From the NCBI GenBank assembly GCA_030323305.1, contig CP106741.1, forward strand, positions 5,875,501-5,939,500: 64,000 nt of DNA, read 5' to 3'. The notes beneath the pieces are model-generated. The model ran no database searches. It was not told the DNA's origin and saw nothing but the letters and a program-made list of their open reading frames with translations. Position numbers and translations under genes: made by a program. The DNA is from Paenibacillus sp. CC-CFT747. Lineage in GTDB: Bacteria; Bacillota; Bacilli; Paenibacillales; NBRC-103111. Position 1 is the first letter of the stretch. Every line of letters begins with the position of its first letter. Shown here in pieces: positions 1 to 64,000 of the stretch.

Positions 1-1009
1 TGACAACCGGAGGCTGCAGGCCGATGCCGAGAAAGCTGAGCGCCGTTTCACCGAGAATGGTTCCCGGGATCGACAGTGTGACGTTCACGATGATGTAGCT
101 GGCGAAGGACGGGATCAGGTGCTTCCGGATGATCCGGAAGTCGCTCGCTCCCGCGAGCCGGGCGGCCAGCGTGAAGTCTTCCTCCCGAAGGGAAAGCATT
201 TTGCCCCGGACCACACGGGCGAGCCCCGTCCAGCCGATAATCGAGAAGATGATGATCAGCCCGAAGTAGATCTGAAGCGCTGTCCAGCCCTTCGGCAGAG
301 CGGCCGATAAAGCCATCCACAGCGGGATGGTCGGGATGCAGATGAGGAGGTCGATCGTGCGCTGGATGATGGTGTCGGTCACCCCGCCCAGGTAACCGGA
401 TATTCCTCCGAGCAGAAGGCCGAGAATCAAGGTCAGCACAATGCCTAGCAGGCCGAACGAAAGCGAGATGCGGGCTCCGTACAGAATGCGGGAGAACAGG
501 TCGTGGCCCAGTTTATCTGTCCCCATGAGAAGCAGCGGGCTGTCGGCATCCTTCAGACCGAACAAGTGGCGGTCCATCGGGATAAGGCCCCACATTTTGT
601 AAGACTCCCCCTTCACAAAGAGGGAAATGGAGTACTTCTTCTCCGGATCCTCCGAGAATGTCCGCCGGAAGGTCTGCGGATCCACCTTCTCGCTCATTCC
701 GTAGACGAAGGGCTGCAGGGAGAAGCCTTTCTCGGGATCGACGAAGTGGATTTGGGAGGGCGGCGAATTTTTGTAAGCCGTGAACCGGGTTTCCGTTCCG
801 TACGGACTAAGAAATTCACAGAAGAGCGCCACCAGATACAGCAGCAGAAGGACGATGGAGGAGAAGACCGCCAGCCGGTGCTTCTTGAACTTCCACCACA
901 TGAGCTGCCATTGGGAAGCGACCTCGAGGCTCGGATCCCGGGCTTCTTTCCGCCGGCGTCCCGCTCCCGTTCGTTTAAGCCGGTTCGCAATCGTGGTCAT
1001 GGCGCTCAT
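1..1009 (-). CDS. Opp/Dpp-type ABC transporter permease (OppC/DppC-like), cut by window edge
   Basis: Inner-membrane permease of a peptide/oligosaccharide (Opp/Dpp) importer. At least 336 residues are visible and the C-terminus lies beyond base 1. The start is the ATG at 1009, which overlaps the end of the oppB-like gene by 35 bases, as is usual for coupled permease genes. One membrane segment lies near residues 45-65. A long extracytoplasmic loop follows, then the family block GTDKLGHDLFSRILYGAR, then the permease core with the ATPase-contact region (ARLAGASDFRII). The reading frame is unbroken. The ATPase genes (oppD/F) are not in the window and may follow to the left. The family assignment is firm; the substrate is unknown and could be plant oligosaccharide rather than peptide, given the sugar-related genes nearby. 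Confidence 0.88.
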   Translation of the reverse strand, partial: MSAMTTIANRLKRTGAGRRRKEARDPSLEVASQWQLMWWKFKKHRLAVFSSIVLLLLYLVALFCEFLSPYGTETRFTAYKNSPPSQIHFVDPEKGFSLQPFVYGMSEKVDPQTFRRTFSEDPEKKYSISLFVKGESYKMWGLIPMDRHLFGLKDADSPLLLMGTDKLGHDLFSRILYGARISLSFGLLGIVLTLILGLLLGGISGYLGGVTDTIIQRTIDLLICIPTIPLWMALSAALPKGWTALQIYFGLIIIFSIIGWTGLARVVRGKMLSLREEDFTLAARLAGASDFRIIRKHLIPSFASYIIVNVTLSIPGTILGETALSFLGIGLQPPVV

Positions 1010-2003
1010 TCGCTAACCCCCCGAAGCGGATTCTCGGATCGACGGCCGCGAGCAGAATATCGGAGAGCAGGGTTCCTATCACCGTCATAACACTCAGGAT
1101 CAGAAGAAAGCTTCCCGTCAGATACATATCCTGGAACATCAGCGCCTTCAGCAGCATGGGTCCGGTGGTCTGGAGATTGAGGACGATCGAGACGATCGCC
1201 TCGCCGGAAATAAGGGCCGGCAGCGTCCAGCCGATGGTGCTGATCAGGGGATTAATCGCCATCCGGACGGGATATTTGAACAGGAGCTTCCTCTCGGCCA
1301 CCCCTTTGGCCCGGGCCGTAATCACATATTGCTTAGACAGCTCATCGAGCAGCATCCCCCTCGTTACCCGGATGAGCGAAGCCGTTCCGGACATCCCGAT
1401 CACGATAACCGGAAGAATCAGCCTCGGCAGCATGTTCATGATTTTGGCCGCATTCCAAGGGGCATCCACGAATTCAGGAGAGAACAGCCCGGTAATCGAG
1501 ACCCCTGTCTGGACGAAGATGAAATAAACGAGGATGAGGGCGATCAGAAAGCCGGGAACGGCGAGGCCGATAAAGCCGATAAAGGTGAAGATGTAATCGA
1601 ACACGGAATATTGATGAGTCGCCGAGTAGATGCCGATGGGAATGGCTACCGCCCAGACGAAGACCAGGGAGATGAGCGAGATCACCACGGTAAGCGCAAG
1701 GCGCGGGCCGATGACGTCGGCTACCGGCTGGTTCCACTGGAAGGAACGGCCCAAATCGCCATGCAGAATAATATTTTTGAGCCAGATGAAATATTGCATG
1801 TACATCGATTTGTCGAGCCCGTATTCCGCCTGCAGATTGAGGATGGTGCTTTCCGAAACGGCATTGCCGGCCAGCTTCAGCTGCGCGATATAGGTGGTCA
1901 GGAAATCGCCGGGCGGCAGCTGGATGATGACGAAGACGATCATGCTGATGGCAATGAGCAGCGGGATCAGCTGCAGGACCCGGTAGGAAATGTAATTCAA
2001 CAT
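975..2003 (-). CDS. Opp/Dpp-type ABC transporter permease (OppB/DppB-like)
   Basis: Intact 342-residue permease, partner of the OppC-like protein. The chosen start (MLNYISYRVLQ) has a good GGAGG seven bases upstream; the ATG 18 bases further up would sit before that ribosome site. Visible features are the N-terminal membrane segment (LIPLLIAISMIVFVIIQL), the conserved PGD block, the loop GLDKSMYMQYFIWL, the typical GDLGRSF motif, and the EAA-type loop ITARAKGVAERKLLFKYPVR. It follows the binding-protein gene after a stem-loop at 2026-2056 and runs into the OppC-like gene. The substrate is not set by the sequence. Confidence 0.9.
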   Translation of the reverse strand: MLNYISYRVLQLIPLLIAISMIVFVIIQLPPGDFLTTYIAQLKLAGNAVSESTILNLQAEYGLDKSMYMQYFIWLKNIILHGDLGRSFQWNQPVADVIGPRLALTVVISLISLVFVWAVAIPIGIYSATHQYSVFDYIFTFIGFIGLAVPGFLIALILVYFIFVQTGVSITGLFSPEFVDAPWNAAKIMNMLPRLILPVIVIGMSGTASLIRVTRGMLLDELSKQYVITARAKGVAERKLLFKYPVRMAINPLISTIGWTLPALISGEAIVSIVLNLQTTGPMLLKALMFQDMYLTGSFLLILSVMTVIGTLLSDILLAAVDPRIRFGGLANERHDHDCEPA

Positions 2004-2025
2004 AGGGATCCTCCTTTCCATAAGA

Positions 2026-2056
2026 AGCCGGGGAGAGGGCTCCTCCCGCCCCGGCT
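2026..2056 (-). terminator. Stem-loop between binding-protein gene and oppB-like gene
   Basis: An 8-bp GC-rich stem (AGCCGGGG / CCCCGGCT) with an inner GGG/CCC pairing sits right after the binding-protein stop and is followed by TCTTAT on the minus strand. It probably acts as a partial terminator or 3'-end protector that keeps binding-protein mRNA above permease mRNA. The function is inferred from position. Confidence 0.55.
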
Positions 2057-2072
2057 CTGCTAACGGTCATTC

Positions 2073-4027
2073 TCATTTGCCGAAGAAAAATTGCTCCCCG
2101 CTGAAGTTGGCCGCGATCGCGAAGCTGGAGTCGCTCGGAATGTTGCGGAGCTTGGCGTTCACGATCAACGGCTGCTTCACCTCCGAAATCGGAATGAAAT
2201 AGTACACCTTGTCTTTCATCTCCTGCTTAACCTGCTCGATGATCTTCTTCGCATCCGTCGGACTCGCCGCCGCCGCATTGTCGATCAACGTATACAGCTT
2301 TTTGACATCCGCAGGCGGTTCTTTACCATCCTTTCCTGCTGACGTACGCCATTTGTCCCACAGGGTGCCCCAGTTCGCCGTGCCCCAATCGCCCATGTAC
2401 CACAGCGGAGTATGGGTCCAGATCATCGAGGCCTGCAGCTGGTTGGCTTCCCGGCGGGTCGTATAGAGCGTCTGGTCGATCGTTTTCATCGTCACGTTCA
2501 GCCCAAGCTGCTTCCACATTTCGACCACCAGCTGGGTCATGGGGACAATGTCCGGCGCCTGGGCCCCTACCTCGAACGGAATGGTGAAGACTTTGCCGTC
2601 CGGACCCAGCCGCTTGCCGTCCGGTCCTTTCTTCAAGCCCATGTCATCCAGCAGCTGGTTGGCCTTGGTCAGGTCAAAGGTCGGATCTTCGATGCTCCCC
2701 GGCTTGGCGAAGCCGTAATAGATCGTATCGATAATCTCCTTGCGGTTTAGAGCCAGATTCAACGCCTGCCGGAAGCGGACATCCTGCACGACCTTCTGCC
2801 AGGTCGGATCGTCGAACGTCTGGTTCAAGTAAATGTCCGTCGGCGTCACGTGCATGTTGGCGAGAAGGGCCTTGTAGCCGCTTTTCTCGTTCTCTTTGTA
2901 GAGGGGCATCTTCACGAGAGCCGCCGACTCCCGGGAGAAATCCACCTCGCCGGCAATGGTCTTCAAGCCGACCATCTCGATATCCTGAACGAGCGTGCTT
3001 TGGATCCGGTCAATGTAAGGCAGCTGGTTACCGGCCGTATCGACCTTGAAGTAATAAGGGTTCCGTTCGTAGCTCGCCATGTTCTCGGTGTATTTGGTCA
3101 TCACCCACGGATAGAGGACGGGGAACCCGACGGCTTTCTGGTTGGCCAGCTCCCAGTTCGTGATGTCCTTGTCGTTGAAGAGGTTAACCCATTCCCCGGC
3201 TGGAATCCGGCTTCCTTGATAGCGGGCTCCAGCTTCTCGAGCGGGGTGTATTTCTTGTGGAACTGCTTGAGGTAATGGGCCGGCTTCACGAGCTCGGTGT
3301 ATCCCCGCCAGCCTTGAATGGCCAGCCGGATCAGAATGCCGCCATACGGCCGGTCGAACGAAATTTTGAAATTGTACTCATCCGTTACTTCCAGCTTGAG
3401 CGGGGCTCCTTCGGCAACCCCGCCCGACCGCAGCCATACGGGGAAGATCGGCGTAAGCTCCGGGTTGTTCAACACATCCTCCACCGTAAACCGCACATCC
3501 TCGGTGGTCACCGGCTTGCCGTCCGACCATTTCAAGCCCTTGCGCATCTCAAAGGAAATGGTCTTCTGGTCGTCGCTCATCTTGTACCCCTTTAGCACGT
3601 TCCCGGTAATCTCCTCACCGAGAATGCCGGGCGTGTTCAGCAGGGGCTCGTTGTTCATCACGAATACGTCCGCATCCCAGTTTGGCGCCGAAGTAACCGT
3701 TCTCATGACTCCGCCGTACGTGCCGATCTCGTACTTCATCTGGGAGGAGGGGATTTCATTGGTGATTTTGAAATCGGAGGGCAGCCGTTCCTTCACCGCG
3801 GCCAGATTCTTTCCGTCCAGGAAAGGAGATTGCTTGAAATCCGTCGGGATCGTTTGGGCTCCCGCCTGCCCTCCTCCTTCCGGCGCTTTCGTGGCTTCCG
3901 GAGGCTTGGCGGAGGCCGAGGGGGACGGGGACGTTGAAATGGCGGCGCTTTCACAACCGGTTAGAGCAACAGCCAAGCTGAGAGCGGAAACCAGGAGCAG
4001 GTTCCTTGATCTTCTCCATGACTTCAT
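2073..4027 (-). CDS. Extracellular solute-binding protein family 5 (lipoprotein), one frameshift
   Basis: Lipoprotein receptor of the Opp/Dpp-type importer, about 651 residues after repair. The start at 4027 (MKSWRRSRN) has GGAGGG six bases upstream. Signal peptide and lipobox ALTGC put the lipidated Cys at residue 25, followed by a Ser/Pro/Ala-rich linker. The mature part shows SBP_bac_5 hallmarks: RKGLKWSDGKPVTTEDVRFT, the DVRFRQALNLALNRKEI block, and a C-terminal WGTANWGTLWDKW region. The frame breaks near 3195 in a run of four G on the coding strand; one extra G joins the halves as GEWVNLFNDKDI. The protein is long and aromatic-rich, similar to receptors used for plant oligosaccharides in some bacteria, but the ligand cannot be read from sequence. 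A real pseudogene is possible but less likely than a base-call error. Confidence 0.85.
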
Positions 4028-4300
4028 GAGCAACCCTCCGATTTTCTTGATTCTTGTTTGAGTTTTTGGACTCCCCCCATTTTTATTCCGAAGAACCAAA
4101 TAATCAACAGCCAAGTCAGTGAATTGTCTGAAAATTCAAAAACAGAGCCAAATCCTCTACTCTCGTCTTTGAATCGACACCGAATACGCCACACGGATGG
4201 CGGAATCGCCTATTTTGAGTGCGCCCCTCTTCTCCTCCTGCCCCAAGAATACCGCTTCCCGTCTGGATAAAACGCTTTTCCCGCGGCAAACTCCCACAAA
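4028..4300. other. Intergenic region upstream of the family-5 binding protein
   Basis: No convincing gene here. It should hold the promoter of the binding-protein operon and a binding site for the AraC regulator encoded at 4370-5245. I see no clear sigma-A promoter or repeat. Confidence 0.5.
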
Positions 4301-4328
4301 AACAAAAAAAGTCCCACATGGGACTTTT
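4301..4328 (-). terminator. Rho-independent terminator of AraC-type gene
   Basis: On the minus strand the palindrome AAAAGTCCCA/TGTGGGACTTTT is followed by a T-rich tail (TTTTTTTGTTTTTG). It lies 40 bases after the AraC-type gene and separates it from the binding-protein operon. Confidence 0.85.
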
Positions 4329-4369
4329 GGGACCAACTCCAAGCCCGCCTGCCCGCGGCCTGCAAGTCC

Positions 4370-5245
4370 TTAGCCCTGCTTCCTCATCTGCTGAGGAGTG
4401 AGGCCGAAGGCTTGCTTGAAGATGCGGTAGAATTGGGTTTTGTCCGGATATCCGACGCTTCGTCCGATGGCTTCCGCCGTTTCGTCCGTTTCGAGCAGAA
4501 GACGCTTGGCCTCCCGCAGCCGGATCTCCTGCACGTATTCGGTGAAGGTGGAGCCGAGCTGCTCTTTGAAGATCTTGCCGATGTAATAAGGGGAATAGAA
4601 GCTTTCCCGGGAAAGGTCCTGAAGCGTGATGCGGTCCGTATAATGCTCCTCAATATAGGTCAAGAGACCGGGCAATACGTTGCAGGCATCCCGGTGCTCG
4701 GTTCCCGTCAGGTTCTTCTGCATCATCCGGAAGGTTCGGGTCAGCAGAAGAGTCGTATAGCCGCGAAGCATGGAGCGGTATCCTTCTTTCTTGGCCGTGA
4801 ACTCTTCCATCATCGCGTCCAGCAGGCCTTCCAGCTCAAGCATCGGCTTGCCGCGAAAGGAGACATGGCAGGCCGTTCCCGGAACCTCCCCTCCGAACTC
4901 CCGGAAGAGAGCGGGGGACAGCTCATAGGAAGCAGGCAAATCGGACACCGTCGTTCTCTCCCGCTCGCTTAGAAAATCCGGCTCGAACAGCAGATTGATG
5001 TAATGCATTTCCCCGGGGGATGTAAACGAATGATAATCCCCCGGATTGATCCAAATCAGATCGCCCCGCTGGACGGGAAAGCCCTGTCCATTGATCAGCT
5101 GGGTGCCGGTTCCCCTCCAGATATAAACAAGCTCAATGAACGTATGCGTATGCTCCGGAAACGTTTCGTGAGGCTGACAGGACAGCTTCTGAAGGGCGAC
5201 TTTCTCATCGTGCTCAATGTAATCTCCCGTGAGCAATACAATCAT
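4370..5245 (-). CDS. AraC family transcriptional regulator with cupin sensor domain
   Basis: Intact 291-residue DNA-binding regulator. The ATG at 5245 (MIVLLTGDYIEH) is preferred because GGAG lies eight bases upstream; a GTG nine bases earlier overlaps that site. The N-terminal cupin (about residues 15-95, PEHTHTFIELVYIWRGTG and NPGDYHSFTSPGE) should bind an effector, probably a sugar. The C-terminal double helix-turn-helix (about 190-290) shows LSRESFYSPYYIGKIFKEQL and VGYPDKTQFYRIFKQAFG. It lies upstream of the Opp-type operon on the same strand and ends at its own terminator, so control of that importer is likely but inferred. Confidence 0.9.
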   Translation of the reverse strand: MIVLLTGDYIEHDEKVALQKLSCQPHETFPEHTHTFIELVYIWRGTGTQLINGQGFPVQRGDLIWINPGDYHSFTSPGEMHYINLLFEPDFLSERERTTVSDLPASYELSPALFREFGGEVPGTACHVSFRGKPMLELEGLLDAMMEEFTAKKEGYRSMLRGYTTLLLTRTFRMMQKNLTGTEHRDACNVLPGLLTYIEEHYTDRITLQDLSRESFYSPYYIGKIFKEQLGSTFTEYVQEIRLREAKRLLLETDETAEAIGRSVGYPDKTQFYRIFKQAFGLTPQQMRKQG

Positions 5246-5370
5246 CTTCCACACTCCATTCTCATGGTCATGAAGGAATTCGATAGGCTGCTTCCCTTAC
5301 GGTAATGTCACATGCACAAAGCTCCCTGTTTTATTCTATGCCGCGGGGACGAACACCTGCCTGCCCAAAG

Positions 5371-5397
5371 AAAAAGAAACCGCCGGCGGGCGGTTTC
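5371..5397 (-). terminator. Rho-independent terminator of M15 peptidase gene
   Basis: Stem GAAACCGCC / GGCGGTTTC followed on the minus strand by TTTTTCTTTG, 17 bases past the peptidase stop. Confidence 0.85.
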
Positions 5398-5413
5398 CTT
5401 TGGTTGACGCTTT

Positions 5414-6058
5414 CTAAGTTTCTAAGGAAGAAGGTTTACGGAGAGGCCGTCTCCGGGGGGCGCGCCCCCGTTTCAGCTCCCGGATCGAATAGCCGAAGTC
5501 CATCTGCAGGTGGGGATAATCCGGAAATCCGGACCAGTCTCCTCCCCAGGAGAACCCCAAGCCTTTGGCCAGGGCCACGACTTCCATCCAGTCCGCCTTG
5601 CCGTTCCGGTTGCCGTCGTACTTCAAATCCCACAGGACTTTGCCATCCTTGGTCTTCAGGGCAAAATCAACGGCCAGGCCGTAGTTATGATAGGAATCTC
5701 CACCCTGGACCTGGGTGACAACGGAGCCGCCGTCCTCCCTTCCCTTGCGGTAAAGGGCGTTCTGCTCCTCTACGGTGCGCAGACCGTCGGTGATCAGTAT
5801 CGGGATGCCCGCCTTGCGCGCGGCAGCTTCGAGCTCCGCCTGCTTGGCCGCAACGACCGGGTGAAGCTTGTCCACCGGAGGGACGTTCTTCTTGCTCTCT
5901 ATGCCCCAATCGGGCAGAAGCTTATCGGCAAGAGGAAGCGGGCGAAGGAGCAGAATACCGGCGGCAGCCATGAGGGCCAGCAGGAAGATAGATCGTTTCT
6001 TGGCTTTGCGGGCAAGGGCCGGAGCGCTCTGCCTCGCGTAGGAATAGTTCGTTTTCAT
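5414..6058 (-). CDS. M15 family D-Ala-D-Ala carboxypeptidase / L-Ala-D-Glu endopeptidase (CwlK/VanY-like)
   Basis: Intact 214-residue membrane-anchored peptidoglycan peptidase. An N-terminal segment (about residues 23-42, FLLALMAAAGILLL) is a signal anchor. The catalytic domain (about 60-200) has the zinc motif SYHNYGLAVDF, the DGLRTVEEQNALY block, and the final metal/base motif PHLQMDF, in the order seen in Bacillus CwlK and VanY. It cuts stem peptides of peptidoglycan outside the membrane. It is a single gene with its own terminator. Which bond it cuts cannot be told from sequence alone. Confidence 0.9.
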   Translation of the reverse strand: MKTNYSYARQSAPALARKAKKRSIFLLALMAAAGILLLRPLPLADKLLPDWGIESKKNVPPVDKLHPVVAAKQAELEAAARKAGIPILITDGLRTVEEQNALYRKGREDGGSVVTQVQGGDSYHNYGLAVDFALKTKDGKVLWDLKYDGNRNGKADWMEVVALAKGLGFSWGGDWSGFPDYPHLQMDFGYSIRELKRGRAPRRRPLRKPSSLET

Positions 6059-6095
6059 CCTCCTATCCTACCATGTCTGCTCTCGGAATGCAGCA

Positions 6096-7586
6096 TCAAG
6101 GCAAAACGGCATGACCTGCCGGGATTCGGCTCCGGCTGACCGGAAGAATGATCTCGATGGTCGTGCCGCGGTTAACCCGGCTCGCGGCGCGAAACTCTCC
6201 GTGCAGGGACTCCACGATCTTGATGCTGACCATAAGACCAAGTCCGGTTCCGTTCTCCTTGGTGGTATAGAAGGGCTCGCCCAGACGGGAGATCCCCTCC
6301 TCGGGAATTCCGCATCCCTGATCCGTGAAGCGAATGCTGAGCTTTCCTTCGGGGAGCTCTTCCAGCTCCACCAGCAGCTTCCCGCCGGACGGCATGGAGT
6401 CCATGGCGTTTTTGATCACGTTAACAAAAACCTGCTTAAGCTGATTCTCGTCGCAGTCCACCAGGGAGCACAGGCTTTTGAATTCCGTTTGAACATCGAT
6501 GTTGTTCAGGATGGCCTGAGGCTCCAGCAGCTTGAGGATGCTCTGGAGCACGTGCCGGACGTTGTTCGGCTGGCAGCGCATGGCCTGGGGCTTGGCCACC
6601 ACCATAAACTCATTGATGATGAAGTGAATCCGGTCGAGCTCCGCGAGCATAATTTCGTAGAACTCATGATGAACGGCATTCCGCGACTTCAGCAGCTGGG
6701 TGAACCCCTTCAGCGCGGTGAGCGGATTGCGGATCTCATGGGCAAGCCCCGCGGCCAGCTGGCCGACGACCGCGAGCTTCTCGGATTTGCGGACCATCTC
6801 CTCGGTCCTCTTCTTCTCCGTGATGTCATGCATGACCAGCTGAATAACCGGCCGGCAGTTTTTATAAATGTAAATACAGGAGGATTCCACATCTAGCACT
6901 TCTCCATCCAGCCGGCTTACCTTATGCTCGATAAACTCTAGCGGTTCTTGGCCGTTCGATACGGTAAGGAAGCGTTCCTCCATCAGCTTCCGATAATCCG
7001 GGTGAACCAGCTCAAGAATCGGCCGGCCCGTGAGTTCCTCCCGCGAACCGGCTCCCATCATCTTGACGGCGGCGTCGTTGGCGTAATTGATTATTCCCGC
7101 TTCATCGTGAACCAGGATGGCGGCCGGAAGCAGCTTGATCATCTTGTAGTTAAGCCGCAGGCTCTCCTTTAGGGACTGCTCCCTCTGCTTCCGTTCGGTA
7201 ATGTCTATGGCCGAGCCGATGACCTCCACCACCCTTCCGCTTTGCTTGATGGGTCGGAGCGAGGCCAGAAAGTGAATGCCGGCCGATTCTCCTTCAAAGG
7301 TAACCTTTTCTTCCCCCTGCCAGGCCCGTTCGTAGTGGGCTGCCACATCCACGGCTTTATCCAGGGGCAGCAGGTCCTTAAGGTCCTTTCCCGCTATTTC
7401 CTCCTGACCCGGAAGCATACGGTCCATCAGTTCTCCATGGCAGATGGTATGGACAAACCGTCCGCTTTGCTTTTTGAATTTGAAGATCATTCCCTGCTGC
7501 ACTCGGATCGTTTCTTCCCATTCGGAATTAACCGGCTCGAGCGCAAGCTGTCCATCCTCTGCCTGATTGCTTTCGATCCTGGTCAC
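6096..7586 (-). CDS. PAS-domain sensor histidine kinase (cytosolic, Kin-like)
   Basis: Intact 496-residue kinase without membrane segments. A GTG start is chosen because GGAGG lies six bases upstream. A first PAS domain (about residues 30-140) ends in the PAC motif DITERKQREQ. A second PAS (about 150-265) ends in DITEKKRTEE. The dimerisation/phosphoacceptor helix LAAGLAHEIRNPLTALKGF carries the active His. The ATPase domain shows the N box VNVIKNAMDSM, the G1 box DQGCGIPEEG and the G2 box NGTGLGLMV. The layout matches Bacillus/Paenibacillus phosphorelay kinases feeding Spo0F, but no response regulator is adjacent, so the partner is inferred. Confidence 0.92.
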   Translation of the reverse strand: MTRIESNQAEDGQLALEPVNSEWEETIRVQQGMIFKFKKQSGRFVHTICHGELMDRMLPGQEEIAGKDLKDLLPLDKAVDVAAHYERAWQGEEKVTFEGESAGIHFLASLRPIKQSGRVVEVIGSAIDITERKQREQSLKESLRLNYKMIKLLPAAILVHDEAGIINYANDAAVKMMGAGSREELTGRPILELVHPDYRKLMEERFLTVSNGQEPLEFIEHKVSRLDGEVLDVESSCIYIYKNCRPVIQLVMHDITEKKRTEEMVRKSEKLAVVGQLAAGLAHEIRNPLTALKGFTQLLKSRNAVHHEFYEIMLAELDRIHFIINEFMVVAKPQAMRCQPNNVRHVLQSILKLLEPQAILNNIDVQTEFKSLCSLVDCDENQLKQVFVNVIKNAMDSMPSGGKLLVELEELPEGKLSIRFTDQGCGIPEEGISRLGEPFYTTKENGTGLGLMVSIKIVESLHGEFRAASRVNRGTTIEIILPVSRSRIPAGHAVLP

Positions 7587-7910
7587 GGCAAGCCTCCGCC
7601 TCCATGTGAATATTTGGCAAACGAACCAAAGGAATCATAACCCGTGCCCGGCTTCCTTCCGCCTGTCCATCCTAAACGGAGAATGACCCGAAGAAACTGG
7701 ATTTCAGTATGGCCAGGAAGTCGTCTATCTCAGGAGACACATAATGCAGGCCGGGCCGTCTGATGGGGAACCTGTTGTTTCATGATTCATTGTTACATAA
7801 GGGATAAGGGTACGATTCAATATGACAGCGTTTCCTTGATCGTTCATCCATAAGCTATGATACTACAGCCTTCCGGAAAAATTTGTCGATCCATGGGTAT
7901 CGTTACGGCA
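7587..7910. other. Gene-free region upstream of the PAS kinase
   Basis: About 320 bases without a supported gene. It must contain the promoter of the kinase (minus strand), and it is richer in A and T near 7800-7920. I see no recognisable riboswitch or repeat. Confidence 0.5.
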
Positions 7911-7957
7911 AAAAAATAAAACCTGACAGGTCTTGACTTTTCGCCTGTCAGATTTTA
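7911..7957 (-). terminator. Rho-independent terminator of the AraC/pseudokinase operon
   Basis: Minus-strand stem CTGACAGG / CCTGTCAG with flanking A/T pairing, then TTTTATTTTTTT. It lies just after the stop of the small unknown gene. Confidence 0.85.
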
Positions 7958-7968
7958 TGAAAACTCGA

Positions 7969-8336
7969 TTAAGAAGAGGACGGCTGGAAGGACAGCAGAT
8001 CAATCTGCCGTTCGGTTACCTCGTCTATGAAATCCGTTTGTTTGTAGCGGAAGGGCTCCCCGAAATGGTGAGCTGACGCTCCTCCCACGGCATCGACCGG
8101 TAAACGTTCTTCACTTTGTCTTCGCCTCCCACCATACGGACACGAACCAGACCCGGCTGGATAAGAATGAGGGAGGCTTTGCCTTCTCCGTAAGGGACGG
8201 TAAACATGCTAACCCTCCCGTGCTGCTCCGCCTCCTCTGCGAGAACAGCGGGATAGTCGAAGGCAGTGCCGAACGGAACCTGATGGCGGATCAGCCGTTC
8301 GCGGCTATTGGAATTACTGGAAGTCAACGCCTGCAC
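7969..8336 (-). CDS. Small protein of unknown function, one frameshift
   Basis: I do not recognise this protein. It has about 122 residues after repair. The GTG start at 8336 lies inside the end of the preceding pseudokinase gene (13-base overlap), so translation is probably coupled. The protein is soluble and mixed alpha/beta. It opens with a Ser/Asn-rich stretch, then has AFDYPAVLAEEAEQHG, a strand-rich core (VSMFTVPYGEGKASLILIQ) and VRMVGGEDKVKNVYRSMPW. The frame breaks near 8060 in a CCCC run (plus strand); one added base gives the tail EPFRYKQTDFIDEVTERQID and a stop just before the terminator. No signal peptide or membrane segment is present. Confidence 0.55.
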
Positions 8337-9747
8337 CGCCTTTCTTCTTCCGGGAGCTCGTTGTCGTTAGATAATATGTTCAGAGTGAATTCCCGAACGG
8401 GGATGACAAAGGTAAGAGTAGCTCCACGATCGGAGGCGGCCTCCGCCTGGAGAGACCCGCCCATCAGCTCGATAAGCCGTTTGCTGATGGCCAGATTAAT
8501 GACGGCCCCGGAGTAGTTCTGCTCGGTTCCCGCCTGCTCAGGTTCCGACTGGAGATGAAACAGATCCCCGAGCCTATCGGGAAGGATGCCGATCCCCCTC
8601 CCCGGACTTCAAATTTCAGCAGATAGCTTCCGGGCTCGCCGCTGTTCGGCAGAACACGGGCACAAACGTCGATTCTTCCACGGCTCGTGAAGTCCAGGGC
8701 ATTGCGTAAAATATTCGACAAAGCCTGACGAAGCTTTCGCTCATCTCCAACGATGACAGGCAAGCTTTCGAAGCGTGTGGCCAGCTCGAGCTGGATGCTT
8801 TTCTCCGCGGCTTCTGCTTGAAAATCCCGGATGACGGTATCCACGGCCGATACAAGATCGAAGGGCTCATGCTCGGCTTTCATGTCTTTCGCTTCCAGAC
8901 GGCTGTAGTATAGGATGTTGTCCACCAGCGAAAGCAGAGAATGGTTGCTCATCTGGATAATCTCAATATACTCCTGCTGATCAGGCAGAAGAGGAGTCTC
9001 GCCCAGCAGATCCGTGGCTCCCATAATACTGGTGATAGGGGCCCGGATCTCCGAACCGATGGTCGCCAGCAGGTTGCTTTTTAACTGGACGGATCCTTCC
9101 ACGGCTTGGTTCGCTTCCTTCAGCTTCTTCTCCGTCTTCTTAAGTTCCGAGACCGTATTCTCCAGTTCGATGACATGGGCCAGAAAGACAGCCATCGATT
9201 GCAGGGCGGTAATATCGGTCTCCGAAAAGCGGTAGGTCGTGGAGTCCAGGGCGCAAACTGTCCCGTAAGCGGTCCCGTTCTTGAGCAGGATCGGAACCCC
9301 GATAAAAGAACGGCTACCGAGAGCCTGGGTTACCGCCATGGAGGAGGTGAGGGGACTCGAGGCCGTGTCGGGAATCAGAAGCGGCTTGCTGTCGTTATGA
9401 AGAACGAGGCTGCAGTAGCTCAGTTCAAATGGAAGGCAGTCGTTCTCCTTCACCAGCTCTTCCCTGCGGTTAAACGCATTCATAATAACATTGGTTACCC
9501 CGTCATTGCTCGCCACGAAGATGGTATTGACTTCAAGCAAGCGGCTTAATAGCTCTATTACATGGGCTGCCGCATCATGGATGCCTGAATAGAAAGTTGC
9601 ATTCTCTCTGTGAATTCCTTCCAACCGAATCGGACCTCCCGTAATGGTTGCTGCAAAACCCGCCTTAATAAATAACCTTACCCAAGCACTTGGCAAGTGA
9701 AACGGCGTCTTCTCAAAAAACACCGGTATCCATCTTATCAAGGTCAT
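8324..9747 (-). CDS. GAF-domain protein with degenerate histidine kinase core (pseudokinase), one frameshift
   Basis: About 474 residues after repair. An N-terminal region is followed by a GAF domain (about 45-200, with FIGVPILLKNGTAYGTVCAL) and a coiled coil (about 205-235), then kinase-like HisKA and HATPase domains. Key residues are missing. The phosphoacceptor motif reads LLATIGSEIRAPITSIMG, with Ser (TCG) where His should be. The G1 box reads VRGRGIGIL without the nucleotide-contacting Asp. The G2 box reads SGAVINLAISKRLIELMGG without its glycines. The N box (LSNILRNALDF) is kept. The frame breaks near 8594-8603 in G runs; either repair leaves the Asp absent. It overlaps the AraC-type gene upstream and the small gene downstream. 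It probably works as a ligand sensor or protein scaffold rather than a kinase; this is inference. Confidence 0.75.
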
Positions 9748-10628
9748 CTCCGCCTTGCAAATAGGGGTCCGTTCCCGGCTGGGCGGATGCCTGCTTTCGG
9801 TAGGTCCGCGCGGACACGCGGGATATTTTTTGAACATTTTGCCGAAATGGGAGAAGCTTTCAAAGCCGACGCGGGCCGCTATTTCGGTCACCGGAAGACG
9901 GGTGCTGCGAAGTAGCCTTTGAGCCTCCTTAATCCGGGTCAGATTCAAATAATCGGTTAAAGCGAAGCCGCTGACCTCCTTGAAGCTTCTGCTTAAGTAA
10001 TAAGGGCTGACGAAGAACGTTTCCGACAGCTTCGCCAAGGTGACCGGCTCCGCATAATGGCTGTTGAGGTAGCGGATCACCTCCGATATTTTCTTGTGCA
10101 TGGGACTGGCATAAGCCGTTTCAGGCGGCTCGTTCCGCAGCAGGAAGCGTCCCGAGAGAAGAAGAAGATCCGTCACGATGTTCCGCACTGAGAGGTCGTA
10201 ACCGGGCTCGCGCCTTCCGATCTCCTCCAAGAGACGGAGCACGAGCTTTTCCGCTTCCTTCTTCTGTTCCTCGGGAAGGCGCAGAACGGGCTGGCGGTGC
10301 CGGAAAGGACTTAGCAGAAGCTGCGCGTCCTGCCCCCTGCCTCGTATAAGAACCGCTCATCGAAATAAATCACCATCCTTTCGTGAGACGGAATGCCGGA
10401 ATGGATTGTCTTGTGGAGGGCATATCTCGGCAGAAAGACCAGATCCCCGGGTTGGACCGCGTAAGAGGAGTCCCGGATGAAGTAAATGCGCTCCCCCTTC
10501 AGCAGGTAATATACCTCATAAGTAGGATGAAAATGATTGGCCGCCATGCTGTACCGGCCGTGCCGCTTGATATATTCCACGCACAGGGAATCGCTCATTT
10601 CCTGGTAACGCAGCATCGCTTCTTCCAT
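9713..10628 (-). CDS. AraC family transcriptional regulator, two frameshifts
   Basis: About 305 residues after repair. The start at 10628 (MEEAMLRYQEMSD) is backed by an AGGAGAGGG ribosome site. The N-terminal cupin (about 20-105, NHFHPTYEVYYLLKGERIYF, PRYALHKTI) is the effector domain. The C-terminal helix-turn-helix pair shows LAKLSETFFVSPYYLSRSF and VGFESFSHFGKMFKK. Breaks lie near 10335 (CCCCC on plus) and 9828 (six T on plus); one base at each restores the family length and a stop at 9713, overlapping the pseudokinase start. It is divergent from the Gfo/Idh oxidoreductase, with an inverted repeat between them, so it probably controls both transcripts. Confidence 0.85.
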
Positions 10629-10673
10629 GGTCTTCCCTCTCCTATCATCGCAATATAGGCGTGATTCCCTACC

Positions 10674-10718
10674 ATTATCGCATAAAAAGAGGAGAAAATC
10701 CCTCTATCTTGCGATAAT
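10674..10718. promoter_or_regulatory. Inverted-repeat operator between AraC gene and Gfo/Idh oxidoreductase
   Basis: Perfect 9-bp arms ATTATCGCA (10674-10682) and TGCGATAAT (10710-10718) flank a second pair AGAGG/CCTCT. A further half-like site (ATCATCGCAA) lies at 10635. It sits between divergent genes and is a good candidate for the AraC binding site; no protein binding can be shown here. Confidence 0.6.
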
Positions 10719-10759
10719 CTGAAGGAAGAAACGATAAACCATCCATCAGGAGGATGACC

Positions 10760-12048
10760 ATGTCTACCAAAAAATACGTATTGGTCGGATCCGGCGGCCG
10801 TGCTGAATTTTTCTATTCCGCCATCGCCACGACTTACCGCGAAACCTCGGAGCTCTTGGCTTTTTGCGACATCAACCAAACCCGCATGGACTATGCCAAC
10901 CGCAAGCTGACGGATAAATACGACTACCCGGCCGTCCGCACCTACCCGGCCAGTGAATTCGACCGCATGATCGAGACCGAGAAGCCCGATGCCGTCATCG
11001 TGACGAGCGTAGACCGCACGCATCATACGTACATCATCCGGGCGCTGGAGCTCGGCTGTGACGTTATTACCGAGAAGCCCATGACGGTGGACGAAGAGAA
11101 ATGCCAGGAAATTCTCGATGCCGTGGACCGCACCGGCAAAAAGTGCGCGTCACGTTCAACTACCGGTACGCCCCGCATCATACGAAAGCCCGTGAGCTGA
11201 TTGAAGACGGCGTGATCGGCCAAGTGACGTCCGTCCATTTCGAGTGGCTGCTCAATACGAAGCACGGAGCCGATTATTTCCGCCGCTGGCACCGCGACAA
11301 GAGGAACAGCGGAGGACTGCTCGTTCACAAATCCACGCATCATTTCGACCTGGTTAATTTCTGGATCGGCTCCCAGCCGGAAACCGTCTTCGCCTTCGGA
11401 GACCTCCTTTTCTATGGAAGAGAGAATGCGGAGCTCAGAGGAGAGACCAAATTCTATGACCGGGCAACCGGGAACCCCAATGCCAAGGACGATCCGTTCG
11501 CTCTGCATCTCGACCAGAACGAGAACCTGAAAGCGATGTACCTGGATGCCGAGCACGAGGACGGCTACCGCCGGGACCAAAGCGTATTCGGAGACGGCAT
11601 CAACATCGAAGACACGATGGGTGTCATGGTCCGTTACAAGAACAAGGCGATTCTGACCTACTCGCTGAATGCCTACATGCCTTGGGAAGGGTACCGGATT
11701 GCGTTCAACGGAACAAAAGGCCGCATCGAGATGTCGATCGTGGAGCAGTCTTACGTCAACTCCGGTGGAGAAAAAGCTCTGGAGGGTGCCCTGAAAGGAA
11801 AAACGATGAGGGTATTCCCGATGTTCGGAGCGCCTTATGAAGTAGAGGTCGAGGAAGGAAAAGGCGGCCATGGCGGCGGAGATCCCGTTCTCCTCAACGA
11901 CATCTTCGGCACACCGCTTGAAGACCGCTTCCACCGCGCGGCCGATCATATCGACGGCGCCCGGTCGATCCTGACCGGCATTGCGGCCAACCGGGCCATC
12001 CGCACCGGGCTGCCCGTGCAGATCAGGGATCTCGTCCAGTTTCATTAG
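10760..12048 (+). CDS. Gfo/Idh/MocA family oxidoreductase, one frameshift
   Basis: Soluble NAD(P)-dependent sugar oxidoreductase, about 429 residues after repair. The start at 10760 ([16 protein letters not shown]) has AGGAGG six bases upstream. The Rossmann motif [10 protein letters not shown] opens the protein. [18 protein letters not shown] (about residue 100) carries the conserved EKP Lys, and the C-terminal substrate domain includes the HHFDLVNFW motif. The frame breaks near 11140 in AAAAA; one added A gives [16 protein letters not shown]. It probably oxidises a sugar or sugar acid in the adjoining pectin pathway, under the divergent AraC regulator. Substrate unknown. Confidence 0.9.
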
Positions 12049-12057
12049 AATAAGCAA

Positions 12058-12091
12058 GAAGCGTCTCCCGGGCTAAGGGGAGACGCTTTTT
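12058..12091. terminator. Terminator between convergent genes
   Basis: Stem AGCGTCTCC / GGAGACGCT followed by TTTTT on the plus strand, ten bases after the oxidoreductase stop. The minus strand also carries a short T-rich tail. Confidence 0.85.
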
Positions 12092-12125
12092 GAGTTGCGG
12101 GCGGGCCGGCTATCGCTATACCATT

Positions 12126-12769
12126 CTATTCCTCGTAGTAAACGAACAACGGAGCAATCGGCTTGAAGAACAGATGGCCGTCCTCCCACGGCTGAAAATG
12201 CAGATCCATCCGGGAATCCGCCCAGTTCTCGGGCGTCCCTTTGGTCGTCAGCCTGCCGGGGAGAACCGGTTCTTCCAGTACCTTCGGGAGCTCCTGGTAA
12301 CCGAACAGGAGATTCTCGTGAATGGCGATGATCTCATACTTGTCGCCCGGGAATGCCCTTTCTTCCTGTAACTGGTAATGATAATAAATATAGCTGGCGA
12401 TCTGCTCGGGCCTCAGATGGGCCACCCGGCCGATCCGCTGCTCCACCGGCGTCTTGCGGCGCCAATGCTCCACTTCCGCCGGTTCGTTGAAATGAAAGAC
12501 ATCCGCCATGGGCACCCATAGGCGCGGCTTTGCTTCCCCGGCCACGGCGTGAGAAAAGGGGCGGCTCCGGGAAGGAGCTCTTCCGGCAGAAGCCGCCTCT
12601 CCACGCTTTCATAATACAGGAACAGGTTGTTTCGCCATTCGTAGCAGGCGGCGGTCATAATCTCCCCGGACTCGACAAGCTTCCTCGCCCCGGACGCCTC
12701 CACCACGACCGACAGGCCATCCTCTCTTCCCTCCGGCTTCCACTGGGCCCGATAGATGCTTCTTCTCAT
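12126..12769 (-). CDS. Unrecognised cytosolic protein, possibly dimeric alpha/beta-barrel (mutarotase-like), one frameshift
   Basis: I cannot name this family with certainty. About 214 residues after repair, no signal or membrane segment. Two halves look alike: an N-terminal RRSIYRAQW... with RNNLFLYYES, and a second half RVAHLRPEQIASYIYYHY with HENLLFGYQEL. A fold duplicated from a ferredoxin-like barrel, as in L-rhamnose mutarotase, is therefore plausible. The frame breaks near 12537 in CCCC (plus); one base joins the halves through GEAKPRLWVPMADVFHF. The start at 12769 lies six bases after the ASRT-domain gene stop, so the two are co-transcribed in the rhamnogalacturonan cluster. Confidence 0.6.
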
Positions 12770-12774
12770 AGCGG

Positions 12775-13142
12775 CTAGCCCGGAAAGGCCATCGTGGTCA
12801 TCAGGCTGTTCTCCGCCTGGGTGGAATCGAGCCGGCTGTACTGAACGATCACCGGCCGGTCGCTTTCCACCTCCATGGCATAGGGGACGCCTTTCGGGAT
12901 GGACTCGCCGTCCCGGGACAGCGACGACGTGCGGATGTGGGCGGTCCGGCGTCCCGGAACCGTCACTTCTATGTTTTCGATCGGGTCCCGGTCCTCGAAG
13001 TAAACGGTGACGGACAAGCGGGCGGGTTCCTTATAACAATTCAGTACACAGATGGACTCGTGGCTTTCGAGCTCCCCGGAGCTCTCCGGGGAATGTAGCC
13101 GTCTGGGATGAACCAGAGGATGTGTCCTTTGCTCATAGTCAT
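12775..13142 (-). CDS. Anabaena sensory rhodopsin transducer (ASRT) domain protein, one frameshift
   Basis: About 122 residues after repair, matching the full length of the ASRT family (Pfam sensory rhodopsin transducer). Family blocks are GHILWFIPDGYIPRR, ESHESICVLN, VTVYFEDRDPIENIEVTVPG, RRTAHIRTSSL and the strongly conserved VQYSRLDSTQAENSLMTT. The start at 13142 has GGAGG eight bases upstream. The frame breaks near 13075 in CCCC (plus). There is no rhodopsin here. The family has been proposed to bind small molecules, probably sugars, in non-photosynthetic bacteria, and its place between an acetylesterase-type gene and a possible mutarotase-like gene fits that idea. Confidence 0.85.
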
Positions 13143-13180
13143 GTTCCTTTCCTCCTTAAGTATCCTATACGCTTAGGAAC

Positions 13181-14283
13181 TTACTTCAAATAGAGGTTCA
13201 ACGGCTGTATTCGCAATTCCTTCAAGCCGTCCGCCGCCAGCTTGGCGATTTGAATGGCCCCCTGCTCTTGGAAATGAGTGTTGTCTTCCGTCCCGTCCGG
13301 GAAGTTTAGAAACTCTCCCGGAGCGAGCCACATGAAGAGCGATTTCGATCCTTCCGGCCCGAGCCGTTCATAGAGCTCCCGGCTTCGGGCGGCAAGGTCA
13401 AGCAGCGGCACCTTCTCCTCCTCCGCCAGCTCCCGGACTGCGGTCAAATAGTCGCCGTGGGTATCCCGAAGGGTCCCGTCCTCTTCAAAGAACCGGCGCT
13501 CCACCGGAGTCACAAGGATCGGGAACGCCTGGCGCTCCCGGGCACCGTCCAGATAGATCTTCAGCGTTTCTTTGTAGGTCGTAAAGGGCTCCGTATAACG
13601 CTCCTCCCCGTATTTCTGATCATTGTGGCCGAACTGGATGAGCAGGTAATCCCACGGCTTCATCCGGCTCCAAATGGCATCGAGGTGCCCTTCCCGGATA
13701 AAGCTCTTGGAGCTGCGGCCCGACAAGGCATAGTTCGCCACTGCGGCATCCGCTTTGACGAACTGGGAAGCATCTGCCCCCAGCCGGCATAGGGGTAGCC
13801 GTCGGTCGGCTGATCGGTGACCGTGGAATCTCCCGCCAGAAAGATCGTGCAGGCCGAGGAGGACGGCTTAATCTCCATCGCATTGACCCGCGGGGCCCTT
13901 CCCGCGAAGCTCAGAAGAAGCCGGCCGCCGGTCACCCACACGGCAAAGCTTACCCGGGCATAATACCCCGGCTGGGTCCGCTGCTTGTGAAGCATCAGGC
14001 GGCCTTCGCCGGCTTTGATCGTCGTTTCCGTTGCGGCCAGCTCATCCCCCAGCAAGACAGTCACGTGATACGTTCCGTCGGGAACATCGATGATAAACGA
14101 AGCGTCGAGCGGGATGCAGAAATCCCGCCGCAGCGGCTCCCCTCCCCGGTCCCTTGCGTTAATGCGGCCCGTCTCGCCGAAGCCATAGCCGACCGAAGGG
14201 TCGTATACGGTGCCGGGTTCTATTTTGGTATAGCCCTCCTTGGGCCGACCGTGGCCAAAATCAAATAGATAGGAATGTGTCAT
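13181..14283 (-). CDS. Rhamnogalacturonan acetylesterase-like SGNH hydrolase (YesT/RhgT type), one frameshift
   Basis: Removes acetyl groups from rhamnogalacturonan oligomers. About 367 residues after repair, with no signal peptide, so it acts in the cytosol. An N-terminal beta-sandwich (about 1-155, starting LFDFGHGRPKEGY) precedes the SGNH domain. That domain has the catalytic Ser in FLAGDSTVTDQP, the Asn block IQFGHNDQKYG, and the Asp/His block EDNTHFQEQGA. The start at 14283 has GGGAGG upstream. The frame breaks near 13766 at GGG (plus); one base gives GQMLPQFVKADAAVANYAL. It lies between the large GH105-type gene and the ASRT gene. Confidence 0.88.
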
Positions 14284-14319
14284 GGGGTTCCTCCCTTAAT
14301 GAATATGAAATGGCGCCTG

Positions 14320-16521
14320 TTATTGGCAGGCTTGAGGCCGGGAGCCGGAGTGCTCCGCCAAATGCTTATCCAGCCGGATTCGTTCAATTCCGGCCAGGAG
14401 GACAATGCCGATCCCGTGGGTATCGTTAAGAAGCCAGGAGAGGCCGTCCTTGTAATAGTATGGATTGAAGGAATAGCCGGAGCCTCGGCACACTCCGTAA
14501 ACATTCCCGTGCTTGTCGATGCACCGGCGGGTCAAGCCTTCCCAGCCCTTCCAGACCGCTTCCGCATAAGGCTCGGCATCGGCCAGCCAGCCGAATCTTA
14601 TTCCCCGCGCGAAGCTGTAAAGGAACATGGAGGTGCAGGACGCTTCCTCATAGGAATCGGGGTCGGTCAGCACCTGGTGCCATAATCCGCCCGCTCCCTG
14701 CAGCCGGAGGTAGCCCTCGCACAGCTCCCGGAAGAAAGAGAGGATCTCCTGCCGGCGCTTATGCTCCTGCGGCATAAGTGCCAGCAGCTCGGTTAAGGAA
14801 AACAGCACCCATCCGTTCCCCCGGCCCCAAGGAACTCCGTTGCCTTTGCCGAATTTTGCGTCATAGACATGATGCATGATCTGCCGGTCGGGCATAAACA
14901 GCCTGCTGCGGTAAAGCAGGAACTGTTCCGCCGCATCGTCCAGATAGGAGGCCTCCCCGGTTAGACGGGAATATTTGCTGAGAAAGGGAGTGCTCATGTA
15001 CAGATCATCGCACCAGACGGTATCCTTCATAAAATCCGTCGTTCCCCGCACCCGGTACAGGGTACCGTCCGGCATGCGGTCCTGCTCCTCCGTTATGTAG
15101 CGGGCGATCCGCGCAGCAGCTTCGGGGGCACCGTTAAGCGGCTTGACCCGATGGGCCTCCAGCAGGGCGGCGCCAAACGAGCCGCAGTCGTCCAAGCTGT
15201 CGATCAGCGAGAGCTGATGGTTGATGCCGGGTGAGCCGTACGTCTGCCGGTCCCATTCGCTGTAGGCAAAAAGGGAACTGCACTGCCCGATATGGCTTGC
15301 CGCATAATCGGAGTAATGCGGCCGTCCAAGCTCCACGCCGGTGCGAAGGAGCCCGTAAAGGGTGACCCCGAGGGGATAATTCCACCGCCCGAACATGGGG
15401 TTCTCCAGATAGGGCCGAATGCGGGCTCCCGGCCGGTCGGCCTGCCAAAAGGTTCTTTCCTCCCCTTCTCCGAATACCGTGTCCATCCGGCAAAGTCCGG
15501 TCTCGTCCGGAGCCGCTGCGGGAGTAAAGGGACCGAGATAAAGCCAGGTGTCGGAGAGACCTTGAACCGGATAGGGAGGAACCAGGCGAACCTTCTCCCC
15601 TTCCCCTCCAAGGTGAATCCCCAGTCGGAGCCGGCTCCCCTTGAGCGGACCAGCAGATCGTGGCGGCCGCTCGGAACGTTCAGCTCCAGAGAGACTTCCG
15701 CGGCGGGCTCCTCCGATCGAAAGACGGGGACACCTTTTAGGAAGACAGCCGCAGGTCCTTGGAAGGTTCCTTTCAAGCAAACACTCCGGCTGCCGGTTCC
15801 CCGGTTCTCCACCTTCGACCAGGCATAGGCCAGCTTGCCCGGATGGGAACCGAAGATTCGCGCGAAGCAGCCCCGCTCCCTCTGATCGGCCGTCCAATCC
15901 GCTTCCGGGTAGAGGAAGGCGGCATTTACCGCTTCCCCATCCTCTCCTCCGGGAATAACGAGTAGGGGTGCGGATTGGGGAGCGCTGTACACCCATCCCT
16001 CCTGCCCTTCCCGGTCCGGGGTGGGCGCGAGCACGTGCAGCGAGAAGCCCTTGATGCTACCCGTTCCGAATTTCCCCCGCAACCGGTGCCCGTGCGCACG
16101 AATTCCAGCACAAGATGGTTCCAGCCCCGGCTGAGCTTGGTGCGGAAATAAGCGTTCCGGTCCGGAAAGACATCGTCATTCAGATTGGATTCATAGACCA
16201 GCGACCGGTTAACGTAGACTTTGGCGGGGCTGAAGCAGGACAAGCTGAACGGAACCTCGGCCTCCTGGTCGCTCCACACCCGGCTCCACGCATAGACGAA
16301 TTGCCCGTCGGCCATCTCCGGCCACCTTGAAGTGAAATCCATGACGTACCGGTAATCCGCTCCTCTTGGAAAACCGTTGATGGAATGAACGCGATAGACC
16401 GGGGAAGTGCGGGATGCGCACCGATGAACCGGTTGGCCACCGCCTCCAGCACGCCCTCCGGGCGTCCGGCCGTTCTCCCGGCGATGGAGTCGTTCTTATG
16501 AAAATATCCCCCAGCCGTCAT
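14320..16521 (-). CDS. Large GH105/GH88-type unsaturated rhamnogalacturonyl hydrolase with N-terminal beta domains, three frameshifts
   Basis: About 734 residues after repair. The C-terminal half (about 340-720) is a GH105-type alpha/alpha barrel: RWNYPLGVTLYGLLRTG, a likely catalytic Asp in TVWCDDLYMSTPFL, VPWGRGNGWVLFSL, GLWHQVLTDPDSYEEAS and GSGYSFNPYYYKDG. It should release the unsaturated uronic acid left by pectate or rhamnogalacturonan lyases. The first 340 residues are beta-rich, with repeated KLSRGWNHLVLEF-like and FLKGVPVF-like segments, probably two sandwich domains. There is no signal peptide. Breaks lie near 16402 (GGGG), 16076 (CCCCC) and 15604 (CCCC, plus strand). The start ATG overlaps the stop of the preceding propeller gene (ATGA). 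About twice the size of YesR/YteR. Confidence 0.8.
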
Positions 16522-17803
16522 CTCTTCGTCCCTCCCTTCAGCGGAATCTCTCCACCGGGATAGAGCGTCGAGCTCGAGAGCCGCTTGGTCTGGGGAAGGG
16601 GTCCCGGAGCCCGGCTGTCCAGACGGGCCGGACGGCTTGCGTAGATCGACGCCCGTTCATCCGAGTAGACAATCACCTGCTCCGTTCCCCCGCCCCATAA
16701 ATCGGCATGCACGACATAGCCTTCGGACGGAAACTCCACGACCCGTTTCATGGCGCCGTCGTACAGGCCGGGATAGACTCCCCGCCCCGGCGGAAGGCCA
16801 GGATATAATCCGGCGCTTCCTCCTCCCAGTTTGACAGAGGCTCGATGATCGTCAGCCAGCCGTCCGTCTGCCGGTCCTCCTTCCACAGTTCGCGGCCTTC
16901 GCTGTCGAGCAGGAACAAAGCATCCTTGCCCTTCAGCCCCTTTCCGTCGTCTTCCCGGACGAGACGGTCCAATCCGGCGATTTGGAGGCCAGGCTTATCC
17001 GGAAGGAAACGGCCTAACGCGATATGCTGGGATTCGACGGAGCCCTCGTACCGCCACAGCTCCCGTCCGTGCCGGTCATACTTGACGGTAACGCTGCCTC
17101 CGATCACAAGCTCCGGCTCTCCGTCCCCGTTGACGTCGCCGACCCAGATGCAATCCGCGTGGTCCTCGAGATCCCGGCAGCTCCACAGAAGCGTTCCGTC
17201 GTGATCGAGCAGATCATACCCGGCCATCACTTCATCCCTGCCGTCCCCGTCCAAATCGTATACCCACGGAAAATGCCCGGGGTTTCCCTCGTGGGTCCAT
17301 AACAGGTTAAACTGGTTGTCGAACGCCCACATCCGGTGATACCGGTCCTTCAGGATCAGATCGCCTGCAAACGGAGCGCCTGTCAGATTGGCCACCACGA
17401 TGCAGTCATGGGCCTGCGGGTCAGGAAGCTCATGCACGGCTTTCCGTTCCCCGGTTCTTCCGTCCAGAATGATAAGACGGTCATTCATGACGCAGATCAC
17501 CTCGAGATGCCCATCCCCGTCGATGTCGGCGATTTGGGCCGGATAATCCGAGCCCTGGCCCCCGGCTCCGGGGTCGGGGGTACCCGTTTGCCACAGAACC
17601 CGGCCTTCGAGGTCAAAGGCCGTCAGGCACTGTACCTGGTGAGGAATATAACGGACATCTTGGCGGTTGTCGGCTTGAACGAGAAGCAGCTCCATCCGCC
17701 CGTCGCCGTTTAGATCTCCGAGCAGCATTTTGCAGCGGGGGCCCGCCTGCCGAATGTCGATTTCGCCCAGCAGACAGGCTCCGTGATGAATCAGTTGGCT
17801 CAT
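16518..17803 (-). CDS. Cytosolic FG-GAP/VCBS beta-propeller protein, one frameshift
   Basis: About 428 residues after repair, no signal peptide. The start at 17803 (MSQLIHHGACLLGE) has GGAGGG upstream. Calcium-binding DxDGDG-type repeats recur at even spacing: GDLNGDGRMELLLV, ADIDGDGHLEVICV, YDLDGDGRDEVMAG and GDVNGDGEPELVIGG, forming a propeller like the one in PL11 lyases. The PL11 substrate blocks seen in the secreted lyase next door (WDPSNSKDNSQ, NIRAGAHYTQ) are absent. It may be a cytosolic binding or catalytic protein for rhamnogalacturonan oligomers. The frame breaks near 16784 at CCCC (plus). It is divergent from the PL11 gene and overlaps the GH105 gene. Function unknown. Confidence 0.7.
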
Positions 17804-18102
17804 GGTCTTCCCTCCACAAATATGGTAAGCGGAATAGGCGTCCGGCGACCCGGACCTGTTCCTTCTTCTAATGAGGAGCCTAGCGAAAATCCGTTCTCCG
17901 GACAATCGTACTTTTTTGCCCGGCTTGGAACGGGGCTTGGACTATCTTGACGGCCTGCCACTTTCTTGCGGATCCCCGGCAGGAGCCTTCGGTAATTTTT
18001 TCTTATTTACGGAAAAATGGGGTTGTCTTACTTTAAAAGGGTCACCCCCGGAAGATTCAGGAAAGAACCGGCGGGTGAACCACTTTCCCTCAAGGAGGCA
18101 GT
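17804..18102. other. Divergent promoter region, propeller gene / PL11 lyase
   Basis: About 300 bases between divergent genes. It must carry promoters for both. An imperfect inverted repeat around an AT-rich core lies at 17991-18015. I find no clear sigma-A hexamers or catabolite-response element. Confidence 0.45.
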
Positions 18103-20376
18103 ATGATGAAGAACAGGAAGCGGTCAAGGAACTGGAAGAAGAAAGCCGGCCTCACCGGCGTCAGTCTGCTCGCGGCACTGCAGCTCGTTTCATCCGGCTC
18201 ATCTTTGAAAGCGGTTGCGGCGGAAGGAAATCCCCTTGCGGCAGCCACAGAAGGAAAACGGCAAATGGAATTTCTGGACAGGGGACTGGTCGCCGTCCAA
18301 ACCCCGGAAGGCAACTTCGTCAGCTGGCGTCTGCTGGGAACGGACCCGGAAGACATAGCCTTTCATCTATACCGGGACGGCCGCAGGCTCACGGACCAGC
18401 CCCTGACCTCTTCGACCAATTACTTGGATGCCGCGGGAACGCCCTCTTCCCGCTATACCGTTAAGCCGGTTGTAAACGGCAAGGAACAGGAAACCTCGGA
18501 GCCGGCCGGCGTCTGGGGGCAGCAGTATCGCGACATTCCTCTGAAGAAGCCGGCGGACGGCGTTAACCCCGACGGCTCCGTGTACACATACAGCGCGAAC
18601 GACGCTTCGCTCGGCGATGTGGACGGGGACGGCTTGCTGGAGCTTATCCTGAAATGGGATCCGTCCAACTCCAAAGACAATTCCCAGAACGGGGTGACCG
18701 GCCCCGTCTACGTGGATGCCTACCGCATGGATGGAACCTTCCTGTGGAGAATCGATCTCGGCCGCAACATCCGGGCCGGCGCCCATTATACCCAGCTGAT
18801 GGTCTATGACCTGGACGGGGACGGCAAAGCGGAAGTGGCCTGCAAGACGGCGGACGGAACGGTCGATGGAACCGGTAAGGTGATCGGAGATCCGACTGCC
18901 GATTACCGGAACAGCGAAGGACGCATCCTAGCCGGACCGGAATTCCTTACCATCTTCGAAGGGGCTACGGGCAAGGAGCTGACCAGCGTTCCATATGAGC
19001 CTCCGCGCGGCACGGTCACCGATTGGGGTGACGGCTACGGCAACCGGGTGGACCGGTTCCTCGCCGGGATCGCCTATCTGGACGGAGAGCGTCCAAGCCT
19101 CATCATGGCCCGCGGCTACTACACCCGGGCCGTACTGGCCGCCTATAACTGGCGCGACGGCGAGCTTAGCAAGGTGTGGACCTTCGATTCCAACGACCCC
19201 GGCAATGAAGGCTACCGCGGCCAGGGCAACCATAACCTGAGTGTGGCCGATGTGGATGGCGACGGCAAGGATGAGATCATTTACGGGGCCGCCGCCATCG
19301 ATCATGACGGCAAAGGGCTGTATACGACCGGCCTGGGCCACGGGGATGCCCTTCATGTCGGGGACCTCGATCCGAATCGACCGGGTCTCGAAGTGGTGCA
19401 GGTGCATGAGGATAAGAAATCCCCTTACGGCCTGGAATTCCGCGATGCCGCGACCGGAGAATCCCTCTGGGGCGTCTATACTGGTAAGGATACCGGCCGG
19501 GGCATGTCGGCCGATCTCGACCCGAGATACCCGGGCGAGGAAGCCTGGGCAGCCGGCATAAGCGGCTTGTTCAGCGCCACCGGCCAGAAGATCAGCGAGA
19601 CGACGCCTTCCTCGATTAACTTCGGCATTTGGTGGGACGGCGACCTTCAGCGGGAGCTCCTGGATCATACGTGGAACGGAACCACTACTACCGGCGTCGG
19701 CAAAATTGACAAATGGGATTACGAGAACAGCAAGCCCGTTCGTCTCTTGACCGCGGACGGCACCCTGTCCAACAACTACACTAAGGGAACTCCCGTGATT
19801 CAGGCGGACCTCATCGGCGACTGGCGGGAGGAGGTCATCTGGCGGACGGAGGACAGCACGGCTCTGCGCCTCTACACCACCACGAGTATGACCGAGCACC
19901 GGCTCCCCACCCTGCTTCACGATTCCGTTTACCGGCTGGGAATCGCCTGGCAGAACGTCGCCTATAACCAGCCACCGCACACGAGTTACTTCCTGGGAGC
20001 CGGGATGACGGAGCCTCCTCATCCGTCCCTCTATGTCAATCGGCCGGCTGAAGCGGAAATCGCTCCCCGGACGTTAAACCGGAAGAGCTCGGGCCAGTCG
20101 GTTACCGTAAAGGTTACCCTGCCCTCCTACCTGGGCGGCGCTTCCGGCGATGCCTCCTCCCTCTCCTTGCTTGTGGCGGGTAAAGAACTCAGCGCCGAAT
20201 CTGTGAAGGCCGAGGGCACTTCCGGGGACAGCGGCTTCGGCCTAATGGCCAAGGTCGACCGGAGCAAGCTGATCGAAGCTCTCGGCGACCGGTCGGGAGA
20301 GCAAACGGTGGAGGTAACCGGGCAGCTGGAGGATGGAACAAGATTCCATGGAACAGCGTCTCTTACCGTAAATTAA
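18103..20376 (+). CDS. yesW: Secreted rhamnogalacturonan lyase, PL11 (YesW-like)
   Basis: Intact 757-residue extracellular lyase that cuts rhamnogalacturonan I by beta-elimination. AAGGAGG lies 4 bases before ATG 18103 and 7 before ATG 18106, so the second may be the true start. A Sec signal peptide (about 1-40) ends near AVAAEG. The PL11 body has an N-terminal sandwich (FVSWRLLGTDPEDIAFHLYR) and an eight-bladed calcium propeller with DVDGDGLLELILKWDPSN, NIRAGAHYTQLMVYDLDGDG, ADVDGDGKDEIIYGA, FGIWWDGDLQRELLD and DLIGDWREEVIWR. About 80 C-terminal residues form an extra Ig-like or wall-associated domain. It is the only clearly secreted enzyme of the cluster and feeds the importers on the other strand. 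Confidence 0.95.
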   Translation: MMKNRKRSRNWKKKAGLTGVSLLAALQLVSSGSSLKAVAAEGNPLAAATEGKRQMEFLDRGLVAVQTPEGNFVSWRLLGTDPEDIAFHLYRDGRRLTDQPLTSSTNYLDAAGTPSSRYTVKPVVNGKEQETSEPAGVWGQQYRDIPLKKPADGVNPDGSVYTYSANDASLGDVDGDGLLELILKWDPSNSKDNSQNGVTGPVYVDAYRMDGTFLWRIDLGRNIRAGAHYTQLMVYDLDGDGKAEVACKTADGTVDGTGKVIGDPTADYRNSEGRILAGPEFLTIFEGATGKELTSVPYEPPRGTVTDWGDGYGNRVDRFLAGIAYLDGERPSLIMARGYYTRAVLAAYNWRDGELSKVWTFDSNDPGNEGYRGQGNHNLSVADVDGDGKDEIIYGAAAIDHDGKGLYTTGLGHGDALHVGDLDPNRPGLEVVQVHEDKKSPYGLEFRDAATGESLWGVYTGKDTGRGMSADLDPRYPGEEAWAAGISGLFSATGQKISETTPSSINFGIWWDGDLQRELLDHTWNGTTTTGVGKIDKWDYENSKPVRLLTADGTLSNNYTKGTPVIQADLIGDWREEVIWRTEDSTALRLYTTTSMTEHRLPTLLHDSVYRLGIAWQNVAYNQPPHTSYFLGAGMTEPPHPSLYVNRPAEAEIAPRTLNRKSSGQSVTVKVTLPSYLGGASGDASSLSLLVAGKELSAESVKAEGTSGDSGFGLMAKVDRSKLIEALGDRSGEQTVEVTGQLEDGTRFHGTASLTVN

Positions 20377-20414
20377 CCGGCGGCTCCGGCCAAAAAAATT
20401 TGCCCCATCTTCTT

Positions 20415-20461
20415 CAAAGGGCCTTCCCTTCGTCCTGGCTAGGACGAAGGGAGGCCCTTTG
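20415..20461. terminator. Long bidirectional hairpin between convergent genes
   Basis: Near-perfect inverted repeat of about 21 bp per arm (CAAAGGGCCTTCCCTTCGTCC and its complement), loop of about four bases. A second small palindrome (CGAAGAAAGGCCTTTTCG) follows at 20474. There is no long T tract on the plus strand, but on the minus strand AAATTTTTTTGG follows. Confidence 0.7.
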
Positions 20462-20566
20462 ACTGGACCAGACGAAGAAAGGCCTTTTCGACTGGAAATC
20501 TAGCCACACGGTCCGGCTGCCCTGACCTGGCTGCTGTTCTGACTAGGCTTGCCTAGCCCGCCCCAG

Positions 20567-21360
20567 TCAAGGACACCTGCCGGCCCGGACCCACCTCCGT
20601 GATCCCCCGTCGACGCCGAGCCACACGCTCAAAGCCGTCGGATTGTAAACAAAATCAAGAGAAGCGGAAAATTGGAGCTGCTCGAACGCCTTTACGTAAT
20701 CGGCGATCTCGATGTTCGTGGCATACCAGATTTCCGGCCGGCCGCCGGCGTAAGCACAGAACTCCTCCATGAGCTCCCAGTTGCCGTCAAGATCAAATTC
20801 ATAGCTGTGTCCCCATACATACATCAAATAGAGATACTGGGCCTTGTGGAGGGAAACGAACGTTTCCGCCTGCTTCATCAGGTTGTGCTTGTGATGACAC
20901 GTCGGCTGCCATTCGAGCCAATCGTCCGGCATGGAGAAGTTCCCCGTCGAGGCCACCACCCGGGAATACTCGATGCCAAGGGACGGCAGCATGCTCTTGA
21001 TCCGGCGGTTGTAGGAGCCGTTCGGATAGGACATGCCGCGCACCGTATACCCGGCGATCCGCTCCAGCCTCTTCCGGTCCTCCATCACCTCATGAACAAT
21101 CATCTCGTCGGGGCAGCGGGCAATGGTAGGATGGGTAAGCGTATGAGCGGCTATTTCATGCCCATCGTAAAGGGCCCGGATTTCCGCTTCGGGGATGCGG
21201 TCCTCCGCTTCAAAAAGCCCCCGTTCAGATGAAAGGTTCCTTTGATTCCGTTCCGGTTGAAGATGTCCACGAGACGCTTGTCGGCCGTTCTTCCGTCATC
21301 GTAGCTCATGGTTAAAGCCTTGTGCCTTCCTCCCGGAAAGCACAGGACGATTTTCGGCAT
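20567..21360 (-). CDS. Cytosolic polysaccharide deacetylase (NodB domain), one frameshift
   Basis: About 264 residues after repair. It starts MPKIVLCFPGGRHKALT without signal peptide. The NodB fold shows motif 1 TMSYDDGRTADKRLVDIF (catalytic/metal Asp pair) and motif 2 HTLTHPT (metal His pair), then SYPNGSYNRR. It should remove acetyl groups from an oligosaccharide in the cytosol, complementing the YesT-like esterase. The frame breaks near 21214 in AAAAA (plus); one base gives HLNGGFFEAEDRIPEAE. It is the last gene of the unit 24638 to 20567, just after the YesU homologue. Confidence 0.82.
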
Positions 21361-21380
21361 GGTGGTTCCCCCATTCTGGA

Positions 21381-22073
21381 TTATTTTCCGTAGACGCACA
21401 GCTCGGAATACTCCGCGATCAGCGGGGCCATCTGACGGAAGCCGATCTTTCCTCCCGCAAGGAGCGGACCGTAGGTATGGCCGTCGTCCTCCCAGGTGAA
21501 CAGGACCAACCCGTTGACGGAGAAAAAGAGCCGGCTGCCCTGCCGGACCGCCAGCATCCGGTAATCCCCTTCGGCGTTCGCCGTGCCGGGGATCGGGTCC
21601 GCTCCCTGGGCCACCAGATGAAAGCCGTAGCTTTTGCGGAGATTGCACGTGTGAAACGCCCTCTCCTCCGCCCAGCGGCGGCGGAAATAGGAAATATGGA
21701 ACGCTTGGATGTCCCCATGGTGATACTGGTCGTAGACGCCGGTCCGCGGGGCTAGCCCCGGATCAAAAAGATCCTTGCCTTCCCTTCCTTGGGTGCATAA
21801 GAACAGGATGGCGAGCCCCGGCTCGCGGACCGGCCGGAACCGCCAGGACACGGCCAAGTCCGGAGGGAATTCCTCCGGACACCAGAACACCAGGTTCGCG
21901 GCTTGGCCCTCCCCGGGATCCCGGGTGCTTTCAAGCCTCATCCTCTTCATGGGGAAGGTGACCGCCCCGTCCCCTTCCATCCGGAAGGAGCTTATGTCCC
22001 GCTCGCTTTCCAGAGGATTGGAATACAGCCGTTTCCATCCCGCCGGAATCAGGCTCTCTTCCGCTCGTTCCAT
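21381..22073 (-). CDS. yesU: DUF1961 family protein (YesU homologue)
   Basis: Intact, 230 residues. The start at 22073 (MERAEESLIPAGWKRLYSN) is preferred over an upstream in-frame codon because GGAG lies eight bases before it; it overlaps the exolyase gene by 25 bases. Concanavalin-like sandwich conserved with Bacillus YesU: NLVFWCPEEFPPDLAVSW, YDQYHHGDIQAFHISYFRRR, RAFHTCNLRKSYGFHLVAQG, GGKIGFRQMAP. Its activity is not established; in Bacillus it sits in the rhamnogalacturonan operon. No signal peptide, so it probably binds or acts on imported oligomers. Confidence 0.9.
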   Translation of the reverse strand: MERAEESLIPAGWKRLYSNPLESERDISSFRMEGDGAVTFPMKRMRLESTRDPGEGQAANLVFWCPEEFPPDLAVSWRFRPVREPGLAILFLCTQGREGKDLFDPGLAPRTGVYDQYHHGDIQAFHISYFRRRWAEERAFHTCNLRKSYGFHLVAQGADPIPGTANAEGDYRMLAVRQGSRLFFSVNGLVLFTWEDDGHTYGPLLAGGKIGFRQMAPLIAEYSELCVYGK

Positions 22074-24638
22074 TCCTTCAGCTCCTTCGGCAGCGTGTCG
22101 GCAATCAGGTCCAGGCTGATGATCGTGTTCAAGGACCACTGCGCCGCTTCATTCGTATTCATCCAGTCGATTTCCTGCAGCCGGTTGACATGGGTAACGG
22201 GAACGGCATCGTCCTGAAGATGGACGCGGGCAAACGGATTCTCCGCCAAAATGGCCCAGCATAAACGTCCGGTACGTTCATCCTTCGTATGATAGGCGCC
22301 GAAGGCGGCGATCGCGACGCTGAGGACCGGATGCTCGAACCGGCTCGTGCTGACCGCTCCCTTGGTCAGAAGATCTTTTTCTCCTGGGACTTGTTGTAAT
22401 AGACGCCGAGCTCGGCCATCATGTCCTCCCACTCGGCATCCTTCAGCATCCGGGCCAGCTCGAACCATACCTGCGGCCCTCCCATGCAGATCGCCAGGTG
22501 GCGGCCGTAATTGTCATCCCCCATCGGCACCAGCTTGCCGGTTTCGGGATAATAGCCATACGTCGGACCGGAGATCAGCCGGTAATTGGCCTGCTTGATG
22601 CAGTCGATGCCCGCCACAATTTTATCCCGGTATGCCGTATCCTCATACCGCTCCCAGCGCGTCATCCAGTTGGAGCTGAAGGCCGCCCAATCCGGGCCCA
22701 CCCGCACATGAGTCGGATGCTCGTCCTTCGGAAAGTAAGCCCGCATGGGATCCAGGCGGACGGTGGAGAAATCGGAATCCTTGACCTCATCGAGAATATC
22801 CCCGATACGCCCGTCGGCGGTCAGATAATAGTAGTAGCGGTGAAGGCCCGCCATGGCGATCCGGGCTTCCTTGCAGCCGCAGCCCCAGTGAACCACATTA
22901 TGCCGGGAGCCAAGCCCCGCGTACTCCCCGAAGTGATAGACATCCACCTCGCTCGTGTGCCGGGTCATGGCCTCGGCCATCCGGAAGATATCGGCACGCC
23001 CCGTGCGGAGGAACATGACCCACAGCCACATGTTGGGGGCAAGCTCGGTGTTCTGCCAGGCGCATCCGCCCAGGTCGTAATTCCACACATGACGGACCGG
23101 GTCGTAGCTGTGCATAAAATCGCCGAAGTCCCAGAATCCGTACCACTTGCGCTGCTCCACCTCTCTCTGATAGAAGGAAACAATGCCCTCCAGCCGGTCC
23201 TCGAGAAGGGCCTTTACCGGATGGCTGCGGTCGGGAAGGCTCCAATAGCCGAAAGCCCCGGTCTCGTGATAGTATTCCGGCTCACAGACGAGAAGAGACG
23301 GGGATTGGGCTTCCTCCCGCATGCGCTCCAGAAGCGCCGGGTCCGGCGTACTTCCGGTCACCCATAAGGTCAGTTCGCTCGTATGGCCGATTCCATACGG
23401 GGTAGCCCGGAGCTCCTCCGCTCCTTCATAGGACGACTCTACATGCGTCTCGGTGTCGTAGTGGCGCAGGTCCATGGAAGCGGCGTCCGGGCTCCAGAAC
23501 CACACGGTGAGGTTGGCCTCTCTCCCGTCAGCCCCTGGACCTCGAACCCGGCGGGATGCATTTCCCAGAAGCCGCGCAGCCCGGCGGCCAGCCCGCCCTG
23601 GGTCCCGCCGACATACGCAAGACCGCCCGCCCGGCGGCCTTCCGCCGCTTTCACCCAGGAGCAGCCTTCCTTCGTCCGCTTGGACAGGCGGTAATGCTCC
23701 GAGGAATCCTGCACGAGCTTGAAGCTGCCCCAGGTGGCGGAATCCTCCAGCAGGCCGAGGAAGTAGGCGTCCTCTTCTTCGTGGAAAAGCACCTTCTCCC
23801 CTCTCGTCTGCTTTTCGAACAGCTCGCGGTATTTTCCTTTGGTCCGGCGCGTATGCAGCGTTTTGGGAGACTCGCTGAAGAAGCCCTGGTCGCCGGCGAG
23901 GCGGATGTGCCGGTTATACAGAGGACCGTTCATCGGTACGTCCAACCGGATCCCGAGCCCCTTAATGAAGTCCGACTCCTCCCGCCCGTCATAGAAGAAG
24001 GTATAGACCAGCCGGATCGAATCCAAGCCGGCATAGAAAGAGAATCTTAGGACGAAGGGGAGCCATTCCCCGTTCCCCGATTGGGAACGGTGCCTTCCCT
24101 CCAGCTTAAGCACGGCACGGACCGGACCGTCCTGCTCCACCACGGCCTTGTCGAGCACGCTTCCGAAGGCGGTTTCGGTAACCGTCCGGATACCCGGGCC
24201 TTCGTTTCTTTCTTCCTTAAGGCAGATGAGATCCCCTCCGCTGCAGATCCGGTCGTCTTTCCGCCATATCCCGCGGAGCCAGTTCTCTCCCGAGCGCCCG
24301 ACAGCGAAACGGATCACGCCGGTATCGACCGCAATCTCCTCGTCGGATTCCGTGACCTTCACCCTGGAAGCGGATTCGGGTCCGGCCCCTTTCACCAGGA
24401 AGAAGCCTCCCTCCCCCTCGGGAATCACCGCCGCATGCGCGGACCATTTGACGCTGCCGTCCGGCCAGAAGGCGGCGGGCCAGCTTTGCACCGGCAGGAG
24501 CCCTCCCTCCTTCTCTCCGGACAGATGCAGAGTCTCCTGCCGGCCGAGCTCTCCTTCCTTCCACGGTACTCCCCAGGCTACGCCGGCCGGCAGGGATCCG
24601 GCTTGGTTCAAGCGGTTCAGTTTAATCTCGGTTGCCAC
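22049..24638 (-). CDS. Exo-rhamnogalacturonan lyase family protein (YetA/PL26-like), two frameshifts
   Basis: About 863 residues after repair, no signal peptide. A GTG start at 24638 (ATEIKLNRLNQAG) follows GGGAG. The N-terminal third is beta-rich (WPDGSVKWSAHAAVIP). The central alpha/alpha barrel region holds KWYGFWDFGDFMHSYDP, WNYDLGGCAWQNTELAPNMW, SRHNVVHWGCGCKEARIAM and GDDNYGRHLAICMGG. These match Bacillus YetA and the PcRGLX-type exolyases, which split unsaturated or saturated disaccharides from rhamnogalacturonan chain ends. Breaks lie near 23525 (CCC) and 22378 (TTTTT, plus strand). It would work in the cytosol on oligomers brought in by the adjacent importer. Confidence 0.83.
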
Positions 24639-24745
24639 GCCACTTCATCTCCCTTTATGGTTTCCTTCATTCTAGAAAGGAGGCGGTTTGCCGGCAATCG
24701 AACATTTTTGGCGGGAGCTTGCACTTTTTTATCAGACTTGAACAT

Positions 24746-27087
24746 TTAGGAGTGGCGGCTCAATTCGCGGTAACGCGTCGGGGTCATCCCCTCCAGCTTC
24801 TTGAAGATCCGGTTAAAATAGCTGTGCTGGTACCCCACCTGCTCGGCTACCTCGCTGATCTTCATTTCGGATTCCCGCAGAAGCTCCTTCGCCTTCTCCA
24901 TTCGGAGCTCGGTCAAATAATCAATGAAATTTTTGCCGGTCACCTGCTTGAAGGATTTGCTTAAGAAGAAAGGATTCGTTCCGATGTGATCGGCACAGTT
25001 GTCGAGCGAGATGTCGTTCTGGTAATGATTCTGGAGATAGATCATGGCTTCCTCGATATATCGCTTCACCTGTGCGTCGGTCCGGCCTCCCATTTCCTCC
25101 AGGAAAGGGGTGATGACCTTCTCCCGGAACCATGTCATGATGAGCTCGGGCTCGCGGATCTGGGAAAGCTGCTCATACCGATTGGCTCCCCCGAACAGGC
25201 GGTTGGGGTGAATGCCCGACACCAGAATAGCATGCTGAATGCTTCCGAGCAGCTGAAGCATGCCCTGCTGCACGTCGATTTCCTTGGCCCCTTTGCAGGT
25301 AAGCGCCTCCAAGAACGCTTGAAGAAGTTCTTCGGCTTCCGGCTGTCTGCCGGTTCGGAGGGCTTGAACGAGCTCCCTCTCCAGGGTGAAGGGATAGACT
25401 ACCTCTGCCGGGCTTCCCTCTGTAACCTCCTCCGTCAGATCGATCAGCTGGTTCTCATTCTCGAAATTGCGGTGAGAGACCGCATGCTTGACCCGCTCGA
25501 AAGCAAGCGGAATGTCCGTGACCTGCGTCACCGCCGGCGAGATCGCAAGCGTAACCCGCATGGTCAAAATCTGGTTGATCCCCTGCATCAGCTCCTGGCC
25601 GAACCGGTGCACCTTCTCCGCATGGGGCTCCTCCCCGGAACCATCAGGAGCACACCCGCCGTCAGATCATGAAAATTGATGGTATTGCTCTCGCCAAAAT
25701 GCTCCGCGGCCAGCTCGTCAATCATATTGACGGCGGCAAAGGTCACAAGGCCCTCATCTCCGTAACGGAATTTCCCTCCCATGCTGGTAATTCCGGTTAA
25801 TTGCAAATACAGGATGATGAACTTCCGGCCTTCAACCGGCCACTTGAAGCGCTCCATCCGCTTGCGGAGGTCTTCTTCCGAATAGGCATACAGGTAGCCT
25901 TGCAGCAGCTGATGCAGAAAACCCTCCTTCACATGGGGAAGCTGCTCCGCAAGCCGCGTGTTCAGCTCCCGGCTTTCCCGGTTCAAATTGTGCCAGTGGG
26001 ATTCAATTAAAGCGAACTCGTCTTCCCTTTCCCGGGAGGCCGGCGGCTTACCGGCAAAGAGCACCTGAACGAGCCGGTTGACAGGTGAGTAAATTTGCCG
26101 GGAGGCGAGCCAGGCCAGCAGGGCGGCCAGCAGCAGCGCACACAAGCTTACGGCGACAATCAGCTTGGAGAGGAAGACGACCGGCGCCGTGATCTGGGTA
26201 ATCGGAGAGGCGGACACCAACGTCCAATCTTCCGAAATGCGCGAAAGCTTCCCGTACGAAACCGTGTAGGTCGTCCCCTTCCAATTATAGAAGAACGACC
26301 CTTTCGAAGCCGGCAGGGTGCCGACCTTCTTCTTCAGCTCCATAACCAAGGGCGAATTGGAAGCGCTTGCTGAAGACGAAACGAACAGATCGCCCGAATC
26401 CTGCGACAGAAAGGTCTCCCCGTCATTATAGGGAGTAAGCGTGCTCAGCAGGCTGGCGACCTTCGCTCCATCGAAACGCAGCAGCAGAACGCCAAACGGC
26501 TGGAACGTGCCGCCCGGGATTTGATGGACGAGGATAAGATCCCGTTTGCCCTTCCCCTCCGCATCAAAAGCCTTTTGGGACCAATAGGTCACCTGCTTGG
26601 TCCGGATCAGCGGTTCATACACGGCGGATGCCGTCTGGTTGTCCAGCACGGTGTATTCCGGATTGAAGAGCACGCGGCGCTCCCCGCCTAAATACAGCTC
26701 CACCTTTTTGACCATGGAATTGGAGCCTTCCATCACGAGCAAGGTTTTGGTGATGTCATTCGTCTTCTCATAATTTTGCACAAAATTAGTTTCGATCAGA
26801 TTGGTATCGAACTTGCTGTCAAACGCCCAGTGGGAAAGAAGCAGCTCCAGGTTGCCGAGCTGGTCGTCGATATTATGCGAGCGCTGTTCAATCTGACGGT
26901 AATGCAGCTGAAGAAGCTCGCTCTTTACCCGCCCTCCGGCCATTCCGTACAGGAGACCACCGATAATGAGGCCGGGGACCCCAGCCACGATGAAGATCAT
27001 GATAAGGCTTTTTCTATAGAATCGTCCTGCCGAGCCCGGCTTTTTGGTCCGTTCGCGGAACCATCCCGCTCCCATCGCTTTCAGCAT
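24746..27087 (-). CDS. Membrane-bound AraC family regulator with extracytoplasmic sensor (YesS-like), one frameshift
   Basis: About 780 residues after repair. The start at 27087 (MLKAMGAGWFRERT) follows GGTGAG. Two membrane segments (about residues 28-50 and 300-325) flank a Cache-like outside domain. A cytosolic linker and C-terminal AraC helix-turn-helix follow (CADHIGTNPFFLSKSFKQ, VGYQHSYFNRIFKKLEG). The layout is that of Bacillus YesS, a one-protein transmembrane sensor that binds DNA. The frame breaks near 25635 in CCCC (plus); one base gives MVPGEEPHAEKVHRFGQE. It sits between the importer genes and the exolyase gene in one direction, so it probably activates both. Confidence 0.87.
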
Positions 27088-27225
27088 CGTCTCACCAACC
27101 TGATCGATTATTTGTCTCGCGGTTCTAATCTTAGTATGAGGATACCCTTCGGGATAAGCCGCCACAAGCAAATTATCAGAGGATTTCGATTACTTTTCCG
27201 ACTTTTTCGCGCCAAACGTCAAGAA

Positions 27226-27249
27226 AGCCATGCCCGGGAGGGCACAGCT
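27226..27249 (-). terminator. Stem-loop after CUT1 binding-protein gene
   Basis: Minus-strand AGC-TGTGCCC / GGGCATG-GCT stem then TTTCTT, 17 bases after the binding-protein stop. Weak terminator or mRNA stabiliser. Confidence 0.5.
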
Positions 27250-27265
27250 GACTGACGAAGCTCGG

Positions 27266-28845
27266 CTAGTTATTTTTGGGGGCTGCGGCATAGAGCTCGT
27301 TCATTTCCTTCACCAGGTCGTCTCCCCGCTCTTCTTCCAGGTTTCGAAGGCCGCCTTCAAGCCGGCTTCATCCAGCTGCCCGACGATAAATTTAATCCGG
27401 GCGTCGTTGACGATATTATCCAGCTGCTGGCCTTTCTGGGAGTAAACCGTGGAAATGAACGGTTCCGCCGGGTTAGCCACGATATACTTTTCCGCTTCCT
27501 TCTGAATCTTGGTCGTCTGCAAACGCAATGGGGTTTGCTTAACCTTCAGCCCCTGATCCTCCGGAATGAAAGTCAGCATCTGGTTCAGGCCTTCCACCTC
27601 GGATTCCAGCAAAGCCGAATCCTTGCTCGGCTCGACAAAATCACCGGCTTTGGTGTAATGCTTGCCTTCGATCCCGTAGCCGGCCAGCGTCTGAAGCTCC
27701 GGCTCGTTCATCTTGTCGATGAAGGTCAGCACTTTCTTCAGATCCTCTTCATTCTTAACCGTTGATTTAGGGATGGCTAGCATGCCGGCAAAGCCGGATG
27801 TGGGAAGCGCCCGAAGGCCCTGGCTGCCGGTCACACCGATGATGTTATCGACATAATGCTTGTCAGGCTGGTCCTTGCCTTCCTTGGCAAGAGCGGCGTG
27901 GATCTTGTCATCGAGGCGTGCCGCATTGTCGGTTACGTCTACGATTACTCCGGCTTGGTTGTTAACGACCGGATCGTTCCATTTGGCGCTGTCGAAGACG
28001 GCAAAATCCTGGTTGATGAGCTTCTCGTCATACAGCTTCTTCATGAATTTCAAAGCTTCCAAGTATTCGGCTGTCTGGTGTTCGGGAACCAGCTTGCCGT
28101 CCACTACTCCCCATTTGTTCGGAGCGCCAAACCACAGCTTGATCGTATCGAAGCCGCTCGCCCACTGCCCCGTCCACTTGACCAGCACCATGCCGTACGT
28201 GTCGTTCTTTCCGTTTCCATCCGGATCCTTCTCTTTAAACGCTTTCAACATATTGTAGAAATCATCGATCGTCTTCGGCGTCTGCATGCCCACCGCGTCA
28301 AGCCAATCCTTGCGGTAGTTGATGCCGTTGCGTCCGAGAGCCCGCCCCCGGTATATTCCGTAGTTTTTGCCTTCGATGGAGGAATTGTTCAGGATAACCG
28401 GGTTGGCCTTGCTCAAGTTCGGATAATCCTTCAAATATTTGCCCACTTCCCAGAAAGCGCCCGTCTTGGCTGCGTTCACGAAGCTCGGCGATTTCACATC
28501 CGGCACGTAGATGATGGTCGGAAGCTTGCCGGAAGCCATAGTGATGTTGAACTTGTCTCCGTAGGAGGAATTCGGAACCCACTCAAAATGCAGATTGGTG
28601 TTCGTTTTCTTCTCGATCTCAAGCGCGACAGGGCTGTCGTCCTTCGGGTAGTTCGTCTTGAAGATGGGGATCATGATGCTGATGTCGTAAGGCGCCTGCG
28701 CCTGCTGGTTGTTTCCGCTTGAGCCGGCGGATGCGGACGGAGACGGAGCCGCCGATTGGCCTCCGCATCCCGCCAAGCTCGTGACGGCCAGCGTTCCGGC
28801 TGCCGCCATTGTCATCCAACGCTTTGTTCTCTTGTTTGCTTTCAT
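27266..28845 (-). CDS. CUT1 extracellular solute-binding protein (LplA/YtcQ type), one frameshift
   Basis: Lipoprotein receptor for an imported oligosaccharide, about 526 residues after repair. The start at 28845 has GGGAGG seven bases before. Signal peptide with lipobox SLAGCGG (Cys about 27). A family-1 binding fold follows: PYDISIMIPIFKTNYPKDDS, TMASGKLPTIIYVPD, YRKDWLDAVGMQTPKTIDDF, and KTIDDFYNMLKAFKEKDPDG. The frame breaks near 27325 in CCCC (plus); one base yields the tail KKSGGDDLVKEMNELYAAAP instead of an early stop. It follows two permease genes and is probably specific for rhamnogalacturonan fragments, by analogy with YtePQ/YtcQ importers. Confidence 0.88.
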
Positions 28846-28889
28846 TGGAATGCCTCCCTTAATTGGTTGTGCTTATATCGCAAATCCGT

Positions 28890-29773
28890 TTAACCCTTGA
28901 CCGAGCCGATCAAGACTCCCTTGGCAAAATGTTTCTGAAGGAACGGATAGACGAGCAGAATGGGAATCGTGCCGACGACGATAACGGCGAGCTTGATGGA
29001 TTGCTCCGGCGGTTTGACGAAATTCGGGTCCATGTTGTTGAGGTCGCCTGCCGCCGCCTGGGAAAGGAGAACGATCTGGCGCAGCATGACCTGCAGAGGC
29101 CACTTGGACGGGTCGTTGATGTAGAGCAGAGCCGAGAAGAAATTGTTCCAATGGCCGACGGCATAGAACAGAGTGAAGGTAGCAAGCACCGGCATGGACA
29201 GCGGCAGAACGATTTTCCACAGCAGAGCGAGTTCGGTGCAGCCATCGATTTTGGCCGCTTCCTCAAGCTCGGGAGGAGCTCCTGAAAGAAATTTTTGACG
29301 ATGATCAGGTTGAACGCGCTGATGGCACCGGGCAGGATTAACGCCCAGAAGGAATCGAGCAGATGAAGCTCGCGGACCACAAGGTAGGTGGGAATCATCC
29401 CTCCGCCGAACAGCATCGAGAAGATGATCAGGTTAAGCAGCGTATTGCGGCCCATCAGTCCTTTGCGGGCCAGAGGATAGGCCATCGTCACCGTGAAGAG
29501 AAGGTTGACGATCGTCCCCACCACGGTTACATAGACGGAAACCCAGATGCTTCGGATGATCGTATCGGTCGAGAAGATAAATTTATAGGCCGCGAGGGAG
29601 AATGTCTCCGGAATCAGGAAGACAGCCCGCTTGGTCAGCTCCGCATCGGAGGCAAAGGAGCCTGCGATGACATAGAGAAAGGGAAGCACGGAAACGAGCG
29701 CAAACAAGCCGAGAAACAGATAGTTGGTCACATCGAACGCGACGCCTGCCGGGGTTTTGTATTGTTTGGCCAT
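28890..29773 (-). CDS. CUT1 carbohydrate ABC permease (LplC/YtcP type), one frameshift
   Basis: About 294 residues after repair, six membrane segments. The start at 29773 (MAKQYKTPAGVAFDVTNY) has AAAGGAGG upstream. It has the family sequence FLYVIAGSFASDAELTKRAVF, and the ATPase-contact EAA loop ELEEAAKIDGCTELALLWKI after repair. The break near 29272 (GGG on plus) falls exactly before the EAA loop. The C-terminus ends FLQKHFAKGVLIGSVKG, typical for the family. It pairs with the LplB-type permease upstream and the binding protein downstream. No ATPase gene is present; MsmX-type sharing is expected. Confidence 0.88.
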
Positions 29774-29835
29774 GGATGGTCTCCTCCTTTACGTTTGGAT
29801 GGATAGGATTAGGCAGGATAGTTGAGGGTCCGGCG

Positions 29836-30798
29836 TCAATACAAGCCCGACTGGCCGAAACGCTTGGCCAGCCAGTTGGAGCCGAACACGAGGATGACCC
29901 CCACCACCGCCTTGAACAAGCCGACCGCCGTGCTGTAGCTGAACGCCCCCTGGGTAATCCCCACCATGTACACGTAGGTATCGAACACCTCCGCCACTTC
30001 GCGGTTCAACGGGTTCAGCAGCAGGTAGATCTGCTCGAAGCCGTTGTCGAGAACATGGCCCATGCGCAGAATGAGCAGGATGACAATCGTGCTTCGGATG
30101 GAAGGCAGTGTAATGTGCCACGTCTGCTTCCAGCGGTTTGCTCCATCCATGATGGCGGCCTCGTACTGTTCCACGTCCACTCCCGCCAGGGCGGCGAGGA
30201 AGATGATCGTCCCCCAGCCGCATTCCTTCCAGATCGTCTGAATGATAATCATGGGCCGGAACCAGTCGGGACTGGAGAGGAAATCGATTTTGGTGCCGAT
30301 GTATTTGTTCAGCAGCTCGTTGATCACTCCGCCTTCCGTCGTTAGGAAGACATACGTCAAGCTCGCCACGATAACCATCGAGATAAAATGCGGAATGTAA
30401 ATCAGCGTTTGGATAGAGCGTTTGAAGATGGAGATCCGGACTTCGTTCAGAAGCAGAGCCAGGATGATCGGTGCCGGAAAGAAGAACAGCAGATTGTACA
30501 AGGAAAGCAGCAATGTATTGCGGAACAGCATGAAAAACTCGGGATTTTCAAAGAAAACACGGAAATGCTCGAAGCCGACCCACTCGCTTTTCCAGAAGCC
30601 GAGAAACGGCTGGTAATTCTGAAACGCGAGAAGCACGCCCCACATGGGCACGTATTTAAAAATGATAAAGTAGAGAACGCCCGGTGTCAGAAGCAAATAC
30701 ATCCATTTGTCCTTGCGCAGTCGCCCCAGCACACTTGGCCGGCGGACCGAAGTCTTATGCGAGATTTCCCTATGATGAGAAGCTGCTGCCTGCTTCAT
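29836..30798 (-). CDS. CUT1 carbohydrate ABC permease (LplB/YteP type)
   Basis: Intact, 320 residues, first gene of the second importer operon. The start at 30798 (MKQAAASHHREISHK) follows AGGTGAAGGG. Six membrane segments. The N-terminal YLLLTPGVLYFIIFKYVPMW and WVGFEHFRVFFENPEFF blocks and the EAA loop YEAAIMDGANRWKQTWHITL are all typical of LplB-like proteins. It forms the inner-membrane channel with the LplC-type partner. A fair sigma-A promoter lies upstream at 30843-30871. Confidence 0.92.
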   Translation of the reverse strand: MKQAAASHHREISHKTSVRRPSVLGRLRKDKWMYLLLTPGVLYFIIFKYVPMWGVLLAFQNYQPFLGFWKSEWVGFEHFRVFFENPEFFMLFRNTLLLSLYNLLFFFPAPIILALLLNEVRISIFKRSIQTLIYIPHFISMVIVASLTYVFLTTEGGVINELLNKYIGTKIDFLSSPDWFRPMIIIQTIWKECGWGTIIFLAALAGVDVEQYEAAIMDGANRWKQTWHITLPSIRSTIVILLILRMGHVLDNGFEQIYLLLNPLNREVAEVFDTYVYMVGITQGAFSYSTAVGLFKAVVGVILVFGSNWLAKRFGQSGLY

Positions 30799-30842
30799 CC
30801 CTTCACCTCCAAGTGATTGCCGCCTTTGCGGTGTTAGCCCTG

Positions 30843-30871
30843 ATTATGCCGCCGCTTTGTTTTTCCCGCAA
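30843..30871 (-). promoter_or_regulatory. Candidate sigma-A promoter of the second importer operon
   Basis: Minus strand TTGCGG, 17-base spacer, CATAAT; about 45 bases before the LplB-type start. Fits consensus at four and five positions. Sequence-only prediction. Confidence 0.5.
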
Positions 30872-30946
30872 TTGGATATTCTTGACGGCTCCCGCCCCGC
30901 CTGGAATGGCATCCGTTCAATAAAGTGCAAACCCGGCAAAAGGAGT

Positions 30947-30981
30947 GAAAGCCCTTTCTCCAGTGCGGGAGACGGGCTTTC
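30947..30981 (-). terminator. Terminator-like hairpin after GH42 gene
   Basis: Minus-strand stem GAAAGCCC / GGGCTTTC with inner TCTCC/GGAGA pairing and a short downstream CTCCTTTTG, 20 bases after the beta-galactosidase stop. Confidence 0.6.
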
Positions 30982-31001
30982 CTCAGCATTTCTATTCCTT
31001 T

Positions 31002-32986
31002 TTACGCAAGGCGGACGACCCTGTACTCGTAACGCCCTACCTCCAGCCGGCCCGGCGCGATCGCCGCTCCGTTCAACGCATCCACTGCCTCCGAAGGAAG
31101 AGTTACGGCCCCTCCCTGTCCGTCCATATTGATGACGAACCAGACGTCCCCGTCTTCTCCTCTTCTTGGAGCGACGATCGTCCCCGGGGAGACATCGGTC
31201 CGCAGGGTGACCTGAGCCTCCCGGGCATAATGGTCGACGAGCTTCCTCAGAAGCATGTCGCCCTCCGCGCCTTCCGGCATGGACCCGAGCAGGACGATTT
31301 TACCTTTGCCGTGCTTGCGCTCGGTAAGAAAGGAAAGGCCCGGCGTGAGTCCCTGCTCCACGATCCCCGCCGACTGGGCCTCAAGAGGCCGGAAGACGGC
31401 GCTCCACAGCGAGAGAGGAGCGGATACGCCAAACGCCTGCCCGACCGAACCGGTCCCTTCCATGGGATAGGTAAAGACGGTCTCTACGCCGGCCAACGCC
31501 TCCAACGGGCCAAGGGCGCTGTCGGTAGGAACGGTATGCTCCTCCGTACGTCCGCCGGAAAGAGGACCGACGACCCATATCCCTCCCTCTTCCACCATTC
31601 TCATGGCACGCTCCGTCAATTCGGGAGACACATAAGGTAGGAAGGGGGTGAACAACAGCTTGTAGCCCTCGAGCTCCCCTCCTTCGGGGACAAGGTCCCG
31701 GTGAATGCCCATCGCGAGCAGTCTTTCATAGAAGCCGGTCATCAGCCCCCGGTGATTCAGCTTCCGGTGGGGCTCCGTCTTGAGGAACGCCTTGGCCCTG
31801 TCCGAATAGGTGACGGCCGTCTCCGCCTGCACAGGACGGGTGCCGAGAATAACTTCCTCGATAGCCTGACGGGCTTCCTCCACCTCCCGCACATTGGCGT
31901 AGCCGACCGTCGGCTGGCCCCACGCGCTCAGCACCGACCCGTGCGGCTGCTCGCAGCCGGAGCGTTGCTGCCTCCACAGCCAATAGCAGAACGCTTCCGC
32001 GCCGAGCGCATAAGCCGCCACAGCCTCCGCCTTAAGGTAGCCGTTCGGATGCGGGGACGCGTAGCTCTCAAGCGATGCGGCATAGGACGGGCTGGTTTCC
32101 ATAATCCAGTAATCCCTTCCCTTCTTGAAGTTGCGCCACAGGTCGCAGTTGATCAGATAGGCCGGAAGGTTGTCCGAAGTGGCGTACGTATCGAAGGACG
32201 CAAAATCCAGATTCCGGAACAGCCTTTCGTTATCCACGTGGAAGGCCACACTGCTGTTATGGGTGATGGGGGCGTCCGAATGAAGACGGATGACAGCCGC
32301 CTGCTCGTCTGAGAATTCGGCTATTTTCTCCATGGAGAAGAGCTGGTACATCGTGCTGAGCGAGGAGTTGTGCAGGAACGGCGCCGGTCCGGGCTGGGGA
32401 ACCTGCTCGAAGGCCTCGTACCGTTCGCTCCAGATTTGGGCCCCCAAGCGTCATTAAGCCTTTCCACCGTGCCGTATCGTTTCTCCAGCCACCGGTGCCA
32501 TTCGCCAAGGCACGTCGCGCACATGCACTCCGACACGTGAGCCTTGAATTCGTTGTCGATCTGCCAGCCGACGAGGCCCTGCTGCCTGCCTACCGCCTTC
32601 GCGATCTGCTCCGTGATCAAGGCCGCCTTCTCCCGGAAAACGGGATGGTTCGTGCAGGCATGCTGACGGGACCCGTGTCCCATCACCCTGCCCTCGCGGT
32701 CCACATACATCCTCTCCGGATGGCCGTGGGTATACCAAATCGGCGGCGTGGGGGTCGGGGTGCACATCACCGTATCGATCCCGTTCTCCTTCAGCCATCC
32801 GATAACTTTGACGAACAGGCTGAGGTCGAACTGCCCTTCCTTCGGCTCCATCGTCGACCAGGCGAATTCCCCGATCCGCGCCACATTGATGCCCGCTTCC
32901 TTCATCATCCGGATGTCCTGCCTCAGCACCTCTTCTTCCCACAGCTCGGGATACCAGGCTGCCCCATGATACAATTTACCGCTCAT
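31002..32986 (-). CDS. yesZ: Beta-galactosidase GH42 (YesZ-like), one frameshift
   Basis: Cytosolic beta-galactosidase that trims galactan side chains of rhamnogalacturonan I. About 661 residues after repair, close to Bacillus YesZ. The start at 32986 (MSGKLYHGAAWYPELW) has GGAGGGG upstream. TIM barrel with the acid/base in GLVGWQIDNEFKAH (Glu146) and the nucleophile in YWIMETSPS. A zinc-like Cys cluster CMCATC follows the acid/base. Trimerisation and beta domains follow in the C-terminal third. The frame breaks near 32443 in CCCCC (plus); one base gives LNDAWGAQIWSERYEAF. No signal peptide. Last gene of the yesMNOPQR-yesZ unit. Confidence 0.92.
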
Positions 32987-33086
32987 TCTAACCCCTCCGT
33001 TAGTCGAATAGACTGCACAAAAATCCCGCCATTTGGCCGATCGTCCACCGATCGCCAAATGAAACGGGATTCCCCTTGCTTTGCTC

Positions 33087-34151
33087 TTAACACCCGTTTC
33101 CGAACCGGTTCTGGGTGGAGTTCAGCACTTCTGCCAGAAAAACAAGCGCCAAGCCCTGTCCCCATCCCTGAATGCGTTTATCCGGTACTCCCTTATAGCC
33201 GTCCGCGTCCTTCATAACGGCCGTACCGGCGGAAACTCCCGTAACGGTTCCGTCTGCGGTAATGCGGGAAAGGATGCCGTTAATGGATTTCTGCGTGTAT
33301 TTGTTGTAGAGCCTTCCCCGCGTAAGCAGGGCAGCCGCAATGCCGGCCGAGCCGGACGTCTCGAGCGGCGCCGACGGGTCCGTGAGCACCGTGTGCCACA
33401 GGCCCGAATCATCCTGAAGGCGGACAAGAGCGCTTAGCTGGTCGCGAAGCGACCCGTCGATAATCATAAACGACGGATGCGTGACGGGAATAAGCTGTAA
33501 CGCCCGGGCCATCGTCAAGGCTGCCCAAGAGTTGCCCCGCGCCCAATAAATGCCCGACATGTGATTCTGGGCAAGGTTGTCCCACCCGTGATAATACAGA
33601 TTCGTCACCGGATCCTGCAGGACGTTCTCATGCCCGTGGTACTGCTTCAGTCCGTCCTCAAAGTAATCCTCCCGGTTAAGGAGGGCCCCGATTCGCAGCA
33701 GGAAGTAGCCAGCCATGAACATCGTGTCAACCCAGGCCTGCTCTGGAAAATTATACGATTCCGAGTTTACCGTATGCTGGAAAATCCCGTCCCCGAACCG
33801 CTCGGCCTCATGGGTCAAATATTCCGCCATTTCGGTAGCCGTGGCGAGGTATTTCTCGTCCCTCGTCACCTCATAGAGCGTAAGCAGAGCGTGACCGATG
33901 GACACCCCGTTAACGGACAGCTTGGGAAGGCCGTCCTCCATGTTCTCGTCCACCCAGGCCTTCAAGCCGTTCAGGTATTCTTCTTTCCCCGTGGCCGCAT
34001 AGGCTTCGCACACTCCGTAGAAAGCGACCCCGCCGGGCCAATCCCAGCTAAAGTCCATCCGGTACGTGCGCTCCACCACCCGGTCGATGGCGGAACGGAT
34101 TTCCTGTTCGTCAAAAACTAGCTTAGGCATCTCTTCGTTATCTCCTCTCAT
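33087..34151 (-). CDS. yesR: Unsaturated rhamnogalacturonyl hydrolase GH105 (YesR/YteR)
   Basis: Intact, 354 residues. It releases the unsaturated galacturonic acid from the non-reducing end of lyase products in the cytosol. Alpha/alpha barrel with FSWDWPGGVAFYGVCEAYAA, PEQAWVDTMFMAGYFLLR (the Asp is the likely catalytic residue), IYWARGNSWAALTMARAL, GLWHTVLTDPSAPLETSGSA and IQGWGQGLALVFLAEV. Start at 34151 follows AAGGG and overlaps nothing; ATG 34130 (MPKLVFDEQ) with AGGAG further upstream is an alternative. It lies five bases from the yesQ stop. Confidence 0.93.
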   Translation of the reverse strand: MRGDNEEMPKLVFDEQEIRSAIDRVVERTYRMDFSWDWPGGVAFYGVCEAYAATGKEEYLNGLKAWVDENMEDGLPKLSVNGVSIGHALLTLYEVTRDEKYLATATEMAEYLTHEAERFGDGIFQHTVNSESYNFPEQAWVDTMFMAGYFLLRIGALLNREDYFEDGLKQYHGHENVLQDPVTNLYYHGWDNLAQNHMSGIYWARGNSWAALTMARALQLIPVTHPSFMIIDGSLRDQLSALVRLQDDSGLWHTVLTDPSAPLETSGSAGIAAALLTRGRLYNKYTQKSINGILSRITADGTVTGVSAGTAVMKDADGYKGVPDKRIQGWGQGLALVFLAEVLNSTQNRFGNGC

Positions 34152-34155
34152 GCGG

Positions 34156-35049
34156 TTATCCCTTCAATCCGCTGGTGCTGATTCCTTCTACGATATAACG
34201 CTGGAAGACAAAGAATACGATGAAGATCGGAACCAGGGACAGCGACGCCATGGCGAACATTCCGCCCCAGTTGTTGAGCGATTCCCCGTCCAGGAACAGC
34301 TTCAGGGCAAGCGAGACCGGATAGAGCTCCGGCTTGTTCAAGTACAGCAGTGGATTGATGAAATCATCCCATCTCCAGTAGAAGGAGAAGATGGTGGCGG
34401 TAATCAGCGCCGGGACAATCAACGGCACAATTACCCGGAAAAAGATGCCGTATTTGCTGCAGCCGTCCATCTTGGCGGCCTCGTCCAGCTCGGCCGGCAC
34501 CGTCCGGATAAACTGCATGATCAGGAAGATGAAGAACGGAACCGCGAAAAACTGCGGCACGATGACCGGCTTGAACGAAGACAGCCAGCCCATCTTCGAG
34601 AACATAACGTATTGGGGAATGATCGTCACGTCATGCGGCAGCATCATCGTCATCATCATGCAGGAGAACCAGAACCCCTTGCCCTTGAACGGAATCCGGG
34701 CGAAGGCGTAGGCGACAAGGGCGGAAGAGACCACCGCTCCGATCGTCGAAACCGTCACAATAAAGAAAGAGTTCCGGAAGAAGGTGGAGAAGGAATTCCC
34801 GGCGAAGCCCCGCCAGCCGCTGGCGTAGTTCTCCCACGCAAGCCTCGAGGGGATCAGGCTGTAAGCATGGGTAAAGATTTCATCGTTCGGTTTAAGCGAG
34901 CTGGTCAGAAGCCATAGAATCGGGTAGATCATGAACAGAGCCAAGCCGCCAATAAGGAGATGATACACAACGGGCTTCCACGCATGGCGGAATGTCCGGG
35001 AAGAAGCCGCCTGGGACGGCGGGTTGATCACAAGCTTGCCGGCTGCCAT
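34156..35049 (-). CDS. yesQ: Rhamnogalacturonide ABC permease YesQ
   Basis: Intact, 297 residues, six membrane segments. The start at 35049 ([13 protein letters not shown]) has AAAGGAGG upstream; the longer in-frame extension has no ribosome site. Typical MalG-type protein: [20 protein letters not shown] near the N-terminus, and the EAA loop [20 protein letters not shown]. The C-terminus is [16 protein letters not shown]. It forms the channel with YesP for oligomers bound by YesO. Confidence 0.92.
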
Positions 35050-35050
35050 G

Positions 35051-35953
35051 TTAGCGGCCTCCTTTCGTTTCATAATGAACCCAGTATTTGGAGGTCTGGA
35101 AGAGCACAAGCGCAATCAATCCGATCAGAATGAGCATGACCCAAGCCATGGCGGAGGCGTAGCCCATTTCATAAAATTGGAACGCCCGGCGGTACAGGTA
35201 GAGCGAATAAAGCAGCGTACTGTCGAGCGGTCCGCCCTCTCCCCGGGAGATAATGTAAGCGGGCGTAAAGGTCATGAAGGCGGAAATCGTCTGCATGATC
35301 AGATTGAAAAGTATGATCGGGCTGAGAAGCGGAAGCGTGATCTGAAAAAACTTCCGGACCCCGCCGGCCCCATCGACACTCGCCGCCTCGTAATAGGAGG
35401 CGGGGATATTCTTCAGCCCGGCCAGGAAGATCAGCATGGAGGAGCCGAACTGCCAGACCGAAAGCGCGATCAGCGTCCAGATCGCAGAACCGGGGCTGCC
35501 GATCCAGGAGACCTCCGTGTGGATGCCGATCAAGCCGAGCGCCGAGTTCAGCAGTCCCTTGTCTCCGAAAATCTGGGTCCACATGATGGACACCGCTACA
35601 CTTCCTCCGATAAGAGACGGAAGGTAGTAGGCCGACCGGTAAAGGCCGATTCCCTTTACCGCTTTGTTCAGCATCATGGCCACAGCCAGTGCGAAGGCGA
35701 GCCGGAGGGGAACGCTGCCCAGAACATACGTAAAGGTGACTTGAATCGACTTCCAGTACTTGTCGTCGCCTGTGAACATCTTGTCGTAATTGTCGAACCC
35801 GATCCATCTCGGGGCTTCGAACAGGTTGTAATCCGTAAACGAATAATAAAGCGACGAGAAGATCGGATAGACCGTAAAGATGAGAAACCCTAGAATAAAC
35901 GGGGAGGCAAAAACATACCCGACCAGGTTGTCGTTCTCCCGAAGCTTTGTCAT
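35051..35953 (-). CDS. yesP: Rhamnogalacturonide ABC permease YesP
   Basis: Intact, 300 residues, MalF-type permease. The start at 35953 ([17 protein letters not shown]) follows AAAGGGG; the upstream in-frame ATG lacks a site. Visible: [35 protein letters not shown], and the EAA loop [20 protein letters not shown]. It ends one base before the yesQ start codon, so the two are translationally coupled. It follows yesO after a long stem-loop. Confidence 0.92.
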
Positions 35954-36076
35954 GGCGCTCAACCCCTTTCTTTCCTTAAGTGTAAACCGCCGCCCCCATG
36001 GAAGAAGGCAAAAAACCGTCATTTTTGTTCAAATAGCCGAGGCTCAGCCAAGCCGCTTGCTCCCTGCCCGCATGAG

Positions 36077-36138
36077 AAAAAGCTCCCTGGAACAGGAACC
36101 GCCTGAAGGCACTTCCGGTCATTCCAAAGGAGCTTTTT
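36077..36138 (-). terminator. Long stem-loop between yesO and yesP
   Basis: Perfect 10-bp outer arms (AAAAAGCTCC / GGAGCTTTTT) enclose a 42-base loop with inner ACCG/CGGT and GGAA/TTCC pairing. On the minus strand it ends in TTTTTCTCATG. It starts eight bases after the yesO stop. Likely partial terminator setting receptor above permease levels. Confidence 0.65.
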
Positions 36139-36145
36139 GTAAGGT

Positions 36146-37473
36146 TTATTTTTTGTTCTTCGCGAGAATGGCGTTCGCTTCCTTGCGGAATTTGGCGGCG
36201 CCTTCCTCTACGGAAATCTTCTTGTACAGAATTTGCTCCACGGTATCCTTCAAGAGCTTATCCACTTCCACCGCCCCTACCGGGTTAGGAGGATCCATCG
36301 GGGAGCTGTTCTTCTCGGCCCAGGAGACATATTCGAATACTTTCTTCTGCTCCGGGGTCAGATCCGGCATAAGCGCTTCTTTGACCTTGGAGGAGACGGG
36401 CACCCCGCGCTCCCCTTTAATGATTTTGTTCGCCTCGATATCGTTCAGGAAGAAATCGATGAACTTCGCCGCCTCTTCCTTCTGCTTGGAGGATTTGGCT
36501 ACAGAGAAATACATACTCGGCTTCAGGAAGAGAGCCTTGTTCTGGCTCCAGCCCGGTACCGGAACGAGGTCCACCGGTCGTTTAGCCGCTGCCGCTTCCA
36601 GAATGTACTGGTTGGACCAGCCGTTCGACGAAGCGGCGTTCCCCATAACCAGCTCGCTGTCTTCCGGCGTCCCCTTCTTCTGGGAAAGCTTATCCAGAGG
36701 GAGCAGGTATCCGGAATCGTACCACTTTTTGTACATGGTATAGAATTCCACGAACGGCTTGTCGTCGGAGTAACCGAGGAAGTGCCGTCGGCGGCGTACA
36801 TTTTCTGCCCTTGTCCTCTCAGGTAGAAAGGAAAGTATACGTCATGACGAAGGTCCGCCGCGATCATTTTCCCTTTGGCTTTCAGCTTGGCGCCGATCTC
36901 TTCCCAATCCGCGAACGTCCAGTCCTGCTTAAGCGTTACCCCCGCATCCTTAAGCATTTGCGGGTCCACGGTAGCCTGCAGGGCATTGGAGCCGAGGTTC
37001 AGGGCCACCAGCTTTCCGTCTACCTTGCCGCCCGATAGGCTGTTCTCGTTGATGTCCCCGGTGTGGATCGTCCCCTTCTTGATATAGGGATCGAGATCCT
37101 CCAGCTGCCCTCTTCCCCCGTATTGGGTCAGGTAGGAAATGTCCATCTGGATGACGTCGGGCAGTCCGCCTGCCGCCGCCTGCGGAGCCAGCTTCTTCCA
37201 ATAATCATCGAACGCCGCGTATTCCGTTTCGATTTTGACATTCGGGTTCTTCTTCATGTACAGATCAATGACTTTAAGCGTATAGTCGTGGCGGGACTGT
37301 CCTCCCCACCAGGCGACGCGGAGCGTGACCGGATCCTTGCTGCTTCCCGACGTTGCGGCCGGTGTTGACCCGGACGTGGAACCGGAAGATGAGCCGGCGC
37401 CCCCGCCGCACGCGGTTAACAGCAGGGCTGCGGACAAGGCTGAAGATAATGCTGCGGTAATCGCTTTTTTCAA
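36146..37473 (-). CDS. yesO: Rhamnogalacturonide-binding lipoprotein YesO, one frameshift
   Basis: About 442 residues after repair. A TTG start at 37473 follows GGGGAGG. Lipobox LLTACGG (Cys 22), then a Gly/Ser/Thr linker and a family-1 binding fold: VTLRVAWWGGQSRHDYTLKV, ETEYAAFDDYWKKLAPQAA, ADLRHDVYFPFYLRGQGQK, and EEAAKFIDFFLNDIEANKI. The frame breaks near 36778; one base gives DGTSLGYSDDKPFVEFYTM. It heads the importer after yesMN and is the receptor for oligomers released by the PL11 lyase, by analogy with Bacillus. Confidence 0.9.
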
Positions 37474-37579
37474 TGAAACTACCTCCCCGATCGGATTCGC
37501 TCTCTAATGATAAGGCTTACATCTGTTATTATCCGTCAGAAAGGCGTTTCCCGTTAATCCAAAATACCGACCTCGTTGT

Positions 37580-39146
37580 TTAAAAAGCAGAGGTATCGGA
37601 CGATTTAAGATACTCCGAGGGAGTACTTCCCGTATATTTCTTGAACACCTGGGAAAAGTACTGGGGATTGTCCCCAAAGCCGAGGCGTTCGGCCAGCTCA
37701 AAGATTTTCAGGTCCTTCTCTTCCGCCATCCATTCCGTGGCTTGGCGAATTCTCGCTTTCATGACATAGTTGGAGAACTTCTCCCCCGTCTCCTTCTTGA
37801 ACAGCTTGCCAAGATAATCGGCGTTCATATACAGCATTTCATGAGCGACCCAGTTAAGCGACAGCTCCTGGTTGCCCAGGTGCTCATGGATGACCTCGAT
37901 GGCCCGCCGGATCACCGCGCTGTGCTTCCGGACCTGATTCTCGTAAAACTTCTCGGTCAGCTCCTCGACTGTTTTCTCCAGAAACGCCCCGACGGCCTGC
38001 AGCGTTGTCATCTCGACAAGCTGAGAAATGCGGCGGTAATACTCCCCATTTGGTCGGGCTCGCAGTGCCGGATGATCGAGACGAACTGTTGAATGACATA
38101 GGATTTTGTGACCGCTATGTCCAGCTGTGCCTCCTTAAGCCCATCCAGCAGGGCGGTCAGCGCGGCTTCGGCTTCCTCCCGGTGCCCGGACTTTACCGCC
38201 ATCGGTAGCCGCTCTTCGTCGAACACGAACTCCCGTGCCGGCTCTGCCGGAAGCGGAGCGGTATCTTTGCGGGTAATGAGGCTGCCTTCTTCCAGATAGA
38301 AGCGATAGGTCAGGCACTGAAGCGTTTCCTTGTACAGGCTTCGGGCGTTCGTGAGGCGATCCGGCTCGCTTAAGGCGATCGTCGGGTCTTTTTTGTAATA
38401 GCTCTGAAAGATATCCCGGATTTCGTAGATGCGTTCGTGAAGCTTCCCTTCCCCGTCCCCTTCCCCATCTTCCAGAAGGATAAGCACGTGGTCGCCTATC
38501 GTGGTGCTTAATAAGGGATGGTCGAGCAGATCATACGCGATATTCTTGATGGCAAAAAGGTGCTCGTATTCGAAGCTTCCTCCAGCTGAAAGAGCAGGAG
38601 ACGGACCCGGTAATCGGGGCCAAGGCCGAAAAGCTTCCGGTACTCCTCCCAGTCGCGGGTTCCGTAGGTTTTGTTGGTAACGAACTCTTTAAGAAACTGT
38701 TCCTTCACATGAGGCTTGACCTTCTCCAGCTCTTCCTTCATCGACTCGACGAAGGTCTCCTTCTGCCGCTCCTGATCGAGCTCTCGGGTCACCTCAGCCA
38801 GCGTGCTTCCGATCTTCTCCTCATTGGTCGGCTTAAGCAGGTAATGCTTAACCCCGAACTGCATCGCCCGGCTCGCGTAATCAAATTCACCGAAGCCCGA
38901 TAGAAGAATGAAGCGGATTTCCGGATAATCCGCATGAACCCTCTCGACCAGCTGGAGCCCATCCATGCCGGGCATGCGGATATCGCTGATGACAATATCG
39001 GGCGGAGCTTCGGAAATCCTCTTCATGGCCTCGATGCCATTGCGGGCGGTCCCGGCCAGCTCGGTGCCGTAGGAAGCCCAATCCACCATGCTGGAAATTC
39101 CTTCGAGAATGATCCGTTCGTCATCCACCAGAAGCACTTTGTACAT
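37580..39146 (-). CDS. yesN: Response regulator YesN (REC plus AraC helix-turn-helix), two frameshifts
   Basis: About 522 residues after repair, longer than Bacillus YesN because of a middle domain. REC domain (1-120) with acidic pair VLLVDDERIIL, phospho-Asp in PDIVISDIRMPGMDG, and Lys in HYLLKPTNEEK. The middle (about 130-400) is a YesN-family linker. The C-terminal AraC domain shows MNADYLGKLFKKETGEKFSN and GFGDNPQYFSQVFKKYTG. Breaks lie near 38573 and 38045 (CCCC, plus strand). The start at 39146 is five bases from the yesM stop. Phosphorylated by YesM, it should activate yesOPQR. Confidence 0.9.
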
Positions 39147-39151
39147 GCCGG

Positions 39152-40902
39152 TTATTCCTCCTTGTCCCGGGGAAGAGCCAGAATGACGCGGGCTCCTCCA
39201 CCTTCCGTGTTCTCCAGGCGGATTCCATACTCTTCGCCGAAGGCGATCTTGATCCGCTCGTCAATATTGAGCAGCCCGATGCCTTTGCCCTTGGTCGGCA
39301 GCTCTCCGCTCTTCAGCCTCTCGAGCGTGCCGGCAGGAATTCCGGGGCCGGTATCCTCCACGGCCAATCGAATGTCCGAATCCGTTTCCCAAGCACGGAG
39401 GGTAATCCGGCAGGGCTCTATCGTCGGCTCCAGGGCATAATGGATGGCATTCTCCAGAAGCGGCTGCAGGGTCAGCTTCGGAAGCGCAAGCCGGAAGAAC
39501 CTTTCCGGTACGTCCAAGCGGAAGTCCAGCCGCTCCTCGAAGCGGATCGTCTGGATGGTCACATAGCTGCGTACGATGTCCAGCTCCTCTTCGAGCGTGA
39601 TCATCGGCCGCTTCATATCGACGGATTGGCGAAGCAGAAAGGCGAGCGCTTCCACCATCGTCGAAATCCGGTCCTGCTTGTTCACCTTGGCCATCCAGTT
39701 GATGGATTCCAGAGTATTGTACAGAAAATGCGGGTTAATCTGGGCCTGGAGCGCTTTAAACTCCGTTTCCTTGATTAAGAGACGGTTGGAATAATTCTCC
39801 TTGATGAGCCTATTGATCCTTTCGATCATCAGGCGGAACGTGCGCTGCAGCAGCCCGATTTCGTTCATCACCACCGGGCCCTCGCCCGCCGGAGCGAAAT
39901 TCGCCTCCTCAAAATTCCCCTTCTCCGCCAGCTTCATCCGCCCTATCAGATCGTAAATCGGATGGGTAATGTTGCGCGAGAAGCGCAGGACAAGCACGAT
40001 CACCACCAGAAAAATGCCGACAAATACGAACACGACCAGCTCTTTGATAAACAGAATCTGTTCAAAAATTTGCCGGAACGGGGTCAGGTTAAGATAGGTC
40101 CAGCCCGAGTCGGGGGAACGCCGGTAGGCGACAAAATACTGTTCGCCGCCGAGCTCCGTAATGACGTATCCCCGCTGTTTCCCGGTAGACAGAGGCAGGT
40201 TCTCGAGATTCGGCGTCGGCTTGTCCGCATAAATGACCCCGTCCTCGGAGACAATCATCAAATCCCCTTCGCCGGAAGCAAGGTCGTGAGCGATTCTCTT
40301 GAGGTTGATCCGCAGGACAAGTGTGCCCAGATTGCGAAGATCGAACTGCGTGTTCGTGAACGAGCGGATCTCCCTTGCCGCAATCAGCGCATCATCACTG
40401 CTGTCCGGGAAAATCCAGCGGTTCTCCCCTTGCGCCTCGTTCGCAATCCGGGTAATCTCCTGGAACTTGCCTAGAGAGAACGGACGGATATTTCCCCCGG
40501 CATGCTCCCCTCCCCCGCATCGAAGATCTGGATGGAATAGACGTAGGACTCCGAGCCCGAATAGCTGAACAGCCGGTCCGTCAGCTGCTGGCGGACGAGC
40601 AGGGTATCGTAGCCGGACGGGTTGTCCTTAAGCGAGGTCAGCCACTTCTGGATCTGAGCGTCCGCCACCAGATTATAGGAGAGCTGCTCGAGCCGGTTCA
40701 GCTCCGTTTCGATTGCGGTCGAAGACAGGTTGAGCACACGGGAGGATTTCTCGTAGATCTGCCCGTCATACAGGGAAAAGGCGTACCGCTGCACGGCAAT
40801 CGTAAAGGCAAGCGACACGAGAACAACCGAGGTAAGAAGCAGGGAAAGCTTGTTGCGAATGTTCATATGCCGGTAGGCATCGGTGATAGCGCTTACCTTC
40901 AT
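39152..40902 (-). CDS. yesM: Sensor histidine kinase YesM, one frameshift
   Basis: About 583 residues after repair. Two membrane segments (about 17-38 and 285-310) flank a large outside sensor. HAMP linker (about 310-365) and the His_kinase motif ALQAQINPHFLYNTLESINW, whose His is the phosphoacceptor. The ATPase domain shows LTLQPLLENAIHYAL, AVEDTGPGIPAGTLERL and TKGKGIGLLNI. The frame breaks near 40496 in CCCCC (plus); one base gives MPGGNIRPFSLGKFQEIT. Start at 40902 follows GGGAG. A strong promoter lies at 40938-40966. It should sense pectin fragments outside the cell. Confidence 0.9.
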
Positions 40903-40937
40903 GGCCGGAAACTCCCTGCTGTTGGAATGGTATTATG

Positions 40938-40966
40938 ATTATGTCACCGGCCTGCCCAAAGGTCAA
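40938..40966 (-). promoter_or_regulatory. Sigma-A promoter of yesMN
   Basis: Minus strand TTGACC, 17-base spacer, CATAAT, ending 36 bases before the yesM start. Close to consensus at both hexamers. Confidence 0.65.
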
Positions 40967-41161
40967 TCCTCCTGATCTTTCCGGAAACTTACGCCGGCGG
41001 AACAGGATCCCATGGGGTACGGGGCCCCGTCCGCAAAGCTCTTCGCCAGCAGCAGCCTTTCCTGCTGGCTCTGTACGACGCGGCGTTCGAGCCCGGCAAA
41101 GTCATAACGCTCCAGCAGAAAAGTCTTCATGGAGGGACGGGAAATCCTGTAAAACAGCACG
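40967..41161. other. Gap between yesM and ureD
   Basis: No supported gene. A minus-strand open frame of 55-65 codons (ATG 41130 or 41160) lacks a ribosome site and known motifs; it most likely is not expressed. Confidence 0.45.
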
Positions 41162-41188
41162 AAAAACCAGCCTCCCGTCTGAGGCTGG
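41162..41188 (-). terminator. Rho-independent terminator of urease operon
   Basis: Minus-strand stem CCAGCCTC / GAGGCTGG, loop of six, then TTTTT. It lies 43 bases after the ureD stop. Confidence 0.88.
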
Positions 41189-41230
41189 TCATCGAGCAGC
41201 AGAACGTCATGGCCGGCTCTGGCTGCAGGG

Positions 41231-42108
41231 TTATTTGCGGATGGTTAAAGGCGGCCGACCGAGAAGCTCCCGGCGGACAAAGCCCCAGGCCAAGTCCAGC
41301 AGTCCTTGGATTTCATAGGAGCGGCTTCCCATCGCGGACAGCACGAGTCCGTGCTTGTATGTCCGGCTGATGCCGTATTCCAAGGGGAGCGGAACGTCGG
41401 CTTCCGGCGGCACCTCTATCCGGAGAGCATCGGCGCCATGCTCCAGCGCCTGGCGCAATCCTTCCACGAAGGAAGCATCCACGCGATCGCTGAACACATA
41501 GAGGGAGCCCGTATGGGTGTAACGGCCCCAGCTTCCCAGCCGGTCGGCCCTCCGCCGGCCGGGCTCCAGCTGCTGGCGCGAGCTGTAGATGAGCTCACCC
41601 GCATAGTTGACCGAGAAGGAGCTGCGGTATTTCTCAAACCGGAAGACCTCCCCCGAAGCGTCCGGCCGGGCGTCACCACATCGCTAAAGAGCAGCACCGC
41701 TCCTTCTTCCATGGTCACCTCGGTCCGGCTCTCGAACACGGCGTCCCCATACAGCATCAGAGGCTCCGGCATATACTCCACGAAGCTGTTCCGGCCGAGG
41801 GCAAAAGTCTGGATCTGGCTGCTTGGCAGAGCCTCCTCGTTCGGGGACTTCCGGGCCGGGTGAACCTTCGTATAGGACTGGTTGGTGATCAAGACTTGCG
41901 CCCCCTCCCCCACCCTCCAATCCAGAAGGTACCGGTCCCCGGCCAGAATCCCGGGCGAAGCGTCCATCACATACACCCCGAGCTGGCCGTCTTCCAAGGG
42001 AAAGGGCTTGGCGATCTTCAGCGGATACTGGTGATGCTTGCCGGCAAGCCTCGTTTGGCCTTCCAGATGGCAAAAGACCGCGGAGAGACAGCCGGTTAGG
42101 CTAGGCAT
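41231..42108 (-). CDS. ureD: Urease accessory protein UreD (UreH), one frameshift
   Basis: About 292 residues after repair. Chaperone that binds apo-urease with UreF and UreG during nickel insertion. Family blocks: [74 protein letters not shown]. The frame breaks near 41652 in CCCCC (plus); one base gives [18 protein letters not shown]. The start at 42108 overlaps the ureG stop by eight bases. Last gene of the operon. Confidence 0.92.
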
Positions 42109-42763
42109 GGCGGTGTTCCGTCTTCACCCATTCCACAATGGTATCCAGGCCTTGGCCGCTGAACAAATTGGAGAAAACAAACGGACGATCCCCCCGCATC
42201 CGGAGCGTATCCTCCTCCATCACCGCAAGGCTTGCCCCTACGTGCGGGGCGAGATCGATTTTGTTAATGATGAGCATATCCGACCGCATGATGCCCGGTC
42301 CGCCCTTGCGTGGAATTTTCTCGCCTTGGGCCACGTCGATAATATAAATGAACCGGTCGACGAGCTCCGGGCTGAAGGCCGCGGCCAGGTTATCCCCGCC
42401 GCTTTCGATGAAGATGATGTCGAGATCCCCGAACCGGCTTTCCAGCTCTTCGACCGCCTCGAAATTCATTGAAGCATCCTCGCGGATCGCCGTATGCGGG
42501 CAGCCTCCCGTTTCCACGCCGATAATCCGCTCCTCGGGAAGAGCCTCGGAATGAACCAGGATGCGGGCATCCTCCTTTGTGTAAATATCGTTTGTAATAA
42601 CAGCGACGCTGTAAGGGCCTTGCAGTCTTCTCGCCAGCCTTTCGACAAGAGCGGTTTTGCCCGAACCGACCGGGCCCCCTATCCCGATTCTCATCGGACG
42701 GTCCAGTTTCTGTTCGTTAGGAGTTTCCCAGGTATGGTGATGATGATGGCTTCCTTGGCACAT
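42101..42763 (-). CDS. ureG: Urease accessory GTPase UreG with His-rich N-terminus
   Basis: Intact, 220 residues, with AAAGGAGG before the start. The SIMIBI GTPase drives nickel delivery to urease. Walker [18 protein letters not shown], the metal-binding Cys-Pro-His in [17 protein letters not shown], Walker B-like [16 protein letters not shown], and the base motif [13 protein letters not shown]. An extra N-terminal stretch [18 protein letters not shown] carries five consecutive His plus a Cys. Most bacterial UreG proteins lack this, and no ureE gene is found in the operon, so the tail may supply nickel binding. Confidence 0.95.
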
Positions 42764-42801
42764 GGTGTATGGCCTCCTTTAATGGTTAGGTTTGCAAAAG
42801 G

Positions 42802-43503
42802 TTAAGACATAAACAGCCGCGAATACAGGGACTCGTGGCGGATCATGGCCAAATCGGCCTGGGGAACGCTGCCGAAGCCGTCCTCCGCCGGATCAAGCCC
42901 TTCCGCCTCTTTCCAGGCTTCCGTAATGACGGGGAGCAGGGAGGCGAGCAGCCTCTGCCCCTCCGTCTGTCCGATCGCCATGAGCCTCAACCCGCTGTTG
43001 ATGCAGGTCTGCACACACGTGTACAGGTAGCCTTCGACGGCCATAGCAAGCGGAACGTCGAGGTAAAAGCTGACCCATCCATGAATCAGAGGATGGGTTC
43101 CCGGGCAGCGCGAATCCTGTATCGCCTGGTGCAGGGGCCCCCAGGGCAACGCGGGATAAAGCGAACGGGTCAAGCTGTAGAGCCGGCGTCCCATTTTGGC
43201 GACCCCGTCGCGCGTTTCGGATGCGGTTCTCTGGACGTGCAGCCGGTGGTCGACCCGCCACAGAACGCCCCATTCCTGCCGGGGGACATACGCATAGACG
43301 GCTTTTACCGCCATGGCATCTACCGGCGCCCAGCTGTGGTGAAGCATGGTCTCGATGTATTCCCTAAGCTGCCCGGCCCGGCTGACGGCGCCCGTCTGCA
43401 CTAGCGTCTCCAGCCCGAAGGAATGGCTGAAGCCCCCGATGGGGAGGGCGGAATCCAGCAGTTGCAGGTAGGACAGCCAGGCGGGACCGGCGCTGTTTTC
43501 CAT
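42802..43503 (-). CDS. ureF: Urease accessory protein UreF
   Basis: Intact, 233 residues. The start at 43503 (MENSAGPAWLSYLQLLD) has AAGGAGGAG upstream; a longer in-frame start is not supported by a site. All-helical UreF with LLDSALPIGGFSHSFGLETL near the N-terminus and the C-terminal Ser/Arg-rich segment ESLYSRLFMS. It gates nickel transfer from UreG to the urease core. It lies 62 bases after ureC and 38 before ureG. Confidence 0.93.
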   Translation of the reverse strand: MENSAGPAWLSYLQLLDSALPIGGFSHSFGLETLVQTGAVSRAGQLREYIETMLHHSWAPVDAMAVKAVYAYVPRQEWGVLWRVDHRLHVQRTASETRDGVAKMGRRLYSLTRSLYPALPWGPLHQAIQDSRCPGTHPLIHGWVSFYLDVPLAMAVEGYLYTCVQTCINSGLRLMAIGQTEGQRLLASLLPVITEAWKEAEGLDPAEDGFGSVPQADLAMIRHESLYSRLFMS

Positions 43504-43565
43504 GCGCTTCTCCTCCTTCCGGTTGGGATGGGGACCATGATGGACCGGCTCCTGCCGGCCCGCGG

Positions 43566-45304
43566 TCAAAAAAGAAAATACCGCTGGGCCATGGGAAGCA
43601 CGGACGCCGGCTCACAGCCCACCGGCTCTCCGTCCACCTTGACCTCGTAGGTTTCGGGATTGACCTCTATTTGCGGGGTTGCCCCATTATGGATCATGTC
43701 CCGCTTCGACACGTTCCGGCAGTTTCGCACGGGCTCGATTCTTTTCTTCAGCCCGAGCTCCCGGTGAACGCCCGCCTCGTAGGCCGCTTGGGACACGAAG
43801 GTGATGCTGTGCCGGAGGGCCTTGCCGAAGGCGCCGAACATGGGCCGGCCAAATACAGGCTGGGGGTCGGAATGGAAGCGTTCGGATCCCCCATCTGGGC
43901 GTAGGCAATCATCCCCCCTTGAGAACCATGTCGGGCTTTACCCCGAAGAACATGGGATGCCAGACCACCAGGTCCGCCAGCTTACCGACCTCCACGGACC
44001 CGACCAGATGGGAGACTCCATGGGTAATGGCCGGGTTGATCGTATATTTTGCAATATAGCGTTTAATGCGGAAGTTATCGCTCTCCTCCCCGGTGAGGGA
44101 CCCGACTCCTTCGGTGCGGAAGGATCCGGCAGAGGGCCGCGCTGCTTCTTCATTTTATCCGCGGTCTGCCAAGTCCGGAGGATCACTTCCCCAACCCGGC
44201 CCATCGCCTGGGAATCCGAGCTGATCATACTGAACACGCCAAGATCGTGCAGAATGTCTTCGGCCGCAATCGTCTCGGGACGGATCCGCGAATCGGCGAA
44301 GGCGACGTCCTCCGGTATGCGGCTGTCCAGATGATGGCACACCATGAGCATATCGAGATGCTCTTCTATCGTATTGACCGTGTAGGGCCGGGTCGGATTG
44401 GTCGAAGACGGCAGTACGTTCGGCTCGGAGGCGATCTTGATGATATCCGGCGCGTGTCCGCCTCCCGCCCCTTCCGTATGGTAGGTGTGAATCGTCCTTC
44501 CCCCGATCGCCGCCGTCGTATCCTCCACGAAGCCGGATTCATTAAGCGTATCCGTGTGAATCGCCACTTGAACATCATAAGCGTCGGCCACGCTCAGGCA
44601 TGCATCGATCGCGGCGGGGGTCGTTCCCCAGTCCTCATGCAGCTTAAGCCCGATGGCTCCCGCCTTCACCTGCTCCACGAGGGGCTCCGGGAAGGAGGCG
44701 TTGCCCTTGCCGGTGAAGCCCAGGTTCATGGGAAACGCCTCGGCTGCCTCCAGCATCCGGTGCATGTGCCAAGCCCCGGGGGTGCAGGTCGTGGCGCTGG
44801 TGCCGGCGGCCGGACCCGTTCCCCCGCCGATCATCGTGGTGACACCCGAGGCGAGGGCGGTCTCGATCTGCTGGGGGCAGATATAATGGATATGCGAATC
44901 TATTCCTCCCGCCGTAATGATCCGCCCCTCCCCCGCAATGACCTCCGTTCCCGCGCCCACGATCATATTGGGCTGGACCCGGTCCATCAGGTCGGGGTTG
45001 CCCGCCTTGCCGATCCCGGCAATCTTCCCGTCCTTGATGCCGATATCCGCCTTGATGATCCCCCAGTGATCGATCAGTATCGCATTGGTTATGACGGTGT
45101 CCAGCACGCCTTGATCGCGTGTGTGTCGGCCCGACTGGCCCATCCCGTCCCGCAGCACTTTGCCTCCCCGAATTTGCATTCCTCGCCGTAAACGGTGTAG
45201 TCATATTCGATCTCCGCCCACAGCTCGGTATCGGCAAGCCGGACGGCATCTCCGACGGTCGGCCCGAACATTTGCGCATAGGCTTTCTTATCCATTCGGG
45301 CCAT
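43566..45304 (-). CDS. ureC: Urease alpha subunit UreC, four frameshifts
   Basis: Catalytic subunit, about 580 residues after repair; it hydrolyses urea to ammonia and carbamate at a two-nickel centre. Metal and active-site motifs are complete: [16 protein letters not shown] (two His), [12 protein letters not shown] (carbamylated Lys), [31 protein letters not shown] (His) and the flap [19 protein letters not shown]. Breaks lie near 45170, 44127, 43916 and 43864, all in short homopolymers. The start at 45304 ([16 protein letters not shown]) has AAAGGAGG eight bases before and lies inside the ureB end. Confidence 0.93.
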
Positions 45305-45671
45305 CGCCTCGGCCTCCTTTCTGCCATTCCTTAAGACGCCGCTCCGCCTGCTCCGTAATGGAGCCGGGCAGGGCTCTTCCCCCGTCAGGCCGTTCAGCCC
45401 GTAGGAGAGCTTTGCGCCGCCTAGTTCCACGAGACGGACCGGCTTCTCTTCCCCGGCTCAAAGCGAACGGCCGTGCCCGAAGGAATGTCGAGCCGCATCC
45501 CGAAGGCCCGGTCCCGGGTAAAGACCAAGGCCCGGTTCACTTCGAAGAAATGATAATGGGAGCCGACCTGGATCGGCCGGTCGCCGCGGTTGGTGACCAG
45601 GAGGGTCAGTGTCTTCCTGCCTGCGTTCAACTCGATCTCCCCGGACCTATCCGGTATTCCCCCGGAATCAT
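45288..45671 (-). CDS. ureB: Urease beta subunit UreB, three frameshifts
   Basis: About 128 residues after repair, the normal size. Structural subunit of urease: [68 protein letters not shown]. Breaks lie near 45640, 45452 and 45380, each in four or five C on the plus strand. The repaired C-terminus reads [18 protein letters not shown] and stops inside ureC. The start ATG overlaps the ureA stop (ATGA). Confidence 0.9.
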
Positions 45672-45993
45672 GGCGTCACCCCCATACCGGCAGGCCCGAT
45701 GGGCTGATGAACCGTCACCAGCTTGGTGCCGTCCGGGAAGGTCGCTTCCACCTGAACCTCGTGTATCATTTCGGGAACACCTTCCATCACCTGCTCGGAG
45801 GTCAAAATCCGGGTGCCTTGACTCATGAGCTCCGCAACGGATAAACCGTCCCGGGCTCCTTCCATAATCTCGGAAGTAAGGAGAGCGATGCACTCGGGAT
45901 AGTTAAGCTTGACCCCCGGGCCAGGCGCCGTTTGGCAAGCTCGGCCGCGACGGTAATCATCAATTTCTCTTTTTCCCTCTCGGTTAAATTCAT
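45668..45993 (-). CDS. ureA: Urease gamma subunit UreA, one frameshift
   Basis: About 108 residues after repair. First gene of the urease operon. [60 protein letters not shown] match the family throughout. The frame breaks near 45915 in CCCCC (plus); one base gives [17 protein letters not shown]. The start at 45993 has AAAGGAGG upstream. A sigma-A promoter at 46059-46087 and a GlnR/TnrA box at 46013-46029 lie just upstream. Confidence 0.93.
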
Positions 45994-46012
45994 ATGACCT
46001 GCCCTCCTTTTA

Positions 46013-46029
46013 TGTTAGTTAATCTTACA
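46013..46029. promoter_or_regulatory. GlnR/TnrA box in ureA leader
   Basis: TGTTAGTTAATCTTACA fits the Bacillus nitrogen-control consensus TGTNA-N7-TNACA exactly. It lies downstream of the predicted ureA transcription start and just above the ribosome site, a place suited to repression (GlnR). Confidence 0.8.
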
Positions 46030-46058
46030 CAATTATCGGAATAGAAAGCTTGAAACTG

Positions 46059-46087
46059 ATTATAGAGCCACAAAGTTCACTTGTAAA
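46059..46087 (-). promoter_or_regulatory. Sigma-A promoter of urease operon
   Basis: Minus strand TTTACA, 17-base spacer, TATAAT (perfect -10). The predicted transcript starts near 46052, giving a leader of about 58 bases that contains the GlnR/TnrA box. Confidence 0.75.
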
Positions 46088-46147
46088 TCCTTCACAGTAT
46101 ATTTTTTTACATGAAGTATCGTAAAAACGTAACTTTTTCAATTTTTA

Positions 46148-46164
46148 TGTTATGTATATTGACA
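46148..46164. promoter_or_regulatory. GlnR/TnrA box upstream of urtA
   Basis: TGTTATGTATATTGACA fits TGTNA-N7-TNACA exactly. It overlaps the candidate -35 of the urtA promoter. Together with the box at 46013 it puts both divergent operons under nitrogen control. Confidence 0.8.
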
Positions 46165-46187
46165 CAAGTTCATTTGCTCGCTTAAGA
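46159..46187 (+). promoter_or_regulatory. Candidate promoter of urtABCDE
   Basis: TTGACA, 17-base spacer, TTAAGA. The -35 is perfect and lies in the GlnR/TnrA box; the -10 is poor, as in regulator-dependent promoters. Confidence 0.5.
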
Positions 46188-46227
46188 TCGTAGGGGAAAC
46201 GGAAAACATCATAAAGGGAGTGGTTGG

Positions 46228-47504
46228 ATGAGAAGATACCAATTAGGAATGCGCGTCATGATGGCGGCCTGCCTGTCTCTTACCGCTCTTATGAGCGGAT
46301 GCGGAGGGAATGCGGCAAATCCGTCGGAATCACCTGCATCGGCAGCAGCCGCTCCTCGCCCGGGTCAACGGAGGGCGGGAAGGAAGACTCGGTCCCCGTC
46401 GGCATTCTGCATTCGTTAACCGGCACCATGTCGATCAGCGAAGTATCGGTCAAGGATGCGGAAATGCTGGCGATTGAGGAGATCAACAAGGCCGGAGGGG
46501 TTCTAGGCAAACAGCTGAAGCCGATCGTGGAGGACGGGGCATCGGACTGGCCGACCTTCGCGGAGAAAACGAAGAAGCTGCTTCAGAAGGATAAGGCGGC
46601 GGTAATCTTCGGCGGTTGGACCTCCTCGAGCCGCAAGGCCGTTCTTCCCGTCGTGGAGCAGAACAAAGGGCTCTTCTTCTATCCCGTGCAATACGAAGGC
46701 TTGGAGTCCTCACCTTACATATTCTATACAGGCGCCACCACGAACCAGCAGATCGTTCCCGCTGTCACCTGGCTGCTGCAGAACAAAGGCAAGAAGTTCT
46801 TCCTCCTCGGTTCGGATTATGTCTTCCCCCGTACCGCCAACAAGATCATTAAGGAACAGCTCAAGGCCGAGGGCGGCCAGCTGATCGCGGAAGAATACAC
46901 CCCGCTCGGCCATACCGACTACAACACGATCATCAGCAAAATTAAGAAAGAAAAGCCCGACGTCATCTTCAATACGCTGAACGGGGACAGCAACGTGGCC
47001 TTCTTCAAGCAGCTTAAGGATGCGGGCCTTTCCTCCAAGGATTTGACTACGTTATCCGTCAGCATTGCCGAGGAAGAAATCCGCGGAATCGGTGCTTCTG
47101 TCCTCGAAGGCCATTATGCGGCCTGGAATTACTTCCAGACGACCGACACGCCGGAGAATAAAAAATTCGTGGAAGCCTACAAAGCCAAATACGGCAAGGA
47201 CCGGGTGACCGACGACCCTATCGAGGCGGGGTACTTCGGCGTCTACCTCTGGGCCGAGGCGGTGAAGAAGGCCGGTTCCTTCGATGTCGAGAAGGTGAAA
47301 GCGGCCGCCAAGGAGTTGGAATTTGCCGCGCCGGGCGGCAAGGTCAAGATCGACGGAGAGAACCAGCATGTCTACAAGACGGTGCGCATCGGACAGGTGC
47401 AGGCGGACGGCCAGTTCAAGGAAGTGTGGAACTCCGGCCAGCCGGTTAAGCCCGACCCTTATCTCAATACCTATCCATGGGGAAGCGAGGTAACCAAAAA
47501 GTAA
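46228..47504 (+). CDS. urtA: Urea ABC transporter binding protein UrtA, one frameshift
   Basis: Lipoprotein receptor for urea, about 425 residues after repair. The start at 46228 has GGGAG seven bases before. Lipobox LMSGCGG (Cys 25), then the amide/urea-type fold: [90 protein letters not shown]. The frame breaks near 46363 at GGG; one base gives [17 protein letters not shown]. It heads the urt operon opposite urease. Confidence 0.93.
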
Positions 47505-47534
47505 GAGCCGGGCGAAAAAGGCCGGAAGCTTCAC

Positions 47535-47558
47535 GGGACTGCTCTTGCGGGCAGTCCC
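47535..47558 (+). terminator. Stem-loop between urtA and urtB
   Basis: Perfect 8-bp stem GGGACTGC / GCAGTCCC, loop of eight, followed by CTTTAAATCC. Partial terminator or stabiliser after the receptor gene. Confidence 0.6.
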
Positions 47559-47593
47559 CTTTAAATCCTTTGGAAATTCAGGAGGTGAACCGG

Positions 47594-48499
47594 ATGGCCC
47601 TGCTGCTTCTGCAGCTCTTCAACGGTATCAGCTTAAGCTCCATCCTGCTTCTGATCGCGCTAGGTCTCGCCATCACCTTCGGCCTCATGAATGTCATTAA
47701 CATGGCTCACGGCGAGTTCATCATGATCGGGGCTTACATGGCCTACACCATTCAGCAGTTGTTTCAGAAGCTGCTGCCGGCCTCCGCCTTCGGGTGGTAC
47801 TTTATCCTGTCGCTTGGAGCCGCATTTGCCGCCGCCTTTGCGGTCGGGTGGCTACTCGAGGTCACGCTGATTCGTCATTTGTACGGGAGGCCCCTTGACA
47901 GCCTGCTCGCCACGTGGGGAGTAAGTCTCGTTCTTCAACAGCTGGCCAGGCAGATATTCGGTGCTCCTAATGTCGCCGTTAAGGCCCCCGAATGGCTCGA
48001 GGGCGGGCTGGTCTTAAGCACGGACCTCATTCTGCCTTATAAAAGGCTGTTCATTCTCGTTCTCGTCCTCGTCTGTCTCGCCGTCATTTATTTCTATCAG
48101 TATCATACGCGGGGAGGCCGGCGAATGCAGGCCGTTATGCAGAATAGGGCGATGGCCTCCAGCCTGGGCATCTCCACCCGCCGCGTCGATGCCCAGGCCT
48201 TCGCCTTCGGGTCCGGCATGGCGGGCATCGCCGGATGCGCCCTGACGCTCGTCGGCCCGATCGGTCCCACCATCGGCACTTATTACATCGTTGACGCGTT
48301 CATGGTGGTCGTGCTCGGCGGCATCGGCAAGCTTGTCGGCACCGTGGCCGGGGCCCTCGGCATCGGCGTGCTCAATACCGCTTTCGAGTACACCACGAGC
48401 GCCACGCTCGGCAAAGTTATAGTCTTCAGCCTGATCATCGCCTTCCTGCAGTGGAGACCGTCCGGGTTCGTCTCCTGGAAGGCGCGGGCGCTGGATTAA
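47594..48499 (+). CDS. urtB: Urea ABC permease UrtB
   Basis: Intact, 301 residues. The start at 47594 (MALLLLQLFNGISLSS) has GGAGGTGA upstream; an earlier in-frame start lies inside the stem-loop and is not used. Branched-chain-amino-acid type permease with about eight membrane segments; GLMNVINMAHGEFIMIGAYM and MQAVMQNRAMASSLGISTRR (ATPase contact) are typical, as is VVLGGIGKLVGTVAGALGIG. It forms the channel with UrtC. Confidence 0.94.
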   Translation: MALLLLQLFNGISLSSILLLIALGLAITFGLMNVINMAHGEFIMIGAYMAYTIQQLFQKLLPASAFGWYFILSLGAAFAAAFAVGWLLEVTLIRHLYGRPLDSLLATWGVSLVLQQLARQIFGAPNVAVKAPEWLEGGLVLSTDLILPYKRLFILVLVLVCLAVIYFYQYHTRGGRRMQAVMQNRAMASSLGISTRRVDAQAFAFGSGMAGIAGCALTLVGPIGPTIGTYYIVDAFMVVVLGGIGKLVGTVAGALGIGVLNTAFEYTTSATLGKVIVFSLIIAFLQWRPSGFVSWKARALD

Positions 48500-48562
48500 C
48501 CGCCGAGCCGGCCCAAATTCCGCTGCCGTGGTTCTCGGCGGCCTTTAAGGAGTGATTCCCCG

Positions 48563-49799
48563 ATGTTCGATTCGATTAGCCATTCCATGAGCCGGAACCG
48601 CAAGCTCCTGCTTTCCCTGCTGCTTCTTGCCGCGATGCTGGCGGCCCCGATGTTCCTGTCCGAATTCCGTCTTTCCCTAATGGGCAAATTTCTGGCCTAT
48701 GCGGTCCTGGCGATCGGCCTTGATCTTATCTGGGGCTATACGGGCATTCTCAGCCTGGGCCATGGCGTTTATTTCGGACTCGGCGCCTACTGCATGGCCA
48801 TGCATCTAAAGCTGGCCGCTTCCCCGGCGATCTTCCGGATTTCATGTCCTGGAGCGGGATAGAGAAGCTTCCTGGTTCTGGGTCCCCTTCGAATCCGCCG
48901 GCTTTGCTTTTGCGGCCGCCATCCTGCTGCCGGTAGCCGCTGCCGCCGCCTTGGGCTATCTGACCTTCCGAAACCGGATCAAGGGAACGTTCTTCTCCAT
49001 CCTGTCCCAGGCCCTGGTCGTGATCACCGTCACCCTGTTTGTCGGCCAGCAGGGCTATACCGGAGGAACCAACGGCTTGACCAGCTTTGATACCTTCCTC
49101 GGAATGCCTGTCGGCGAGGCTTCCTCCAAACGGATCTTTTACTATGTAACCGTGGCCGTCGTCATGATCACTCTGCTGGTCAGCCAATGGTTGGTGAGCA
49201 GCCGGTTCGGCAAAATTCTGGTCGCCATCCGCGACGGGGAGAACCGGGTCCGGTTTATCGGCTACAATCCGGTCGTTTACAAAGTCTTCATTTACAGTTT
49301 CTCGGCTGCTCTCGCCGGAATAGCCGGCGTCTTGTTCGTCCTGCAGGAAGGGATCATCTCCCCGGCCCAGATGGGCATCGTCCCCTCCATCGAGATGGTC
49401 CTATGGGTGGCCATCGGAGGAAGAGGGACGGTTATCGGGGCGTTGATCGGCGCCGTTCTCACCAATGCCGCCAAGACGACTTTCAGTGAGGCGTACCCCG
49501 AATGGTGGCCGATCATCCTTGGGGCGATGTTCATCATTGTCGTTCTCTTCCTGCCCAAAGGCATTGTCGGGACGCTGGGTGACCGGTTCCGCCGTAAGGA
49601 GCCCGGTGCGGCTGCCGAAGCCTCTCTCCCTGCACCATATGGCAGGGAAGCCGGCATTCCGGCTGCCGGAACACCCGGTGCGGGAGCGTCTAGCCCGGCG
49701 GCAGCGGGACCACCGGGGGCCGGAGCACCAAGCCCGGCGGTCGCCGCCGGATCGGCCGCCGCTGCGGCTGCCTCCTCCCGCAAGAGGACCAGCCCCTAA
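48563..49799 (+). CDS. urtC: Urea ABC permease UrtC with low-complexity tail, two frameshifts
   Basis: About 412 residues after repair. The first 350 match the UrtC permease: [96 protein letters not shown]. Breaks lie near 48825 (CCCC) and 48871. After the last membrane segment ([14 protein letters not shown]) comes a tail of roughly 60 residues made mostly of Ala, Gly, Pro and Ser, with PGAGA repeated twice. Such a tail is not part of the usual family and faces the cytosol. Confidence 0.9.
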
Positions 49800-49860
49800 G
49801 CCGGCTGCATGTCTCGAAAGAAACCTTACACGCAAACTATCATTCAGGGGGTTGATCACA

Positions 49861-50644
49861 ATGAATGAACCATCACCAAGCTGGGCCGCCGCAGGGGAGC
49901 TTATCCGGATGGAAGACGTGGAAGTTGCGTTTGACGGCTTCAAAGCCATCCGCGGCCTCTCCTTCTCTCTGAAGCCAGGAGAGCTCCGCTTTCTCATTGG
50001 TCCGAACGGAGCGGGCAAAACCACCCTGCTCGATGTTCTCTGCGGCAAGGTTAAGCCAACCCGCGGAACGGTTCGCTACCAAGGCAATGTGGATTTGACG
50101 AAGCTGCAGGAGCACCAAATCGTCCAGCTCGGCATTGGCCGCAAGTTCCAGGCCCCTCCATCTTCTCCACTTTGACGGTGGAAGAGAACCTCCTCCTGTC
50201 CATGAGGCAGCGGCGTGGCCTTCTGAGCTCCCTTGCCGCCCGAACGACTTCCGCCCAGCGCGGCAAAATGCACGATCATCTCGAGCTAATCGGGCTCGCC
50301 GGCAAGGCCGTCCACAAAGCGGGATCGCTCTCCCACGGCGAAAAGCAGTGGCTTGAAATCGGGATGCTGCTCATTCAGGAGCCCGAGCTTCTGCTGCTCG
50401 ACGAGCCGGCAGCCGGCATGACGGACAGCGAAACGGAGAAGACCGGGGAACTGCTGCACAAGATTAACGACCGCCAAACAGTGCTGGTCGTGGAGCACGA
50501 TATGGAGTTCGTCCGGCGCTTCGCCAAATCCGTTACCGTTATGCATGAGGGCACGGTCCTCTGTGAGGGAACCATGGACGACATCCAGAACAACGATAAG
50601 GTAGCGGAGGTCTACCTGGGACGAAGGGGGAGCGAGATGCTTAG
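49861..50644 (+). CDS. urtD: Urea ABC ATPase UrtD, two frameshifts
   Basis: About 261 residues after repair. Start at 49861 after AGGGGG. Walker A LIGPNGAGKTTLLDVL, signature LSHGEKQWLEIG, Walker B PELLLLDEPAAGMTD, and switch His VLVVEHDMEFVRRF are all present. Breaks lie near 50155 (CCCC) and 50628 (GGGGG). Without the second repair the raw frame runs straight into UrtE and mimics a fusion; one added G gives the end YLGRRGERDA and a stop that overlaps the UrtE start, as in other urt operons. Confidence 0.92.
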
Positions 50645-51332
50645 CATTCAAGAGGTGGAATCGGGCTATGGGGAAAGCATGGTGCTACGGGGGATCCGGC
50701 TTCGGGTAGAGCCGGGGCAGGTCGTCTGTCTGATGGGCCGCAATGGAGTCGGCAAAACCACCCTGCTCAAAACCATCATGGGCCTTATCCGGCCCAAACG
50801 AGGGGAGATCCGATTCGGGGATCGGATCATGACCTCCGCCCGAACCGAAAAGAGGGCGAGGCTAGGAATCGGCTACGTCCCGCAGGGAAGAGAGATCTTT
50901 CCCCGGCTGACGGTCAAAGAGAATTTGCTGCTCGGCCTGGAAGCCGCCCGGACACGCCATACCACCATTCCGGACCGCATATACGAACATTTTTCCGTCC
51001 TGAAGGAAATGGCGGATCGCAAAGGAGGCGACCTGAGCGGAGGCCAGCAGCAGCAGCTTGCTATTGGCCGTGCGCTTGTCTCCGAGCCGAAGCTGCTCCT
51101 GTTAGACGAGCCTATGGAAGGCATTCAGCCTTCCGTCGTCCAACAGATCGAGCGGGTCATCGAATCGATCAAGGCCGAACGCAGCATGTCCGTTCTCCTC
51201 GTGGAACAAAGCTTAAGCTTTGCGGCGGGCATCGCGGATTATTGCTACGTCCTCGATAAAGGGGCCGTAGCGGCGGAAGGCCCGCCTTCCGAGCTTGGGG
51301 AGGAGCTGCTCCGGAAGCATCTGGCCGTATAA
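50637..51332 (+). CDS. urtE: Urea ABC ATPase UrtE
   Basis: Intact, 231 residues. The start at 50637 (MLSIQEVESGYGESMVLRG) follows GGGGGAG and overlaps the UrtD stop. Walker A LMGRNGVGKTTLLKTIMGL, signature LSGGQQQQLAIGRALV, Walker B PKLLLLDEPMEGIQPSVV, switch His replaced by Gln in VLLVEQSLSFA, which is normal for UrtE/LivF ATPases. It powers urea uptake with UrtD. Confidence 0.95.
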   Translation: MLSIQEVESGYGESMVLRGIRLRVEPGQVVCLMGRNGVGKTTLLKTIMGLIRPKRGEIRFGDRIMTSARTEKRARLGIGYVPQGREIFPRLTVKENLLLGLEAARTRHTTIPDRIYEHFSVLKEMADRKGGDLSGGQQQQLAIGRALVSEPKLLLLDEPMEGIQPSVVQQIERVIESIKAERSMSVLLVEQSLSFAAGIADYCYVLDKGAVAAEGPPSELGEELLRKHLAV

Positions 51333-51396
51333 CGGAGCGGACCGCGTGATCTTACCGATCCCGGGATTTTCCCCTGCTGCCCGCTTCCCTGGAACA

Positions 51397-51427
51397 AAAA
51401 GACGCCGCTCCCCGCGGCGTCTTTCGT
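51397..51427. terminator. Bidirectional terminator between urtE and fabF
   Basis: Stem GACGCCGC / GCGGCGTC, loop of four. Followed by TTTCGTTATTTT on the plus strand and TTTTTG on the minus strand. Sits between convergent genes. Confidence 0.88.
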
Positions 51428-51533
51428 TATTTTGGCGTGTGCCGGCCTTCCCCTCCTCCCCGGAGGCATCCGGCCGACATTCTTTTGGTCATCCCTTTCG
51501 GAACGGCTGCTCTTATCCGCCCAGGCTTCCGTT

Positions 51534-52781
51534 TTACTCCCGGAAAGCCTTAAGCGCGATTACCGCATTGTGTCCCCCGAACCCAAAGGAATTGGACATC
51601 CCGATCCGAAGCGGACGGTCCCGGCAATCCCTCGCCTTCCCGGGAACATAATCCAAATCGCATACCGGGTCCGGCTCCTCCAGATTGATCGTCGGGGGAA
51701 TGAGGCTGTCCTGGAGCATCTTCACCAGGGCGACGGCTTCCACGGCGCTGGAGGCCCCGAGAAGGTGGCCCGTCATGGACTTGTTCGCCGTCACCGGGAT
51801 CCGGTAGGCCACCTCCCCGAACAGCTTCTTGATCGCCGCCGTCTCCGACCGGTCTCCGATTTCTGTGCCGGTAGCATGAGCGCTGATCACATCGACGTCC
51901 TGCGGGGAGAGGCCTGCCTCCCCGAGAGCCTGCTTCATCGCTTGGTAAGCCCCCGCTCCTTCCGGATGGGTTGCCACCATATGGTAGGCGTCCGAGCTCG
52001 CGCCGTAGCCGATGACTTCCGCATAGGGACGTGCTCCCCGCCGCCGGGCATGCGTCAGCGATTCCAGAAGAAGCACGCCGGCTCCCTCTGCCATGACGAA
52101 GCCGTCCCGCCCGGCATCGAACGGGCGGCTGGCCCGCTGCGGCTCCTCATTGCGGGTGGACAAGGCCGCCGCATTGCCGAAGCCGGCAAGGGCGATTTCG
52201 GTAACGGCGGCCTCCGCCCCTCCTGCGGCAACGACGTCCAAGGCCCCCGCCCGGATCAGCCGGTAGGCTTCGCCGATGGAGGTGTTCCCGATGGAACAGG
52301 CCGTAACCGGGGAGAGGGACGGTCCCTTTGCCCCCCACTTCATGCTGATTATAGCCGCGGCCATATTGGAGATCATCATCGGCACGAGCAGCGGGCTGAC
52401 GCGCTCGGGCCCCCTCTCGCGGAGTATGCCGTCCTGATCCACCAGCGTTTGCAGTCCTCCCACTCCCGAGCCGACGAAGACGCCGAGCCGTTCCCGGTCC
52501 ATCGCCCCCAGATCGATCCCCGAATCCTCGCGTGCCTGCTCGGCCGCCGCCAGAGCGAATTGGCAGAAACGGTCCATTCGCCGGGCTTCCTTGCGGCCAA
52601 ATAACCCTTCCCCGTCGAAATTCCGTACCAGGCCGGCTATTTTCGTTTTGTGCCTCGAGACATCAAAGGTATCGATCCTCGTGACCCCCGACTCCCCGCG
52701 AACCAGCTTCCTCCAATACTCCTCCACGGTATGGCCTAGCGGAGAAATCACACCCATTCCCGTAATGACGACTCGTTCCAT
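51534..52781 (-). CDS. fabF: Beta-ketoacyl-ACP synthase II (FabF-type)
   Basis: Intact, 415 residues. Condenses acyl-ACP with malonyl-ACP in fatty-acid elongation. Thiolase fold with nucleophile Cys162 in SPVTACSIGNTSIGEAY, the two catalytic His in SAHATGTEIGDRSE and NKSMTGHLLGASSAVEA, and the Gly-rich end MSNSFGFGGHNAVIAL. Start at 52781 after AGGGAGG. It is alone, without other fab genes or an acyl carrier protein, and divergent from an MmyB-type regulator. It may be an accessory synthase rather than the main one; some secondary-metabolite synthases look similar, but no such cluster is seen. Confidence 0.93.
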   Translation of the reverse strand: MERVVITGMGVISPLGHTVEEYWRKLVRGESGVTRIDTFDVSRHKTKIAGLVRNFDGEGLFGRKEARRMDRFCQFALAAAEQAREDSGIDLGAMDRERLGVFVGSGVGGLQTLVDQDGILRERGPERVSPLLVPMMISNMAAAIISMKWGAKGPSLSPVTACSIGNTSIGEAYRLIRAGALDVVAAGGAEAAVTEIALAGFGNAAALSTRNEEPQRASRPFDAGRDGFVMAEGAGVLLLESLTHARRRGARPYAEVIGYGASSDAYHMVATHPEGAGAYQAMKQALGEAGLSPQDVDVISAHATGTEIGDRSETAAIKKLFGEVAYRIPVTANKSMTGHLLGASSAVEAVALVKMLQDSLIPPTINLEEPDPVCDLDYVPGKARDCRDRPLRIGMSNSFGFGGHNAVIALKAFRE

Positions 52782-52833
52782 GGCTTCTTCCTCCCTTATC
52801 TTTCGTAAGAATACTTCTAGTTTGTCATCCTCT

Positions 52834-52870
52834 TTATCCTATTACAAGGAATAGGTTATCCTAGTATTAG
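52834..52870. promoter_or_regulatory. Candidate operator between fabF and MmyB-type regulator
   Basis: Direct repeats TTATCCTA at 52834 and 52856 are 22 bases apart, two helical turns. Between them lies the palindrome CCTATTACAAGGAATAGG. The location in the 129-base divergent gap suggests binding by the regulator at 52911. Confidence 0.5.
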
Positions 52871-52910
52871 GAACACCCTGATAACCGGCAATAAGGAGAG
52901 TGCCCTGCCC

Positions 52911-53754
52911 ATGGATCGTGAAACGAGACGCCAAGCCCTGTCAGCCTTTTTGAAAGCCAAGCGGGATAAGCTTTCCCCGAGGAAGCGGGATTCCTTCGGG
53001 GGACGCGCAGGCGTACCCCGGCCTGCGCCGAGAGGAGGTCGCCCAGCTGGCGGGTGTCAGCCCTACCTGGTACACGTGGCTCGAGCAAGGAAGAGACATC
53101 CGGATGTCCCCGGAGGTGCTGGATTGTATAGCCGTGGCCCTGCGCCTCACCAACGATGAGCGCAAATACTTGCTGTCCCTCGCCCAGGATACAGGGCCGG
53201 GTGCGGCCGTTCCGAAGGAGGCTCCCCCGGTGATCGGTCCCTCTCTGCGCAAGATTATGGATGAGCTCCGCTACTGCCCGACTATTTTGACGGACCGGCG
53301 GTTTTCCATCCTTAGCTGGAACGAGGCGGCTTCCCATGTTTTCCTGGACTTTGACCAGATCCCACCCGGGCAGCGCAACATGATCCGTCTGCTTTTTACA
53401 AGAAAGGAGCTGCGGCGCCTGGCTGTTAATTGGGAGCAGTTCACGAAGGCCTACCTGTCCATCTTCCGGGCTTATTACGGCAAGTATCTGGAAGACCCGT
53501 GGTACGGCCGCTTTCTGGCGGAGATGAAGGAGACGCATCCCGAATTCGGGCTGCTCTGGGAGCAGAGCGAGGTCCGATCCGCCCCTGAGGTCCTTCTCGA
53601 GTTCCGGCATGCCAAGGCCGGAAAAATGCTGTTTGCCCTGACCTCCCTTCAAGTTCAAGGGGATTCCGATTTGCGTTGCAGCATATATACCCCGGCCCCC
53701 GACTCCACGACCGAAGGCAAGCTTCAGAAGCTGATGGAACGAGTGAATTCGTGA
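52911..53754 (+). CDS. MmyB-like helix-turn-helix transcriptional regulator, two frameshifts
   Basis: About 281 residues after repair. Start at 52911 (MDRETRRQALSAFLKAKR) with AAGGAGAG upstream. XRE-type helix-turn-helix (about 10-80: RRRTPGLRREEVAQLAGVS, WYTWLEQGRDIRMS), then the MmyB ligand-binding PAS-like domain (about 105-265: SILSWNEAASHVFLDFDQIP, NMIRLLFTRKELRRL, GLLWEQSEVRSAPEVLLEF). This domain is known to bind fatty-acid-like ligands in one structure. Breaks lie near 52976 and 53018, each in CCCC. Divergent from fabF, so control of a lipid gene is an attractive inference. Confidence 0.87.
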
Positions 53755-53810
53755 GGAGTTCGGTCCCTCCGGTGGAGTGACCCGGGTGACCTGTCTTCTG
53801 AAAACGGCAA

Positions 53811-53841
53811 AGAAGCCCTCGCCGTTATGGCGAGGGCTCTT
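53811..53841. terminator. Bidirectional terminator
   Basis: Stem AGCCCTCGCC / GGCGAGGGCT with loop GTTAT and A/T-rich flanks, between the convergent MmyB-type and chemoreceptor genes. Confidence 0.8.
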
Positions 53842-53860
53842 CCGTTCTCCGCTGCTTTCC

Positions 53861-55873
53861 TTACAAGGTAAACCGGTCGATCATCCGCTGGAGCTTCTCC
53901 GCCATGCCGGACAGGTGGGCGGAGGAGGAGGTCAGCTCCTGCATGGAAGCCAGCTGCTCCTCCGAAGCGGCGGACACGCTTTGAATGTGGCTCGCGGTCT
54001 GCTGGGCCGACGACGAAACTTCCTCCATGGCGGCCGCCACCTCTTCGGCGTTGGCCGACATCTGCTCGGCAACCGCCGTCACGTCGTGAATCTGTCCTAC
54101 CATTTGCGCGGTAGATTCCTCCATGTCCCGGAATGCGCTTCCTACCTGGAGGGTAACCACCGCCCCCTTGTCCATCTCCTTCGCCACCTTCTCGGACATC
54201 CCGCCTGCCGCTGCATCGATCAGCCCGGCCATCTGGAGAATGACGTCTTGGATGTTATCCGCCGTCCGCTTGGACTGGTCGGCCAGCTTCCGGATCTCCT
54301 CCGCCACGACGGCAAACCCTCTGCCGTGTTCTCCCGCACGCGCCGCCTCTATGGAGGCGTTCAACGAGAGAATGTTGGTTTGTCCCGCCATATTCGCGAT
54401 GGCATCATTCATATCGCGGATTTGCGCCGACAGCCGGGACAGTCCGGCTATCGTGTCCGCCGATTCGTCCACCGCTTGGCGGATGCTCATCATCTGCCCG
54501 TTCAATTCCCGGACGGCCGCACTGCCAGCCTGGGCATGACGTTCGCTTTGGGCGGCGGAAGCCGCCATCTCCCCGGCGGCCGAAGCGACCTTCTGAATCC
54601 CTTCCGCCATTTCCTGAGCCGCAAGCGACGTTTCCCCGGCAGCCCGGGATTGAATTTCGCCCGCCCCCGCCACCTGCTGGATGGAATCCGTCACATGCTG
54701 GACGGAATCGGCCGTCTGTTCGGTTATGGCGGTCATTTGCTGCGAGGAGGCGGCCAGCTGCCCGGACATATCGGCCATTTCCCGGACAAGGGCGGACAAG
54801 GAAGCCGCCATCTCGTTAAAGCTTCCCCCGAGTGCGCCGAATTCGTCCTGGCGGGTGAGGCGGATACGTCCTCCGAGATCGCCTGCCTTGATGCGGTCCG
54901 CTCCCTGCTGAAGCTCCCGAAGAGGGCCAAGAATGGTGCGGAGAAACAACCAGGCCATCAGGGAGAAAACCAGAATCGAGCCGGCCACCACCTCCATCGT
55001 TCTCGTCAGAATCGGCCTCGCGGCCTCGCTGTATTCCGCCACCTCCATGGTCCCCGCTATCTTCCAGCCTGTAAGCGCATTCGTCGCAAAGAGCGCTTCC
55101 TTCGGTTTACCATCCAACCGATAGGCAATCGTTCCGCTGTCGTTCTTGAGCATGTACTCGTATTGGCTGCCCGCAGCGGCGGTCCCCGGAGGGTTTTTGG
55201 GATGGACGATATACTTGCTGTCGCCATCAAGCAGGTACACATAACCCTGCTGCCCGATTTTGACCTCGTGCAGCATTTCACTCAGCTTCTGCAAATCCAG
55301 GTTGAACCCGACCGCTCCTTTGCCGTCCGGGAAAGTTTGGGCGATCGTGATAACCGGCTTTTTCGTCGTGGTCGAAGGGTAGGGCTTGGAGATGGTAACG
55401 CGGCCCGGACTGCTCATGGCCTGGATATACCAGTCTCTTTGGCGGGGATCATACTCGAGCTTGCCGGGATCCGGCGCCTTCATCCACGCCCCGTTATGGT
55501 TCCCGATCGTAACAAGCTCGATCTCCGGGTGCTTGGCTATCCATTGGTCCAGCCGCTTGCGCACTTCCCGGTCCTGGATATCGACTGAATCCGTCGACAG
55601 CTGCTCCGAGAGAAGCTCGGTCTCCTTAACCACCGGCTGGATATACTGCTCGATCATCTGGTTGACGGCCCTTACATTCGTTTCGGCGGAAGAATGAATC
55701 TCGTTCTGGAGCGTGTTCTTCGCGCTTTCGAACGAAAAGTACCCGATTCCGAAGCTCGGAATCAGCAGGATAAGCAAGAAAGAAGCCATCAGCCGGAAGC
55801 GGACGGATGTCCTCCTCCCTGGTCGGAACAGAATGTTGGTCTGGCGGGCTTTTTGTTTTTGAAGGTTTGTCAT
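53861..55873 (-). CDS. Methyl-accepting chemotaxis protein (dCache, HAMP, MCP signal)
   Basis: Intact, 670 residues from ATG 55873 ([16 protein letters not shown]); a longer frame exists but lacks a good site. Two membrane segments (about 30-50 and 300-322) flank a double-Cache sensor (about 55-295, with [13 protein letters not shown], the usual amine/organic-acid Cache motif). HAMP (about 322-375) is followed by the signalling hairpin with the invariant tip [22 protein letters not shown]. It should steer motility through CheA/CheW. The ligand is unknown. There are no chemotaxis genes next to it. Confidence 0.95.
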
Positions 55874-55965
55874 GGCGGTCCCCCGATTGTCATTATTGGT
55901 TGATAGATTAAATATCGGAATTCCGTTTCGTTTCCATAAATCCAATTATTCCCACGACATTCCCA

Positions 55966-56019
55966 CAAAAAAGACTTCGGACCCGAACCAAATTCGTTCG
56001 TTAATCCGAAGCCTTCTTA
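55966..56019 (-). terminator. Rho-independent terminator of the ARH/ribokinase/esterase operon
   Basis: Minus-strand stem CTTCGGA / TCCGAAG with flanking pairs, loop of about 25 with inner pairing, then TCTTTTTTGTGGG. It starts about 30 bases after the esterase stop. Confidence 0.78.
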
Positions 56020-56051
56020 TTCAGCCACAACCGATTTCGATTGGCCGCCCT

Positions 56052-56957
56052 TCATTCCCGGTAATAACGGAGCAGGTAGCTCACGCCTTCCACAAAGCCC
56101 GGCAGCCAAACCGATTCGGTATGACCTCCCTTCACAATTCGAAGCTCAGCCGGGCTTGCCGGCACTTCCCTTCCTTTTGGATAGAAGCGGTTATACAAGT
56201 TCTTCCGGTGCAGCTCCACGTATAAGCGAACAGCCTGAACCTCCATGTTATAACGCCAAGCGTCCTCCGGGAGGTCCTCCTTCTCGCTCAAGTGATTCCA
56301 ATCCTCGTCACCGGCAAGGATAAAGATAGGGACCTGCCAAGGCTGGGCGGCGTAGCTCGCCAAAGCCGCCGGGTAATTCAGCCGGTCCCACACCTTCCGG
56401 TCGAACGGCTCGCCAAAGGCTCCCCCGATAACAGCCCGTGAAGTCGCCGGGGGCTCCTCCGCCTGAACGGCGGGACTCAGCAGCACCGCTCCCCCAAACA
56501 TTCCCGGATAGGTTAACGCATAGCGGAGGGCACCGTATCCACCCATGGAAACTCCTGCAAGAAACCGGCCTTCCCGCCCGGGAACGGTGTTATACCTCCG
56601 ATCGATCTCCGGAACGAGCCGGCGGATGACCGCGGTTTCGTAGGGACCGTATTTGGGGGAATCAATCCAGAAGCTGTTCCCGCCGGAAGGGGCCACGGCT
56701 ATCATGGCTTCCGGAGAGCCGCTGCCGGCCCTTCCATTCAGGAAAGGCAGGAAGATGTCCCAGCTGGTTTCGTCCCCTCCACTGCCGTGCAGCAAATACA
56801 GCACCGGATACCCGTACTCTCTCCCGGCGTTATAGCCCTCCGGCAAGAACACCCGGTAGCGGAAAGAATCGGGAACCGGATCCTCCCCGAAGGAGTGCAG
56901 CTCGTGGGTTTCGGTTCTCCCGAAGCAAGCCTGGCCGGAGATTGCCTCTTCTTTCAT
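56052..56957 (-). CDS. Esterase, alpha/beta hydrolase of the esterase D/feruloyl esterase family
   Basis: Intact, 301 residues, cytosolic. Oxyanion region YLLHGSGGDETSWD, nucleophile elbow FLAGVSMGGYGALRYA (Ser), acidic residue near ILAGDEDW, and catalytic His in VKGGHTESVW. The family includes acetyl, feruloyl and other carbohydrate esterases. It is the last gene of the ARH/ribokinase operon, seven bases after rbsK, and could remove an ester from the imported ribosylated compound. Start at 56957 follows GAGTGAG. Confidence 0.85.
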   Translation of the reverse strand: MKEEAISGQACFGRTETHELHSFGEDPVPDSFRYRVFLPEGYNAGREYGYPVLYLLHGSGGDETSWDIFLPFLNGRAGSGSPEAMIAVAPSGGNSFWIDSPKYGPYETAVIRRLVPEIDRRYNTVPGREGRFLAGVSMGGYGALRYALTYPGMFGGAVLLSPAVQAEEPPATSRAVIGGAFGEPFDRKVWDRLNYPAALASYAAQPWQVPIFILAGDEDWNHLSEKEDLPEDAWRYNMEVQAVRLYVELHRKNLYNRFYPKGREVPASPAELRIVKGGHTESVWLPGFVEGVSYLLRYYRE

Positions 56958-56964
56958 CTTAGAC

Positions 56965-57867
56965 TCACTCCCGAGCTAAACCGACTTCGGACAGGAGGGG
57001 GATGGAGGCCTGAGCACCTAAACGCGTCACGGTGATGGACGAAGCATACTGGGCAACATCCACCGCTTCATCCATCGATTTGCCGGATGTGATCATGGCA
57101 GCGAGCGTACCGGAGAAGGTATCCCCGGCAGCCGTTGTATCGATCGCCTCTACCTTGCGCCCTTCCTTGTACACGTTATCCGTACCGTTGTAATACACGA
57201 GCCCTCTTTCGCCCAGCGTAACCACCGGATAACGGATCCCCTTCTCCTTCAGGATCGTCAGTGCTCGGAACGCATCCGCTACCGTATGGATGCTCACCCC
57301 AGTGTACGTGCGGCATTCGATCTCATTGGGTGTAAAATAATCCACCCCGCGAAGAAGCTCGTCAGCCAAGGGCACGGCGGGAGCTGGATTCAGAAAGATC
57401 GGTACTTTCCCCTTGACCAGACGGATGGCTTCGGTTACGGCATCGAGCGGAATCTCCAGCTGCAGCATGACCGCTGCGGCAGAAAGCAATTCTTTCTGAA
57501 ACGCTTGAATATATGCGGGGGTCATTCTGCCGTTGGCGCCCGAATCCAGAATGATGCGGTTGTCTCCCTCGCAGACGGTAATGGCAGCTACGCCTGTCGT
57601 AATCCCCTTCTCGACGGCCACGTATTCGGTATGCACGCCAAAGCCCGTAAGGCTCTCCAGAATGGATCGTCCGAACAGGTCATCCCCAACTTTCCCCAGA
57701 AACCACGTATCCGCCCCCATCTTGGAGCAGGACACCGCCTGGTTGGCCCCTTTCCCGCCGCCGGACAAGAAGAAGCCTCGGCCGCTAATCGTCTCTCCAG
57801 CCTCTGGGATCCGACTCGTCTGCATCACCATATCCATATTGGCGCTGCCGATGACGACGATCTTCAT
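56965..57867 (-). CDS. rbsK: Ribokinase (PfkB family)
   Basis: Intact, 300 residues. Phosphorylates ribose to ribose 5-phosphate using ATP. N-terminal IGSANMDMVMQTSRIPEAGE, substrate block FFLSGGGKGANQAVSCSKMG, and PfkB signature EAIDTTAAGDTFSGTLAAM with the catalytic Asp. The asparagine and Gly pattern agrees with ribokinase more than with fructokinase, but other pentoses cannot be excluded. The start overlaps the stop of the large ARH gene by four bases, so the two are coupled; this ties the glycohydrolases to free ribose. Confidence 0.9.
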   Translation of the reverse strand: MKIVVIGSANMDMVMQTSRIPEAGETISGRGFFLSGGGKGANQAVSCSKMGADTWFLGKVGDDLFGRSILESLTGFGVHTEYVAVEKGITTGVAAITVCEGDNRIILDSGANGRMTPAYIQAFQKELLSAAAVMLQLEIPLDAVTEAIRLVKGKVPIFLNPAPAVPLADELLRGVDYFTPNEIECRTYTGVSIHTVADAFRALTILKEKGIRYPVVTLGERGLVYYNGTDNVYKEGRKVEAIDTTAAGDTFSGTLAAMITSGKSMDEAVDVAQYASSITVTRLGAQASIPLLSEVGLARE

Positions 57868-59969
57868 AGCTCCTCCACCTTCAACGTCTTGAAGAAGGTG
57901 CGTGCCGCCCCCAAGGTGCTCACTCCATACATGCCGTAACCGAACCGGCTGTCCTCGGTGCGCAGGACCTCTTCGCCGTCAATATGCAGAGTGATGACCG
58001 AGCCGGCGGCGGTAAGCTTCAGCTCGTAATCGCGGTCGAAGGTCCACTCATAGGGACAGCTTGCCAGCTTATGGAACCCGGAATCGTTAACATAGAGCGA
58101 AACCCCGTTCTCCCCGTCCAAACCGGCATGGTACCCCCGCATGGCTCCTTGGGCGCGGACCGCCAGCATATGGGAATAACCGTTTTGCGGATTAACCGTT
58201 ACCGTCAAGGAATAATCGTCGGAGAAGTAATTACCGGCATAAGCCTCACTCGGCTCGGCCGTCATCAGGTACATCGAGCCGTCGGTCAGACTCCAGGCCC
58301 CGTGGTTATGGGAGAAAGGCGTCACGCAGCCGAAGCTCATCTGCTGCTTGCCGAAATCAACGGAGTATTTGGCTTTTCCGTAAATACGGAACTCATCGAG
58401 GAAGAGGCGGCCCAAGCTCTTCGGCTTGCGGGTGGAGTAGGCTTCCAGAACGAGGCCCACCTCGTCAATCAGTTCTCCATCCGTATCCGGGATCGTAAAC
58501 TCCACCTCCAGCCACTCTCCGTTAATGAGCTTGCGGTAGCCTTGGAGAACCTCTTTTTTGCTTTTGGCCAGCCGGATATAAGGGGCGAAGCCCATCGTCT
58601 CGTTACCGCTCCACTGGTCGAGATATAGCTTCATGGATACCGTTTGACCGGAATAGGCCCGGGGAGAGAAGGTCGGCGTGTACCGCTCGTCACTGAAATC
58701 GTCTCTTGTGTAGAACGGCTTATAGTAGATTTTCGACTGTTCTCCGCGGGTCATGCGGTCGAACAGGATCTCCAGCGAGCCCGTTCCTTTGTAAGCTTTT
58801 TCCGTGGAATGCTTGGCCCGGCAGAAGAACGGATCAGAAATTCGGATGTTATGGGTCGAGCCCGGCAGCTCAAAATCGAAATAAAGATCACGCTCGGTAA
58901 AGCTGTCCTGCAATTCGGAAGGACAAGGCTCCCCTGCGAGCCGGTAACCTAGAATCGCCAGCTCTTTCGCATAAGTCGGAATGTCCAATATGTTTAGGAA
59001 GCCGGAGATGCCCGACATCACGATGGCGTCATTGATGGGAGCGCGGTATTTCTCAGCGATTCCCTTGAGCCCGCAGGCTACCCCCAAGACCGTGCCTACA
59101 TTCCCGGCATTGCAATCCGTATCCCAGCCGCACATGGTCGCAATCTCCACCGTCCGGTTGAAATCTCCCTGCCCGTAAATCATGGCCAAGATGCAGACAC
59201 CGGCATTGGGAATCATGTGGCAGACGCCTTTGTATTTGTCATAGCCCCAGTTCCGCTCCAGCATGTCCCGGCACGCCCGCCAGTCGTCCGGATGCTCCGC
59301 ATGAAAGGCGAGCACGGCCTCCGCTACTTTTTTGTACAGCGAGTCCGGGGGCACTTGAGCCAACCCGGCTTCCAGAATTTCCCCAATGTCGGCCGTTTCA
59401 AAGGCTTTGGAAATGGCGGCACAGAAGAAGCGCGCGCCCCAAACCCCTTCCCCGTCATGCGACACCCTCGCGGCCGCCTCGCCATAATCAGCCGCTTTCT
59501 TCGGGTTACCCGGGTTCACCAGGCCCCAGGTGTCGATAAAAATTTGGCCGCCGATCTGCTCCGCAATGATCCTCCCGTTTTGCCGGATGGAGCCGGACTG
59601 GGGAGCCGGGATGCCGTTCTTCAGGTTGATATAAGCCGTATGCTCCGTGCTGACCCCGTACCCGCCCCACCAGAACATCCCGATGCCTTCGCGCGCATAA
59701 TTCAGCCAGGCCCGCGCCACGTCGTTCGGGGTCACGTCCCGGTCCCTGGCATCGTCATAAAGAGCACGCAGGAAATAGTACGGCCCGTTCGCATCATCAT
59801 CCGCCGCAAAATTTTTGAATTCCTTCACATAATCCGTAATCTCGCCGTAGGTTTGCTGTATTCTTTCATAAGTCCAGATGGTCGGTTCCACCGGAGCCCC
59901 CAGCCTTATGCCAATATTCATCCCCAGGTAACCTGCATAAATCTTTTCCAAGTATTGGTCAGGAATCAA
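57864..59969 (-). CDS. ADP-ribosylglycohydrolase-fold protein with C-terminal beta-sandwich domains
   Basis: Intact, 701 residues. A TTG start at 59969 after GGAGAG overlaps the upstream ARH stop. Residues 1 to about 350 form the all-helical ARH fold (YAGYLGMNIGIRLGAPVEPT). Metal-site residues are AADDDANGPYYF in place of the usual TDDT, and GWDTDCNAGNVGTVLG (DTD site). Residues about 365-530 and 540-700 look like two concanavalin/carbohydrate-binding sandwiches (DFELPGSTHNIRISDP; YSHMLAVRAQGAMRGYHAGL). No signal peptide. The fold cleaves N- or O-ribosyl bonds in characterised members. The added sugar-binding-like domains and importer context suggest a small-molecule or oligosaccharide substrate rather than a protein. 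Substrate unknown. Confidence 0.85.
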   Translation of the reverse strand: MIPDQYLEKIYAGYLGMNIGIRLGAPVEPTIWTYERIQQTYGEITDYVKEFKNFAADDDANGPYYFLRALYDDARDRDVTPNDVARAWLNYAREGIGMFWWGGYGVSTEHTAYINLKNGIPAPQSGSIRQNGRIIAEQIGGQIFIDTWGLVNPGNPKKAADYGEAAARVSHDGEGVWGARFFCAAISKAFETADIGEILEAGLAQVPPDSLYKKVAEAVLAFHAEHPDDWRACRDMLERNWGYDKYKGVCHMIPNAGVCILAMIYGQGDFNRTVEIATMCGWDTDCNAGNVGTVLGVACGLKGIAEKYRAPINDAIVMSGISGFLNILDIPTYAKELAILGYRLAGEPCPSELQDSFTERDLYFDFELPGSTHNIRISDPFFCRAKHSTEKAYKGTGSLEILFDRMTRGEQSKIYYKPFYTRDDFSDERYTPTFSPRAYSGQTVSMKLYLDQWSGNETMGFAPYIRLAKSKKEVLQGYRKLINGEWLEVEFTIPDTDGELIDEVGLVLEAYSTRKPKSLGRLFLDEFRIYGKAKYSVDFGKQQMSFGCVTPFSHNHGAWSLTDGSMYLMTAEPSEAYAGNYFSDDYSLTVTVNPQNGYSHMLAVRAQGAMRGYHAGLDGENGVSLYVNDSGFHKLASCPYEWTFDRDYELKLTAAGSVITLHIDGEEVLRTEDSRFGYGMYGVSTLGAARTFFKTLKVEEL

Positions 59970-61144
59970 TCTTCTCTCCGCCCTTCCTCTTCTATATTCA
60001 GCTGCCGGCCCCTCGCAGTGCTTCTCTCGAGATCCTTGCGGATAATGGCAGCCGCCGTCTCGGCAAAGCGGCTGCTGTGCCCCTCCAGGTCCTGCCTGCT
60101 CGCTGTCTCCAGCTGTTCCTTCTCTTCGCGTGGAATGGCCTCTCCGCCGTGCATCGCCCCCAGAATGGCCCCGATCATGACCCCGATCGAGTCCGTATCC
60201 CGTCCGGAGCTTACGCCGTCCTTGACACTTTCCATAAAGTCCCCCTCATGCAGAACCAAATAACCAAGAGCAAGAGGAAGCTCTTCAATCGAGAACAAGC
60301 GGCTCGGGGTGTAATGATTGGACGGAACACCGACTTTGTCCAGACTCCGGTTAATGTCGTCCCCCATCGGCGAATAGCGGGCAATCGCCCCGTGAAACCT
60401 ACGGACCACTTCTTCCCGGTCTTCCTTCCCGCCCCGCAGGCTTAACGCTATCTCGCAAATGTCCTGGATGGCCCTCTTGGTGCCGTCCTTGGCAAACTCC
60501 CAAGCGGTATCCGCAATATCCTCCGCCGTGACATCCGGCTCGAATGCCTTGGCCACACAGCAGGCCATAACCCCCGCCGCCTCCAGACCGTAGCTCACCT
60601 GGTGGCCGGAAGCAAACAAAATCGCTTCGTCATAAGCGCCCTTCGGATTGCAGGCATTCACGATGCCGATGGGAGCCATATACATGGCCGCACCACAGTT
60701 GACCATGTTTCCGTAGCCGCCCTCCCGAGGCTCGCAGTTGGCGAGAACATGCCGGTTGAACAGATGCTTCTCGGGATAGAACAGCCGGTCCAGAATGAGC
60801 GCTTCCTTTCCCATTTCCGGGATGTAGCAAGGCCGGAAGGCGATTTCCTTCATGAATTCATTCGCCAAGTCATAGGCGTCCAGGTGTCTTCTTTCCGTTT
60901 CATACACCCTCATCAGCGCGAGCGTCATCAAGGTATCGTCCGTCACAATGCCGTTGCCTCTCATTCGGCCCAGTCTTTTATCCTCCGGCCAATCGGCCTT
61001 CCACCACCTCGTATTGACCGTTTCCACTCTTCCATACATGTCCCTGATTTCCCGGTAAGGCATTTTCTCCACAACAGCTCCAAGAGCATCCCCGAAAGCC
61101 GTACCGAAGACCACTCCCCTTACCCTCTCTGCAAAAGAAACCAC
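59966..61144 (-). CDS. ADP-ribosylglycohydrolase family protein
   Basis: Intact, 392 residues from a GTG start at 61144 (VSFAERVRGVVFGTAFGD) that has GGAGG seven bases upstream; a start 21 bases earlier would lie before that site. The two-metal active site is canonical: GNGIVTDDTLMTLAL and SSGRDTDSIGVMIGAILG. Helical single-domain ARH/DraG fold. Enzymes of this fold split the bond between ribose C1 and its partner. It is the first enzyme gene after the binding protein and coupled to the two-domain ARH protein. Confidence 0.9.
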   Translation of the reverse strand: MVSFAERVRGVVFGTAFGDALGAVVEKMPYREIRDMYGRVETVNTRWWKADWPEDKRLGRMRGNGIVTDDTLMTLALMRVYETERRHLDAYDLANEFMKEIAFRPCYIPEMGKEALILDRLFYPEKHLFNRHVLANCEPREGGYGNMVNCGAAMYMAPIGIVNACNPKGAYDEAILFASGHQVSYGLEAAGVMACCVAKAFEPDVTAEDIADTAWEFAKDGTKRAIQDICEIALSLRGGKEDREEVVRRFHGAIARYSPMGDDINRSLDKVGVPSNHYTPSRLFSIEELPLALGYLVLHEGDFMESVKDGVSSGRDTDSIGVMIGAILGAMHGGEAIPREEKEQLETASRQDLEGHSSRFAETAAAIIRKDLERSTARGRQLNIEEEGRRED

Positions 61145-61163
61145 TCCGTTCCCTCCTGTCACC

Positions 61164-61214
61164 ATCCCCGCAAAAGGCGTAACCCGGACTCCCGGTTGAA
61201 TCCTTTGCGGGGAC
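61164..61214 (-). terminator. Strong stem-loop between binding-protein and ARH genes
   Basis: Outer arms GTCCCCGCAAAGG / CCTTTTGCGGGGAT (12-13 bp with one bulge) and an inner ACCGGGAGTCCGGGT stem. There is no T tract on the minus strand, so it is more likely an mRNA stabiliser or attenuator than a full terminator. Confidence 0.6.
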
Positions 61215-61233
61215 GGTAGTTTGCGGAAAGTCT

Positions 61234-62715
61234 TTACTTAATCGTTTTGTTCGCGTAATCCGTAACGTCCTTGCCGCCTGCCGCATTCCAGTCGGCTACG
61301 AACTTGTCGAAGTCGGCGGCCGTTTTCTTTCCGGTGACCATGTTGGCCGCAAATTCCTTGTAAACGGCGTTCGCCGCATCCCACTTAGAAGCAAGGTCAG
61401 ACGGTATGACGAACGAATTGTCCTTCGTGGACATGGAGGTAAACATCTCCAGCGATTTCATCGCCGGCTCGGTCAGATAAGGCGTCGACGGGTCCATAGG
61501 GGCTTTGAAATTCGTGATCGACTCGACGAAATTAGGATACCAGGCGGCAAATTTGTCCGTAAGCTTGATTTTGCCGTTAGCCGTCGTATATTCCGATCCC
61601 TCGATGCCGATCTTGTCGATAATCTGGCCTTTCTCCCCGGCCATGTATTCCAGCACGGCGAAGGCCATGTCCTTGTTCTTGGAGGTTTTGGAAACGGCCC
61701 AGCCGCGGCTTTCCTTCGAAACGTCAACCGGGGTATAGCCCTGCGCCTTGCCCTTGGCGGGAGGAAGCGGAACGACCTTGGCTCCTGCACCGTTCTGGCT
61801 TATCGCTTTGGTATTGTAGACGTCGATGACCTTGCCCTGGCTGCCCGCAATAATGCCGGCCTGGCCGTCATAAAACGCTTTTTCCTTCGTGTCCCACTTC
61901 TTGGTCAGGAATTCGGGATCGAGCAGGCCTTCCTTGTACAGCTTCGCATAGAAGTCGAGCTTCTCCTTCTCCGCCTGCGTCGTTTTGCCGTACGAGTATT
62001 TCCCGTCTGCGCCTTTGATCCAAGTGGAAGTCAATCCGAACGACTGCCCGAACATCGAATCCAGCTCGTCGATCGTGCCCGCCGTGGTATACGCGTATTT
62101 CACGCCGGCCTTCTCCTTCAACTCCTTGAAGAACTTATAGTAGTTATCGGTGGTCGGGTTCGCTATCGCTTCTTTGCCGGAAGGGCTTTGTCCAGAATAT
62201 CCTGCCGGACGACCGGAACAGCGCTGATCGGCGGTGACAACCACAGCAGGTACGGATAATTCTTCATCCGCTCTTTGTTATAGTCGTTAAGGGAAGCCTT
62301 GATGTTGGTCGACTTGTCGACGTAAGGGGTCAGGTCCTCCAGAATCTTCTGCGTGATGGCGAAGTTGTAGTCTCCCCCTGGAAGTAGATCAAATCCGGAA
62401 TGTTTCCGCTTTGGAGAATGAGACCGAGCTTCTCGGAATAAGTGCCGCTTTGAACAGGCAGAACCTGCAGCTTCACGTTCTTTCCGTCCGCCTTCATGGC
62501 CTCCTCAATCGCTTTCACCTTACGCTGGACGTTAGCATCCTCCGGCTGGAAGTCCTTGCTCACGACCGTAAGGGTAACCGGCTGGCTGCCGCCTGTTTCC
62601 GCTGCCGATCCGCCCGGTGCCGGAGAAGCGCCCCCGCTCGTTTTGTTTCCCCCGTGCTGCAAGCCGTGGTCACCGTCATGAGAATCGCAGCGAGCGTGAC
62701 AAGCTTTTTGTTCAT
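61234..62715 (-). CDS. CUT1 extracellular solute-binding lipoprotein, three frameshifts
   Basis: About 494 residues after repair. Start at 62715 with GGGAGG upstream. Lipobox TTACSTG (Cys 19), then a Gly/Ser/Pro linker and a LplA-type binding fold: VTLTVVSKDFQPEDANVQRK, SEKLGLILQSGNIPDLIYFQ, ANPTTDNYYKFFKELKEKAG, SFGLTSTWIKGADGKYSYGK, and AFAVLEYMAGEKGQIIDKIG. Breaks lie near 62651 (CCCCC), 62375 (CCCCC) and 62178. Receptor of the importer whose permeases lie upstream. The ligand is probably a ribosylated compound, judged by the downstream enzymes. Confidence 0.87.
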
Positions 62716-62742
62716 CTTTGTTTCCTCCCTTTTGTGGTTGCT

Positions 62743-63624
62743 TTATTCTTTAACGCCGCCATCCATTACCCCTTTGGTGTAATACTTCAGGATGATGGGA
62801 TAGAGCATAAGAATCGGAATCATGGCTATCACGATCGTAGCCGCTTTCAGGGAACCAAAGTCGAGCTGGGCGATCCCGCTGTTCTTAAGCAGCTCGGCCG
62901 CATCAATCATCGCCGTCGTGTCCCTCTCTACAATGAACTGGCGCAGAAGCACCTGCAGCACTGTGTGATCCCGGCTGGACAGGAAGATACTCGATTTGAA
63001 GAACTCGTTCCAGCGGGCTACGGCATAAAACATACCGATGGTTAATAGCGGGATCCTCGACAGGGGAGCACGATCCGGGTAAAGAGCTTGACATGGCCGG
63101 CCCCGTCGATTTTGGCCGCTTCCAGCAGGGAATCCGGGATCTCCTCGATAAATCTCATCATGATGATCAAGTAAAAGACGTTAATCGTCCGGTACAGGAC
63201 CATCGCCCACAGGTTGTCGAGCAGCCCCAGCGATTTGATGACCATATACTCCGGAACGATTCCCGGCTCGAAAATCATGATGACAATCAGGAAGACCATC
63301 AGGGGCGTCTTGCCGATGAGCTTTTTCGGGTCAGCACATAGGCGGACATCGTGGTAAACAGAAGACTTAACAGGGTGCCCGTCACGGTAATGAACAAGGA
63401 ATTCATCACGGCGCGGACAATGATCGGGTTATGAAGCACCACCTCGAAATTGATGAGCGAGAATCCCCTCGGCAGGACCTCGTATCCGCGAAGCAGATGC
63501 ACCTGATTCGGATGGGAAAGCGATTTGGCGAAGAGATTGACGATCGGCACGAACATGGACAGCGTCATAAGGCTCAGAAGGAGCGCCAGAATCGTCTTGG
63601 AAACGGTTATTTTTTTCCTGTCAT
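62743..63624 (-). CDS. CUT1 carbohydrate ABC permease (LplC/YtcP type), three frameshifts
   Basis: About 294 residues after repair. Start at 63624 (MTGKKITVSKTILALLL) with AGGAGG five bases upstream. Six membrane segments; EAA loop LLEAAKIDGAGHVKLFTRIV; C-terminus IILKYYTKGVMDGGVKE. Breaks lie near 63613 (seven T on plus, at codon 5), 63324 (TTTTT) and 63064 (GGGG). It forms the channel with the LplB-type partner upstream. Confidence 0.86.
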
Positions 63625-63633
63625 AGCATCCTC

Positions 63634-64000
63634 CTACCAGGCGCCTTTGGAAGTCAGCTTCTTGGAAATAAAATGGGTCGAGAGCACCAGGATGACCCCA
63701 ATCACGCTCTTGAACAGATTGGCAGCGGTTGCAAAAGAGTACTGGCTGTTGATCAAGCCGATGCGGTATACGTAGGTATCGATAACGTCGATGCTGGAAT
63801 TCACGGAGTCGTTCGTAAAGTTCAGAATCTGATCCAGTCCGGCGTTCATGATGAACCCGACATTCAGGGTAAAGATCGTAACCATGGGGATGTACAGGTG
63901 AGGCAGAATGATGCGGGTCATGATGTGCCACCGGTTGGCTCCATCGACATAGGCCGCTTCGTACAGGCTCGGGTTGATTCCCATAATCGCCGCGAAGAAA
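63634..64000 (-). CDS. CUT1 carbohydrate ABC permease (LplB type), cut by window edge
   Basis: C-terminal 121 residues only; the start lies to the right of the window. EAA loop SLYEAAYVDGANRWHIMTRI, then membrane segments (MVTIFTLNVGFIMNAGLDQI, FKSVIGVILVLSTHFISKK) ending KLTSKGAW. First visible gene of the importer/ARH operon. Nine bases separate it from the next permease start. Confidence 0.88.
   Translation of the reverse strand, partial: FFAAIMGINPSLYEAAYVDGANRWHIMTRIILPHLYIPMVTIFTLNVGFIMNAGLDQILNFTNDSVNSSIDVIDTYVYRIGLINSQYSFATAANLFKSVIGVILVLSTHFISKKLTSKGAW

Follow-up and report, generated by a model that had tools for sequence, protein, structure and literature searches.

An ADP-ribosylglycohydrolase-like protein with two added beta-sandwich domains lies in a Paenibacillus operon that points to a ribose-plus-hydroxy-acid pathway

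The ADP-ribosylhydrolase (ARH) superfamily is best known for undoing ADP-ribosylation. In Escherichia coli, the yegTUV genes and their regulator YegW/GgaR bring together an ARH-family gene, a putative kinase for a sugar, a transporter of the nucleoside type and a regulator of the GntR family; the study that describes the system links it to ADP-glucose and glycogen, the functions of the genes being still unknown (PMC10819704). The operon described here likewise pairs an ARH-family gene with a sugar kinase, a likeness in gene content. A second point of reference is the structurally solved citramalate lyase CmlA/CmlB (PDB 9erq, 9evf), both subunits of which are homologous to proteins encoded in the same operon (AtuA and DUF4387, respectively), which makes the operon version a predicted lyase.

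The operon was found in Paenibacillus sp. CC-CFT747, in a stretch of 64,000 nucleotides that is referred to here as the window. Its genes follow each other on the minus strand in the order LacI regulator, a PfkB-family kinase, AtuA, DUF4387, two ABC permeases, a solute-binding protein, a first ARH (here called ARH1), a second ARH (ARH2, the subject of this report), ribokinase and a putative esterase, with DUF4387 (CmlB), AtuA (CmlA), the PfkB kinase and the LacI gene lying beyond the window end (table 1). ARH2 shares 4-bp overlaps with ARH1 at its start and with the ribokinase gene at its end, and judging from this arrangement it is translationally coupled to both. The ribokinase scores 321 bits against the TIGR02152 equivalog model, for which the cut-off is 299.65. 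The PfkB-family kinase upstream of AtuA (L115, 11758–12644, outside the window) gives the operon two sugar kinases. In this assembly (one contig, 90.65% complete) frameshifts split the solute-binding protein, one permease and AtuA; they are probably sequence errors, because the same genes are open in another genome of the same species (G023; AtuA over the part covered). Opposite-strand open reading frames over the solute-binding protein and permease genes of some related loci (clusters 11, 15 and 16) were taken as spurious.

Table 1. Features of the ARH2 locus, with positions counted from the first nucleotide of the window.
Feature	Position	Strand	Basis
ARH2, three-domain ARH-superfamily hydrolase	57864..59969	−	ORF, Pfam, homologues, model, fold search
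ARH catalytic domain, residues 1–355	58905..59969	−	PF03747 E 8e-53; ARH3 Z 31.6
Metal motif 1, D57-D58-D59 (DDD for TDD)	59793..59801	−	invariant in 54 homologues
Metal motif 2, D283-T284-D285-C286	59112..59123	−	invariant in 54 homologues; other ARHs compared
Beta-sandwich 1, residues 361–537, CBM22/CBM4-like jelly roll	58359..58889	−	model, fold search
Beta-sandwich 2, residues 545–701, CBM66-like	57867..58337	−	model, profile, fold search
ARH1, canonical ARH (TDDT / DTDS), 4-bp overlap with ARH2 start	59966..61165	−	Pfam, motif comparison
Ribokinase (TIGR02152), 4-bp overlap with ARH2 end	56965..57867	−	above curated cut-off
Putative esterase (PF00756), 7 bp after ribokinase	56052..56957	−	Pfam
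ABC solute-binding protein, frameshifted here, open in same-species genome	61237..62715	−	comparison with G023
ABC permease (LplC type), frameshifted here, open in same-species genome	62746..63619	−	comparison with G023
ABC permease (LplB type), runs past window end	63634..64000	−	neighbourhood beyond window

The ARH2 reading frame starts with TTG after a purine-rich stretch and encodes 701 amino acids. The only Pfam family above its cut-off is ADP_ribosyl_GH, which matches residues 14–306 (180.3 bits against a curated cut-off of 26.2), and none of the NCBIfam models applies to the protein. An AlphaFold2 model built from a 54-sequence alignment is confident throughout (pLDDT 93.2, pTM 0.92) and consists of a helical domain, which superimposes on the ARH3 structure with an rmsd of 2.9 Å over 306 residues, followed by two separate beta-sandwiches. 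Neither a signal peptide nor a transmembrane stretch was seen: the first ARH helix begins at residue 6 and the most hydrophobic 19-mer reaches a KD value of 1.44. The original prediction of a cytosolic ARH fused to two C-terminal sandwiches, made from the sequence of the window, is thus upheld by the model, by fold matches to both added domains and by the lack of a recognizable export signal. Full-length homologues with all three domains occur in Bacilli, Clostridia, Halanaerobiales and Spirochaetes, so the fusion is not a product of chance.

ARH2 shares with the known ADP-ribosylhydrolases ARH3, ARH1 (here the described enzyme of that name, as distinct from the operon gene) and DraG (PF03747) the overall fold, acidic metal motifs and a conserved glutamate (E28 in ARH2, invariant in 54/54 homologues), but differs from them in the motifs themselves, in its two extra sandwiches and in its ribose-catabolic operon. 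Where functional ADP-ribosylhydrolases carry TDD and DxD(S/T), ARH2 has D57-D58-D59-A60, the three aspartates being invariant in all 54 homologues and position 60 being A, V or T, together with DTDC, in which an equally invariant cysteine (54/54) takes the place of the usual serine or threonine. The replacement of TDD-T by DDD-A with retention of DTD had been read correctly from the single sequence, a reading that overlooked Cys286. This cysteine is unusual in a second metal motif, and since the site is still acidic despite the Thr-to-Asp change, a metal could fit. In place of the GxAMR-like segment of canonical ARHs, ARH2 has a different, strongly conserved segment, IGGQIFID. Because other genomes of the family encode more distant ARHs that also combine DDD or NDD with DTDC, the signature identifies a clade and is no peculiarity of ARH2. 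Fold and superfamily membership would be compatible with ARH2 reversing the ADP-ribosylation of proteins or nucleic acids, as DraG, ARH1 and ARH3 do, or serving as the immunity protein of an ADP-ribosyltransferase toxin; however, the altered motifs and the coupling to a ribokinase and an importer make such a role very improbable in our view, and no transferase, nitrogenase or toxin gene is present among the annotated recurring neighbours.

Both added domains have folds of the carbohydrate-binding module (CBM) type. The CBM66 of levanase recognises terminal fructofuranose. The second sandwich of ARH2 (residues 536–701 in the comparison) matches this module from Bacillus subtilis (PDB 4azz, 4b1m) with a Z-score of 23.3, an rmsd of 1.6 Å over 153 residues, 20% identity and a profile E-value of 5.5e-8, but unlike its counterpart it belongs to a cytosolic protein and is fused to an ARH; its residues R605 and Y613 are invariant. 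The first sandwich, folded alone (pLDDT 90), matches modules of the CBM22, CBM4 and CBM27 types at Z-scores of about 12.5–15.6 (best 15.6); CBM22/CBM4-type modules, with which it shares just 11–15% identity, reach about 15, although other jelly-roll modules and MAM domains score close to CBM22. Across the 54 homologues 82 positions are invariant in the ARH domain against 12 and 8 in the two sandwiches, which are thus kept as domains, less so as sequences, and form the least conserved part of the protein. Given this difference, glycan binding and a structural or accessory function are equally probable. A CBM fold by itself shows no sugar binding, and the sandwiches may serve the structure, the shaping of the substrate or the recognition of a furanose.

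The sandwiches had originally been taken to signal a bulky glycan-like substrate, and the two CBM folds, along with the sulfatases that adjoin some distant ARH2 homologues, would fit an enzyme whose substrate, an oligosaccharide that contains ribose or a bulky glycan, is gripped by both domains. We nevertheless consider this unlikely, as ARH2 is cytosolic and supplied by an ABC importer, its conserved partners handle ribose and a small hydroxy acid, the sandwiches are poorly conserved relative to the catalytic domain, and none of the constant neighbours is a secreted enzyme that degrades polysaccharides. Presumed entry through a CUT1-type importer, combined with the ribokinase and citramalate-lyase-type context, instead indicates a small ribosyl conjugate, so the glycan claim is not supported in the form in which it was made.

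The hydroxy-acid side of this reading comes from the lyase genes. The AtuA neighbour is homologous to CmlA (E 5.5e-141) and the DUF4387 neighbour to CmlB (E 6.3e-24), in both cases over nearly the full chain; the two genes are adjacent, and each subunit has one match in the genome. We compared 80 related loci from Bacilli, Clostridia, Halanaerobiales and Spirochaetes, most of which keep the importer, ARH1, ARH2 and a ribokinase-like gene. CmlA and/or CmlB is encoded in 63 of them (AtuA in 62, DUF4387 alone in one), whereas nine have neither AtuA nor DUF4387 and possess a CitE-type lyase. Its partner is CitF (citrate-lyase alpha) in five loci, a CoA-transferase III in three and an ADP-forming CoA ligase in one. 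One of these loci (L105) has CitE fused to an ACP domain beside CitF, the arrangement of an ACP-type citrate lyase. No locus combines the two lyase types, the chance of such a lack of overlap being 2e-7 (hypergeometric, treating loci as independent); in the remaining eight loci neither type is seen, and seven of these eight lie on short pieces of sequence. In a set of 104 genomes from the family, DUF4387 is present in 24 of the 26 with an ARH2 orthologue and in five of the 78 without one (Fisher 1.5e-16), and as both exceptions carry CitE and a CoA ligase in the same operon, one lyase type is present in 26/26. Both P values overstate the case, because related genomes are not independent events. 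When unrelated enzymes of the same chemistry replace one another within an operon, this argues strongly that the operon requires their reaction. A ribokinase-like PfkB gene is present in 59 of the 80 loci; in the other 21, some of them on truncated contigs, no ribokinase was seen, and some of the kinases fall below the ribokinase cut-off.

Taken together, the lyase swap and the ribokinase suggest an imported compound that gives rise to ribose and an acid resembling citramalate or citrate. The operon context as a whole points to an undescribed pathway of this kind and not to protein ADP-ribosylation or glycan digestion. On balance we favour, by a modest margin of confidence, the view that ARH2 is an intracellular metal-dependent ribosidase and that the operon takes apart an imported conjugate, with D-ribose and a citramalate-like acid as the products. 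The CUT1-type ABC importer would bring in the small conjugate, and ARH1 and ARH2, the sole conserved glycosidase candidates of the operon, would hydrolyse its bond or bonds, presumed to be ribosyl because of the superfamily to which both proteins belong. Ribokinase would convert D-ribose to ribose-5-phosphate, and the CmlAB-type lyase (in other species the CitE-type lyase together with a partner for CoA or ACP) would split the released 2-hydroxy acid, by analogy into pyruvate and acetate or acetyl-CoA. The sandwiches would most probably contribute to the form or extent of the active site, or to assembly. This scheme presumes hydrolytic activity of ARH2, a single substrate as the source of both products, and citramalate, not citrate or malate, as the acid; the lyase could also serve a second substrate. 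We know of no natural ribosyl-citramalate or ribosyl-citrate compound. A text search of the literature returned no ribosyl-citramalate compound, and no description of the pathway was found in literature on DUF4387, AtuA (where matches were swamped by Portuguese words), operons with ARH and ribokinase, CmlAB, or ribosyl together with citramalate; for DUF4387 itself no literature, and for CmlAB no paper, was found among the sources searched. Esterases recur in or beside the operon (the window, L046, L062 and L131), a hint at an additional ester bond.

Distant ARH2 relatives that carry the DDD/NDD-plus-DTDC signature extend the association with ribose to other gene contexts. One is part of an rbs-type operon (L118, with LacI, PfkB, RbsD, an RbsA-like protein and a permease), another accompanies a ribokinase, LacI and sulfatases (L124), and in a third locus (L120) two tandem ARH2-like genes are found with a RihA-like nucleoside hydrolase, a strong ribokinase match, an adenine-deaminase-like protein, a SIS-domain protein and UPF0047; ribose genes thus recur in all three although the other neighbours differ. 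The L120 pair, like a distant relative near an adenine-deaminase-like gene in L126, would suit an operon that degrades an unusual nucleoside or N-riboside, with the acid arising later from the base or aglycone and not being linked directly to ribose. We think it improbable that this explains the ARH2 operon, as the L120 and L126 relatives belong to different clades (about 30–43% identity) and no constant base-degrading enzyme is found among the annotated clusters of the orthologous operon. Returning to the ribosidase reading, we put forward more tentatively that the whole DDD/NDD-plus-DTDC clade comprises nutritional ribosidases, and that the operon serves to degrade a so far undescribed natural product that links ribose to citramalate or a comparable hydroxy acid and is common enough for soil, gut and anaerobic bacteria to eat. 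Should a widespread ARH clade indeed release ribose from metabolites that are imported, the annotation ‘ADP-ribosylglycohydrolase’ is misleading in many cases, and the conserved exchange of unrelated citramalate- and citrate-lyase solutions predicts an unknown natural ribose–hydroxy-acid compound that can be searched for directly.

Several minor observations concern the surroundings of these genes. ARH2 relatives with about 42–48% identity are accompanied by one or two sulfatases in L124, L125 and L128, which suggests sulfated ribosides. The other ARH of the Paenibacillus genome (L116, at 2.90 Mb) is a separate DraG-like gene (TDDT), frame-disrupted in the assembly and located beside a NadR-like gene, and was set aside from the present case. 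Downstream of the operon the window contains a chemoreceptor-like reading frame (53861–55945), and MCP genes also follow the operon in several Paenibacillus loci.
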